A DNA stretch of 64,000 nucleotides. Source: Dipodascopsis uninucleata var. uninucleata (taxonomy: Eukaryota > Ascomycota > Lipomycetes > Lipomycetales > Lipomycetaceae). The notes beneath the pieces are model-generated. The model saw only the letters and a list, made by a program, of their open reading frames with translations, searched no databases and had not been told where the DNA came from. The position numbers and the translations under genes were made by a program. The stretch is from the NCBI GenBank assembly GCA_030568195.1, contig JAJLTO010000005.1, forward strand, positions 248,001 to 312,000, in the 5' to 3' direction. Position 1 is the first letter of the stretch, and the number at the start of each line of letters is the position of its first letter. Positions 1 through 64,000 of the stretch are shown here, one piece after another.

Positions 1-1033
1 ACATTCTCTTGGATTGCTATCTGACAGTATTCATATGCTTTTGGACTGTTTGGCGTTGTTGGTGGGCCTTCTTGCCAGTATAATGTCGAAATGGCCACCT
101 TCAGCGAGTTTTCCTTATGGTCTTGGAAAAGTTGAATCATTATCTGGGTTTGTCAATGGAATACTATTAGTAGGAATCTCAGCAGGAATTGCCGTTGAGG
201 CAATTGAGCGCATTTGGCAACCGGTTGAGATTGAACGCACAAGAGAGCTTCTTGTCGTCAGTTTTCTTGGTCTTATAGTCAATTTAGTTGGAATAATGGC
301 TTTTAATCATGGTCAAGTTGGTCACGGTAAGTGGATAGTATAGTTAATTAGCATTCGAAGTACCTATCTGCTGTTCACATCGCCTTGCTAACTTTGTATA
401 GGGCATTCGCACTCACACTCACATTCTCACTCGCACTCGCATTCTCATTCAAACGATTCTAGACCACATCTAGAGCCTAGCGCAATTACGGAAGTCAAAG
501 ATCCCTTTGGTGCTTCCAATAAAGACTCCGAAAAGATAGATGACTGTGAGGACGAACATAGACCGCATAATGAGAACCTTCATGGCCTATTTTTGCATAT
601 TATGGCTGACACTCTTGGATCAGTAGGTGTTATTGTATCAACGGTACTCACATCATATTTCCATTGGTCAGGATTTGATCCGTTAGCGTCTCTGATGATT
701 GCAGCGCTGATTTTTATGTCAGCGATACCGTTGGTTCAATCGTCTGCAAAATCTCTGCTATTATCAATTAAGCCTGAACAAGAATATACTCTACGGGAAG
801 CCCTTAATGAAGTTACAACTATCCCCGGAGTCATCGGATACACAATGCCTCGATTTTGGCCCATTGGAGAGAATTCATTGGTCGAAGTTCGTGGTATCAT
901 TCATGTACAGATTAGCGATGAGGCTGATCCGTCAATAGTTCATCAAAAGGTCGAGGCTAGAATAAGTGGCGCTATTCGAGGTGCAAGTGACCTTTTCATA
1001 CAGGTAGAGAGGGCTTCAGCATCAAAATCATGA
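1..1033 (+). CDS. msc2: Zinc transporter of the CDF family, Msc2/Cis4 (ZnT5-like), 5'-truncated by the window edge
   Basis: Seen: two exons, <1..326 and 402..1033, with an intron GTAAGT...TATAG (327..401) that splits a Gly codon. The joined frame reads through membrane segments with the cation-diffusion-facilitator metal-site pattern (HMLLD in one helix, HIMADTLGS in a later one). Between them is a cytosolic loop with an alternating His-Ser run beginning right at exon 2. The motif FPYGLGKVE is also present. Known: CDF proteins exchange Zn2+ for H+; S. cerevisiae Msc2 and S. pombe Cis4 move zinc into the ER/early secretory pathway. The paired H-x3-D motifs are intact, so activity is expected. 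The N-terminal part, which in Msc2 carries extra membrane spans, lies outside the window. The gene converges on the creB-like gene. Confidence in CDF is very high and in the Msc2 subgroup good. Confidence 0.9.
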
Positions 1034-1575
1034 ATTGAATACTTCCCACAATTGAGAGGTTTCTTTTAAAATACTTCTATGTTATTTGGAATATCCTGTT
1101 TTGTTGCTCAAACGTTTATTTAAGAAATTTCAATGGAATATAGCAATGTTTGTATTAATAGTTAAAATGAAAGTAGACCACAATACATTATATTATCTAA
1201 AAATTATTTGAAGACAAATAAATGTGTTCGAGAAAATGTAGTCCTGCCCATAACTTTGATAAGCATGCTCTATATTCATCTAAGTTCACTTGATGTCTTT
1301 GATATATCAGGACTCCAAATTAAAGCCAACTAATTACTCTCATTAAATAAAACTAGGATTTCTCTAACAGTGTAGCCACACTATTAAACCCAAACTATTA
1401 AACCGGATAAACTCCACTTATAATTAGATTAGTCTTAAAAACCGTTATATGACTATGTACAGCCGTGAAGTCAATTGAGTACTCGATCAATAATATGCAT
1501 ATTTGGGACCATCCAAATAACTAGCTAACTTGAAGTCGCGAAAGTTGTAATATACTAATTAATGACTCAGAAGTC
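1034..1575. other. Intergenic, convergent 3' ends
   Basis: AT-rich spacer between the zinc transporter (+) and the deubiquitinase (-). It presumably holds both 3' UTRs and poly(A) signals. I see no open frame or repeat. Confidence 0.6.
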
Positions 1576-3671
1576 CTAACTTCTATATTCCTGCTCATCA
1601 ATCTCCTGATAAAAGAGAATGTAAGCGCTTGCCTGCCCCGGTTTATCTCCAAAGAAATTCTTTACATAAGACTCGTCTACTCTCTCGGCCATTTCATCGT
1701 CATACAGTACCCACCCAGCATGTTGAGTCTTGACAATAGCAACATAATGGCCATGATACGGACCACCACCCACATGGACAACTACAGCGTAGAGCTCATA
1801 TATCCTATCAGGGTCTTCCGTGTCGTCAGTGGTATTATTGAGCAGTCGTAGATGAAAGGGAAACATAACTCTATGAAAGAGTTTAACATTGCGTTGCATG
1901 TCCTCGCTGAACTTAAATCGCTTCAAATGCAGAGCAAGAATCCGAGGTAGTTGTTTGACTTTCATGCGACGTTCTGCTTCCTGAAGACCGCCGCAAAAAT
2001 CACAATGAAACTTGTTGTTTCCGCACATAAGTTCGGAGGCCGAGAACTGCTGCAAGCAAGCAGTGACTGAACAGTTCTGGTCTAAGTCAATTGACAAATC
2101 CATAAACTGCTCATCTCTCCTTGTTACTGTCTCGCATGTAAGACATTTTGTCTCATTCGTCAATAAACCTTCAAATAGTTCGTGAACCCATCGAGTATTG
2201 CCTACACTGGAAATTCCAGAATCGCTGTCTGGTAACATCCGCTCCCGTTGTGCCTTTGAGTGATTTTCAACATTATCGATGACCTCATTTAATAGGAAAT
2301 TAAGAAATTCATGCGCATCTTGGTGCATTGTTGATCGAAACAGCTCATTTCTACTCTTAAGGACCTCTATGAGCTTTGATGGTGAAACTACACCTGTTCT
2401 GTATTCATTCTCGACCATTGCCTCAAAAAGATCCTTTAGAGTAGCGAACATTGTTTCCTCCATACCATATGAAATGGCCAATGAATGGTCCATGTTTATT
2501 ATAGGCCCATTCTGCATAGCTTGCTTCTTTTTCTGTTCTGATGTTTGAGACTCGTCAGCAAATGGAGGAAGTTTCTGACTAGCAGAAGTGGCAATTCCAA
2601 GGTCGGATTCTCTATTCTCTTGACTAAGAGATTGGGATTGTTGGCTTTCAGGTATTGTTGTAATATTTCTGTTAGATCCACTTTTTAGAAGATCTGTTGG
2701 TATTCTGACTATCTGTGGTCTCTGGGGAAATGCTTGATAAGATGCTTGCTTTGTCGTAGGATTAACGTCCGTCGATGATTTTACTTCACGACTAGCATCG
2801 AGATTGTCCTTACTAGAGTTATCGCTACTGGCGCTAAACTGCGCAAAACTAAAAGATCTAGACGCAGTATTGGCAAAAGACGATATGCTTCCAAAATATG
2901 ATGACATGCTCGCAGATCGCATTTGCAGTCCCACGGGCTCACTGGTCTTGTCGACTTTCGCATTTACCTTACCATTCTTTTCCGTGTTCGCAAAAGGATG
3001 AGGATTGTTTCCCTTTACTGATTTTCGAGGAGACCTTACTGTATGCGAAGGCACTGGATATTTTAGTACCATATCTCGAAACGGCTTGTTATGATAGAGG
3101 CACTGTAATATCGAATTGCAATAACTACATTTTTTATATAGTGCAGTGGTTAGTTATGTCTATTGCAATTTTCACATCAGATGAGTCTTTTAAACAAATT
3201 AATGCATACCAAGTATTACCGAACTATTAGCCCAATAGAAAGATCATGGTGATTTCATCGTTAGTCAATTACTTTTTTCTTTGAGTGCCAGAACCGCAGT
3301 GGCTTCTGAAAATACACAGTAATTATCGTAGACAGTGAATTCTATATACCCAGAGAGAAGAATATCTGCCAGGTCTACTCCTGTCAATTACTTACATTTT
3401 CCATGCCAAAAAACTTATCACTTCCATCTGCTTGAGGAGGAATGTATTCCTCTTTTTTACGCGCCGTTCTGCTGTCATCGCCGTCAAGTACTGTATTACT
3501 GCTACCATTTGTCAAAGCCAGGCTTTGATTGCCCGGCTGGGAACCATCAGCTGAGATCTCTCCATTTGGCGTCTAAATATAATATCGGTATTAATTCTTA
3601 CACCTTCACTAATTTCTCATAGAAACAAAGAGTCTTACAGCGCCCGAAGTCATCCATTTCAGGAGCGGCAT
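1576..3671 (-). CDS. creB: Ubiquitin C-terminal hydrolase, CreB / USP12-USP46 type
   Basis: Seen: four exons on the minus strand: 3671..3639, 3572..3396, 3223..3210 (14 nt) and 3124..1576, giving 590 residues. A second in-frame ATG at 3653 would give 584. The Cys box FGNTCYCNSILQ is assembled from exon 2 (ending DKFFGMEN), the microexon and exon 4; the catalytic Cys codon is split TG|T by the last intron. Downstream are the zinc-binding Cys pairs (CLTCETV, FHCDFC), the catalytic His box GPYHGHYVA and the Asp-containing WVLYDDE. Known: the TCYCNS Cys box is typical of the USP12/46 group, which includes Aspergillus CreB, the deubiquitinase that with the WD protein CreC supports carbon catabolite repression, and yeast Ubp9/Ubp13. 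A Ser/Lys-rich insert separates Cys box and core. All catalytic residues are present. The start codon is the least certain part. Confidence 0.88.
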
Positions 3672-4681
3672 CGTAGGGCCATTCTTTGAGTATGACGGTA
3701 GTAAGCCAGAGGATATGTTGAGAAAAGAACGAGGAATGCTAAAAGTATTAATGACGTATTATTCCGGTGCGAACTCTTATGACAGCCGATCGGTGAAGCA
3801 GCTAAACGAAGAATAATATGGACTCTCAACAACGAAGCCCAACGTAGAGTTTATAGAATAAATAAATATGTAATAATATTTTTGCTGTCGTTGATAGTTC
3901 TAGCAAAGTAATCTAAGAGGTTAGTGGGATTTTTGGGTGGTTTATCAGATAATACTTGTTGTGAACTATACGGAATTAAGTGCCAGTCTGTCATGACTAA
4001 ATTAAGGCTGCCGATAGCCAGGGTCCTATTTTAAACAGCAGCACAACAATTAGTAGCCCTTCTAAGCACTTGACGAAAACTACTACGAGAACACACCAAC
4101 AATTAGTGAAAGTTTTTATAATTATAGCAAAAGCGTCTCTTTATGGTCAAATATATTCATATTGTTTATGCGATTTAAAATGGAAGAATTTTGAATCTCT
4201 TCCGATAACAATGTGAATCCCAGTCAGATATACATGCTCAATGATAGTGATTATATTGCAATAAATCAATAATATGACACATATAATAATAATTATACAG
4301 CAGTACATACAATTCGCATATATTTAAAATATCTCATTGACTTCTAACTAGTCATTAAGAAACGGTCTTCTATCTCATGGAGTCGTGGTAAGTGAAATTA
4401 ACCTTCCATCGACTTGATATTAACCAGTTGATAGCACCAGTAAAATATGATCTCACTAATGGCTTAGAGATTTCTAATAGGAAATCTTATCATTGAGCGA
4501 CCACTTAATATTAAAAATTTACAAATCAATAGGACAGATAACTAGAATACCAGTCGTAAAATAATTTATTATCATTAGTTAAAATTGCTCATCCGATACT
4601 GAACACTTCCTGCTATTTTTAAAAAACACCCATTTGATTATACAATGCACCATAAATTAAAAGATCTTATTAATAAATAAC
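3672..4681. other. Intergenic, upstream of creB-like gene
   Basis: About 1 kb of AT-rich DNA between the 5' end of the deubiquitinase and the 3' end of the histidine phosphatase. It should contain the creB promoter near 3672-3900. No further coding signal seen. Confidence 0.5.
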
Positions 4682-5773
4682 TCAATGAGCGTGCAAGCCG
4701 TTGACTAAAGCCAAATGGCTATCATCAGCAACTCTAGTTAAATTCCACTTAAGAGAATCGTTTTCTCCAAAATCCTTCGATAGATCATCAAATATCAACA
4801 GGCCACCAGTACGGTCTCGACGTTCGCCTCCATATCCATAGTCAGTTCCATATTCCTGTTCATCTGTCTTACGTGGAACAGCCACAGAAAGGCTTGCAAT
4901 ACCCACATCAACCAGCATTGGCTTGTTAGATAATGCACCAAGAAGCGCATTGCAGCATGCACCATGTGTTACGAAAACCACTAGTGTGTCCGATAAGCCA
5001 GAACTTGACGTGTAAGAGCGAATTACGTTGGATAGGCCACCAGACAAACGTGAATACATACTTCGCCATCGCTCTCCGTATTCCCCAGATCGTCCCATGC
5101 CTTGTACAGACCACACTAAGTCTAAATACTGCCTCGAGCCAATTGAAAGGAGCCATGCAATAGAAGAAGCGGCCAGCGATGTATGACCATCCTCTGGTGG
5201 AGGAGCATAATTGGTATAATAATCAGGAGTAAGCCATTCACCCAAAAAAGTGTCCATTCTTATCTTGAGTGATATTTGCTGCGGTGACTGAGAGATCATA
5301 CTGGACACCTGGTCCGCTATATAATGTGCAGTCATCGCACAGCGCAAAAATGGAGATGTATGTATGTAAACATTCAGCGGCCTTCCACAAGAATGAAAGA
5401 CAGGTGAAGAAAATGCAGTGGATGATGAAGTGGATGTAGTCATACTAACACTGAGCTGTGAATCTGTGCCATATGATGATGATAACTCTGTCGAAGAAGC
5501 AAGACTGCCTACACTACTTTGATATGATCCATTAGGAGCCAAAGGTTTAGCATGAATAAGAGAAATTGGGGAAAGTAAAGCATCATTGTCATATTCAGAT
5601 GAGCAGCTTGCAAGAATTTCCTCAGCGATTGCATTACCGAGAGCCTTAGCTTCCTTGACACCGCGTTCCGATAGAGGTGAATCATAAGGAGTAGGTGATG
5701 TATGCTGCCATGACTTGTCCACAGTGTCAAGTCGACTCGCGTGACGAGCCACTAATATTCTATTCAATGTCAT
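4682..5773 (-). CDS. Histidine phosphatase superfamily (phosphoglycerate-mutase-like) protein
   Basis: Seen: single-exon frame of 363 residues from an ATG. The catalytic RH motif occurs at residues 9-10 (VARHASR). It is followed by a LSERG block near residue 36, TSPFLRC with the second phosphate-binding Arg, GEWL with the acid/base Glu, and the C-terminal catalytic His in VTHGACCNALL. A Ser-rich insert sits at about residues 70-125. Known: branch-1 histidine phosphatases use these residues to form a phosphohistidine; fungal members include metabolic mutases and phosphatases, the Sts-like phosphatases and Tfc7 of TFIIIC. The usual RHG is RHA here, which some members show. Inferred: an active phosphatase of unknown substrate, probably the filamentous-fungal family with the GEWL-TPDYY motif. 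Nothing links it to glycolysis. Confidence 0.8.
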   Translation of the reverse strand: MTLNRILVARHASRLDTVDKSWQHTSPTPYDSPLSERGVKEAKALGNAIAEEILASCSSEYDNDALLSPISLIHAKPLAPNGSYQSSVGSLASSTELSSSYGTDSQLSVSMTTSTSSSTAFSSPVFHSCGRPLNVYIHTSPFLRCAMTAHYIADQVSSMISQSPQQISLKIRMDTFLGEWLTPDYYTNYAPPPEDGHTSLAASSIAWLLSIGSRQYLDLVWSVQGMGRSGEYGERWRSMYSRLSGGLSNVIRSYTSSSGLSDTLVVFVTHGACCNALLGALSNKPMLVDVGIASLSVAVPRKTDEQEYGTDYGYGGERRDRTGGLLIFDDLSKDFGENDSLKWNLTRVADDSHLALVNGLHAH

Positions 5774-7033
5774 GATTGTGTTGATAGTCGTCAGAACTTC
5801 TGTTGACCCGGTTCATGCAACTACTCAAATCTATTTTTATATTAATAATAGGCAATTGCAGCTACTTATTCTAGAAAATTTCTTCAGAAAAATAGCCTTC
5901 ATAAATATAATAGCTTTAATGCGAGATCAAGTGCCGCATCAGCTTAGTACTCTGACTTCCGTCTTGTCTAACAACGATCTGCTGCTTACAATCCCTATCG
6001 AATGGTAGCCAGCACCAACAACTAGTTATCTTATCGTCCCAACTAAGACTATGACTATGTTTGACCCAAAATTAGACAGCAAAAATAGAACAGTCCCTAG
6101 TGCCTTTATGTAATAAACCTATTATGAAGCTAACATCACATGATATTAGTAACAGGAGCACACCATAATTTCTCTCGTTGACATTCAAAAGCTCTGGCAA
6201 TCGAGCTGTATAACCAAACACAAGAAGCAGCGATAACAAAAAGTAGCTTAGAAGATTAATACTTACATTTTTCTGTATCTATATATCTGTGTTCAGTTAT
6301 CTGTCAGAGGATTAAAACATTGACGGACCACCGCAGAAAGCCAATATTGCTTTCTGTTATTATAAGCGTTAGCACATGCACCGACTATGAAGAGATATAT
6401 AGATGTGAGGTTCTTGAACTGAACTATCTATCGATATCCGTCTATGTATATAAACAGGAGATGCTTGTAGCGATGCCTGTAAACAATATAGTGTTCTTAA
6501 GTTGTCTACTTGGTTGTCCGACTTTACAATGGCACACACACTGAACGCACCAGAACCTGTTTGTTGTTTAGAACTGCAGAAAAGGAACCTTAAGATTGAG
6601 CAGATATCCAGTAATATAGATATAAGTATTTATCTATATGTAGAGGAAGAAAGTGATGCTATCTTTTATCTCTTCACTTCACGAGCAAGATTACCAGGTG
6701 CTCACTAGACTTTATAGAATTCGATATAGAAAAGGGAAAAAAAGCAAAAGACTGCACAAGCAATATCAAAGTAATTTACGATAAATTACCTGTATATTAT
6801 GAATCGTGTACTTAAAATGTGTCATACAAGCAGCCGTGACAATAAAAAACTCTGCGGCTATCCAAAATCTTATTCTTTAGTCACCTGCTTTTTCATGTCT
6901 TTCTTTGTTGCCCAATGTGCCAGCACTAATGATAGTATTTACCGCATGCTCGGCAAAACTAAGGCGTCTCCCAAAAGATACTCACATTCCTCGTACCGCT
7001 AGCTTCAATGCAAATACCACCCCGCCCAATTTT

Positions 7034-7056
7034 CACGTGTCAAAATCAGTCACGTG
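7034..7056. promoter_or_regulatory. Paired CACGTG (Cbf1/Pho4-type) sites
   Basis: CACGTG at 7034-7039 and again at 7051-7056, the second inside GTCACGTGA, which fits the Cbf1 consensus. Known: fungal bHLH factors bind this hexamer. Two palindromes 17 bases apart are unlikely to be chance in AT-rich DNA. The nearest downstream gene start is the histidine phosphatase, 1.3 kb away on the minus strand, so the target is unclear. Confidence 0.4.
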
Positions 7057-8544
7057 ATATGCCCGCAGATTGTAAGCTTCTTTTGTGTAAACGATGGTCA
7101 GATATTACAAGAGGCAAGTCTATGAAGAATATACTGATTACGCTTACGATAAAAGTGCGATGCGTAGGTGTCTGGGAAGGAGACGTAGGCTGCCGTGTGC
7201 AGCGGAAGCAGTTGGCTGCCGTCTCAACATTGGGATCCGAATATCCAGATCTCGGGTTGGGTTGGGGCAAACGCAGGGCTCGGGCTCGTTTTGTTGGTCT
7301 ACCGCGTTTTATTCTTGTTGTACAGCGAAAACCAAGGGATTACTAAGAAGGGTCTACGCTTCCAAAAACTTATGAAAGCATCTAACGATTACTCAGGCTA
7401 TTCCGGCTGGCTGGCTGCCGATTGACGGTATCTGCGTTAACAGTAAAAGATTTAAACGGTATAGACGATGCTTGCACATGTAAATTACTGGCACATATTT
7501 AGTTTAATTATTTCCAGTCCGATACTACACAGGCGCGGATTTTCAGTTAATAGAATTTGCATTATCTGAAACTAAAGCATGACGGGTCTACAGAACGTCA
7601 TGAGACGGTGATGACTGCGGACCTCAAAATAACAGCAATATAACCAGAGAAAGGCAGCTCTTCATATAACCCGATTGATTATCTGAAACTGCTCCATTTG
7701 CACATGGCTTTGCATCGGATCATTCATTATCTTGAGTCAATAGCTAATCCAGCCAGTTACGCAATATTTTAAAATTAACCGGCAGCCAGAGTGTGCGGGG
7801 ATAGAGGAGAACAGATACGTAGCTATCCGCACCCGGCACCTATACCTAATGTATCACAGTAAATTGGTCTTGCCAGCGGAAAAAAGCACCGACTCCGATA
7901 GAATCCAGAAAATGCAAGAGACTACTCTCGCGAGCCAGTGTGAAAGGAATGTTGTCAGCAACAAAACGGCATATGGCGTCAACTGTAAATATACAAGACC
8001 GTTTATGTGCTAATAGCCATGCATTTCAATTAATATAATTTAGGTAATTTATAAATGAATTGTAATTATTATCACGATCATGACATCAGAACAATAGATT
8101 GTCAACCAGATTCTGTGCTCAGATCGCACTAGACTCTGATATACTACAGTTAGCGAGTTTCTACTATCTAGCGTTATACTAAATCTCGAAAACTGTACGA
8201 AATCAGTCGCTCTACTTTAACGTCACCTCTCCCTGGTGCTCCTATTGTAAATTATTCTAAATTTTTGCTGTGACGAACAAGCTTCCTCAAAAGAAATTGA
8301 TTTAGTCTACTTTAATTTAGTCGATAAAGCAGAGCGACTCTCACATCTAATAGATAATTTTGTCTTGAGAAAGTTTGTCTTTTAATTTAGCATCGTGCAT
8401 GTGTCTTCTGCCGCTGTATATACTCGGATCGCTTTAATAACCTTACGTCTCTAAATAGAACTTTCTCCGCAAAAATATGGACAATCAAATTGTAGGAAAA
8501 TTTAAAAAGAAAATTTAAAAAAAAATTTATCAATATAAATTTGC

Positions 8545-8552
8545 AAAAAAAA
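8545..8552 (-). terminator. RNA polymerase III terminator of tRNA-Gly
   Basis: Eight A on the + strand, i.e. a T8 run on the minus strand, begins two bases after the 3' end of the tRNA. This is the normal Pol III stop. Confidence 0.85.
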
Positions 8553-8553
8553 T

Positions 8554-8623
8554 GCGTCAGCCCGGAGTCGAACCGGGGGCTCGTCGATGGCAACGACGAA
8601 TTTTACCGCTAAACCACTAACGC
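8554..8623 (-). tRNA. tRNA-Gly (anticodon GCC)
   Basis: The minus strand gives acceptor GCGTTAG pairing with CTGACGC (one T-G pair). It continues with D-arm GTGGTTTAGCGGTAAAAT, an anticodon loop with TTGCCAT, i.e. anticodon GCC, and T-arm CGGTTCGACTCCGGG matching box B. No intron. The sequence is close to the yeast tRNA-Gly(GCC) layout, and an oligo-T terminator follows. CCA is not encoded, as usual in eukaryotes. Confidence 0.97.
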
Positions 8624-8937
8624 TTCTTATTAATACAACACTCTATTGACATCTAATGGCTTGCCTTAGGGTAGGGGCTAAACATCATAACACTGACTCT
8701 ACAAACAACAGAAAGTTTGCCTTGATCCTGGAACGTGGAAATTGGTGTACGGGATGTAATCGTGTTCTCACATGAACATACTAAAAGAATATTATATGAA
8801 GTAAATATTATTATTCCGCCTCTTAGGACGATATATAGTTTAGTTTATGCGGATGGCCCATCCTTTCCTACTCCCCCAAAAAAGCAGTAGTCCTTTCCCA
8901 TTAAACATACGACAAAAAAGTGAAATAGCTGTTGGAC
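8624..8937. other. Intergenic, tRNA 5' flank / RBR ligase 3' flank
   Basis: Short spacer holding the upstream side of the tRNA and the 3' UTR of the RBR ligase. No coding potential seen. Confidence 0.5.
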
Positions 8938-10725
8938 TTAGTCCGCAATTAATACGTCAAAAATGGTTACTAAATATTTTCTTAAAATTAAGCTGATGGC
9001 TGATGGCTGTGAGAAATCAATCGCTCCGGATGGTCCTAATCTGCGTGACGACGTATCCAGTCCTGGTGGCATTCCGCTAGTACGCACAAATTCAGCTTCA
9101 GCCTCTTTAGCAGCACGCTCAATTGCAATTGTCTCATCTTCAGTCTTGTAAAGATCGCATTTATCACACTCAGTACAAGGCGAGCCTGGTATATGTCTGA
9201 AGTGCTCGCAAAAGTGTTGATATCCCTCCTTGTGAATATCTTTACGGCAAACATAACACATTGCATAACCGCACACGCAGACTAATTTGTTGCAACCTTC
9301 AGATTTAATGAACGAAACATGACATTCAGGACACGTTCGTTTTACCGCATTTGCCATGGCCCTTTCAACATAGATTCTCAAGCGATCCTCTTCCTGCTCA
9401 TAGCACTTATGAAATGGCAAAAACTCTTTTCCGCACTCTGTACAACTCACACGTCCACATTCCGGGTTTTTGCAGCAAAATGTAGTACCATGTCTCTTAT
9501 GAAAGACTGCTCGCGCTATGTAATCAGTATGCGAGTCGATCCAGAAATTGATATGCTCGACTGTTTTTGTATAGTAGTGCTGAGGAAGTATTTGTTCCAA
9601 TACGGCGCAGAGACTGTAGATAAGACCGGCCATCAATGCTAGTATTAAAAGTACCACCAGCGAAAATGGTCCCGCACGATATACTAGACAAGGGATTGTA
9701 AATACGGAAAAAGATAACTTGGGTGGTGATGCAGCGGATGGTGTGTGCTCACCGTATCCGCAGAATGGACAGAGTACTAACCCATCCGTAGCGATATTGC
9801 GGGTCAAATATTCAGCAACTTGGACCCTCTCAAACTCAGCATACAGTTGCTGAGGTAAGGCCGCACGTAGTACTGAATTAGAAATCGGTCTGTTACACGA
9901 CGGTGAAGCTGAAGCTGAAATACACTTGACAGCGGCATTACTTCGTAGATCACCTTGGCCATATAATCCTTCCTTCACCGCATTTTCAAGACAGGTTCGG
10001 CAAAAGAAATGAGCATCATTACAACACGCGAGATCTTCAAAGGCATAATCTCCAAAACAACATTCACACTCAATAAGCTGTCCATTAGATAGATATTCCT
10101 CCGTATTTAGCTTACTGGCTGTGTCTCTATCCAAAAGCTCTAGATGCTCTAGCCTTGGTCGATCAAGCTCAGTGAGTTCAGCATCAAGTTCAAAAGAGCC
10201 TGTGTTACCGATCCACGAACGGGGTTCAAAACCATAAATACCTTCAGCAAGAGAATCTATAGTATCCTTTCTCTTATTCCTGCTAAAAAGCTTAAATACC
10301 GTCCAACTAGTTGACCGTTGAGAGGCGATTTCTGAGAGTGTCCTAAGAGAATGAGTAAACGAATGATTGTATTGAGATAGCACATTATTTATCGTAGATT
10401 TGTGTAGACCTCGGTAATGTGACTTGAGAACATTCTCAACTGCAGTCTTGTACTCATTTGACCTAAACCGTTCCCAATCCTGAATCCTTCCGTGAAGTGC
10501 TCTTTTGCGGGTGGCGACTAGAGAAGGAGACGACAACAGCATTTCAACGATTGCATACAACTGTGAAGCTCCCTCATGATCCGTAATCAATTTTCTTAAT
10601 AATTCAATTTCAGTATCCGGAAAAATATCACTTAGATGTGATAGCACTTTGTTTAGTCTTCCAGTTGCAGCAATGTCGCGCCTTGTTCGTGCCGCTGCAG
10701 AGGGAGGGAGGATAGTTTCGACCAT
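8938..10725 (-). CDS. RBR (RING1-IBR-RING2) E3 ubiquitin ligase, RNF216/TRIAD3-like, with an in-frame membrane-segment insert
   Basis: Seen: an uninterrupted frame of 595 residues from the ATG at 10725. It carries RING1 (CECCFGDYAFEDLACC, FFCRTCL, ending CPFC near residue 320), IBR (CCKNPECGRVSCTECG) and RING2 (TCPECHVSFIKSEGCNKLVC, CGYAMCYVCR). The last is followed by the HFCEH and CTECDKCDLY tail typical of RNF216. Known: RBR ligases pass ubiquitin through a RING2 Cys (here within KSEGCNKLVC-CG); RNF216 makes ubiquitin chains in the cytosol. Odd: between CPFC and the IBR, where RNF216 has about 14 residues, there are some 82 extra, with a hydrophobic span at residues 354-376. That stretch is bounded by GTGAGC (5' end at 9752) and GAGCAG (9507), or an alternative ATAG (9516), and both are divisible by three. 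Splicing would give a 513-residue soluble ligase with normal spacing. Either form is possible. Confidence 0.85.
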   Translation of the reverse strand: MVETILPPSAAARTRRDIAATGRLNKVLSHLSDIFPDTEIELLRKLITDHEGASQLYAIVEMLLSSPSLVATRKRALHGRIQDWERFRSNEYKTAVENVLKSHYRGLHKSTINNVLSQYNHSFTHSLRTLSEIASQRSTSWTVFKLFSRNKRKDTIDSLAEGIYGFEPRSWIGNTGSFELDAELTELDRPRLEHLELLDRDTASKLNTEEYLSNGQLIECECCFGDYAFEDLACCNDAHFFCRTCLENAVKEGLYGQGDLRSNAAVKCISASASPSCNRPISNSVLRAALPQQLYAEFERVQVAEYLTRNIATDGLVLCPFCGYGEHTPSAASPPKLSFSVFTIPCLVYRAGPFSLVVLLILALMAGLIYSLCAVLEQILPQHYYTKTVEHINFWIDSHTDYIARAVFHKRHGTTFCCKNPECGRVSCTECGKEFLPFHKCYEQEEDRLRIYVERAMANAVKRTCPECHVSFIKSEGCNKLVCVCGYAMCYVCRKDIHKEGYQHFCEHFRHIPGSPCTECDKCDLYKTEDETIAIERAAKEAEAEFVRTSGMPPGLDTSSRRLGPSGAIDFSQPSAISLILRKYLVTIFDVLIAD

Positions 10726-13445
10726 ATTTCTCAACAGTCGTCTCTTGTCAAAAAATCACATAAAAAAGAAATTAATTAATACTATCCCACTTTGTTTTAA
10801 TGATAGATAAAATAGTCGAAGCAGCAGTTACAACGTTTACTGTTTACCTACTACAACGACTATTTTACCACCAATCCAAGAATAGGAAAACAAATGTAGC
10901 TGTTGTTGCCGTTACTGAAAAACAAGATCACCGCACTCTACAATAGCCACGTCAGCTATATAGTCTTTGCTGCGTGACTCATAAACAAAATAAAGAAAGC
11001 AATTTTGTTGCTATGGATCAGATAGAATTAATCTTTCTTAAGGTCCAGAGAAATCTCGAAAGAATCGTGAGTAGTTCTTCTTTGATAGGTAAACTGAAAT
11101 GGCAATAATGCTTTCACGGAACCACACCAACAAATGATACAGTATTACTTTTTAGCCAAATACCGTAGATTATCAAACTTCAATAGTTTGCAAAGCTCTT
11201 TTGAACCTTCCTCAGTTAAGTTGCTATCTAGACTCTAGCAGAACTCCACATAGTATGAAGTAGAAATCAATTATTTTCTATAAGTAAAGATAATGGAGAA
11301 AATGACCTCAAGAGTACATCTGGTGACTACGTATGGCAGATTATTTAAGTAGGAAAAGAACTACTCGCTTTGAACATTATAACCAAAATTGGGCTCTTTG
11401 GGTAACTTTAACCAAAATGGCAACTCTAGATATCACCTATGCACATAAAAGATCATTTGCTAGCCTCCCAACTCCTATCAATACAGTTTCGTATAATTCA
11501 GGAGAGAACTAAGATCATATAGTATAAAGGATGTTGCTACTGGATTATCTCTTGTATTCACCATAGAACTGCTTCTGGAAATCTCTCTTTTGACGGCAAG
11601 CAACATTACACTAAATTTCGTGTTATATTAAGGTTTTAGTGTACTTTCAGGTGACTTCGAATTCTATTTTACAAATAACTTACTCATCAGCCGACGAGTC
11701 TTCTTGGGAAGCTCACTGAACTCGTATAAGATCAGATCAATGTTCTTACGAGGTCAGATTGCTATAAGTATAAATATGAACAGGCAAGGAAGATTTCTGT
11801 AATCTGGTGTAGTATGCATTGCTGACGTCGTGCTAAAAGCAATTGATCGAGATATTGGCTAGCAGCAAACAATTTGTATTATACGATATTGTAGATTCTT
11901 TGACGTTGCAATCGAGTGATTTAGTACACTTTGCAGCTCTATTGGCTGAGGATTAATATGAAGGATCTCTTTCATACGAGAGTTGCTTCCTAGTAACAAT
12001 AAAAATAGAGAACACAGATCGCTTTCATTGATTGCTTTCATTATATCTATTTCGCTGGATGACCAATGGCTGTAAATCCATTGATCTATATCATGCCATA
12101 CGGTAGAATAAGTCAGTTTCTTGTTATCTAATAAAGTAAGCGATTGGTGTTCTAGAGCTTCAAAGCGATACTTCTATCGTAGTATTTTATATGTCTACTT
12201 TTCGCAGAATAATATTTCATTTGCTCAAAGCTGCGGGTGATATATAAATACGAACGTGTATGATATCAGCAACAACATGATCATCAGCATTGTAGATTGC
12301 CCTTAGCAGATCAATTTTTCGGAAATAATACAATGCTAGATCAACTATAGGAAAGAGTCAATGCATTGGAATGTTCTGTCACTTGGTTGTGGTATAAAAG
12401 CTAGCTGCAATATGTAGCAGATCTCTGCAAAACGAGTTTCAGGTTTCTCGCAAGGATTCTTATAATCATCATTACTTTCTTTTTACTTAATAATATGGTC
12501 AAGTTTTATCGCTGCAGGTCAATCGGTAATTTTCTGACACACATTGACCTGGGAGCAATATACAAAGCCGTGCATTTTACAGGTCACCACGGGAAGCAGC
12601 CGACCGAAGGCGTTCATTACCCGCTACACTGAGTAAAGCCGGCAATGCAAAGATATGAAGGCAAACTGAGCTTATAAATATCACTCTACCATATCCCTAG
12701 AACCGTATACAATTGCTAAGAGGGTACTTTACCACTCTTGGTGCTTGGCTTGCTATTGTTTCTGAGTGCCAGCTGCTTCTAAAGAAACTGACTGACCGCC
12801 GCTCGCCCCACAGCGAGCTGATAGCGAGACGAGCAACTTACATGGAAAAACAAATTAATAATTCTCGAGCACATCCAAACCTAAGAAAAATCAGCTCTAA
12901 TGATATATCTCACGTGTCTACCGCCTTCTCCTGACTAGGGTTTGTTTTATTATATAGGGCGTCATTAGTCTCTAAACGGCGTATAGATTGGCTGTCCTAG
13001 CTGGCGCGTAATGGCAGCAGTCTTATAGTGGGTGCTTTAATGTACGAGGGTCCATTAGTAGCATGTAAAATGCGGGAGTGGCCAGTACTTACCAGTAGAA
13101 AGAGTTCAGGCATTCCTCACCAGTAGGTTTATAGTGTACTAGCTAAATTTGCAGGTAGTTTGAACGATACAGACACTAATGTATGATGGCAAGTTCAGCG
13201 TAAGGCTCATTCTTAACTTATTAAGCATAAACCAATAAGCATACTTCAGTCCAGCATAAGTACATCATAGCACAAACATTTAAATAAGTCCGAAGAGACT
13301 GCGAGCAAGCTTCCCCTCATAATTTTCGGGGCTAAGCGCCCATAATCTTATCCCCCACCTGTAGCGCGCTTTTCCATTTCCTGTATTAGCGGTGGCAAAT
13401 TTCCGGGTAACATTTGCAAGCGCCCATCTTCCTAATGTATGTATG

Positions 13446-13457
13446 GCGGGGGCGGGG
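13446..13457 (+). promoter_or_regulatory. Two adjacent CreA-type SYGGRG sites (GCGGGG x2)
   Basis: GCGGGG at 13446-13451 and again at 13452-13457, directly abutting, continue into a G-run. Known: CreA binds SYGGRG, and paired sites are the ones usually functional. They lie 2.3 kb upstream of the creA-like start, so autoregulation is only inferred. Confidence 0.35.
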
Positions 13458-15307
13458 GGAGCCTACAGACGACTTTTACAAAAGAGGCATAAAACTGAAG
13501 CCTGTTTTACGAGAATTTTTCGGAGCTGCGCGTAAGAAAGTAATTCCGCTTTGGTTTTCTGTGCATCCAAGGCAGAGAACAGCCAGTTCTACTGCATTCT
13601 TATTATTAACTACTCGCTCTTCCCACACATTTGGCTCAAGCGCAGGAGTTGATACTTCTGGGCAGGCAACAAATGAGCGGTTATTCAGGAAGCATTTTTA
13701 CTATTCCTTAGATGTATAGGTGCGGCAAGTTTTATTCTTTATAATTTATGGTGTACTGTAGTATATTAGCGATGCTCTAGCTGTCAAAGCTGCTAAGGTG
13801 CTGGCTGTACAGGCTGTAAGTAGTGCGATGTAGATATGGCTAGTACTAGTTTACATGTGTAAGACTGACGTAACATCCCTCATGTCGTGCACACATGTAT
13901 GCTGTCGAGGGTTTGAAATGTCATTAAGCGCATGGCTGGCATACGTTTAGTATGTTCCAACCAAAAGGGTGATAGAGGCATCTCACCATTTTTACAGCCA
14001 GTATTACATGTCGAACGTCGGTCTCAGGCGCCGAGAACAGCTGAAAGCCACGGCTACTTCCTCCATTGGACAGAGCGATAGGCTAGATCGCGAATATTCT
14101 AATTAATAAGTGCATCTGAAACAATGCGGGAACGCGCTCATTCAAAGCAGAGGGAATACCAAGTCCCTTTGGCCCGACTGCTTCTAAAAGGCAGAAAGGT
14201 AGATTAAAATGCAAATTTTTGTAGGAAAGACAGGTATGCTAATATACTCCATCACATCTTGAAGGTTTAGTTAAATTGAACGCACTCAATAGCCTATGTA
14301 GTGTCTAGAAGGCAAAAGCGAATATAGTTTTCGAGAATCGCTTACGAGTGAGTACTTTTGACTATGGACTCTAATCCTAAACCCAGCCCAAAAATGCCTT
14401 TCTGAATACAAGTGGAATCGACAGTCTTTTTCACAGTGGTGCGTACAATAATATTCTACCCATCCAAAAGCCACCTTACTTTAGAAGTGAAAACAAGGCG
14501 GATAGCACAGTACGTGAATATTCAATTTTTTTCTTTTCATTTTTTTGCCCTCACTTGTTTATATTTCGATTGATATAGTGCTTTCTATATTTAATAGATG
14601 AGATCTTTGGTGATAGATTTTTAGAAATCACAAGTAGTAGCAACAGCCCTGAAAAGGATTTGAGTAATCTTACTATTAACAGTTATTACTTTGTGTTGTC
14701 TTCGTCGGCCCTATCTCTACATTTGTTGTGTACTTGACTCAATCCTTTCGCTTTTCCTGGATACACTAAAGATTACAGTAAGGTCATTCTAAGAGCACAG
14801 GAGGTCATATAGCAGAGATACATCTCAGATAGCTGTCTTTAGATTATTGCCTTGATATATCGTTAGCTATTGAAGATCTTTGTCCTACTGCAGTGTTAAG
14901 GTATCGTCGAGCGATTACTCCGACTTCAGACATTCTGGGCATAATTCGGTATTTCTACATACAAAAAGCGGTGGTCCAACTAGCTCGAAATTTACCGCAC
15001 TGTGACTCCGCTTTTTACCTTTATCCGTATTGCAGTTTCCTCTAGTTAATTTCACTAAGCTTTTAACTTAGAAGGCAAACATACGAAAGGTCGATATTGT
15101 TGGTAAGTATAGGCTCTTTCATCGTTGATGGATATATAAGCCGAAATGCGAAGGGCAGCTCATGTGTAAAATTATCCGCAAAACAAAATTTCTAGGCAAT
15201 AAATTTTGGCTGAGTTTATATATTTTATTTTCGGAATCACTTATTACCTTTCTCATTTCTTGGTTATGCTTTTTTTCTAATAACAGATTCTAGATCAATA
15301 TCAAAAG

Positions 15308-15444
15308 CTGGGGTTCCCGCGGTCTTATTAGATAATTGAAAGCTGTTGCTATAATTATTAGCACCACTTATTATTCGCCATTCAGCTGTTTTTTGGACTG
15401 GGTTTGGTAGTGGCATAGCGAAAAAGCCAAACTGCGTTCTGGGG
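15308..15444 (+). promoter_or_regulatory. Two CTGGGG (SYGGRG) sites proximal to creA-like start
   Basis: CTGGGG occurs at 15308-15313 and 15439-15444, 424 and 293 bases before the ATG. Both fit the CreA consensus. Aspergillus creA is known to be autoregulated, so these are reasonable candidates. Confidence 0.35.
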
Positions 15445-15736
15445 TAGATTGACTAACATTATCCGATTCTCAGTCTTCTTTTTCTATCACAACTATTTCT
15501 TGGTTTATACTTCCCTTTGTATTGATAGTTGCGCCTGACTGCTAGTCTAACCACTCAATAGTCTTGAACGACTTTATGATCGATTGGAAGTCGACGTGGC
15601 CATTTTCCTGTCAGCTTTAACGATCAGTGGCTATTTCGCGGCTACACTATCTTCCGTTCTTTCTGGTTTAACCTGATCGAAATATATTTTCCTATTGACA
15701 CTAATATCGTCCTTATTCTATATAAAGAAAGTTACA

Positions 15737-17469
15737 ATGACGGCAGCTTCCAGTCAAACGAATCAATCTTCGTCGACGAACGAACAACCTCGTCCTTACA
15801 AATGTCCGATGTGTGAAAAGGCGTTTCACCGGCTAGAGCATCAGACGCGACATATACGTACTCACACAGGTGAAAAACCACACGCATGTACATATCCTGG
15901 ATGTCAAAAGCGATTTTCACGATCAGATGAGTTGACTAGACACTCAAGAATACATACAAACTCAAATCCGAGAAGAAATTATAAAAATCAAGTGCAGAAC
16001 CAGGATTCTCAGCAGTTCGCACAGCCTACTACGCAGAAGCAGTCACCGCTCTCTCGTAACTATTCAGAAGAGGTAAGTTTATTATGTCTACAATAATTTT
16101 TATTTTGAATCCGGTTTCAAATTTATTTTCCTTATCAAGGAAGTTTGACGCCTCTTTTAATCTTCTTGCGGAGCGATTTTATTTCAGTGGGGAGAATTTT
16201 GCGGAGTAGAGTGGCAAAAATCTCAAGATGTTTTTCATAGTTTTGTTTTACGTTGGGGTTATTCTAACCAGTTTATCATGATAGATGGCACCTCCAAAGT
16301 TCACGTTTTCTAAGTCAGCACCGACGTCGAAAGTAGGTTCTCCATCAGCATCTCCTCCACATCTCCATGCACAGCTGTCCGCCTCGCAGGCTAGTGGAGT
16401 AAGGCCAAATGTATCTTCGGGTTCAGGATCGTCTACTCCAGCTGTATCACCGCCGATTAATCAACCAATAAATAATGCTTTTGGTGGTAGAGCTGGTGGG
16501 CATAATAATCTGCCTTTACCATTTGATATGCATATGCTGGCTACTGCAGCTTCTCAACAGCTAGAACGAGAGAATCTAGGTGGAAATAATAATTACTCTT
16601 CTAGAGCTCAATCATCCTTGTCGATATTATCTGCAGCTGTGCAAGGTACTGTATCATCTTCGGGATCTGCTTCAACACTATCGACATCAGCACCTACGTC
16701 GCCTATGCAAGGTCATTTACAGACTCAAGTACAGCACTCATCATTGAATCAGTCATCGTCAGGTGCGTCCTCGAACTTGCCACACTCGAACTCCTATTCA
16801 TTTCCTCATTCGCATAGCCATTCACATGTCCATCCGCCTCATAATCACCATCACCATCACCATCGGTTCCCTGGGTTGACGCCTTTGACTCCCTATAACG
16901 CTCAGACTTCTGGCGTCAGACACTCGCACGACGAAGATTCTAGTTTTCAGCCGCGACACACCAAAAGATCGCGGCCAAACTCGCCTGTTTCTACTGCACC
17001 TTCGTCCCCTACATTTTCGTCGTCTGATTCACCGACTCCTGACCATACGCCTCTGGTTACTCCTGCACATTCTCCTCGACTACATCCTCGTGAGCTTGAG
17101 GCTCTCCAGGGTGTACAACTTCCCTCTATCCGATCTCTTTCCCTCAGGCATATGCCACCTCCGCTTGTACCTCTTGAAGTGGATGGATCTTCGTCACTCC
17201 CCGGTTCTACATCAGTTTCTCGATCTACGAGTTCTACAAATCTTCGTGGTTTGAACATTGTCGATATGTTATCAGGGCCAATTTCTAACTCGCAGACGCC
17301 GTCACCTCTCTCCTCTGATAGTAGAATTTTGCCACCGCCTTCGTCAATGTCTAGTGGATCTAATACTCCATCTGCTACCACTTCTTCATTCTCTTCCACG
17401 AGAGTGTCGGTAGCTGATCTAATTAATGGTGGTGGTGATGCTGTAAAGAATGAAAATAACAGATGGTAA
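15737..17469 (+). CDS. creA: CreA/Mig1-type C2H2 zinc-finger carbon catabolite repressor
   Basis: Seen: exons 15737..16072 and 16285..17469 (intron GTAAGT...ATAG, 212 nt, phase 0), 506 residues. Two C2H2 fingers occupy about residues 21-75, with the CreA/Mig1 signatures [18 protein letters not shown] and [13 protein letters not shown]. The C-terminal half has a His-rich run and then blocks shared with Aspergillus Cre[34 protein letters not shown] and LPSIRSLSL. It ends with ADLING. Known: CreA/Mig1 binds SYGGRG and represses genes for alternative carbon sources when glucose is present; the acidic/Ser-Pro region and C terminus mediate repression. At 506 residues it is longer than Aspergillus CreA (about 415) because of Ser/Asn-rich filler. 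The ATG follows an in-frame open stretch that has no other ATG. Identification is very secure. Confidence 0.95.
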
Positions 17470-18211
17470 TATTTGGGAAGTTTCGGTTAATATTTCGTGG
17501 TTTTCTCGCTCATTTGTTAGGTTTCCTGTCGGCTCTGATGGTTGTTTAATGGTATGGTTATCAGTTATTACTATATAAATTATTTATGGGTTTTTAGATT
17601 TGGGTTTTACTTGTTTAATCGTTATTACTGGAAAGGATTTACTGAATAGTAGTTTTAGATTCTTGTTTTCTATATAAAATGCGTTTCTAGTATTACTTTA
17701 ATTGGGCTGTTTAATTGTGTTTATCTTATTTTAAAGATTTCCGTTTAGTTTATAGATTTCCAAATTTTTGTAAAGTTTCATATGGAACTACTTATTACCT
17801 GTCATATTATTATTATTATTCAGTTCAATATTGTCACTTCGTTATCTATGCTGGCTCTTCATTAACTGTTATTGTAAATTGATATTTGATTTCTCGACTC
17901 ATAATAATATTTATAATACATCTTTTTCTATTTTATAGTGAATGTTAAACCACGCAAAAAAAGAGATGTTTGTTTTTACTGAAATTGGTTTATATACATG
18001 CTTATATATTACTAAATGGGTTATCAATACTGGCACGTCAATTATATTGACAGGCGAGCCGCATTTGACGCGTAGTAAGATTTAAACTATTCCAATAACT
18101 TATTGCTTTCATACTTGAAGACATGTTTCTGCATCCTGCATTTTTCTAATGATCTTAACACATATATTTTAGCGGTATAACGTGATCAGATGACTTGCAA
18201 AGATATCAAAA
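17470..18211. other. Intergenic, creA 3' UTR and promoter of the Rad51-like gene
   Basis: T-rich 3' region after creA, then about 300 bases of AT-rich DNA before the next start. No coding signal seen. Confidence 0.5.
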
Positions 18212-19596
18212 ATGACAGATATACCTAGAACTAGCTCGAGAAATGAAGAACTTAACCAAGTGCATAGATTACCTTCGCGATCTTTAACATCAGTCATAGG
18301 TAAACTCGATTCAACAACGTCGAAGCTTAGTACTCGAGTGCCGGCGTTGGACTCAATCATTCGAGGAGGCATCATGCGCGGAAAGATTACTGAAGTATCT
18401 GGACCTCCAGGAAGCGGAAAAACAAGCTTCGCGTAAGTGTATTCATGATATAATGACACTACATAGACTCTATCCTATAGTTCAATCTCTAATATTTTAA
18501 ATATTTCAGTATTCAAGTTGCATCTACTGCTACAAATAACGGTCTAAAGGTTCTATGGATTGATACAGATAGCTCAGTCTCATCGGAAAGATTACAGACA
18601 GCCATGCAGGACAGATCCCGACAGAACTTTTATCATGTCCACATATTATCGCTGGCATCACTCATAGCTTTTTTCAGCTCGACCCCGGCATATCTCAGAG
18701 AGTATGCTCTGGTCGTCATTGATAACCTATCTACGCTGGAAATATCCGCGTTTGCCTCTATGACACAGACTGGGCAGACAGATAGTAAACAGGAAAACAT
18801 TACATTAAAAGTTGATTCAGTTTCAAAGAGTGTCCACGACCACTTTCCTAAAAGAGATTTGAACGCAAGGAGAGTGAAATCAGAGAGTACTCTATCATCT
18901 AGAAGAATACAAATAGAGACCGAGCTATTTTCCTCGATTGCTCGCTTCTCAGAAAACAGTGACTGTGCTATTCTCATCTTAACTAAAATGGTTTCTGCGG
19001 TGTTAATGACATTTAACGGAAAGAGTCAGTCGGCTTCTCTCATATCCTCTCTAGGATCCAATGATACTCCTCATTTAAAGTCGATTTGGACAAGAGTATT
19101 TTTATACAGAAATGATGTTGTGATAGGCAATGAGAAAGAAGCTAAGAGTAAGGCTACGCAGTCATCGGAAAATCAGGAACTGAGGACAACTGTCCTTACC
19201 GGTATTCCTCACGCCTGCGCCGTAAAATGCGCTGGTGTTTCTTATGAAGAAACTCCATCTATTGCTCTATTTCAGATTACCACATCTGGGCTGTTACCCT
19301 TCACAGAACCACTAGCTACGCCGGTCGGCGCATCAGGATGTGTTACATCGCCGATGGCCACAACAAAGAGACAACTTGATCCGGAATCGAAATTCAGTCC
19401 AATTAAGTCACGAGGATCTAAACGCTTAAAAAACTCTGAGGTAATTAGCGATAGTGAGAATGAAGACAATTATGAGGACAATATTCTCGAACTTGAGAGC
19501 AGCTTGCCTCGTCGCAATGTGAATAGCGAGGATAACGGTATCAAACTAGTTAGAAAACTTTTTGGAGATAATTTAACATCAACACCAGACCCTTAA
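18212..19596 (+). CDS. Rad51-paralog / RecA-fold ATPase
   Basis: Seen: exons 18212..18432 and 18510..19596, with the intron GTAAGT...TTTCAG splitting an Ala codon; 435 residues. The N-terminal part has the paralog pattern ALDSIIRGG with Walker A GPPGSGKT (about residues 63-70). The Walker B strand ALVVIDN follows in exon 2. The last 110 residues are polar and basic, ending in an acidic patch. Known: Rad51 paralogs (Rad55, Rad57, S. pombe Rlp1/Rdl1, mammalian RAD51C/D, XRCC2) form small complexes that load or stabilise Rad51 during homologous recombination. Inferred: a nuclear recombination mediator of the Rlp1/Rad55 type. The region after Walker B is expanded and Ser-rich compared with Rad51. 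The exact ortholog cannot be settled by eye. Confidence 0.75.
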
Positions 19597-19741
19597 ATAG
19601 CACGTGATTTGAACTACACTTCGTTAGTGTTCGATCCAACATTACAGGCAGTATACTTATATCGAAAGTATTGCATATAGTGAAGGATTCATAGAATCGC
19701 GAACTCATATCTAAAACAAAAGTTTTTGTATTTATAGAGTG

Positions 19742-20271
19742 ATGGCAAAGCTAGGGTTTCGAGAGCTGGCAAAAAAGCCAGAAGTGGACGAGAAAAACAC
19801 ATTCAAGCTGTATTGTCCATATGACAGCTGCAACTCTTTGATCTTGTCTCCAGGATTCGGTGTCTTGAAACATCGAGCAAGTATTCCTAAGGTCTGTGAT
19901 TGCCAATAAACTCGATTTGGATAGCTCATCATGAAGCTTTTAGTTGATCATACAGTGTGCTAATTCTTCTTATTTAGAGAATCGCTGAGGAAAAGTCCTC
20001 ATCAGACAAAGTCGATAATGTCAACATGCAAAGTCAAGATACACGCGAGAACACTGACGAAGGTCTATTTTGGATATTAAGCGATCCTTTTGATTTTGAC
20101 AACCTTGGGTTTAGCAAGAGCTCTGCAGATGGCGTCAAGTACTTAGCATGTGCAGACTGTGACCGAGGTCCACTAGGATATCACGATTCCAATCACACGA
20201 GTACAGACACTTCCACGGGAAAAGAATACCTACTTGATGCGACATTGATATTATATAAAATGTCGAGCTAA
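19742..20271 (+). CDS. DSS4: Dss4/Mss4 (RABIF) family Rab-GTPase chaperone/exchange factor
   Basis: Seen: exons 19742..19891 and 19978..20271, 147 residues. The family's zinc site is present: CPYDSC in exon 1 and CADCDRGPLGY in exon 2. So is the conserved core DPFDFDNLGFSKS followed by VKYLACADC. Known: Mss4/Dss4 binds exocytic Rab/Ypt GTPases (Sec4, Ypt1) in the nucleotide-free state and promotes nucleotide release; the length is close to yeast Dss4 (143). Odd: the 5' splice site reads GTCTGT, away from the usual GTAAGT/GTATGT. It is the only GT that keeps the frame with the TTTAG acceptor at 19977, because without splicing a stop follows within seven codons. A CACGTG lies at about 19602 in the short upstream spacer. 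Confidence 0.82.
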
Positions 20272-20547
20272 TTCATAGTTCGAAATGTCTATCGACATCC
20301 ATGTTATTGAAGTCAAAGAAGATTAACGTATTATATGCGAAGAAATCTGTATTGTCCTTGTTATTTTTTATATAATTGAGTATATCAATATCTTTCTTTT
20401 ATAGTTACTTTTAGGTATATACATGCTTATGATACATTAAATACATTGACCAAAATAAATGAGATACGTAATTTCAAAATACGTATGCAGATTTTGAATT
20501 TAACGGCCACAGAATCAAACTTGCGAGCAAGAACATGCCCAGTGTTA

Positions 20548-21258
20548 CTACGACAACAATGCGGCAATGTCGTTATGCCCTTCCTCTGCTGCATAATTTG
20601 CAGCAACATAACCAAATTTGTCAGTAGAAGCCTTGTCAAGGCCCTTATTTAACAGATACTGGACCACAGCAAACTGACCGCCGATGGCCGCAAAGAAGAG
20701 CGCAGACCATCCCTTCTCAAGATCTCGAGCATTGACGACATCCAGTCCCTCTTGTTCAACTAGATCAAAAATGGTTGACTCGTCGCCGCACATGCATGCT
20801 TCAAATAGGGCGTCTTGCTTACGAAGAGATGGGTTCGCAGCGTAATAACGCTCTTCAACTAGCGTTTGGCCTATGTTATAGTCAGTCTCTGCACCTTCCT
20901 CGTTGCGAATTACTGCAAGAAGTTGTAATGATCCGTCCGGAGGAACAATTGCAGAGTGGCATCCAGGACAATAATTCTCAGGTTCATTGTGCTTCAGAAA
21001 ACAATCCCAATGAAAATGATGCATCGAAGGACAAGCATTTAATTGTACATCGTCTAAAGACAATTGCTTGTCTTGCTGACTACTATTCAGAGATTCAGTA
21101 TTGCTTGCTGAAGATGAAAAACCTCCGCCTGCAACGCCATTTGATTCTCTCATAACATGGCTAACGACTTCTCCATCTTCACTATCATATACAATCTCTT
21201 CCTCAGACCATACTGGCTGATCGCATATATTGCACAACGTGTCGTTTGGTACATTCAT
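20548..21258 (-). CDS. RING-like plus ankyrin-repeat protein
   Basis: Seen: single-exon frame, 236 residues from the ATG at 21258. The N-terminal half has Cys/His spacing like a RING: LCNICDQPVW, then a Ser-rich loop, then ACPSMHHFHWDCFLKH and YCPGCHS. The C-terminal third contains ankyrin-type units (DALFEACMCGDE, GWSALFFAAIGGQFAVVQYLLNKG, GYVAANYAAEEGHNDIAALLS). Known: the combination resembles small fungal ankyrin proteins with an N-terminal zinc-binding region; their function is not established. Inferred: a protein-interaction adaptor, possibly a ubiquitin ligase if the zinc site recruits an E2. It is divergent from the next gene with 276 bases between starts, a likely shared promoter. 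Confidence 0.7.
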   Translation of the reverse strand: MNVPNDTLCNICDQPVWSEEEIVYDSEDGEVVSHVMRESNGVAGGGFSSSASNTESLNSSQQDKQLSLDDVQLNACPSMHHFHWDCFLKHNEPENYCPGCHSAIVPPDGSLQLLAVIRNEEGAETDYNIGQTLVEERYYAANPSLRKQDALFEACMCGDESTIFDLVEQEGLDVVNARDLEKGWSALFFAAIGGQFAVVQYLLNKGLDKASTDKFGYVAANYAAEEGHNDIAALLS

Positions 21259-21534
21259 CGTCAAACTGTACCAATACCATTATTTTTGTCTTTTTTCAAT
21301 TTCAAAGCTTCAAAGATAGGAGAGCCCTACGTGCATGCGTAAAACGGGTAACTTTTACACCTTTTCTGAAGCGCGTCTAGTTAATACGAGATAAACCAAA
21401 TTTTTTCTTTCTCAGTTAATTTTCGTCTATGGATATCGATTTATGCAACATCTGTGGAGTAGTTCTAAAGAGGAAATTGATGTCAATCAATTAGTAGTTT
21501 CGAGTGGAATCAACAATATTATTTGAAAGGCTAA

Positions 21535-23289
21535 ATGAGCAGGTTGCCAGAGATACCTCGATCGTTGGGTGATCCGTTTTCCTCAGATCTCCATAGGTCA
21601 TTTACTACTGCTCATAGACTGCCTCAGCAAACGTATTCCAAACGTCGAACAAGAGTACGAGATGACAGTATTAGTTTTGCGTATAAGCCCGTTGATGGTG
21701 TTAATGAGTATAATAAAGAAATCTTAGTGTCTCCCGATTGGCTCAAAGATATGAAAGAACCTAACAAGAGAGGCGCCAAGCGGAAAAGACAGGACACGCA
21801 GGATAACATAGAACAACTGACGATCAAAGGTACGAGCATTTTCTTTTTTTTTTTTGGATGATTAGCAAAATGAGCTTTTGGATAATGAATGAAAGCTAAC
21901 TTGGCATTTCATAGTAGAAGAGGATATTCCTGTTTCAGCAGCGTCACCTATATTGTCATCTAATTTGTCCTCGTCACCACCACCTTCTAAAAGATTGACA
22001 CCTACTCCTGTAAATAGGATCAGGGCAAATACAACCGTCCTGCCGGAGGACTTAACACCAACCTTTCAAGCAAGAAAATTTTTAAAGCTGGAATCTGAGA
22101 TGCCACAAAACCAGCGACGAGAACCTTTAAGTGAACATGTGAATGAGTCGTCAATCGTTGATACAGGAGACGAAAGACAACTGGGACCTTCCAAGATTTG
22201 CATTCTGAACCGATCTGAGCCAATGGATGCCAAAAATCCAATTACTCAATACGAAAAATCTAGCGAATCTGATTGGAATCTCACCAATAACAAGCTGAAT
22301 GGATCTCCTGTGACTCAAAAGAGCAGGAGAGTAAAATCTCTGAGGTCAAGTATTCCTAAGTCTAGTATACCTGTATATCGTGATCCACCAGAACCCAAAA
22401 AAACAACAAAAAATACAGCTACTCTGGAAGTCGCAAGAAGAATGACTAATAAATTCAGTTGTAAAGTCGACATACCTCATATCCAGAATACATCATCGGA
22501 CTCCGATGATCTTCTTGCGATACCTATTCAGAAGATACATAATACCCAAAAAGCAGACATGCAAGTTCCTGAAGTTGAATCGATAGGAGATTTACAGACG
22601 AAAAATGATGGTTGTATTATTACAGCGCCAAGAGCAACCTCTACTCCTTTGCGTAGTCGAATATCGAACGACTTATTTACCAAGCCTAACAACGGAAATG
22701 AAATGATATCCCCAATCGAAATAGACAGTACTGTTATACCTTTTTCTTGAAATAGTGGTTTTGATAACTTTAAAGCGCATACTAACGGAATCTATTTTCA
22801 GGGAATGCTAATGATCGTCGACTTTCAAACAAGCTGTATATTACTCTACCTGATTTAGCTCCTGCCCGTACTACTGAACCAACAGGAATTTCTGATCTGA
22901 CTTCCCTACGGCAAGCACTTCCTATCAAAAGAGCACTCTCACCAGATATTATACCCGTGTACGGGGAACACTTCCCTGCAGAATCGGCAGTCCCTCTGAT
23001 TGCGTCTAATGATGCTGAACCAGCAGTTTTGAGTCCAATTAAACGAAGAACTAGAAGAGCACCACCAGTGCGTACTAATGGTAAGCGCGCGCCATCTGTT
23101 GTGCGTCGCGTTATGACTCGTAGTGCAAGTTTAGCTGCTTCTGCCTCCCGCACTAGTACTAACTCGTCAGCTTCAACTATTCATGAGCAAAAGATTCGTT
23201 CACGATCGCAGCAGCAGAGAAGCGCAAAGGCAACCAATTTGAAAGCAGTAAACGAATATCAAGATGAAGAAGATGAACTTTGCGGGTAA
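21535..23289 (+). CDS. Uncharacterised basic, low-complexity protein
   Basis: Seen: three exons, 21535..21829, 21915..22727 and 22802..23289, total 531 residues. Introns are GTACGA...CATAG and GTACTG...TTTCAG; the second donor is the only one that keeps phase. The first 100 residues are the best-ordered part (DPFSSDLHRSF, SFAYKPVDGVNEY, SPDWLKDMKEP). The remainder is Ser/Pro/Lys/Arg-rich with many SP/TP pairs and basic clusters such as KRRTRRAPP and GAKRKRQ that could be nuclear signals. The protein ends in an acidic tail. I do not recognise the family. The composition suggests a phosphorylated nuclear or chromosome-associated protein, which is inference. Exon 3 encodes a run rich in Arg/Ser/Ala. 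Confidence 0.7.
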
Positions 23290-24330
23290 TGATGGTCATT
23301 CTATTTATATCACTCTGGATACCAAGCTTTTGAGGAATGAATTTGCTTTATAGGTTGATGTGTCGATAATGTTTTGTACTGTTTGCTGTCAATTATTGCT
23401 ATACCAGCTGTAGTCTATGTTCTTTACGCTTTACGGCCACCATATCTTTGGCAGCTTATACTTTCAAGACAAGAATATCAGTGACTGTTACATTGAACTT
23501 TTTTTTTGCTTCACAGAATTGTACACGAAGTGGTCTTACTTAATATATCTTTTTAGTATGTAATGTCTGTCTTACGTAGTTATCTAGATCATCTAATCAG
23601 ATACCTCCAATAGTATGTTTAATACCCTTAACCAGCTATGTGAACTGAGATCTTTATATGGTGATGATGTGTCTGGTCCATATTAGGAATGGTACGTGGG
23701 ACTTCATTTTCGAATAGACTGAATTACTGACGCGTATGAACATGCATCTGTTCACAAATTCAATAGGCATTTATTGACCTTTCGACCTCAATCGGGCGCA
23801 CCTGTACACAAAAGGATAAGTATATTGTACGAATAATAAGAATACATCTGTTACTGCAAAGATCTAAGGGTTTGAATCTCTAACGACTATTCATGCTCTG
23901 CACAAGGAAGATAGACTATTTTGGACCAACAGTCAGTAAGCGAAGTCTAGTAAAGATTATTAAAAAAAAGTAAGAGCTTCAAATAATATAATTAGCATTA
24001 ATATTTTACAATACAGAACTCCTAAAGAAACTAGTTCACGAATAAGTAATAACGTACATGATCGTGAACACACACAAACATACTGTGCTTAGTAACTCGT
24101 AGCAGTCCCTATGGAATGAAGCGCCAGTAAACATTTATTCTACTATGGCAATTGCAACAAGCAGACATATGAGGGAAGAGTGACTTAATGATTAATTAAA
24201 ACTCGTAAACGACAAAACAAAGAAAAATTTTAAGTCTATATTGAACTATATCCAATGTCTGTACCTATAATATAATATAATATAGATATAAGATATAGAA
24301 TATAGAAACCTATCAATTGAAAAAGCCAGT
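23290..24330. other. Intergenic, convergent 3' ends
   Basis: AT-rich spacer between the unknown gene (+) and cytochrome c (-). Short AT repeats lie near 24267-24305. No coding potential seen. Confidence 0.5.
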
Positions 24331-24883
24331 TTAAGCAGTAGACTCCTTCAAATAGGTAATAAGATCGTTTCTGTCTTTTGGCTTCTTGAGACCAGCGAAG
24401 GCCATCTTAGTACCAGGCAAGTACTTCTTTGGATTCTCTAGGTAGTCGAAGAGAGTATCATCACCCCACAGGACACCAGCCTTCTTATTGGCATCAGTGT
24501 AAGTGTAACCATCAACGGTACCAGAGGTTCTACCGAAAAGACCGTGAAGGTTAGGACCGACCTTGTTAGCACCGCCGGCTTCGACAGTGTGGCACTGAGC
24601 GCATCTGGTCTTAAAAAGGGTAGCACCCTTTTTAGCATCACCTAAAGTCAGTAGTTAGCCAGGTAAATTCTTCAATTACAGAGATATAGACTATCATTGT
24701 CATGGCTGATCTAGTTCATTGTCTTCAATCAAATATTTCTGCGAGAACGACTCTTTAAACGTCGCTCTTCTCACTTCGTTCTTCCGCAAATCCCAGTCAT
24801 GAACTGCACGAATAATCTTTGCATACAACCCGCAAATATACAGAGAAATAATATTCAAATTACATACCAGCAGAATAAGGCAT
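24331..24883 (-). CDS. CYC1: Cytochrome c
   Basis: Seen: exon 1 24883..24868 (16 nt, MPYSA plus the first base of a Gly codon), intron GTATGT...TTTAG of 226 nt, exon 2 24641..24331; 108 residues. The haem attachment motif CAQCH, the [13 protein letters not shown] block and the Met-ligand segment [13 protein letters not shown] are intact. The C terminus reads [11 protein letters not shown]. Known: mitochondrial electron carrier between complexes III and IV; yeast iso-1 is 109 residues. Codon use in exon 2 is strongly biased (AAG, GGT/GGA, ACC), as expected for a highly expressed gene. CCAAT-type pentamers (minus strand at 25146-25150, plus strand near 25232) in the upstream DNA fit HAP-complex control of respiratory genes, but this is inference. 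Confidence 0.97.
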
Positions 24884-27179
24884 TTTGACTATATATTATC
24901 TTTTTATCTGAAGATTTATACGATTATATAGTTATATATTTAAATGTAAAAAATATACAAAGAAGAAAAGAATAAAATGAAAAAAAATTCAAGAATTTCA
25001 ATCAGAACTTGGTAGAATATAAATCTTTCCGTCGGCCCATACTGTCCTGGTCAACCTTTTTCGCAAAGGCACGTCCCGTGCAGCATGAGCCCCCCGGTCT
25101 AATACTACCGAATCGTGGCGCAACAACATAATTCAAATAAATTCGATTGGTTGCCACAGTCACTAGACCGGGTAAAATGCCCTCAGCGCCAGCATGCGGG
25201 TAATATTTTTCATGCTGAGGCGAAATACGAACCAATTAGAGTAGCAGTGATTTATGTTACAACATATGTTTCCTTTCTGGAGAGCATTTTATCGCGCTAT
25301 AACATTGGCCATACCTGATATAATGGAGTAGCCGGAAAATTCAGTAAATCATGCAATTATGGTACCATTCGGGTTTGTTGTCTAATTTTGACGCTCAATT
25401 AGAACAAGCGATATTTGTGCACTGGAATTTTGGCGTGGACCAATCCTTGAGTGTTTTGGGGATTGATTGACAATGGAATGATATTATTCTATAACAAGAA
25501 CGTGAAGATTCGCGCGTAAAAGAGCCCAGTTTTCGTCCAAATTTGTAGGCAATTTCACACTACGCAGCTACAGCAGATCAATTGTCGTAATAAACAACTG
25601 GGGAGCGCTCGTCTGTGATCATTGCCAGCATATCCGTGGCCATTTCGAAGCATATATGCCTTACAGTCACTAACACGAAAATATACCGGAATCCTCTCTA
25701 CCATATGTCATTGTATCGCACTGCCACCAGCCACCGTGGCGCAAGAAAAATGACATCATGCTCCGAACCCATAATAAGGGTATTGTATTATAATAATTAC
25801 CCTACATCAGCGCTTGCGTTTAGGGAAAATGATGACGCAAATCATCAATGGCACAAGGATAGGGTAATGGCAATTGCAGTGTGGACCATTACAAAAGTTG
25901 TAGTAGGTACATTAAAGCATGACAACCAAACTTGTTTGTGGTGTAGAAAAAATTTAGAACCGCATTTAGAGACAGCTAATCTATAGGTTAGAAAAATCTG
26001 GCAAGTTAATTAAGGAAATTTGCCAATAGTCATTAGGTGTCACCTTCTTATAGAAGGGATATAATATCAGCAGTAAGTCAAAGGGTATTGCATAAACTGA
26101 TAACAAAAGATCAAGCAGTTACGTGACAATTAGAGCAATCATCCAACTGCATCCATATATTAGGTCTCAAATTCAGATTGTGGAGCTCAGCTATCTATCT
26201 GATCTGGATAGGGATATCATTTCTTGCTTATTTAGGTCTGGTATCAAATTGACAAGATCAAGAACTCAGAAAGTCTACGAAGGATCAAGCTAAATATACA
26301 TTTCTGATGGAAATTTGGAGTGATATCTGATAGAAAAAAATCCTCCGTTGTTCATTAAAATCCAGAAAGCTTTTGGACACCAATAAATAAGCAAAAGGCA
26401 CATTTCCAGAATCGATCACTAGGAGCAGATTGTCGAGACTTCAAAGATCACTCACAATTTCAGCAACCGAACAAATATACAAAAGCTTTGTATTTGCTAT
26501 TGAATTTGCGCATAGTCATTTATCTTAAAAGTTTTACAAGATTGAGTGTGTATATAATCGGAGTAGTCTTTGTCACTGGAAAAAGCTCATCAGAGTTAAA
26601 TCTTTAACGCAATTAAGGAGCGTAGAGTGAATATTTGGAAAGCAGAGTAGTTAACAATTTCCTTTGTTACCAGGTACTTGAAAGAAATAGGAAATTGTGA
26701 ACTTGATAAGTATCTCACGACAAGTTCATTAATCTGGTGACATCAAAGGTAGCTTAGTACCTCACCTTTCGATTGTTCTGGTTAATCCTTTTCTCCTCTT
26801 GTTTTGCGCCAATACTAAAGAGCGGACTCTCATTACATTTTTCTCTCACTTCGACTCACGCAAGATAATCTTATTGAAGTATTTTTTGAAGTCAGTTCTA
26901 CATACTGACAAGAGAGGAATTTTATTTAAGAAGTCGCTTATTAATACTTGCGTGGCATAAATTTGGTGGAGACAATTTTCTGAAGATCTAGATCGGTAAG
27001 AGTACGGAAGAACTACAGAAGAGGATTTGCGTCAAAAACTTGAAAAATAGTTTCTTGATATAGAAGCTTAGTGGAAAGAAGCTCAAAAAATTCTTTTTTT
27101 TCTACTGGCTTGACGCAAGAAGTGAGAAGGAAGATAGCGGGTTTTGCAACTAATTGGATCAATCACTCCATACTCAGTC
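24884..27179. other. Divergent intergenic region, cytochrome c / kinase
   Basis: 2.3 kb between two outward-facing genes. The cytochrome c side has CCAAT-like boxes around 25146 and 25232 and a short GC-rich patch at 25070-25130. A frame at 25615-25986 has no recognisable product. The last 400 bases before the kinase are probably 5' leader. Confidence 0.5.
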
Positions 27180-28578
27180 ATGCAAAGTCATCACCGTCTG
27201 AATCTTCACGGAAGCAATGTTGTGATACTGAATAACTCGACTCTTAGCGGTAAATGTTTTATGGATAGCGTTGATAACGGAAATGAATGTGCGAATGTTA
27301 ATAACTCAAGCAGTGCTGATAATAAAAGTTCTGAAGATATAATATCTGGAGGACTGGACAATTCTGTTGTTCAAAGCATGAGCGAGATTCAACTTGATCG
27401 TGGCTCTGAGAGACATACTCTTTCAGCGACGTCGTCATCTTCTGATTTGGATTATTCACATGGTTCTGAAAGCGATTCTAAACTAGACGTGTCAACAAAC
27501 AACAGTCGAAGTGCCTCTACTTCAGCTTCTGTTTCTGTGGATAACTTTGGTCGACGACCTTCGACATCTACTGATCTCGTAGTAGCAGAGAACGATCAAG
27601 ATGTTTACAAGCATAAGAAGTCAAGGAATTGGTTTACAATTTTAGAAGACATGGGACAAGGCGCATATGGGCAAGTGAAGCTGGCTCAATATAAGCCTCC
27701 ACGTAACAAGGTTAGTGCAATAGTAGTGAATCTGCGGTATATGTGAGTTTCACAATTCTGACTCGCTATTATAGAAAGTGGTTCTTAAATTTGTCACCAA
27801 GAAGCGTATATTGGTTGACACATGGATTCGCGATCGAGCATTAGGAACCATTCCACTTGAAATTCATGTATTGCAATATTTACGGAAATACCCTCATCGT
27901 AATGTAGTCGAAATGCTAGATTTCTTTGAGGATGAAATTAATTATTACATTGAAATGGAGCCTCACGGAATACCAGGAATGGATTTATTTGACTATATTG
28001 AACTCAGAACAAACATGGATGAAGCAGAATGCAGAAGTATATTTTATCAAGTGGCTTCTGCCATAGCTCATCTGCACAGTGTTGGTGTAGTCCATCGTGA
28101 TATTAAGGATGAGAATATAATTCTCGATGGCGATGGAAATATAAAGCTCATTGATTTTGGAAGTGCTGCCTATACGAAAAATGCTCCTTTTTCTGTTTTC
28201 GTTGGAACTATAGATTACGCTGCGCCTGAAGTACTGAAGGGTCAGTCATACAACGGCAAAGAGCAAGATATTTGGGCTGCTGGTATTCTGCTCTATACTA
28301 TAATTTACAAAGAAAATCCATTCTATGATGGAGATGAAATACAGAATGCTGATTTACGAATACCATATGTGATGTCTGAAGAAAGTGTTGCTTTAATACG
28401 AAAAATGCTGAGTCGCGACATTACTGCGCGTCCTACTATTTCTGAGGTTCTTAGTGATCCATGGCTCAAGGATTATGCAGATACCAATTCAAGTCCGATG
28501 GAGAGCATCGAAGCTGACGCTGCAGCTGCATCCACATTAGCGACTACCAGTAGTAGTCATATCGAGTCAGAATTATGA
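27180..28578 (+). CDS. Ser/Thr protein kinase, PAS-kinase (PSK) type catalytic domain without a PAS domain
   Basis: Seen: exons 27180..27710 and 27775..28578 (intron GTTAGT...TATAG), 444 residues. Residues 1-150 are Ser/Asn-rich with no folded domain. The kinase domain spans about 152-405: Gly loop GQGAYGQVKLAQY, ATP Lys in VVLKFV (about 182), catalytic loop HRDIKDENI (about 283), IDFGSAA, and VGTIDYAAPEV with ENPFYDGDEI after it. Known: the GTIDYAAPEV...PQDIWA-like block and YKENPFY are typical of PAS kinase (yeast Psk1/Psk2, human PASK), which adjusts sugar storage versus biosynthesis and translation. Odd: PASK proteins are much longer and carry an N-terminal PAS sensor, which is absent here. 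The first in-frame ATG is used; the frame is open upstream but has no earlier ATG. Confidence 0.85.
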
Positions 28579-30346
28579 AAACATATTTTCTTAACATAAT
28601 TTAACTCGCCTAAATAGGAAAGTATACTGTGTAGTTTTTCACAGTTAACGTCTATCGCATATTTAATATCTATGCGCATATACGTTCCACAAAAAAATTG
28701 CATTATCATTCGGTTCGGTCTCTTGGTTTAAAGTTGCTTTTACCTATTGCTCAGAGGACAAATGAAAGCTCGTTATTGGAGTATTGTCTATATTGTTCGC
28801 TCCAATATTTTCTATTGTCATGAATATTCCTTATATATATTCTATGTTCATATCGTGCATACAAATATATTTTAGGATTTGTTTGCGGATGATGGAGCTC
28901 GTTTGGATACGAGAATAGTCTTCTACTTGTTTTATGTCATATTTTATCTACTTTGGAGTATATACTTGCATGTTGTTACGGATTTTGTTAGGGGTTTTGT
29001 TATTATTTTGTTTAACTTTAATGGTTTATCTGATTTATATTGTTCTATCATTAGATTACTATTTTTGATCGTATTATAGCTGTTTACTTCCTCATCATGT
29101 GTGGATTTTTTCGTTATGTCTCTTTATGTCTTGGCCGTCTTTTCTATATTTGAATTATTCTATCTGATCTTGGTCTGATATGTTTCTGTCTTCATCGAAC
29201 ATCATGGTCGTCCACTCTAATTCAACCGTGGCTCAAATTTCACAAATAATCCTTTTTAGAGTAAGTTGCATTTATTCACTTCATTGTCTGAAAATTATGA
29301 TACGTGATTCGATTTTGTATAATAATATAATTACATACATAAAAATGAGTATTAAATTTTCCTTTCTATAACATGTTATTTTTAAATTCAATATTCTACC
29401 GTATGGATTTGGTTACTACAAATCAATATCTTATAAATCTGTATATCAATATAGACTTATTCTAATATCTATAAGAAAGCTAGTAAGTACGTAGCTCTGT
29501 CATAATATAAACCTTTAGAGGTATCGAGGTTGGTTTCATCTGCTTGTATAATCTCAGGAGTAAAATTACCCAAGCGTACTAGTAAATCCCATTTCATTAT
29601 TTGATATCTATTTAATTTAAGAGTTAGATGTATCAGTACCCAACATATACACAGGTCAGCTACTTGCACGGACTATTCTAGTCATTTATTATAGATTTAT
29701 AGGAATTAATTAAAGGATAGAGAGACACATATATCTTTACTGGATCTGTGGGACAGGGCTTCACATAGTGGGAGGTTATCAGCGTCTAGAATCTAAGCGA
29801 TTGAACCACCCAGAGGCGAGTTTCAAAACGTCTCAATTATATTCGTTTTGGAATGAGCGCCAAAAAGGTATGTAATATTTTAGTTATCGACTTGTGATCA
29901 AAGAAATATTTTGCTCGTGTAAACAAAAAGCTCAAAATCATTTTATCACTCGAACGAATGAACGGCGTTACATCCAAAAAAACGTCTAAAGGGCACCTTC
30001 GTTGTTCATGCTTGACATCATATTTACAAATTTGGATGATCATTCGAATCATATACGTTTCGTATACTCATCTACTAGTCCACACAGAACCTAACGATAT
30101 TTCTTCGTTCTTTAGTTAACCGGACACCAGGAAATGGTGCAATTAGGTGCGTATTTATAATCGCCGATTTTGATGTTTTAATATTCAAAATATTGTCTAC
30201 AAGGAATATATTTTATATTCCTTTGACATTGTTGTGAATTTAAGTGAGAGAATGAAGACTGCCTATTTTCATTTTCAATAAGTCAGACATCACAGAATGG
30301 GTACTCATAATCGTTATCAAATGATTAGATAGACTAACAGGACTCG
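28579..30346. other. Intergenic between kinase and GYP1
   Basis: 1.8 kb, T-rich after the kinase. Contains an imperfect hairpin (29770-29777 with 29804-29811). No coding exon recognised. Confidence 0.5.
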
Positions 30347-32214
30347 ATGTTCGGTCGTGCAACAGATTCTGCAGGACGAGGGACGACGGCAGCTACTTTT
30401 CTAAAGACGACTTTCTCGAGGCAGCAGCAACAACAAAGAAATGCACATTCATATATGTGAGTATGAGATACAAATGGTCTGCTATCTTCGAGCTTTAAAA
30501 GAGAGAAGCAAAATGAATAGCAATAGTTAGACTTGGTACTATGACGACTAAAGGAGGTGCTAACGTTTTATGCTCGTTTCATCAATAGGCCAGTATTGTC
30601 TGATGATCCCAAGCCATATGGAGCTGGTTATTCACATGTTGCACATGCTGATATGTTAAAGTAAGAGTTTTTTATATATGGTCAATTTGAATCGTGATAT
30701 AAATATGGAACCTCTATGTTTTTTGCTGTCTTATACGCTAACTGTCATCACGTATTAGATCTGGAAGCACAAAAAGTGTTAACGGCAAAGTCAGCAGTAA
30801 CAGTACACCAGAGTTGGCAGCATTACAGCAATCTGATAGGAAGCTGTCGTATGCTGATTTAGATGATGATTGGGATGCTAGCTTTGACACAGATGTACTA
30901 TCTCTGAGTCGAAAATCAGCTTCGCCGACATTTGCGTCGCCTACTGTGGTTCATAGAGCGCAACCATTTATACAACAGACACATAACAATGATATTCTTG
31001 AGGAGAATAGTAATGTGTCAAATTCTCAACAAAAATCAGGATCACACTCAAGTTCGGCGTTAGCTATGGATTCACTGTATAGCTCTAGACGTAATTTTGG
31101 ACAAAGCATAAAGCCACAGTATGAAAATATAATGAAGGATCCTGCAAATCTCCTTCACCTAATATATCATCCTGTTGGATCACTTGCAGGTAAAAGTGAT
31201 ACAGAAATTGAATTCATTAATGCAAGAATATCTAGAATAAACAAATTTAAGAGAGTGCTTCAAGCAAGTAATGTTGACATTTCTATGCTGCGCAATCTAG
31301 CTTGGTCTGGTATACCTAATGAGATTAGACCGATGGCATGGCAAATTCTACTGGGATACTTACCAGGTAATGCCGATAGAAGGGTTTCTACACTTGCTCG
31401 AAAGCGAAAAGAGTATAGTGATGGTGTGGCACAAGCATTTGATAATGGTGTAGACCATTCCGTATGGCACCAAATTAGTATAGATGTTCCGAGAACAAAC
31501 CCGCACTTGAAGTTATATAGCTTTGATCATACCCAAAAATCGCTGGAACGCATCCTCTATGTATGGGCCATACGACATCCTGCCAGCGGATATGTACAAG
31601 GGATTAATGATTTAGTAACACCTTTTTTCCAGGTGTTCCTATCTGCATACATTGATGCTGATGTTGAGACTTTCGATCCGGGACAGTTACCAAAGGAAAT
31701 TTTAGATGTTGTGGAAGCTGACACTTTTTGGTGTTTAACAAAGCTGTTAGACGGTATTCAAGATAATTATATATTTGCACAACCGGGAATTCAACGTCAA
31801 GTTGCAGCGTTAAAGGATCTTACGCAGAGAATAGATGCCAGTCTAGTGAAACACCTGCAGAGCGAAAATGTCGAATTCATTCAATTTTCTTTTAGGTGGA
31901 TGAACTGTCTACTTATGCGTGAAGTAAGCGTTCAAAATACCATACGAATGTGGGACACGTATATGGCAGAAGGTAGTACTGGTTTCTCTGAATTTCATCT
32001 GTATGTTTGTGCAGCATTTTTGGTTAAGTGGTCATCGCAAATCCAGACTATGGATTTTCAAGAGATCATGATGTTTTTGCAATCGTTGCCTACAAAAGAT
32101 TGGGGTGAGAAGGAAATTGAACTCCTACTGAGTGAGGCATATATGTGGCAATCGCTATTCAAGAATGCTACCGCACATCTGCGACCGGGCGGTAGTGGGC
32201 GTAGTGATGGCTGA
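30347..32214 (+). CDS. GYP1: Gyp1/TBC1D22-type Rab GTPase-activating protein
   Basis: Seen: exons 30347..30456, 30589..30660 and 30759..32214, total 545 residues. Introns are GTGAGT...AATAG and GTAAGA...ATTAG, both in phase 2. The N-terminal 200 residues are low complexity; the TBC domain follows. It contains the Arg finger in IPNEIRPMAWQILLGY (about residue 249) and the Gln finger in YVQGINDL (about 339-341). Later conserved strands include RWMNCLLMRE and MWDTYMAEG. Known: Gyp1 stimulates GTP hydrolysis by Ypt1/Rab1 and related Rabs at the Golgi; both catalytic fingers act in trans. The wording SGYVQGINDLVTPFF is characteristic of the Gyp1/TBC1D22 branch. Both fingers are intact, so an active GAP is expected. 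Confidence 0.92.
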
Positions 32215-32721
32215 GTATAGTCAGTGACTCATAACTATTTCAAGTAGGAATTTTTCTTTACCAAGTATTCTTGTTGATATGCAATTTCATAGTCAGCTTG
32301 ACTTACTGACGGAGAGTAATTTTGTTGAGAGTTGCAGTCAAAAAAGTGACAGGCACTATTGAGACTGAGAAATAGCCATAAGTTACCATTGAATTTACTA
32401 TCAACCTCATCATATAATTATTATCATAACATTATTAATACGTTAATAAAAGTAATAGTTAGGGAACGTGTAATATTGTAGACGCATAAATTACTGGGTT
32501 TTTTGGAAATAACATAGCGGATATTTTTTTCATAAAATCTAGTTCATAGGAGACAAATTCATGTCATGTACTCATACTTCCTTATGTATCATATATAATC
32601 AATTTTGGCAACAAGAGAATGTAGGATATCTATATACATATATATAAGCACAAAATTCCATGTAGTTAAAATTCCGTACACCTAAGAGGCTCTACAAAGC
32701 TCAGACAGTCGACTAGCGGGA
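32215..32721. other. Intergenic, convergent 3' ends of GYP1 and bS18m genes
   Basis: AT-rich, with a short TATATA run near 32630-32645. No gene seen. Confidence 0.5.
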
Positions 32722-33535
32722 CTATAGACGACCAACTCTGCTAGTCTCAAATGCCCGGAAAAACAATTTGTCGGTGGATCTGTGAGTTGTAGACAACAGG
32801 CCAGCCATTCTTGCTCGCTTTATAGATCTTGAAATCCTGCGATGGTTTTTCGCAGTCAACTGAGTGACATTTCGGGAATAAATTCTTCCTACAGGCGAAA
32901 TGAAGTCAGAAAGAAACGTAACATCTTTGTACATCTGGAGAGGATCTATCTCGGCCTCATCAAGCTGGTCATATGGCGTTTTTCGTAAATACTTTTCAGT
33001 TGGCTTAGCCGTATTTCTTAGTGCAAAATCGGTAGGATTGTATATTGATCCTATGCGAAACTTTTTGATGTACTTTGGCAAAATTTGGTTGCGCTTAAAA
33101 CGATATTTTTCTTGCTCGGTGGCCAGGATATCCTTTGCACGTCGTGTAACAGCAGCTTTCGTATTCTCTGTGACATTTTCCATTATTCTCAGAGCGTCAG
33201 AAGCATTTCCTTTGGTCTTCCCGGCATCTTTTAGTTTAGACCAATCGGCCCCTAGTAATCGTCGTTTGTTGTCAGGACCACTTTCTTTAGCTAGAGCACC
33301 CTCGGTAAGTTCATGAACAGCTTTCATTATCTGAAGCTTCTTGTTTTTATCTGAAGCTACAGAAGAGAAATCAGTATTATATCGGACCACATAATCAATT
33401 CAGTTACATACATCCTTGCCCACCACTGCTCTTGACGCATGTCGACTGCGAGAACTGACGTCTAGCACAGTTCTGCAGTTTACTTGAATGGCCACTTATA
33501 CTTCTAAACAGCGACCTCGCAGACATTATGAGCAT
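32722..33535 (-). CDS. RSM18: Mitochondrial small-subunit ribosomal protein bS18m (Rsm18)
   Basis: Seen: exon 1 33535..33412, intron GTATGT...CTGTAG (33411..33357), exon 2 33356..32722; 252 residues. Exon 1 encodes an Arg/Ser-rich, acid-poor leader (MSARSLFRSISGH...ARRQFSQS) typical of a mitochondrial presequence. The C-terminal third matches bS18: DPLQMYKDVTFLSDFISPVGRI followed by TAKNHRRISRSIKRARMAGLL. Known: S18 sits on the platform of the mitochondrial 30S-like subunit. The middle segment (about residues 60-150) is a basic extension absent from bacterial S18, and yeast Rsm18 is much shorter. A second ATG at 33526 is an equally plausible start (249 residues). The intron separates the leader from the mature protein. 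Confidence 0.85.
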
Positions 33536-34105
33536 CCAATTCCTCAGTTCCACTATTCGAAAAGGACAAATTGCAAGAGCTTGTAGCTTCAAAGTGACGC
33601 CTATTAGTAAAAGGCAGATCTCTTGACAGATGCCAGACGTCGTTTGAGTAGTTTTTCTTCCGATGTTGTGTAGCTTTTTTCTTTACTTATTAGCGTGCTC
33701 ATTTAAGGGCAAGGGTAAATCAAATTCATTTCAGCATGAGCTTATGGACAGCTAGCAATAGCGCTAGGAGCATATACATGTCAACGACTGTTCGTTTATG
33801 GCATAATAAGATTCTGGAATTATAATTTGTAATAGAGGGACGAAAGAACCGGTCAAAGTACCGTGTTCTACTATATACAAATAAAAGTAATATCAAAAAT
33901 AGCTTTAAAGAAGCTCGATGAGTGAAGTTCCTACTTGCATTACATGGATAGGATGCTGAATGCGATAACTGCAAATACTGCTATACAAATCGTATTCGGA
34001 ACGTTAAACGAGGTATTATGTGTCTAAAATAGTACTCAAATGTTAGACTAAGCAGATCATTGTTGAGGTACCCATTACCAAGAAAAAAATTAATATTAAC
34101 ACAAC
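33536..34105. other. Intergenic, upstream of bS18m gene
   Basis: Promoter of the bS18m gene and 3' flank of the Alba-domain gene. A minus-strand frame at 33726-33974 with hydrophobic stretches shows no family resemblance and is not called. Confidence 0.45.
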
Positions 34106-34672
34106 TTACACTTTGGCAGATGGTTCCTGGTCGGCACTGCTGTAAGAGTCGTCATCATCGGCAGTATGATCTATAACTTCGTCCTCAAATCCATCATCTG
34201 CATCGTTTTCCACTTCCACTTCGGTCTTAGATATGGCTACAGTACTCGTAGAACCGGCGTCCTGTGCTCTTTGACTCCCAGAACTAGAGCTGCAGCTAGC
34301 ACTGCCCAGTCTTGCACGCTTGTTACTATTTAAGGCTATGGGAGCACTGCCCAGCTGATGTTTTCGTTTCTGTGGACAAGTGAATCTGGCATCTTTGACA
34401 ATCCTCTCGACCGATGTGAGGTCTGCAGTTTTCTGCAATGCCGACGCTGCGAGCGGGTACTTTTCACGCAGCTTGCGGTACGCGATTTCGCCTACGGACA
34501 CCACTTTCTGGCACGCGCGGCCCTCTCCAGTAAGTGCTACTCCCAATGGTGCTCGCAATTGAGAATGCGTTTGAGCAATTGTTTGGCTCGCATCCGTCTC
34601 GTAATACTGCAATACCTTAGCTACGATCGGCTTAATTGTCGAGTGCTGATTTATTTCAATGCAAAGCTCCAT
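34106..34672 (-). CDS. Alba-domain protein, possibly an RNase P/MRP subunit (Pop6/Rpp25-like)
   Basis: Seen: a frame of 188 residues from the ATG at 34672. The first 90 residues fit the Alba fold pattern: a beta strand (LCIEINQHS), a helix (IKPIVAKVLQYYE), then GVALTGEGRACQKVVSVGEIAYRKLRE, which has the GxAxxK-x-VSVAEI signature of the superfamily. The C terminus is a low-complexity Ser/acidic tail (about 130-188), with a basic NSNKRAR cluster before it. Known: eukaryotic Alba proteins include Rpp20/Pop7 and Rpp25/Pop6 of RNase P/MRP and RNA-binding regulators. Inferred: a nuclear or RNA-bound protein; the subfamily is uncertain. Upstream of the ATG the minus strand reads CTTCACAG, a good splice acceptor, continuing in frame as AGNDGI. 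The true N terminus may therefore lie on an unrecognised upstream exon. Confidence 0.55.
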   Translation of the reverse strand: MELCIEINQHSTIKPIVAKVLQYYETDASQTIAQTHSQLRAPLGVALTGEGRACQKVVSVGEIAYRKLREKYPLAASALQKTADLTSVERIVKDARFTCPQKRKHQLGSAPIALNSNKRARLGSASCSSSSGSQRAQDAGSTSTVAISKTEVEVENDADDGFEDEVIDHTADDDDSYSSADQEPSAKV

Positions 34673-36084
34673 TATGCCATCATTTCCAGCAGCTGTGAAG
34701 TAGTGCCTTTACAATTAGTTTATGCTAAAAAAAAATTTTTCTGGCCGATGGTGGAGTCTTAGCAGACACTCAGTGATCAACGTAAAAATGACTAGTCCTT
34801 GTTATATCACCACCCTGATCCGAGATGCTATCGCTGAGATATACTAGAATCTGCGCAGGCAAGTACTATGACAACAGTATTACTAATAAAGCCTGTTGCT
34901 ACAATAATTATACGAATTACTGCAAATTAGTGTTGCGGTCTTAATGTAAGCTGTTTTAATAATCCTTGTTGTATATATATAATATCTGGTTCCAAATTAG
35001 AATTAGCGGACATGTCCATATCAATTAGAAAAATAAAAAAAATTTATTATTATTGTATTAAAAAGCCACAACTACGACCCTAATATAAACACGTAAGTAT
35101 TCTAAAATTACCAGTAGAAAAAGCGAGGTGGGCTTTGTCACTTTAGTGTCATAAATGAGACGACAATCATCGTGCTCGTCATACCATTCACAACAGTAAA
35201 TCGAAGGTCCTTTAACGTTTTTAGCGTCCATGTGCTTTAGCTTTGCTAGCTAAATGATGCCTGAAAACTGTATATTATGTAATTTGCACAAGAGAAATGG
35301 AAGGCAGCTTTATTATACGTGTCGGCCATATGAACTACAAGACCCTCGTTTGGTGCAGCTCGCATACATGCCATTTGTGAGCATAGCACATTTGCTGAGA
35401 TAAGCTGCGTTACCTAGTTCACATATCACTAAGGCGTGATTAGTCATTCTAAAGGGCCGTCGCTTATTAAATTATGCGGAATTTCACATCGTGTCCACGT
35501 ATGGTATAGCGCGAATTGTAAATGGTGTATTGGCATAGTAAGATAAGCCAGTGTCATAAAGTTTAAAGTCCCCTCTATTTACAGCATGCTAGATGCGCAA
35601 TCCTCTTCAGCATCATAGCGCGTGGCCCCTTTCCTCCGCCTTCTTTTTTCGCCTCTTCACGTTACATCGCGCTTTACCTGCATATTTCTAATTTCACAGC
35701 ACCGGAAATTCTGATATTGGTTTTCGGAATACGATATCAATCAGGGACACAGTGGGTACTTGTAAACGCACTGCTTAGTGACTAGACAACATTATAGGAT
35801 TTAAAGTCGGGAAGGCTCACGTTGTCCTAGAATATTTCATACCGTCATAAGAGAGGTGGTTGAATATCAGGTTTTTATACTTAGAAAGCAAAGGAGCCCC
35901 TGTGGATTTGGATGCAAGTTGCTACCAGGTCATTGTAATATACTTGTTCGATTAGTTAGTACGTGTACTCGCCAGCCATTCTTGTTTGTAGGAAATCAAG
36001 CGCGCAAACAGGCACTTCAGAAAATAGAAGCTTGCAGAAGCTGTGGTCACAGATAAAGAGCAATATTTGGTGGCAGTGATTGTG
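34673..36084. other. Divergent intergenic region, Alba-domain gene / AHC1-like gene
   Basis: 1.4 kb. It may hold a 5' exon of the Alba-domain gene close to 34680-35020, but I could not identify a coding exon with a matching donor. The rest has no coding signal. Confidence 0.45.
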
Positions 36085-37923
36085 ATGGCCGCACGCACAA
36101 ACAAGCAGAGATCGAAATTGCACCAACAGGCAGCAGCAGTAGCAGCAGCAGCAGCAGTAGCAGCAGTAGTTACAACTGCACCAGCATCATCACCAGTGGC
36201 CATTCCACCAGCTAAAGAAGTCTGTGAGAGCAAACCTGTTGTTTCGGAGAGTGAGCAAATGACGGCAGATCGTGTCGCAGAGCGTGGCGATTTAGAGCGA
36301 CAAAATGATAAAGAGTTGGACATAAATATAAAAAGTGAGAATCAGATTAATATGCGATCGGAGTCGGAAACTGAGAGAAAAGAAGCTGCAGGTTCAGAAT
36401 CAAGCTCGGAGTCTGATGTTGATCTCTTTGACCGAGCTGAATCAGACCGCAACCTAGACCGTTCGTCTTCAATATCATTGCCGTCACCAGAAGCATCTCC
36501 AGTATCGTTGCGAACTATCGATAAGTCGTCTACACGTCTAGATGCAGCCATCGATGTTATTAGACGTCAATTTGATTTGGAAATTCTACTCAAGCATCGA
36601 GAACTATCATGCATTGAAGATGAGATTGCAAAAGTTCACATCATGATGGTACAACTACGGCGGTGTGCAGGTGTGTAATTTATTTAGTTTTGTAGTTCAT
36701 TGGTTATTTTATTTTCGTGTTGTTTTACATGGAACTTGTCGTCGTGAATAATGTGCTCAGTATGCAAGGATAATAGTTTAAGATATCTAGGACATTACTA
36801 ACGTCAATTGAAAATAGGTAAAACAATCTCTGAGAAGGATGAGCCCGATGATTTTACTAAGCACTACGCCCAGTATTTACTGCCGGATCGCCGATTCTCA
36901 GACTCTACAGGTTACAATGGTATCCAGCAACAGTCTTCTCACCTCACTACCAGATCTCTTTCCACACCAACAATAGCGAATACTAAACCACATAATCCTC
37001 ATTATCCTACCGGGTTCACCATTTCTGGTAACCCGCCACCACCTGGCTGTATTTATCGTCGACCAGATGGAATTCTTGTACGTCTTATCTGCAAAGATTG
37101 CCAGAGAACTACTTTCGGATCGGCCCAGGGCTTCATCAATCATTGCAGAATTTCACATGGACGTGAATTCACTTCTCATGATGCCGCTGCTCAGTATTGT
37201 GGAGAAGAGTTAGATGAAGGTGACCAGGATGACATAGGAATGAATGCCATAAGACAGCGTAAGGCATTGTCTGAGTCTGGTTCCTCATCTTCTGACTCTC
37301 CGCAAAGTGCTAATACTCCTGCTTCTACTCCAGGTGAGACAGCGCAAGAGGAGAAGCTGCAAGAAAATGAACAGCCAACAGAATCAGCTGCCATAAATGC
37401 TCAAAATGCGACTTCAGATACCCATGTTGAAGTCAAACAATGTGAGAAGGGTACTTCGACGCTGGAGTCTAATAATAAGACGGGAAGTAACACTAATACT
37501 AAGATAGATGGTAAGAGGGACTATGGTACAAAGACTTTTCCATGGAACTACCAGGCAAAAGCTTCAACGTTCTTAAGCCATCCTATTACACCACCTAATG
37601 AGGTTAATTTGGAGCAAATCCCAAGACAAGTGCCGCCTCCTATTTCGTTGACTTCCCAGCCTCAGGTTCCTCCTACATCTCACCTGTCTAGTCTTCTAAA
37701 GCGTAAACAGGTTGATGTGGATCTTGCAAATATGGCTGCTGAGTCTGTGAAACGTGATCCTAGAGGTCACCTTTTTCCAGGTGAAGAGGACGTTTCTGAT
37801 GACGAACTTGAAGTAGTTGCACCCTCTGTCGCGAAGTTTCGCAAAATGTCGGCTGCAGGAGCTCTTGGTCATCGTGGAAGACCTGTGGGGTCCGGAATGC
37901 GCATCTTGGCTAATCTTAATTAA
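36085..37923 (+). CDS. C2H2 zinc-finger protein similar to AHC1 / YEATS-associated zinc fingers
   Basis: Seen: exons 36085..36670 and 36818..37923 (intron GTGTGT...AATAG, Gly codon split), 563 residues. Near the start is an Ala/Val run encoded by a CAG-type repeat. A helical segment (about 155-195) ends VRRCA-like. After the intron comes a compact finger LICKDCQRTTFGSAQGFINHCRISHG followed by FTSHDAAAQYCG; ligands are C-x2-C and H-x4-H. The second half is Ser/Pro-rich, with an acidic stretch and a C-terminal RGRPVGSG motif. Known: the pattern F-GS-QGF-NHCRI-H...SH--A---CG occurs in fungal chromatin proteins such as Ahc1 of the ADA histone acetyltransferase complex and in YEATS-domain proteins. 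Inferred: a chromatin-complex subunit. There is no YEATS domain here, so Ahc1-like is the best guess. Confidence 0.6.
36127..36169 (+). repeat. CAG/TAG-type trinucleotide microsatellite (poly-Ala/Val coding)
   Basis: About 14 near-perfect CAG units with GTA-type interruptions. They lie inside exon 1 of the AHC1-like gene and are read as an Ala run with Val interruptions. Length variation between strains is likely. Confidence 0.8.
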
Positions 37924-38590
37924 GCCGAGATTCGAACTACCATGCATATGACTCTTCTTTACGTCTACTATGAATGGCAATGCTACTACTATACATGATA
38001 GTAGTACCATATTAACCTCCTCTCTTTTCAGCACTGATTTATTTATGACTACAATCTATTTTTATCTATATCTAGTTTCACTATCAAAAGTAAATACAAG
38101 GAGATTTACTTTGTATATGGTATAGTGAGGAGTACACCTCTTACACATAAAATCTGTTTGTATACGATGACTCTGTTATATCTCGATCTATAAGTCTTTT
38201 ATTATTATCATTTCTTATTTGTGTTTTGTACGGTTTCTTGTGAAGGTTCATATACTTCCTAACCGCGATCACTCGAGGCTCAACGATTTCACCAAAAAAA
38301 AAGTTTCAAAATCAAAAAGTGATATGAAATGATTCTATCTGATAAAGCAAAGTTACAAAAAGAATGCAAGAAATGAAGAAACATGAATTGAGAGGCTGTT
38401 TAGATAACGGGAAGCGGTTAGAATCTAAGAGTCAAGAGATCGGATAAGAAGAAGAATATAGAAGATTCAAGGAAAGAAATATCTAATGGCTGTATTATGT
38501 ATGTATAATGACACTCTCACATCGAAGAAATAAAACCTCACACTCAAATGTAAAATATTTTATCATACTCTAGCTAAGCTCTCCATTAAA
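37924..38590. other. Intergenic, convergent 3' ends
   Basis: AT-rich spacer between the AHC1-like gene and the SDR gene. It contains an A9 run near 38294 and no gene. Confidence 0.5.
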
Positions 38591-39379
38591 CTAGAGATTC
38601 GATCCACCATCAATAGTAATTGATTCGCCTGTTACACTGTTATTTTTGGCTAGCATCACGTAGATTAAGGCGCAATTCTCAAGTGTGTTAGGTACCTTCA
38701 GTCTAGAAGATTCAATCATTTGGTTATATCTCTCTTCTCCAAACTGATAACCCCAATCCGTAGGTAGTACTCCTGGCTTTACAGCGTTAATTCTAATCTT
38801 TGGACTTTGATGTGCTGCCATACAGGTCATCAAGTGCAGATTAGCTGCCTTAGAGACACAATATGGCAATGATGAGCCGGCTGGATTCTCGCCAGCAACT
38901 GAGCTTGAGAAAAGCATAAATCCTCCGTCCGGGTTTGACTTCATTACAGGCGCAGCCTCGCGAAGTAATATCCAAGGTGACTTAACATTGACAGCAAAAC
39001 ATTTGTCGAAGTCTTCTTCAAATGGTGCAGAAAGATCTGCTATGTCCGAAAATCTTGTCCATCCAGCATTAGCGATTATACCGTCAAGTCTACCTTCAAA
39101 TCCCCATTCCTGAGAAGCCAGGATTGCTTCTTTAACTAGCCTAACGTTATCGGCGGAAACAGCACAGTCAGCAACGACAAACTTGACCTTTGTGTTAGGA
39201 AACTCAGACTTGAGTGATTCCTCAGTAGCTTTGGCACGAGCAACGGAGCTCTCGCTATTAGAAGAGTGGTTGAGAACCAAATGGCATCCCTCGGCTGCAA
39301 ATGCCCGTGCCAGTTCAGCACCTAATCCCGCGGACGAGCCGCTTATCAAGACTACGCGATCTTTGAGGAAGTATACCAT
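38591..39379 (-). CDS. Short-chain dehydrogenase/reductase (classical SDR)
   Basis: Seen: single exon, 262 residues. The cofactor motif is GSSAGLG near residue 14, then IIANAGW (the NAG motif), the catalytic Ser in FSSSVAG and the catalytic Tyr/Lys in YCVSK. The C terminus VTGESITIDGGSNL is typical of the family. Known: classical SDRs of about 250 residues reduce or oxidise carbonyl/hydroxyl groups with NAD(P)H. The VLNHSS after strand 2 lacks the acidic residue used for NAD, which may favour NADP. The substrate cannot be told. No signal peptide or membrane span is seen, and the C terminus is not a peroxisomal signal. Confidence 0.85.
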   Translation of the reverse strand: MVYFLKDRVVLISGSSAGLGAELARAFAAEGCHLVLNHSSNSESSVARAKATEESLKSEFPNTKVKFVVADCAVSADNVRLVKEAILASQEWGFEGRLDGIIANAGWTRFSDIADLSAPFEEDFDKCFAVNVKSPWILLREAAPVMKSNPDGGFMLFSSSVAGENPAGSSLPYCVSKAANLHLMTCMAAHQSPKIRINAVKPGVLPTDWGYQFGEERYNQMIESSRLKVPNTLENCALIYVMLAKNNSVTGESITIDGGSNL

Positions 39380-39843
39380 TTTATTTCCACATATAATTTT
39401 CCTTGTCCTACTATTATAATCTCAGATTAAATGTGCTTCGATGCTATCGCAGTATTTAAATGGCTAAAGTAATCAGAACTGATCGTTCCTGAAATTAGCT
39501 CGTGAATCTGAGGACAACCTGCTGGGAGAGTAAAAGCATTCAAGGTCCACTAAATTACATTAGCCATGCTATAACATCCAATACTGAATAATGAGTTCCG
39601 GGGAAAACACATTGCGAGATATTATAAAGAATTACTAATATTACATATTTACTTCTTGTTGCTTTCTTTTATTCTACTATATTCATAGGATCTTGAGTAG
39701 TAGTAGATTATAGCCTTACATATAAAATTCAGCAGACTCGATGGAACTACGGCCAGTCATTGGATCAGCTATTAATAAATATGGACACAACATTCTTATT
39801 ATTAAACATGAAAAGAGGAAAAAAGGCAAATACATCTTAATAG
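39380..39843. other. Intergenic, SDR promoter and VPS29 3' flank
   Basis: Holds the SDR promoter on its left side and the 3' UTR of VPS29. No gene seen. Confidence 0.5.
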
Positions 39844-40797
39844 TTAACCACCTTTACGGTAGCTGACCTTCTCGACCTTGACTTCATTATCAATATACTG
39901 ATATACGTAAAGTACAAGAACAGTACCTTGTACATCCATTAGAACAAAGCTAGGTATTGGACTTTCACCTTCAGGCCACCAGCCACTGGACATAGCACCA
40001 GTAGCAGAACCAGGATTGATGAAAAACTTTCCTTCTAATTCATATGCCTCAAATCTATGAGTACCACCCCAGATAAACACATCAACATCCATTTGTCTGG
40101 CAGCAATTAATAAAGCATCTGAGTCGCCTGGAGGGACAATTGTGTGTCCATGGGTAAATCCAATACGGAGTGACCCATGCGTCACCACCTTCGACAGAGG
40201 TAAAGAGAGGGATTGGTCAAACTCGCCCTTTACTATTTGCAGGTCCGGGGATACTGTGCGGAGGAAATCGTAAGTTTCCCTATCTGTGAGGTTTCCAAGA
40301 CATAAGATCTGTGAAATTTTTCCAGGAGCAAGAAGCTTTCGGAACTAAATATAAAACCCATTAATATAACGAATTCAAACACTTGAAGAATAATTCATGT
40401 CGTATGTCGACATCTTCGCGGTTAAGGTTGTACTAACCTTCGGAGGAAGTTCCTATCACAGGTGTTAGCATAATCCATATCTTAAACAACTTGCCAGACG
40501 ATTTTAAATTATTTCAATAAATATAGTATATTAAAAACACGATTGAACATATAAAGACATTCTTATATGACTATTCTCCCTATCATTCTTCTTGATACAC
40601 TGACGCTTCTAGGAGTTGATCGAGACTAGACGACAGGTATATATATATGTATGTATTATACGCTGACATTGACAGCAATGCCAAAAATATGAAGCACACA
40701 TAGCACACATATCTTCTATCTACTCCATATTTACGATATAATAACTTACCATTGCCCGGTCTGGTATATGGAGGTCTCCAATTGCAAGCACTAGCAT
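39844..40797 (-). CDS. VPS29: Retromer subunit Vps29
   Basis: Seen: three exons, 40797..40750 (48 nt), 40452..40438 (15 nt) and 40344..39844; 187 residues. The assembled start reads MLVLAIGDLHIPDRAM, then ELPPK from the microexon, then FRKLLAPGKISQILCLGN. The metallophosphoesterase-fold motifs follow in order: GDLHIP, LGNLTD, KGEFDQ, GFTHGH and WGGTHRFE. After these come INPGSATGA and a terminal strand set. Known: Vps29 binds Vps35 in the endosomal cargo-recognition trimer and works as a scaffold rather than an efficient phosphatase; human VPS29 has 182 residues. Introns are GTAAGT...GATAG and GTTAGT...TTTAG. The gene faces AGX1 across a 1.5 kb shared upstream region. Confidence 0.96.
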
Positions 40798-42272
40798 AAT
40801 GACTAAGTCGCTCGAGAAAAAGTATGCACTATATTAAAACGATATCAATATGCCAGGTTATACTCGTCAGAAAGCTCGTACGGGACAATAATCAAATAAT
40901 AAATTCACAGATGAACAGCTAGTATAATAAAGCAATGCAAAACAAAATATATAAGCCCTGTATCAGATTTTTCTATAGAATATGGGATACTGATAGGTTT
41001 GATAAACCGTTCAATATGTCACTGTATTCCACAAGAATTGTCCGTACTCGCTTCCAAGCAGGCTTCGATAGCGGGTAGACTAAGTGGGACGCTATATATT
41101 CAGATACGGCCCCAACTCATCAGATTTACATACTCAGTTCCCTAGCTAGTCGTTGTTACCATACCCTCAATGATATATAACTCGATATTATTACAGCTGA
41201 GGTTATGCCACTTGAACGACGAACAGTTAAGTTGAGCAAATATGGCATAAATAAAGCGGAATAATATATCTTATTTCTTATCTACTCTTCCATTCAGGAA
41301 CTAATTAAGATTTCATCAGTATCTTATTATATTTTATGTCTGGCAGTAACATATAATGATACGCAATTGCAAGAATGGATAATGATAGAGATGTGAGTAA
41401 GGTGTCATATGAGTCCATTAAGAGTTACGGATTTACAAGGCTATGACTAAATGATAGGAGGATAATTTGAGGAATGTCGTAGTCTCGATGTAGTCTCAAT
41501 ACAGGAAACTAAATTAGTTGTATTGTTATATACGTGTGAATAATTGTTGAATCAGCTCGGTATCAAACATGAAATCTAAAAAAAGCTCAAAAATAACTCC
41601 ATTTCGATATCGAATAAGTCGGATGTTAAGAATCCAACAGGCGAAATATAACTTGGTTATGTCGGCCCCTCTCAAAGTCTAAGACTACTTAAAAATGCCC
41701 TTTGTGCTTTCGGCAGTATGCATGTAGTGATGAGTAGCTGCCGTAAAGATTATGAATTGTATTGTTGAAATCTACGGAAATGTCTTTGATGGCTAAAATT
41801 CAATCACTGCGTAAATTGAGACTAAAATCTTGCTCTTTATTGTTGAAGACAGCTAACAGCAAGACTTTCCTAGTCTTAAGTAAGGAAAGTTCTGTACGCT
41901 ACAGAAACCTTCTCTCTTAAAGCAAATCATCTCATACTAGTCTGTTATAGAATGTATAGGACATATATATTATTAGGTAACGAAATGTAAATTATTGTGT
42001 AAATTTTTGTATTGAAAGATAGCAAACCCAGTTGTGAACATCTTAAGATTCGACGCCGGATTATATAGTAAGCAGATTCATATTCCTTGTTGCGTCGCCT
42101 CGTGGCTATCACAAACCGGTAAATTTACAAAACCGATTCTCCCTAAAAGTTTTATCGCACGAGGAAAATATTCTGACTAATTCCTTGCTCCTCATTGTCA
42201 AAACTACCATAGAAAAGGAAAATAGAAATAAAATATACATACTCTTTGAGTTAGTTTTTGGATTTGGTGGAG
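40798..42272. other. Divergent promoter region, VPS29 / AGX1
   Basis: 1.5 kb AT-rich region between two outward-facing genes. No coding exon seen on either strand. Confidence 0.5.
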
Positions 42273-43838
42273 ATGACTCGGCGGCATAATACTAATACAC
42301 CTTTATCCGCCAAAAATTCTTTCGTTACATTACCTTCGTCTTTATCGAATTCATCAATACAGGCGACTTCTCGTCTTCAACAAATTGCTTCTCACCTCAA
42401 GGGAATTACATTATTACCATCACAAAATAGTAATATAGAAACTAGCAATATGTCGCAAACATATCATCAGGCAGCTCATCCGCTGACTCTAATTCCGGGT
42501 CCTGTCGAATTCACTGACGAAGTTTTGGCTGCTATGGCCACGCCATCTCAGTCTCACGTCTCTCCTCAGTTTGTGGATGTTTTCGGAGAAACATTGTCTC
42601 TTTTGCGCGAACTTTTCATGAATACTGATAAACGAGCTCAGGCTTTTGCAATTGCTGGCGCTGGCACTCTTGGATGGGATATTGTTGCAAGCAATTTAGT
42701 TGAGCCTGGCGAAGATGTTTTAGTGTTGCATACCGGTAAGTCTACTAACATTCTATGTTTGCTATTGCTTTTTGTATTTTCTATCTATATATTAGAGATT
42801 GATATTCCCATTATTATGATGCATATCTTTGCTTTGTTCCAATTGCTAGAGATTATTCTGTAGTTCTGTGACATAGATAAGCGGCATTGCCGAACAGACA
42901 GCAGGTTTGAGATGTACTTTTTTTATTGGTTAAGCTAACTTCAAATACCTCATTGTACAGGATATTTTGCTGATTCTTTTGCTGACTGTTTTAAAACCTA
43001 CGGAGGTGTTCCAACCCAGCTAAAGGCTCCAATTGGAAGTAGACCTTCTCTCGAGCAGATTGAAGAAGCTCTTCTGGAGAAGACCTATAAACTTATTACC
43101 ATCACTCATGTTGACACCTCCACTGGTGTTCTCTCTGATATCAAGAGCATTGCGGCCCTTGTTCGCAAGGTATCTCCATCTACTTTAGTTATTGTCGATG
43201 GCGTTTGTTCTGTTGGTGTTGAGGAAATTCGTTTCGATGAGTGGGACCTTGACTTCGTTCTCACTGCTCCACAGAAGGCAATTGGCGTTCCAGCTGGCCT
43301 GTCTATCTGTATAGCTTCTGGAAGGGCTCTCGATGTTTTCCGTTCCCGTAAGGTACCTCCGACTAGTTATTATGCATCCATGGCCAAATGGTTACCTGTC
43401 ATGGAATCATATGAGGCTAGAAAAGCCGCCTATTTCTCCACTCCTCCAGTTCAGAACATCCATGCCCTTCGCGCTTCACTGAAGCAGATCCTTTCAGTTC
43501 CTCTTGAAGCCAGGTTTGAGGCTCACAAGAAGATTTCTGACATGGTTAAGACTTCCATTACCGAACTTGGTCTCAAGCAGCTTGCGCCTGTTGATGAGGA
43601 ACGTGCTCATGGTATGACTGCAGTTTACTTACCAGAAGGTGTCAGCATCCCTGACTTTCTTCCGCGTGTAGCCAAGAAGGGAATTGTGCTTGCTGGTGGA
43701 TTGCACAAGGAGATTGCAACAAAGTACTTCCGTATTGGACATATGGGCGTATCAGTTACTGGTGAGGATCGTGATGACTTGAAGGAGGCTGTTGAGGCCA
43801 TCAAATCTAGCTTGGCAGAGATTGGTTACACCGCTTAA
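42273..43838 (+). CDS. AGX1: Alanine:glyoxylate aminotransferase
   Basis: Seen: exons 42273..42735 and 42961..43838 (intron GTAAGT...TACAG, Gly codon split). The protein has 446 residues from the first ATG, or 387 from a second in-frame ATG at 42450. The core begins HPLTLIPGPVEFTDEVL and contains AGAGTLGWD. It continues with HVDTSTGVL, the cofactor Asp strand VIVDGVCSVG and the PLP Lys in TAPQKAIG. The C-terminal domain is complete. Known: class V PLP enzymes of this type convert glyoxylate plus alanine to glycine plus pyruvate; yeast Agx1 has 385 residues, matching the shorter form. The extra 59 residues are rich in Ser, Thr, Asn and basic residues with few acids, like a mitochondrial leader. 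No PTS1 is present (ends GYTA). Confidence 0.92.
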
Positions 43839-44340
43839 GTTTTAAAATAATTTGGTTCATGTCAGAATATCAAATTTATGATCCACCTATCACTATGTTG
43901 TAATAGATTTTATGTTGCTGCTTAATAAAATTGACCACTTGAGAAAAACTTTTTTTCTCCATATGTATGTACCTTTCAGAATTGTAGACTGACAAGAATA
44001 ACGAGCGCGATGTATCCAAAGGCAAGGGCATTTGCAAATGTAACAATATCTACGGGTTGCCTTACTATTTACCAAAATATTGCACTGGCCCTGGACAATA
44101 TAGCTATTCTAGGGATCGTAGATGCTGTAAGAGTACTATTTCATGTTCTGATGTTGGGTTAGGCGAGGAGAAATTTAATATTTTTTGCTCGTTTGCTGAT
44201 GTTTCCAAGCATTGTATCTTTCAGCCATTTCATTGTAATAGAAATATCATATCGCAATTTCTTTCTGATTTCTAATTTCTTAAGATAATCTAGATCGACA
44301 GCACTGTAAAGACGTGTCGGAGCTGTGTATTAGAGTTGAG
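43839..44340. other. Intergenic, AGX1 to JLP2
   Basis: 500 bases between two genes on the same strand. It holds the AGX1 3' UTR and the JLP2 promoter. No gene seen. Confidence 0.5.
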
Positions 44341-44988
44341 ATGGTTTACTACTTCACATCTACAAGACCAGACACTCCACGGTCGTACCAAATTTACATG
44401 GGAAAGCACAAAGAAGAGAATGAAGATCTAATTAAATACGGATTAGATACAGATATTTGGTTCCATGTTGACAATCTGTCGTCTGCACATGTATACTTGC
44501 GGATCGATTATACTGAATCTTGGGATAATTTACCGGCTGGTATTCTAGAAGATTGTGCTCAGTTAACGAAAGCAAACTCCATTGAAGGCAATAAGAAAGA
44601 CAATGTTGTCGTTATTTACACTCCATGGAGTAATCTAAAGAAAACTAATGGTATGGCGACTGGTCAAGTAGGCTTTAAAAGGGATAAGCTTGTAAAGAAG
44701 GTACATATTCCTACTCGAACTAATGCTATTGTGAACCGTCTTAATAAGACAAAAGTCGAGAAATTTCCGGATCTTCCAGCTGAGAAAGTAGAATTCGAAA
44801 AGCAGAAAAGCAAGGCAGAGAAAGCTGCTCTTGCAGAAATGAAGAGGCAAGAATATCTCGAAGCTCAACAAAAGAAAAAGCAAGATTATGAGTATGCCCA
44901 TGCATATGACGATATGTTTTCTGAAGAGAACTTGAGGGCTACTAGTAATCAGAACAGGGGTGAGGACTGGGAAGATGACTTCATGTAG
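44341..44988 (+). CDS. JLP2: Jlp2/CCDC25 family protein (NFACT-R domain)
   Basis: Seen: single exon, 215 residues from the ATG at 44341; the frame is open for 27 bases upstream without another ATG. Near-complete agreement with the CCDC25 layout: MVYYFTS start, IYMGKHKEENEDLIKYG, DIWFHVDNLSSAHVYLR, then CAQLTKANSIEGNKK, VYTPWSNLKKTNGM and VGFKRDK. A basic/acidic coiled coil (RLNKTKVEKFPDLPAEK...) ends in the acidic EDWEDDFM. Known: the NFACT-R domain is also found in the ribosome quality-control factor Rqc2/NEMF; yeast Jlp2 is of unclear function and human CCDC25 binds DNA at the cell surface. Inferred: a conserved cytoplasmic or nuclear nucleic-acid-binding protein. Confidence 0.94.
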   Translation: MVYYFTSTRPDTPRSYQIYMGKHKEENEDLIKYGLDTDIWFHVDNLSSAHVYLRIDYTESWDNLPAGILEDCAQLTKANSIEGNKKDNVVVIYTPWSNLKKTNGMATGQVGFKRDKLVKKVHIPTRTNAIVNRLNKTKVEKFPDLPAEKVEFEKQKSKAEKAALAEMKRQEYLEAQQKKKQDYEYAHAYDDMFSEENLRATSNQNRGEDWEDDFM

Positions 44989-45243
44989 ATTTAAAATCAC
45001 GATGTAACTTGTTTTCTTCACTAGCAGATTAAAAATCACTCGCACTCATAAAGGCAAAAGCATATTGGAATGACACTATTTAGGACGAAATCATATAGAG
45101 AACTCAGCAGCGATTACAATTCTCAATATTTAGAATAATATAAAATCATGCATATAGAAACTACATTAATTTATTCAATTGTTGGATACTTGCCTTTTAA
45201 ACAGCTTATAAACCGATAGAAATACTGTTCAGTGAGTGGACGT

Positions 45244-46103
45244 TTACTGTAATGCCTTGAGCTTAGTGTCAATCATCTTACCAATCATATCCTCAAACAT
45301 CGTAGCACCTTGTTGGCTTAATTGCTTGTCAATCTGGAGAATAACTTGCTTCTCAAGCAACTTTCCCATGAGATCGACTTCGATATTGACGGTGTCTCCA
45401 GGATGCTTTTTCGCAGTAACAATTTTGTCTTGTGTATAAGAAATTAGCATGATAGAGAAAGCCTGCTTATCATTGTCGTCAACATCAATAACAGTTAGAC
45501 TAGCACCATCGATAGCAATAAAACCTTTTTCAACAATGAATCTCAAAAGGCTAGGATCCTTTGGCTTAAACCAAAAGGTCAAGGCTTCTCCGTCCGGAGT
45601 AACGGATAGAATCTCAGCTGTAGTATCGATATGTCCTTGAACGAAGTGACCACCAAATCGTACATGACTTGCGACCGCACGCTCGAGATTGACCTTATCT
45701 CCAGATTTTAAAAGACCAAGATTAGTTCTTCGTAGACTTTCGGGTGAAACTCCAACTTTAAAGGTAGTACTATCGAATTCTGTAATGGTCAGGCAAGTTC
45801 CTAATTATTACCGATATTCTGCTATTAGTAGAGCTTCAATTGATAGATAATCATCGGCAAAGGCATCAGCATCACTGCACTCACCGTTTACAGCAATACT
45901 GTCTCCAAGATGTGCATCTTCAAGGATCAGATCACAGTCTGTGATTACAAGAGAACTTCCATTTTCACCATCGACCTCAATAAGTTCCTTTATAGCTATA
46001 AATAAATGTTTATTTAGTGAAAATTCTATCCAATCTAATTTTCGATGAAGCTATTATGCAAATCTTACTCACTTCCAATTGCCTCAACAATACCAGTAAA
46101 CAT
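45244..46103 (-). CDS. RIB5: Riboflavin synthase
   Basis: Seen: three exons, 46103..46073, 45995..45885 and 45800..45244; 232 residues. Introns are GTGAGT...TATAG and GTGAGT...TTAG. The two lumazine-binding halves are clear. The first starts MFTGIVEAIG and contains LGDSIAVNGTCLTIT, FKVGVSPESLRRTNLG and GGHFVQGHID. The second has IVEKGFIAIDGASLTVIDV and FSIMLISYTQD. Known: the enzyme dismutates two 6,7-dimethyl-8-ribityllumazine molecules into riboflavin and the pyrimidine precursor, the last step of vitamin B2 synthesis; yeast Rib5 has 238 residues and works as a trimer. All conserved blocks are present. The start ATG is fixed by the universal MFTG N terminus, which the active site requires. 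Confidence 0.96.
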
Positions 46104-47249
46104 TTTCGATAATATTTATATGATTGCCGAACAGTTTTGTGTTATGTGTATAGCTGAACAAAAATGTTATCAGTGAGTCAATCTTAAATTACAGAGCGCA
46201 ATAGTCGTTTCTTCTGGACTACGCCACATCCAAATCCACCGGGCTTTCTCATATATAGTCAGCTTAATATCAAAATGACAAACCAGACTTCTATGAATAT
46301 AATCTATACATAAAGAACTTGTCGTCAGCTTAAACGCTAGCTATTTTCTAATCTTTTATCTTGTCATTCGTCGTGTAGTTTTTGATTCCTTATTCAGCAT
46401 ATGTCAGTATTATAATGAGCATATTACGCAATATATTACTAAATTTATGTCACACATTACTAATCGCACAATGACGGCACAATAGGATAAGGGGTCATGA
46501 AATCTTTACACGTCTGGTCCTCATAATTATGCGATGCGTCTCTCCGCATTCGTAGAATGTAAAAGCATAAACTTCATGAGATTCCAATAATGCGTGTGAT
46601 GTCATTTGGTGATTTAGCATCAAGAATGGTCGCTTGCATTTTTCTATATTCTATTTGTTCTATAGACTATCCTACTATTAAAAAAGATTTTATATAATGA
46701 AAAAGAATTTCTGATTTTTGACAACATTGCACAGTTTTTATTAGCATATTATTGTCCTTATGACTTTCATGTGCTTGTGGCTTAAAGTAAATTGTCTTTT
46801 TTATTATATTTAAGCAAAACAGAACGCGAGAGCAATCTAACGGAAAGCATCGTTTTAAGAGCTTTTGAAGATCGAGGAATATTGGGTACAGCATAGTTTA
46901 TTGCACACTGTGGCAGAGTGTGAAGAGAAATCAAGGGTGGCTCAAATAGTCGATTGTGAGATTTTAGCATATGTAGTGATCTATAAGACGCAAAGAAACC
47001 GACAGAGACAGTTCGTTTAGGGAGTAGACAATTAATTACACGGTGCTCATATAGTCAAATCTCATTCAGCACTAATTGCAGAATCTCTTCGCATAATTCG
47101 TAGAGCACGCTATATCTGGTGCGTGAACGTGCAATATAGTGATAATTTAGCCAACTGGAATAGTTGAGCAAGGAAACAGTAAACGTATCCTGCATTAAAA
47201 ACGAATGAAATCACAAGACATACTGAAGACGACGTGAATACAGCTATCC
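46104..47249. other. Divergent promoter region, RIB5 / patatin-like gene
   Basis: 1.1 kb of AT-rich DNA between two outward-facing genes. No coding signal. Confidence 0.5.
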
Positions 47250-49176
47250 ATGTCGCTTACTTCGTCTCTAAAACCAGATAGAGAAGACGGTGATAAGGTG
47301 AAGCGTAAATCTATAAAGGTGAGATACAGATGATGTGCAGTGTTAATAAGTTTGAAGTGCTAACGTGGTTGTATGAATCTCCATTAATATTTTAGCTAAA
47401 GCTGGGTGGATTTTTGTTCTCTCTAGTAGCACTGTTTGTAGAGGTTATTAGTTACTGGTATAAAGTGAGTAGCTTATGCAATCTCGTTTTGAGCTAGGAA
47501 TCATAGCTAACCGATGATGAATTTTCTTAATTCCTAGAAATTATGGATGCTTTTTGTCACTCGTCGACCAGAAGTGCAGCTTCTGGAGAGCATGCGCAAT
47601 GCAGAATCATATGAAGAATGGCTAGTAAGTTAGATATTTTATCTATAGGAATAACATGATAGCAATAATGCTGATGAACGGATCATCTTCAAACAGGACC
47701 TGGCTTATACACTAGATAATGTCATGGGAAACGATTTATGGCGTGCAAACCCAAAATCGACTAAATACGATTATAGGCTCATATCAGAAAGGCTTGATAT
47801 ATTGATGGAAGCTAAAGAAATGAGAGATATAACCACTCTTTCAGCAATCCTAAGATCAGGTATGTATATCATGGGGCCGATTCGACATTGCCATTTGGCT
47901 GTATTATGACTAACATCTAAAACATTAAGGTCTTGTGCGGAATCTTGGTAATATAGCAAACAAGAAACTCTTCACTTATACAGGAACTAAGTTTTTAATC
48001 GAGAAATATAACGTTGAGGTAGTGGAAAGTCTTAATTTTCTACTCAAGCTGCCTCAGACAGAATTTTCTCTGCAGCGAAAATTGGATTTTGTTCATGATA
48101 CTAGACTGTCATATGGATTATCAACCCTGGTTCTCCAGGGAGGAGTTCTGTTTGGTCTCTGTCATCTTGGGGTAGTAAAAGCTCTCTACAATCATAATCT
48201 TCTACCTAGGATTATAACAGGAGTTGGAGTAGGAGCGTTGATAGCAACACTGATCTGCGTACACCGTGATGAAGAGCTTCCAATATTTTTAGATGGCCAA
48301 AGTTTGGACTTATCTGCATTTACGCGAAACCAGCCAGATGAAAATCAAGGATGGAACCGCCTTAAACGCTTAATTAAAAAGGGCTATTTATTGGATGTTC
48401 AAGTAATTGAACAAGTAGTGAAAGACAATATTGGTGATCTCACATTTGAAGAAGCATATGCTCGAACACGACGCGTTTTGAATGTGATTGTGCACTCAGA
48501 CGACAAATATGTGCCTAATGTCTTCAATTTTTTAACTACACCAAACGTCGTTATTCGGTCTGCAGCCTGTGCTAGTAATGCGCTCCCAGGACTATTTGAA
48601 GAAGTTGAAATATTATGCAAAAATGAAGAGGGTGAGGTAGTACCTTGGATACGATCTGGAAATCCTTTACACTGGAAATCATGGGCGTCAACCAGAGCCA
48701 ACGAGCGCGAAGCGCCTTACACCAGAATTTCAGAATTGTTTAACGTAAACCATCTCATAGTATCTCAAGCACATCCATATATTGTACCATTCGTGTCTAG
48801 CGACTTCCATGTTGGTTCAAAATCGCTTCGATCGAAGCTTTTTCGTTTAATTGGTCTTGAAATATTACATCGTCTCATGCAACTTGAGACACTTGGGCTC
48901 TTACCTCTGTTTCTGAAGCGTCTACTGATGCTTGATGACAGTAGGTTAATGAACTCTGAAATTGTTACTGTTGTTCCTTATATTACTCTAGGTGACTTCT
49001 GGAAGCTATTTACAGCATCACCTCGATCAAGTGACGATGTCATGTATTGGAATCGAAAGGGTGAGCAGAGCACATGGTTTTCATTACCAGTTATCCGCCA
49101 ACGCTGCGGTGTTGAATTTGTTTTGGATGCTGCGTATGATTCTCTCTTTAAAAGTAAGCGCAATAGGCGCATCTAG
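47250..49176 (+). CDS. Patatin-domain protein of the Tgl3/4/5 triacylglycerol lipase family lacking the catalytic Ser and Asp
   Basis: Seen: five exons, 47250..47318, 47396..47464, 47538..47624, 47697..47859 and 47930..49176; 544 residues. Exon 2 encodes one hydrophobic span (about residues 26-43). The family region then follows: KYDYRLISERLD, RSGLVRNLGNIANKKLF, the oxyanion-side LQGGVLFGLCHLGVVKAL, SAACASNALPGLFEEVEI, and RISELFNVNHLIVSQAHPY. Odd: where Tgl proteins have GxSxG (usually GSSAG) this one has GVGVG (residues 227-231, bases 48220-48234). Where they have the DG-S catalytic Asp before the LSELFNVNHFIVSQ block it reads ASTR. Known: patatin lipases need that Ser-Asp dyad; Tgl3/4/5 work on lipid droplets. 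Inferred: a lipid-droplet or ER pseudo-lipase with a structural or regulatory role. The frame is otherwise clean with no stops, so it is not a decaying copy. Confidence 0.88.
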
Positions 49177-49579
49177 ATAGCTTACTGCGAAATTTTGGCA
49201 ATAATTCTGTACGTTCTGCTCAATATTCTCTTAGACTACTTAAACAAGCACTTTTTGTCTTTAAAAACCACGGTAACATGAAAATCTACCTTCTAAGATA
49301 TTTTCTGTTCTGCTATCTATTTCTTAAATCATCTTATTTTTTATCTCTAGAAATAACGTAAAATGTATATTTTGCCTTCTTTGGTCCATATGGCTTATCA
49401 ATGACGCGAATCTACTGCCTTTTGTCCGATACGTAGTACCGTGACTTGAGAACTACTTACGAAAATGGGAATTCGGTTGTTCGACTAAAATGCACTCTAT
49501 AAATAACACGGTGGTTCACTTGAACGTGAACGGTATTTAATCTACCCGATTTTTAACGTTGTATTTGAAATAGATCGAA
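49177..49579. other. Intergenic, patatin-like gene to HAD gene
   Basis: 400 bases between same-strand genes. It holds a 3' UTR and the HAD promoter. No gene seen. Confidence 0.5.
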
Positions 49580-50474
49580 ATGGTTCTAGTAAAAGCATTG
49601 TTGTTCGATGTTTTCGGAACAGTTGTGGATTGGAGAACAAATGTGGTATCCTATATTTCTGACCGATTGGACCAAAAACTTGATAAAACGATAGATTGGA
49701 ATCAATTCACAGAAGATTGGAGACGAGAATATTATGAATTCACTCAGAAAGGATCTCGAAGTGAGGCAACTAGCAACGAGTTCTTGACAGTTGATCAGCA
49801 GCATAGAATAACACTGGAGCAATTAGTACAGAAATATGGGTTTTTAGATCAAGTAACCAGCAGCGAACTCGATGATTTAACGATGGCTTGGCATAATCTC
49901 AAAGGTATTGTAGAGAATTCTAATGCATAATAGAAAATATTTCCTTTCTTACATCATTTGTAATTGATAGGATGGGACGACACTGTTGAAGGATTAAAAC
50001 TCTTAAAATCTCAATTTATCATTGGCACCTTGTCAAATGGAAACACAAAACTACTTGTAGATATGGTAAGCTCATTCAAGCAACTCCGATAGCAAAAAGT
50101 GTATATATAATTAACAGTCAAGGCTAAATATGCGGACTTACAATGGGATGTTATTTTTGGAGGAGATACCTTTAAAGCGTACAAACCTTCTTCAAAGATG
50201 TATTTGGGAGCTGCTGAGCTTCTGCAGATAGATCCAGAAAAGTAGGTTGAAATAAGATTAATGATTCAAGTGGCGAATAAGCAGCTAACAATAAAATACT
50301 AGTATCGTTATGGTGGCTGCTCATATATATGATCTTAAAGCTGCTAAAAGTTTTGGATTCCAAACAGCTTATATAGTTCGACAGGGGGAAGACGTAGGTA
50401 AAGTAGTGGGTCGTGACGAAGTTGATTTTTATACGAACAGTCTAGTCGATTTATTCAAGCAATTGACAGCGTAA
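49580..50474 (+). CDS. HAD-superfamily hydrolase, haloacid dehalogenase type II
   Basis: Seen: four exons, 49580..49904, 49971..50065, 50123..50241 and 50303..50474; 236 residues. The third exon uses the acceptor AGTCAAG|G, because the nearer AACAG breaks the frame. HAD motifs are in order: nucleophile Asp in LLFDVFGTVVDW (residue 9), motif II TLSNGN, the motif III Lys in AYKPSSKMY and acidic motif IV in AAHIYDLKAA. Known: L-2-haloacid dehalogenases hydrolyse the C-halogen bond through an Asp ester; most fungal homologs have no proven substrate. The length agrees with the family (220-245). Inferred: a cytosolic hydrolase with intact active site; the true substrate is unknown. Confidence 0.88.
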
Positions 50475-50554
50475 CATAAAATATCCAGTTTAGTCATAAA
50501 GTATTAGAATTAAGGTGTATATGAAATAAAATATGTTCATGTATTGAGAGAGAT

Positions 50555-51081
50555 CTATTGTACACTACTAGTTTTATCCTCTGTGACTAGTTTTCTGAGT
50601 CCTGTGATATCAGCAAATCCAGGTTTTGTTTCTAAGAATATATAGGGACTATTGCAAAGCTGTTAGTTATAAATATATTACTAAAGTACAAATATTAAAA
50701 TTGCCTTCATTGCTACTCACTTTCGTCCCTCGTGTTCCATTGCTTTTGTCCATTTAGCGAAAGCTACTGGCTGCAGGCTCGGTGCTGTCAATACCATTCC
50801 CAGCGAAAACAAAACCGTAGCGACAATCGCTTCAACCATAATCTTGAATGGAAGTCAATAATCATCCATCAAACATGCATATTCAATAATATTTCAATAT
50901 TTCTAGAACAATAACCAACATCTGACGCATAAAAGATCCATATACTTACATCTATAGGTAACGTCGCCGATGATACCACCTTGACGTGCTTCAAATAATG
51001 CGAAAACTCATAAGCTGAGTATCCTGCATGTGCCAAAAATATTAGCGAAATAGCCACAAGAAGATTTGATGCAGCCGACAT
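50555..51081 (-). CDS. EMC5: ER membrane complex subunit 5 (EMC5/MMGT type)
   Basis: Seen: three exons, 51081..50950, 50842..50721 and 50648..50555; 115 residues. The protein begins MSAASNLLVAISLIFLAHAGYSAYE, giving the first membrane span. Exon 2 carries LPID-IMVEAIVATVLFSLGMVL, the second span, and ends EHEGR. Exon 3 reads NPYIFLETKPGFADI before a short polar tail. Known: EMC5 is a core membrane subunit of the EMC insertase, which inserts tail-anchored and multi-pass proteins into the ER; its C-terminal helix faces the cytosol. The acceptor at 50649 (CAATAG) is the one that restores the family's RxPYxFLETRPGF end; a nearer-looking AACAG would put a stop shortly after. Short inter-gene distance (80 bases) to the HAD gene, tail to tail. 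Confidence 0.85.
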
Positions 51082-51391
51082 CTTAGAATATTTATTCTAT
51101 CAGATATCTTTTTCAATATTAAGATATAGTGGAGTCAATTATGGTCAAATACTACTATCAAGGAAGAGTTGCTAGAAATCAGATAGAATTGAATTTCGTT
51201 TGGCATTGCTACTGATAATGTTATTTGAGGCATAAATGCAATGATATATATACTACCCCTGATTTTTTCGGTCCCAGCGAAAAGAATTTTTCATACAATT
51301 AAAAAAATCTTTCTTCGGAGATCAAAGGTTCAAAATTAAATTGGATATTTCTTTGCGACAACACACCTGGGCCAAGTAATTTAAAGGCGAA
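51082..51391. other. Compact divergent promoter, EMC5 / ERB1
   Basis: 310 bases between divergent starts. Contains a near-match to the ribosome-biogenesis RRPE element (listed separately). Confidence 0.5.
51281..51294 (-). promoter_or_regulatory. RRPE-like element before ERB1
   Basis: The minus strand reads TGAAAAATTCTTT, one mismatch from the RRPE consensus TGAAAAATTTTT. It lies about 100 bases upstream of ERB1. Known: RRPE marks ribosome-biogenesis genes in yeasts. No PAC (GATGAG) partner was seen nearby, so support is weak. Confidence 0.3.
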
Positions 51392-53979
51392 ATGGCTAAA
51401 AGAAAGTTAGCAGCGAAGAAGAATACTACTACAAATGGTAAACCATCGACTATATCGGTCGAAAGGAAACAGAATTTTCTTAAGGCGTCTAGTTTGAAGC
51501 CTGCACTGGTGGGCGTACTTGAGGACGAGAATGAACCATCCGAAGATGACAAGGAAGACGAAGATGAAGATGAAGATGAAGATGAAGATGAAGATGATAT
51601 TGTATTTGAGGCAGATGAGTCAGATGAGGAGGACGAGTTTTCTGGAATAATTGACGGTGCTCTGTCAGATTCGGATGCTGATACTGAGAATTCGGATGCT
51701 GAGGATATCGATAACAAGGACAGTGACGATGAGCTTGAGGAGATCGATGAGGGTGACGAACCCGACGAAGAAGAAGATGAGACTGAGGAACCTGAATTTA
51801 TTGGTGTGAGCAATGTTTTTGATTCTGACGTAGACGAAGAATCAGAGTATACGTCAGCTTATGCTACCAGTGAACATGGGAGCCAGTCTTCACTCTCATC
51901 TGTTGATGATTTTGATGATAAAGTATTATACTACAAGAAGGGAGCAGATGGTAAACCAAGGCCGATTTATAAAGCTATTGATCCTCACTACTCAAGTGAT
52001 GACAGTGATAGGGAGGATGAAAACACTGTTGGTAATATACCATTATCCGCATACGATGAGTATCCTCATATTGGTTATGATATCAATGGTAAACGAATCA
52101 TGAGACCTGCAGCAGGAAGTGCGCTGGACAGTTTGTTAGACAGCATTGAGGTTCCCGAAGGTTGGACCGGTTTGATAGATAGAAACTCAGGAGCAGACTT
52201 AAAGCTTACAAAGGAAGAGCTTAATTTGATAAAGAAAATTCAGCTGGGCGAGAGCCTCGATGGAGTAAATCCATATGAAGATACTATCGAATGGTTCTCT
52301 TCGAAGACCGAGGTAATGCCTCTTTCTGCAGCACCCGAGCCCAAGCGAAGATTTGTTCCTTCGAAACATGAGGCAAAAAGAGTAATGAAGATTGTCCGTG
52401 CCATCAGAGAGGGCCGTATCGTACCAAATAAGCCAAAGACTTCGTCACAAGACGAAGAGGTTATTTACGATCTTTGGGCGGACGATCTTCCAGACCAAAC
52501 ACCTCATATTATGCATATTCCAGCCCCTAAAATGGCGAAACCTACTAATGACGAGAGCTACAATCCTCCTGCTGAATATCTTCCAACTGAGGAGGAGAAG
52601 GAAGAGTACATCAAGACAGATCCTATGGACAGAGAAAAGAACTATCTTCCTGCAAAGTATTCAGCGCTTCGAAGGGTTCCTCGCTACGATAGCTTCGTTC
52701 GTGAACGATTCGAGCGATCTCTTGATTTATATCTCGCACCTCGTGTTAAAAAGAATAAGCTTAATATCGATCCAGATTCTTTATTACCTAAGCTACCTTC
52801 TCCTCAAGATCTCAAACCTTTTCCAATCAAATGCTCTATTACCTATGAAGGTCACAAGGGCCGAGTCCGTGCCATTAGTGTGGATCCATCTGGTCTGTGG
52901 TTGGCCACTGGTGCAGATGATGGAACTTTGCGAATTTGGGAAGTTCTTACCGGACGAGAGGTCTGGAATGCCACTCTTTCTGCGGATGAGAAAGAACCGG
53001 TGCAATCAGTCGAATGGAACCCCGTTAAAGATAGTGGTATCCTGGCTGTATCAGCGTAAGCCTATTAAATTTTCTATTTTCTATTTATTTGTTTAATATG
53101 AACTAACATTATTCAACATGTAGCGGCGAAAAAATATATCTATGCTTGCCTCCAATTTTTGACGAGGCTGTTGAGAACACTGGACAAGAGATGTTATCTG
53201 CAGGATGGGGTTATGCGGCTCAGAATGGAACTAAGTCAAATTCACTAGAAGAAATCAGCAAAGAACCACCTGCTAAGTGGACGAAGCCTTCTTCGAAACT
53301 ATCGTCGCTTGGTGTGGATGTTGTCATTGTATGCCGTAAGACGGTTAAACAATTGGCCTGGCATAGACGAGGAGACTACTTTGTTGGGGTATCTCCGGAA
53401 GGCGCAAACCAGGCAGTATTAGTGCATCAAATATCAAAGCATCAAACTCAGTCGCCTTTTAGAAAGTCAAAAGGTATCATTCAAAGAGCACAGTTCCACC
53501 CTTTCAAGCCCATGTTGTATGTTGCTACTCAGCGTTACATTCGCATATATGACTTATCTATTCAGTCACTATCGAAAACTTTGCAACCGGGTGCAAGATG
53601 GCTAAGCTCTTTCGATATCCACCCACAAGGTGACAATGTCTTGACAGGATCATACGATAAACGTGTCACATGGCATGATATGGATCTGAGTACCAAACCT
53701 TACCGTACTCTACGATATCATACTAAGGCGGTCCGTGATGTTAGATTTCATTCTCGATTCCCACTTTTCTGTTCTGCAAGTGATGACGGTAGTGTTAACG
53801 TATTTCATGGTACGGTTTATGATGATCTACTGAAAAATCCGTTACTGGTACCACTGAAAGTTTTAAAGGGTCACAGTGTCGTTCAGTCTTTAGGTGTTTT
53901 GAAGGTATGCTGGCATCCCAAGGAGCCCTGGCTCTTCACGTCTGGTGCTGATAGTACTGCCAAACTTTGGACTACTTAA
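51392..53979 (+). CDS. ERB1: Ribosome biogenesis protein Erb1 (BOP1), WD-repeat
   Basis: Seen: exons 51392..53055 and 53124..53979 (intron GTAAGC...TGTAG, Ala codon split), 839 residues. The N-terminal 150 residues are strongly acidic with an ED-repeat run. The BOP1 N-terminal domain follows ([36 protein letters not shown]). A C-terminal WD40 propeller comes last, with [49 protein letters not shown] and [15 protein letters not shown]. Known: Erb1 with Nop7/Pes1 and Ytm1 forms the PeBoW complex needed for 27S pre-rRNA processing and 60S assembly in the nucleolus; yeast Erb1 has 807 residues. All parts are intact and the extra length lies in the acidic tract. The ATG is preceded by a short 5' leader in the compact divergent promoter. 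Confidence 0.96.
51554..51598 (+). repeat. GAAGAT hexamer repeat coding an Asp-Glu run
   Basis: About seven near-identical GA(A)GAT units inside ERB1, read as alternating Glu-Asp in the acidic N-terminal region. Repeat length is likely variable. Confidence 0.8.
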
Positions 53980-55459
53980 AAGAACAAGAGCTGCTTCGAA
54001 TCTGACGTTCATATTTGCGAGCTAAGGTCAAATCACGCAGATTTATATACAGTTATAGCAGCTTATATACTATGATATAAGTATTTTTTTGCTCCTGTAT
54101 GATCTAGGTAGCATATAACTATACGTTACACAAATAATGTCTTTTGATCTATAGTGATATCATCTTTACTACAGACTGGGCATAACAATGTATTATATAT
54201 TATTTAGAGCTACAATACTTAAGCTAGACCTAGTTATAGTCTACCACAATGAAGTATCACAGGTCTCTACAGATTAATCCGTAACTACTATTCTAAAATA
54301 TATAACATATACTGTTTCAAAACGTAAGACTCTCATGATTATGTAAAGTTGATAAATATTCTGTCATTTGTTCACTGGTAACTGATTTGACGTTGAAGCT
54401 AGTACAGAGTAGGCAGCTAGGACCAGGTCTTCTACAGGCTTATCACTCTTAAAAATGCTTATGAAGTGCCTGAAATCATATAGAATGATAACACAGTAAA
54501 TGGTAGATTATTACATAAAATGGTAGTATCTTCTATGTTGATTTTTCCATACTGACTATACAAGCAAATGATGAATATAACAAAAAACACAAGCACATGC
54601 TAGCGCAATTGGAAATTTATATTATAAAATTATTAAACATACAAGCCGAACTAATATTTGACTATAAAGCTCATAAAACAAAATTCTAGATTGGTATTAG
54701 CTGAAATACTATCTCGAAGCAAACTATGTACAAAATTTCCTTGTTATATAGGACGTCACTTTTGTCAAATTCATTTTTAGATTACTAAAATGTTCTGTAA
54801 TCAAGTATAGTTATGATTGTCACAAATGTTATCAAGGTCAAAAGTAAAATAATTCTGCCCTAAAAGTTCTGTACTGGATATACTGTTTATTGTACAGTAG
54901 ATACATGTGTTATACAATCCCTTAGCAATGCTGAATCGCATTCTCTTTACACTAGAAAATTGGACCAAAAAAGAACGAATAATTCATTGTCCGGCTAGTT
55001 TCTCTTCAACTTTCTTCCTTTCAGTACTTACGTATATTCTTCGCTGCTACTAATCGTAATAATACCAAAATAGAGAAGAATATTCGTAAGGAAAGAAAAA
55101 GAGTGGCTCCATAATATGGAACCACCTATCAAGAGACAAATTAAAACAAATGAGTGAGAAAGAGAAAATTTGAAATATCACAAAATAAAGTTATTTAAAA
55201 AATAGACGAACTGGAGATTCAACCAACCAATACTATTTTCAGTGCCTGTTATAGAAATGTAGACGTGTGTGGTGAAAAAAGTTACAAAATGGCACATGGT
55301 TGTGATCTTGTATATCTTTCAAGAGCATTTCAGGAACGGAGAGCGATTGGAAGTCAAAAATCTAATAAAATTCGCCTCCATGGAAACAGTAGAGAAAAAA
55401 TTGCGGAGTAGTTTAGTGATCTACTCAGCTTGGCCTAAATATTCGAACATTAGTTAGAA
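53980..55459. other. Intergenic, 1.5 kb
   Basis: AT-rich. At 54364-54469 (minus strand) there is a 34-codon open stretch directly after a TTTCAG acceptor and ending in TGA. I could not connect it to any upstream exon, so it is noted but not called. Otherwise no coding signal. Confidence 0.4.
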
Positions 55460-55723
55460 TCACTGAATCAACAATATGGGGTAATTTCGAACTGGAGTAA
55501 TCAACATACATTTCGGACAAAATTTGGATGAATCGTCACCTAATGGCTCACCACAGCGAAGACAGGCGAATCGTACAGTATCAAAATTAACAAGGCTAAT
55601 TCCACTGATAATAGTCCAGTATTTATTAGAAATTCGCGACCGAATTGTGGTGATATCGGTTCCTTGCGACGAGTAACAGTTACTGTGACTTCTGCTCCAA
55701 GGCATAATGTTTTGACAAGCCAT
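55460..55723 (-). CDS. Candidate small protein with a C-terminal CxxC...CxxC zinc ribbon
   Basis: Seen: minus-strand frame, about 87 residues from the ATG at 55723. It ends FACLRCGEPL...KFCPKCMLITP plus ten residues; two CxxC knuckles ten residues apart make a plausible zinc ribbon. The frame stays open for 46 more codons upstream (to about 55861) without an ATG, so a 5' exon may be missing. A donor-like GTATGT sits immediately inside the last knuckle, so the 3' end could also be spliced. Known: such ribbons occur in many nucleic-acid-binding proteins. I do not recognise the family, and this may not be a gene. Confidence 0.3.
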   Translation of the reverse strand: MACQNIMPWSRSHSNCYSSQGTDITTIRSRISNKYWTIISGISLVNFDTVRFACLRCGEPLGDDSSKFCPKCMLITPVRNYPILLIQ

Positions 55724-58700
55724 GGTTGATATCTCGTCTAATTTAGGTTCCTTGGCGCTGAATAAGAGAATAAAAAAGTTCTCAGCAACTCGTAGACAAG
55801 AGCTGAGAAAGAGACTGCGCTTATACAAATATGCGTTCGTACACGCGATGTTGTCTGTCAAACGTTCTCTGGGTTTTCAATTCAACAATATGCAGCATCC
55901 AAGAAGCCGCTCGTTCTTTGCAACTAATATTCTATTTCCTGTGACTCTCACTTTCAGATGCGTTTAGGACCACTATTTTATTTGCCTTTAATCGCTTAGG
56001 AAGATCGAAAGCGGCAGTAGCAGCAATAATGTTGGTTATGTGGAAGGACCTTTGTTGGATCGGATCCGAAAAGTGACGTTCATTCGTCAAATATGATTTC
56101 AAGACTGAGAAGACAAAAGAGATAATAGTGAAAAAAGGAAACGAATGTGGAAGTCCAGGCAAGTATCAGTATAAATAGTTTTTGTCTGGGGGGTAACTGG
56201 ATCTCAAAGGAAGGTGACGATATTGAAAGATTAACACAGTTTAGAACAGTATTTGTTTTACTAGAACAGAAAAGAAAGAAGAAACGTAGTAGACGAGATA
56301 TGGGGAAGGGAGAGGGAAGAAGGGAAAGAAAACCATCTACGTATTGAGTACTATATATATACCTGTACCCGCGTGAGTATCTGTAGGCTAATATACCTGT
56401 ATATTTGTATACAGATGTGGTAATACAAAGTTACATCGTGTGCAGTTGGTACATATGACATGAGCGTAAATGCATATTTGGACGATAGGGAGAGTACATA
56501 TAAAAACTAACTAGAAATCTACAGCGGAACAAGGACGAGTAGCAAGAGCTAGGAAAGTCAGAAGGTAGCATGACGGCAGCTACACATAATGCACACCCAT
56601 TCTCGTAGCTTTATGCAACCCTCCTGAGCCTGTTCTGGCGCCCTTGCTCCCTGGCGCGATGCCATTAAAACGAACTAGGCCACGTTTCGTATACGCTTGT
56701 GCTGCCTATCTTCGTGTCGCCTATCTAGTGCTGTAATTTATGGACGGGGGCTGCTAGCAAACAACCTGTCAGGCGCATGTCTGCTCGTTTATTTGCCAGC
56801 TGTATGAGAGGCACATTGTTATTGTTTACTTTGGTCCACACCACCTGTCTGGCTACTATCTGGCCACCCACGCTGGGACAAACAGCCAAACAGACGAGCG
56901 ACCCTGAAATGGAGGTTGGACATCACTCAGGATGTGTGTGCTTTGTTTCAAGGTGGTCAAACTAGAACGTAAATAAATAGTTGAAATTAAGCAAACAGGA
57001 CTGGACTATGCACGATGACATCAGCTGCGTCGCACCCGTTTAGGAAGGGAAAAATCTGGGGAATTCTAAAATGAAGTAATAAAACAAAATTAAGTACAAC
57101 CCAGATCTAATTAATTTATTAGCGGGAAATTAAAAAATCTGTTTCAAAACGAAATTTTAAAGTCACCTTAACACCCCTCTAATAATCCTGAGCCCCTGCA
57201 CTGAGTACCACGAAAACACGCAAACAGCATAATTCTGCCTTTTTGTCCTGGAAGAGGCACATGACTGACATCGTCAGACGGGACGCACACAATCGTTCAT
57301 ATACCCGAGCTGGAGTACTCCTTGTCCGTTGCCATGTGAACAACCACACTGGTCTGTTTGTTTACTCTCTCCTCTTTTGGCAGCTGCCCGTCTAGAGTTT
57401 TATCTGCTTTCTGCATCGTCGTTCTTCTCTCTTTTTTTACATCTCAGAGACACGCGCACGCACGCGTGTATTCTTCCTGTGTCCTGTCTGGGGATGCCTC
57501 TGCAGCAAGTGTCTGCCGCAGCCACCCGATATCTGCACTGTGGCAGGCGCACACAGGCGCGGCCTAGCGCACAGTCTGGATGCTCCTGCGCGCTCCGTGT
57601 TCTCAGCGCGCAGGGTTCCGGTAGATCTCCGTGTCCCTTCTACATGGGTGCGAGCCGCGCCGGTATATCATACACGAACGCTGCACGAGCATCACTAGAC
57701 GCTAGTTGTTCATTTCACCGCTGATGCTTTTCCATGTGTCTGGTTGGCTAGCCAACGCCGTGTCAATCGGGTGAACCCGCGTCGGCGTGCCGTGACGACG
57801 CTTACTGAGGAACCTGTTGCCCGTTGTCGTGGCGATCGTCCCTTAACGAGCGGCGTCTAGCTCGAAGCATGCATGTCTATCTAGCTTAAAATCTAGAACT
57901 CACCGCCGTACGTTTTCTGTGATCGCAGTGATCTACCGTAAGTGCCAATGGCTGTTAATGGCCATCTTGAACACTAATAAATATTTGGCGACAAAAAATT
58001 ATAATTTTATAATATTATGTTATTGCTACGTTAAATAAATATCTATTTTAGGTAATTTCAATAACAAGTATATCTGCCTAGTATGCTGGCTGTGCGCACG
58101 CAAGTCAGATTCAGTAAATAGCGTTATTACCAGAAGCATACCGTAGGGCCGACTTGGCCAGCGTGCACGCCATATTACGGAGAGAGGCTATTGCTCAAAT
58201 ACCACGCACTTCGCAGTGCCAATTATAGTCTCGTCTATTGGGATAAGCAGACGATCCTGCAGAGCCAAAGCTCTGCTACAATCTGCTAGCATCTGGAAGG
58301 ATCCTCAATCGATCATCAGATCATGATGGAAGGTTGCTTCCGACTGAATCTCAGCAAGACCATGCATGCAATTGAAACTGAATAAGCTCAGTTCTACTGC
58401 AGGCTCAGGTCGTTGGTTCTGCTACCTCACTGAGAGCTTTAACTCTGCAGCAGACTAATTTGCACTGCCAAGCATCGTCACGCATCGGAGTAGCGTGCCT
58501 ACCATTTATGTAGTCTACAGCAGCAGTAAACGAAGTGGTACAACAGGCTTGATCGTTACGCTGTATTTCAAGGAAGAATCCATAATCGTAGTTGTATCTT
58601 CAGCAGCGGGAGCTGAAAATTCATTGGCACTCGCGAAGTCCTAGGGGAACGGCGGGTCAATATGGGTTACGTAGTCAGCTCAGCGCAGCCGAAACTTCGT

Positions 58701-60329
58701 CGAAGGCATCTTCGACGGTAACCTCGTCAGTATTAACACCTGTAGTTCTCTTTTCAGCTTCACTGGACTTGTGAAGCATGAAACTAATTTGACTCTATTT
58801 TCTACAACATACGAGGCATTGTAATCCGTCGTATTCGGGGCTCATGGTAAGACATGTGATCAAACAGATCCGCTGACTCAATGATAAGAACTATCCCAGT
58901 CATTTTGAGTGTGTTATTAAGCTGCTATCCTGGTTGCTACTTATATTGATTCCTGACTGCACCTACAAGGAAACTAATGTCTACGGAACAGCTCATATTT
59001 ATACTCAGACATTACTCCATATGCTTTGAATTCCATTGTGTTCCTTAGATATTTGAGGACGCCAAATATCCTCGATTTACTATTACTATTCCATCTCCGA
59101 GATTATACTATTACTCTCAATTTCCGACCTGCAACCCTCCTCAATTGGCCACGACATGTTCAAACCTAAACTTTATCGGCCATTTTAAGTTCCTTCATTC
59201 TGTTCTGACAACACAAGCCGCATAGAACCCTACCTTCCATCTCATTTTGCAACAGCTTAGCAAACTTACCCTCGGTTTGATCATTACAGAGGGTAATAGA
59301 GTGTAGGAAGGTTTAGAGAGAATAACTGCAGACGGGAACTCGGCGGTTACGTTACGTTCTTGTTCATGAAAGGACCATGGATATCTCTACTTAAGTAGAT
59401 TTATTGACATTTCCTGACTACGAATCTTTGGAAGACGAGTGGTATGAAAATATAACCTCAAAAGTAATAAAAAATTTCCGAGTTAAAGCATATGGGTTTG
59501 TGTGGTATCCGAGGTATCTAGCAACACTATACTCATCTGGCAACGAACACCCAGTAAACTTTCTCTAACTGTCTTTCACGATCGTTAGCTTGCTAATTCA
59601 AAGGTATAGTATATAACACGAGTAGTGGCTAGTGATTATATGTCGTTACTGTTAGTAACATGAATGATTGTATTTCGTGCGGAAAAGGGAACTGGAAATG
59701 CTTCGCGTGAGTTAACAGCAACTCCTCACTGTTTACGTACTCTTTAGTTGTATAAAATTACTAGCTGAAGAATGAAGAGTAAAAACTTATCTAACATTGG
59801 TAGGAGATAGTGAACTAACGATGACTAGTAGAGACATTCACTAAATACAATACACACCAGTATAGCAGAACTACAATTTGAAGTAAGTGCGTCCTGTTCA
59901 TTTTTTTGTCATCTTTTGTTTGGTGTGTCTTTCCTGTCCTATTACTGAAAGACCTTATTTATTCGTCATTTGGTGTGACACCAAGATGATGACGATGCGC
60001 TGGATGTATGAAGTGAGAAGCATGGTGTTGATAGTTTGGTTATAATGCTTTTGTGTGCGTATTGACGTTTACTAACGTGACAGCAATAGTGTTAGCCAGC
60101 TGTTTTAGGCACTTTCATTTTCTAGTTGTCCAGCTTCCTGAGACGACTATATCGTGAATCTCTACTTTTTACTTCTGTGTACATTTATTTCTATTTTATT
60201 CGACGTTTTTCAAGTGTGTCTTGATACCTTACGACATTTCAAACGCATAAACTTACACACGCGAGTCCACTTGATAAACGATTCTGATCGCCTTAGTACT
60301 GCTGATGCATTTATACAAATTTTCATTCA
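55724..60329. other. 4.5 kb non-coding region with a GC-rich island, upstream of the 922-residue gene
   Basis: No frame with family resemblance on either strand. Base composition shifts clearly: about 56560-58800 is much richer in GC than the rest of the window, peaking at 57440-57740 with many GCGC and CAG/CTG words. It then returns to AT-rich. It probably represents promoter or a long 5' leader. Short overlapping frames within it (for example 57329-57724) are read as by-products of composition. Confidence 0.5.
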
Positions 60330-63098
60330 ATGATCAATTTATACGTGCCAACACCAGAAGACAATTCGGCAAGCATGCGACTATCGCAGGCTGAACCGAA
60401 TCACAGTGAGATGCCTGCTAAGCGCCGCAGAATAGAGTCTAAGCAACAGCAACGAAAAGAAACACAAAAGCCTCTGCAGACAAGAGTTGAACATACTGAA
60501 TCTGCAGCGGCTACTACTCCAAATGATTCTCCAAAACTTTCTAAAAGAAGACAGTGGGTGCGGTCTTCAGGAATATATGTCGTGACTGAGCCAAGTTCGT
60601 CTCAGAATGGAACCAGTGACTACAACACCATTGCATATGACAGTACTCATATGAGTGATCATTCTCCGAAGCCATCTTCAACTGCAAGCTCAGGAAATCA
60701 AGCCTTGCATCCGTATCCTTCCTCCCAATACCCGCCAGGCTCTTATGCATCTTCCCCTTCTACCTCAGCGCATTGGCCAATTTCATCGTTATATAATCCT
60801 GGGGCGACGTCCAAAATGAATTTTTGCTATGGTTCTAATACTACCGATGGTAATCATCATCTATATAATGGTAGTTCGCTTACATCGCCCCATGGAGCAG
60901 CGCCGAATAAGACTCCAAAACTCAAATCGGAGGTCGACATCTTAGCTTCGGATCGTACCGCGCCTTCCCATCATATTTTACGTGCATCGCCTAAATTAAA
61001 TAGTGACAGAGTCATTAATAATAGGCATGTACTTCTTCCTGATCCTGCGAGAAGTTCACGAACAAGATTACCATCTGCTGATGGTTATTATATGAGACCA
61101 GATGTGCAGCAGAAATGGCCCGTAGCACCTGAAGAGCGTCCGCAACAGCTTGAGACAAATTCACGAGAGAACCATAAGTTTGCTTCTATTGAAAACCGTG
61201 CAATTCCTCATCATCCTTTTCGCAATATCAGCTGGAGTGTCAGACCCATAGACTATACACATTTTGAATCGCCAGGTGCATTCTATTCATCACCAGTTTT
61301 GGGACAAAACAGCGGTCTTCCTCAGCATCCGAGCCATCAATCCGTGATGTCAAGCGCACATATTCATAATAGTCCTCAAAATCACTATCCTACACTTCCT
61401 CCTCCACCACCGCCTGTCACCCCGTTATCTACGCCACTTGTGATGTCTATTGGTCAGCAACCACAGGAGAGACCATCGATTGTGAACAAAGCAATCCCTC
61501 AATATCATTCTGGAATGACCATGGACTTCCCTACACCAGCTTTATATCCTTCATTGGAGCAAGCTCGTCCGCAATCATCGTCTTCTAGCGACTCTCAAAT
61601 TGTAGATCGTGAGCATGATAGAGCGGATATATACAATCAGTATCGTTATGGCCTCAATTCACCCAAACTCTTAGATGTATCGGCAAGATTTCATTCGTCA
61701 TCTTTACCTAATAGAATGACGAATGTCTCTGAAAGAGTTGTAAGTGCGTCAGTGTCTCCTCAACGTCAATCTTTGTTGACAAGAGCCAGAGATGAATCAC
61801 CTTTATCGCATGTGTCTTCCTCGCCTTCACATATCCAATTACAACAGAATCCTACTGGCAAAACTACACCTAGCACTGTTTTGAAGCGCTTGAGGTCTTC
61901 ATCTGGCTCTCTTCAACAGCGTCGCTCGATTGGTCATAATTTGTCATTATCGGAATTAAAGCTTCCTGATACAGAAAAGTCATCTTCAAATACAGGTTCT
62001 TTATTATTTACTTCGTCATCGAGAGAGTTCACACCTGACGATAATGAATTTTTTGATAAGAGGACCGGGCACGATGGCGAAACAATAGATGAGTGCTGTC
62101 GAAAATGTGGTATCAGTGCCAGCATTTTAGTGGAGCGCACCAAGATAAAAGAAGAACTAACCGTAAAGAAAAAGCAATGGGAGCTCTATTTCTCTGAAGA
62201 TGAAGCAGAGAAGATGCGACTTAATACCGAAATTGACAGGTTGACGGATCAAAAGGATGAAATGCGTAATGTCTACGAGTCTGAACTAAAGACTCAAGCA
62301 GAGGAACTGCGCTCTCAGAAAGAAATCGTCGAAGATCTCAAAAAGAAACTTGAGCTATGTCAATCACAACTGAAGAATGCTGAGTCTGCTCTAGCTAACA
62401 CTAGTGTAATATTGAATGGGCATCTCAGTTCGACTATTGATGCATTATCTGGTGCGGTTGTAAATAGTCCTCCCGCAACATCCGCGAGCTCAATATCAGA
62501 ATCTTCAGAGCTTGGCAATAGCAAAGATGAACTACTAGAACGTGATAATCGGGTCCGATCAAGCACACCGGTCCCTACTATCTCGTTTGACAAGAGGTCT
62601 GAGAATAGCGACCTAATTTCAGGAGTTTCCACGAAACCTGATTTTGAGGTTAAACTAGGATCCGATACTATGATTCCTAAAACTATTATCGACCCTGTAA
62701 TGTTCAGGCGGTCTGTAACATTTACTGCTAGATCACCTCTTCCTTTCCTGAATGCGAAACTATCAGAACGGCTATCTAAAGGCGGTTTACCTAGCTCAGA
62801 TACTGGCTCAAAGCAAACAGCTCGTCCTGGAAGAAAGAGTATTCCTAGAATTTTATTCGATGGGTCGAATTTGAAGTCTATGCATGTTCATAGGGTTGGA
62901 AAGTTTGGCGTTAAATCAGCTACAATATCTGAGCCGTTAGATGATCCTTTTGGTCTTTGCCCTAAAAATGTGGTACCAGTTATTAAGGATTATACCTTGG
63001 GATTTCGCGAAGGAATTGTTGATTCACGATCAAAACGACTGAAGCGTGGTGTGCAGGTTTTCAAAGTTGGTCGAAAAATACCTGGTGAACTCATTTAG
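60330..63098 (+). CDS. Uncharacterised 922-residue low-complexity protein with CxxC motif and coiled coil
   Basis: Seen: single-exon frame from the ATG at 60330. It has a basic cluster AKRRRIESKQQQRKE near residue 30 (nuclear signal-like), then some 500 residues rich in Ser, Pro, His and Gln with a poly-Pro tract near 356. A DECCRKCGIS cysteine group sits near 588, followed by a charged coiled coil at about 605-690. A more ordered basic C terminus contains DDPFGLCPKNVVPVIKDYTLGF and ends SKRLKRGVQVFKVGRKIPGEL. I do not recognise the family. Composition, size and the long upstream region resemble fungal regulatory proteins, which is inference. There is no DNA-binding domain of a standard type (no C2H2, Zn2Cys6, bZIP or homeobox seen). 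Confidence 0.8.
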   Translation: MINLYVPTPEDNSASMRLSQAEPNHSEMPAKRRRIESKQQQRKETQKPLQTRVEHTESAAATTPNDSPKLSKRRQWVRSSGIYVVTEPSSSQNGTSDYNTIAYDSTHMSDHSPKPSSTASSGNQALHPYPSSQYPPGSYASSPSTSAHWPISSLYNPGATSKMNFCYGSNTTDGNHHLYNGSSLTSPHGAAPNKTPKLKSEVDILASDRTAPSHHILRASPKLNSDRVINNRHVLLPDPARSSRTRLPSADGYYMRPDVQQKWPVAPEERPQQLETNSRENHKFASIENRAIPHHPFRNISWSVRPIDYTHFESPGAFYSSPVLGQNSGLPQHPSHQSVMSSAHIHNSPQNHYPTLPPPPPPVTPLSTPLVMSIGQQPQERPSIVNKAIPQYHSGMTMDFPTPALYPSLEQARPQSSSSSDSQIVDREHDRADIYNQYRYGLNSPKLLDVSARFHSSSLPNRMTNVSERVVSASVSPQRQSLLTRARDESPLSHVSSSPSHIQLQQNPTGKTTPSTVLKRLRSSSGSLQQRRSIGHNLSLSELKLPDTEKSSSNTGSLLFTSSSREFTPDDNEFFDKRTGHDGETIDECCRKCGISASILVERTKIKEELTVKKKQWELYFSEDEAEKMRLNTEIDRLTDQKDEMRNVYESELKTQAEELRSQKEIVEDLKKKLELCQSQLKNAESALANTSVILNGHLSSTIDALSGAVVNSPPATSASSISESSELGNSKDELLERDNRVRSSTPVPTISFDKRSENSDLISGVSTKPDFEVKLGSDTMIPKTIIDPVMFRRSVTFTARSPLPFLNAKLSERLSKGGLPSSDTGSKQTARPGRKSIPRILFDGSNLKSMHVHRVGKFGVKSATISEPLDDPFGLCPKNVVPVIKDYTLGFREGIVDSRSKRLKRGVQVFKVGRKIPGELI

Positions 63099-63597
63099 AC
63101 GATAGATTCGTCATGAGTACTTATTGAAATTCGATGCTCCATATAATGTACTTATAGTAATCTTGTATATTCTTTCTTGTATAACTCGTACTCTAGAATC
63201 CATTGATTTATCAACAACAAATTAATCTTGTACTTTAGAATATATATATATATATATTTGTTTTCTATTACTTACAAACAGGACCTCAGATTTTCCGAAA
63301 CGATTTGACTACTAGGAAAGCAACTCAATTTTTACATTCTTTCTTAATATAATATAGTATAATATATACATAGAGCTGGTAAGGTAACTCTACCAGAACA
63401 AAAATTTAAGATTAAGTTTAAATCACTTCCTAAGTATAAATTTACAACTAAAGACGATCAGCTATCTCAAATATGATAAACAAAAAGATGTCGCAGCCAT
63501 AAAAATAACTTAAAATCGGCAATTTGGAGAAAATGTTAAATAAAGAAACGAATGAAATGCGAGTAATCAACATGTATGTACGTTTATAAAACCGAAT
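63099..63597. other. Intergenic, convergent 3' ends
   Basis: Between the 922-residue gene and GRX5. Contains the (TA)n run listed separately. No gene seen. Confidence 0.5.
63241..63257. repeat. (TA)n microsatellite
   Basis: About eight perfect TA units in the 3' spacer. Confidence 0.85.
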
Positions 63598-64000
63598 TTA
63601 TTCGGATGTTGGCTTAGCAGTCTCGCCGTCTGCAGATTCGGCATCTTCCGCCAAAACTCCTGCACTATCCAAAAGTTCAGCAAGCTCGCCACTATAACAG
63701 ACAAATATGTTAGTCATTGATAGATTGAAAATATATGGAAGGTACAGCTATATGATACTCACGATTGATGCATGGAAATAAGAATATCGCAACCACCAAC
63801 GAATTCTTTCTGTATCAAATGTTAGCACTGTACGCACATATCATATACTATGTGTCTTACATTAACATAAAGCTGTGGAATAGTAGGCCAATCACTGTAC
63901 TCTTTAATTCCCTGTCGAAGCTCATCGTCTTCCAGAACGTTAAAGGCAGCAAACTTCTCTGGATCAACACCTTGAAGACCCAAAATCTGAATGGAGGCTC
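63598..64000 (-). CDS. GRX5: Mitochondrial monothiol glutaredoxin Grx5, C-terminal part (5' end outside the window)
   Basis: Seen: three exons within the window, >64000..63861, 63809..63763 and 63691..63598. Donors are GTAAGA and GTGAGT; acceptors are ATACAG and TATAG. The joined product reads [42 protein letters not shown], then [23 protein letters not shown], and a short acidic tail. Known: [17 protein letters not shown] is the glutathione-binding core of monothiol glutaredoxins; the mitochondrial member Grx5 transfers [2Fe-2S] clusters. The CGFS active site lies upstream, beyond the window. The absence of a thioredoxin-like linker cannot be checked, so Grx3/4 is the only alternative. The tail [10 protein letters not shown] resembles Grx5 proteins. 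Confidence 0.93.

What the first reader, a model, noticed from the sequence alone, without database searches (positions are those of the whole stretch)
48100..48760. Tgl/patatin-family protein that has lost both catalytic residues
Seen: the segment aligned with the nucleophile elbow GxSxG reads GVGVG (48220-48234), and the segment that should carry the catalytic Asp-Gly just before the conserved RISELFNVNHLIVSQ block reads ASTRANE. Surrounding family blocks, including the oxyanion-side GGVLFG and the N-terminal RSGLVRNLGNIAN, are well kept, and a 544-residue frame runs through five exons without disruption. Known: patatin lipases need the Ser-Asp dyad. Inference: a conserved pseudo-lipase, perhaps a scaffold or inhibitor of active Tgl proteins at lipid droplets.
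Basis: partly seen in the sequence, partly recalled or inferred. Interest (0 to 1): 0.8.

Follow-up and report, generated by a model that had tools for sequence, protein, structure and literature searches.

The report
Fungal Tgl3-type lipase without catalytic serine
A yeast-like fungus carries an intact gene for a relative of fat-droplet lipases that lacks the amino acids needed to cut fat; it is best read as a helper of a working lipase, much as has been suggested for a similar protein in the oily yeast Yarrowia.

Summary
A five-exon, 544-residue gene (47250-49176, +) encodes a DUF3336-plus-patatin protein. Its nucleophile elbow is GVGVG and it has no Asp-Gly at the second site. All 50 bacterial homologues examined keep Ser, Asp-Gly and a third motif, QxYxG[D/N]; the window protein has none of the three.

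Two corrections. First, it is Tgl3-class: it groups with S. cerevisiae Tgl3, not Tgl4/5. Those yeast sequences were recalled, not fetched, though they passed checks. Second, recalled Tgl3 also lacks Asp-Gly and QxYxG[D/N]: 17 of the 23 near-invariant positions missing here are missing there. So the Asp loss is shared with a protein reported as an active lipase; Ser-to-Gly is the extra step here.

A precedent is in print: Yarrowia Tgl3 is said to lack a key lipase motif and to activate Tgl4 (passages). Best reading: a pseudoenzyme Tgl3 that works through a Tgl4-type lipase at lipid droplets. Loss of the lipase site is well supported by sequence; the activator role is analogy. No genome, paralogue or orthologue set was available, so conservation and dN/dS are untested.

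The parts
47250..47318 (+). exon 1, start codon
47396..47464 (+). exon 2, hydrophobic N-terminal stretch
47538..47624 (+). exon 3
47697..47859 (+). exon 4, part of DUF3336 region
47930..49176 (+). exon 5 with end of DUF3336, whole patatin domain and stop codon
48220..48234 (+). GVGVG in place of GxSxG; Gly229 codon 48226-48228
48685..48705 (+). ASTRANE in place of the Asp-Gly segment; residues 383-384 at 48688-48693

Best explanation
The gene is the Tgl3-class member of the DUF3336/patatin triacylglycerol lipase family in an ascomycete. The protein keeps most conserved family blocks but cannot run Ser-Asp lipase chemistry: the nucleophile Ser is Gly, Asp-Gly is absent and QxYxG[D/N] is absent. 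It most likely acts at the lipid droplet as a non-catalytic partner that promotes a Tgl4-type lipase, as suggested for Yarrowia Tgl3. Shown here by sequence: intact frame, domains, residue losses, grouping with (recalled) Tgl3. Inferred: no lipase activity, droplet location, activation of Tgl4.
For: Intact spliced frame and both Pfam domains. Ser, Asp-Gly and QxYxG[D/N] in 50 of 50 bacterial homologues, absent here. Of 68 near-invariant columns among 19 non-redundant homologues, 45 are kept here and 41 in recalled S. cerevisiae Tgl3, so it is no more eroded than that Tgl3. Grouping with Tgl3: UFBoot 100; other placements rejected, p-AU 0.0009 and 0.0010. Not faster than Tgl3: branch 0.71 against 1.53; window-only against Tgl3-only changes 19 v 51 (bacterial majority, chi2 14.6), 44 v 62 (Tgl4, 3.1), 43 v 66 (Tgl5, 4.9), 33 v 75 (L040, 16.3). 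No HX4D acyltransferase motif. Precedent: PMC4815080 says it has been suggested that Yarrowia TGL3 positively regulates TGL4 but may lack lipase activity of its own, as it lacks a key motif (passage); PMC12014800 and PMC7762315 call Tgl3 an activator or positive regulator of Tgl4 (passages). In one Yarrowia strain, loss of TGL3, TGL4 or both lowered free fatty acids by 63, 60 and 49% (PMC12006985 passage): the double is not worse than the singles.
Against: No Tgl4-type gene was found in this window and no genome is held, so the partner is unseen. PMC12006985 itself calls TGL3 and TGL4 two major lipases, and a table in PMC4815080 lists TGL3 as a lipase. Yeast Tgl sequences were recalled. Recalled Tgl4 and Tgl5 keep 54 and 52 of the 68 columns, more than the 45 here. 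With Tgl4 as outgroup the rate difference to Tgl3 is not significant. The AlphaFold model was too poor to use (mean pLDDT 45.1, pTM 0.41). The last exon's coding score (0.088) is below all 11 reference ORFs of the window (0.111-0.287), though above its other five frames.
Confidence: 0.55

Rival explanations
1. A pseudoenzyme that restrains lipolysis: it occupies droplet surface or binds Tgl4-type lipases without activating them (inhibitor or competitor).
For: Same anatomy: intact frame, lost catalytic residues.
Against: Deleting Yarrowia TGL3 slows, not speeds, fat breakdown (passages). No inhibitor case was seen in what I read.
Confidence: 0.15
2. A gene recently freed from selection and starting to decay: the Ser was lost by drift and the protein has no role.
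For: Catalytic Ser gone; coding score lower than the 11 reference ORFs; fewer conserved columns kept than recalled Tgl4 and Tgl5.
Against: 544 codons without a stop and four intact introns; 45 of 68 near-invariant columns kept against 41 in recalled Tgl3; not faster than Tgl3; at least two base changes at the Ser codon.
Confidence: 0.12
3. The protein still has an enzyme activity by another route, for example acyl transfer or hydrolysis with other residues, since S. cerevisiae Tgl3 is called active although it lacks Asp-Gly (recalled sequence).
For: Oxyanion glycines kept. Tgl4 is reported to have acyltransferase activity without an HX4D motif (PMC7613133 passage).
Against: Neither the nucleophile Ser nor HX4D is present.
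Confidence: 0.13

Closest known systems
Yarrowia lipolytica Tgl3 (YALI0D17534g)
   Same: Said to lack a key lipase motif and to act as positive regulator of Tgl4 (passages of PMC4815080, PMC12014800, PMC7762315). Same class by name; the window protein groups with recalled S. cerevisiae Tgl3.
   Different: Its sequence was not seen, so whether the missing motif is the same is unknown. The window protein's role is untested. The original paper (doi 10.1016/j.bbalip.2013.07.001) is not held.
Saccharomyces cerevisiae Tgl3 (sequence recalled)
   Same: 33.5% identity over 514 aligned columns; both lack Asp-Gly and QxYxG[D/N]; both have a hydrophobic N-terminal stretch.
   Different: Has GxSxG (Ser237) and HX4D (His298), both absent here; described as a lipase and acyltransferase (passages).
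Saccharomyces cerevisiae Tgl4 and Tgl5 (recalled; Tgl4 residues 1-635 only)
   Same: Same family; 29.3 and 29.9% identity.
   Different: Keep Ser and Asp-Gly; Tgl4 keeps QxYxGD and Tgl5 QxYxGN. The window protein groups with Tgl3 instead.
   Same: 28-35% identity in the best local alignment.
   Different: 50 of 50 keep all three catalytic-site motifs.

Membership tests
DUF3336/patatin lipase family (by descent) | DUF3336 followed by a patatin domain | tested here: met
   PF11815 and PF01734 over cut-off in the last-exon frame
Active patatin lipase | nucleophile Ser in GxSxG | tested here: not met
   GVGVG; Ser in 50 of 50 homologues
Active patatin lipase | catalytic Asp in Asp-Gly | tested here: not met
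   Ser-Thr; Asp-Gly in 50 of 50 homologues; also absent in recalled Tgl3
Active patatin lipase | Gly-rich oxyanion loop | tested here: met
   Gly200, Gly201, Gly205 kept
Tgl3 class (by descent) | groups with Tgl3 rather than Tgl4/5 | tested here: met
   UFBoot 100, p-AU about 0.001 against the two alternatives; all three fungal comparators recalled
Tgl3 class (by descent) | shared absence of Asp-Gly and QxYxG[D/N] | tested here: met
   Tgl3 sequence recalled
Tgl3/Tgl5-type acyltransferase | HX4D motif | tested here: not met
   none in 544 residues
Yarrowia Tgl3-type regulator | lacks a key lipase motif | tested here: inconclusive
   a lipase motif is missing here, but the passage does not say which one Yarrowia Tgl3 lacks
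Yarrowia Tgl3-type regulator | raises Tgl4 activity at the droplet | not testable with these tools
   needs experiment

The most novel reading that the evidence does not exclude
The Tgl3 class gave up the Ser-Asp dyad early: Asp-Gly and QxYxG[D/N] went before the lineages of S. cerevisiae and this fungus parted, and the Ser was then lost in some lineages (this one, perhaps Yarrowia). Tgl3 would be in essence a non-catalytic partner of Tgl4 across these yeasts, and the lipase activity credited to S. cerevisiae Tgl3 would need another explanation or a Ser-only mechanism.
Probability: 0.3. Interest if true: 0.65.

Novelty: new member of a known kind. Interest (0 to 1): 0.42.

Why it matters
It is a clear case of a Tgl3-class protein with neither catalytic residue in an otherwise intact gene. 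It also shows (on recalled sequence) that the missing Asp-Gly is shared with S. cerevisiae Tgl3. That makes a question directly testable: is Tgl3 a lipase in its own right anywhere, or a partner of Tgl4? The answer bears on fat mobilisation in yeasts used to make oils.

Tried and rejected
Rejected: a one-base error at the Ser site (the Gly codon is two or more changes from any Ser codon); a hidden Asp-Gly by frameshift (none in the three forward frames of 48600-48740); Tgl4/5 orthology. A second patatin gene in the window was sought with four queries and not found (best E outside the gene 1.0).

Led nowhere: three scans of viral contigs without a relative; structure prediction from 17 sequences, so no fold search was run; PDB sequence search, six weak hits, best E 0.023; NCBIfam, nothing over cut-off. 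The padloc and phrogs libraries were not searched. Three papers on Tgl catalysis (doi 10.1016/j.bbalip.2013.07.001, PMC2820416, PMC2871444) are not held.

Literature: ten searches. Apart from the Yarrowia statement I noticed no other Tgl3 said to lack its motif, but most papers were seen only as listings (titles and starts of abstracts), some lists were cut short, and most subscription papers are not in the library. Passages only were read in PMC4815080, PMC12014800, PMC7762315, PMC3222671, PMC7613133, PMC10741089 and PMC12006985.

Tree caveats: the two rejected placements reached the same likelihood, so in effect one unresolved alternative was rejected; Tgl3 is a long branch; the model was LG+G4 and LG+F+G4.

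Organism: not identified. That the best Erb1 chains are S. cerevisiae, the 8i9p and 5cxb sets Chaetomium, 8fkp human and 8esq S. pombe is recalled; the tool printed no species.

Full report
What is there. The gene runs from 47250 to 49176 on the + strand in five exons with GT-AG introns of 70-77 bases and encodes 544 residues. The last exon holds 415 open codons and matches Patatin (E 1.3e-24) and DUF3336 (E 2.2e-11) in Pfam. The frame has coding character: 0.088 per codon, against -0.342 and -0.435 in the other forward frames and -0.131 to -0.368 in reverse. That is still lower than all 11 other ORFs of the window used to build the score (0.111-0.287; they were part of the training).

Comparison set. 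No genome is held for the window. A tblastn search of plasmids gave four Acinetobacter records at 33.1% identity over 67% of the query. From one of them I reached 33 Acinetobacter loci, then searched 299 genomes of the same phylum for DUF3336: 11 of 299 had a match. All 50 loci held gave a homologue at E below 1e-5, 45 distinct sequences. All 50 keep the nucleophile Ser, Asp-Gly followed by Ser or Ala, and QxYxG[D/N]; the window protein has none of the three. It keeps the oxyanion glycines, His208 and Pro349. The set is bacterial and heavy in Acinetobacter.

For counts I reduced the 50 to 19 below 80% identity, dropping 31. Of 68 columns that are the same in 18 or 19 of 19, the window protein keeps 45 and departs at 23.

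Which class. Recalled Tgl3 has 642 residues, GxSxG Ser at 237 and HX4D His at 298, the positions I had named beforehand. Recalled Tgl5 weighs 84.7 kDa, as PMC7613133 prints. These sequences should be replaced by fetched ones. With them, the window protein is nearest to Tgl3 (33.5% over 514 columns, against 29.3% and 29.9% for Tgl4 and Tgl5). A tree of 481 columns separates window protein plus Tgl3 from Tgl4, Tgl5 and the bacteria with UFBoot 100. The two other placements are rejected with p-AU 0.0009 and 0.0010; both reached the same likelihood, so they amount to one unresolved alternative. Tgl3 is a long branch, so attraction is not wholly excluded, but the shared absence of Asp-Gly and QxYxG[D/N] agrees with the tree.

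What was lost when. Of the 23 departures, 17 are also departures in recalled Tgl3, among them Asp, Gly and the Ser after them, and the four columns of QxYxGD. Six are in the window protein only, among them the nucleophile Ser. Tgl3 departs at ten columns where the window protein does not. Recalled Tgl4 and Tgl5 keep 54 and 52 of the 68. Ser to Gly is the telling change, and it takes two or more base changes from any Ser codon.

Decay or function. Against decay: intact frame and splice sites, and a rate no faster than Tgl3. Window-only against Tgl3-only changes are 19 v 51 (bacterial majority as outgroup, chi2 14.6), 44 v 62 (Tgl4, 3.1, not significant), 43 v 66 (Tgl5, 4.9) and 33 v 75 (L040, 16.3); branch lengths are 0.71 and 1.53. 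This is indirect.

How it would work. The precedent is Yarrowia lipolytica Tgl3. [quoted passage not shown] PMC12014800 and PMC7762315 say that Tgl3 activates Tgl4 (passages). In PMC12006985, loss of TGL3, TGL4 or both lowered free fatty acids by 63, 60 and 49% (passage), as expected if both act in one step; but that paper itself calls both of them lipases, and a table of PMC4815080 lists TGL3 as a lipase too. By analogy the window protein would sit on the droplet, perhaps through its hydrophobic N-terminal stretch, and support a Tgl4-type lipase. The best 19-residue hydropathy within residues 1-70 is 1.92 (at 24), against 1.24 in recalled Tgl3 and 0.32 or less in recalled Tgl4 and Tgl5 and the two bacterial proteins tested. 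The step from sequence to no lipase activity is strong inference; the step to activator is analogy; droplet location is inference. An inhibitor is possible, but I saw no precedent.

Host. The first Erb1-like ORF scores 538 bits against the best Erb1 chains (S. cerevisiae, recalled), 513 against 8i9p (Chaetomium, recalled), 331 against human-type BOP1 and 318 against the 8esq erb1 chain (S. pombe, recalled). The second ORF gives 393, about 355, 289 and 301. With short introns and 39.3% G+C this suggests an intron-bearing ascomycete that is not a near relative of S. pombe. The species is not known.

Verdict. Observation confirmed; interpretation partly supported. It is a new member of a known kind, a Tgl3-class pseudoenzyme. 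Its main value is that it puts the catalytic status of Tgl3 in general up for test.

Noticed in passing
window 51383-53976 (+): An Erb1/BOP1 ribosome-biogenesis gene in two ORFs (BOP1NT E 9.7e-106, then WD40 repeats), apparently split by a short intron.
   Followed up: partly
window 49580-50474 (+): Just downstream, a short multi-exon gene whose first ORF begins MVLVKALLFDVFGTVVDW and looks like a HAD-type hydrolase (label recalled); Pfam gave that ORF only a sub-cut-off hit to another family.
   Followed up: no
window 45247-45804 (-): Riboflavin synthase-like ORF with two lumazine-binding stretches; nearest PDB chain 1kzl.
   Followed up: partly
S. cerevisiae Tgl3, recalled sequence, residues about 406-412 and 573-581: Recalled Tgl3 itself lacks Asp-Gly and QxYxG[D/N], which recalled Tgl4 and Tgl5 and 50 of 50 bacterial homologues keep, although it is described as a lipase.
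   Followed up: partly
L037/L047, L038/L048, L039/L049, L041/L050: Four of the 11 bacterial genomes with DUF3336 carry two copies each, one scoring higher against the profile than the other.
   Followed up: no
window 54000-60300: About 6 kb with only three unassigned frames of 110 codons or more between the Erb1 gene and a 930-codon frame.
   Followed up: no
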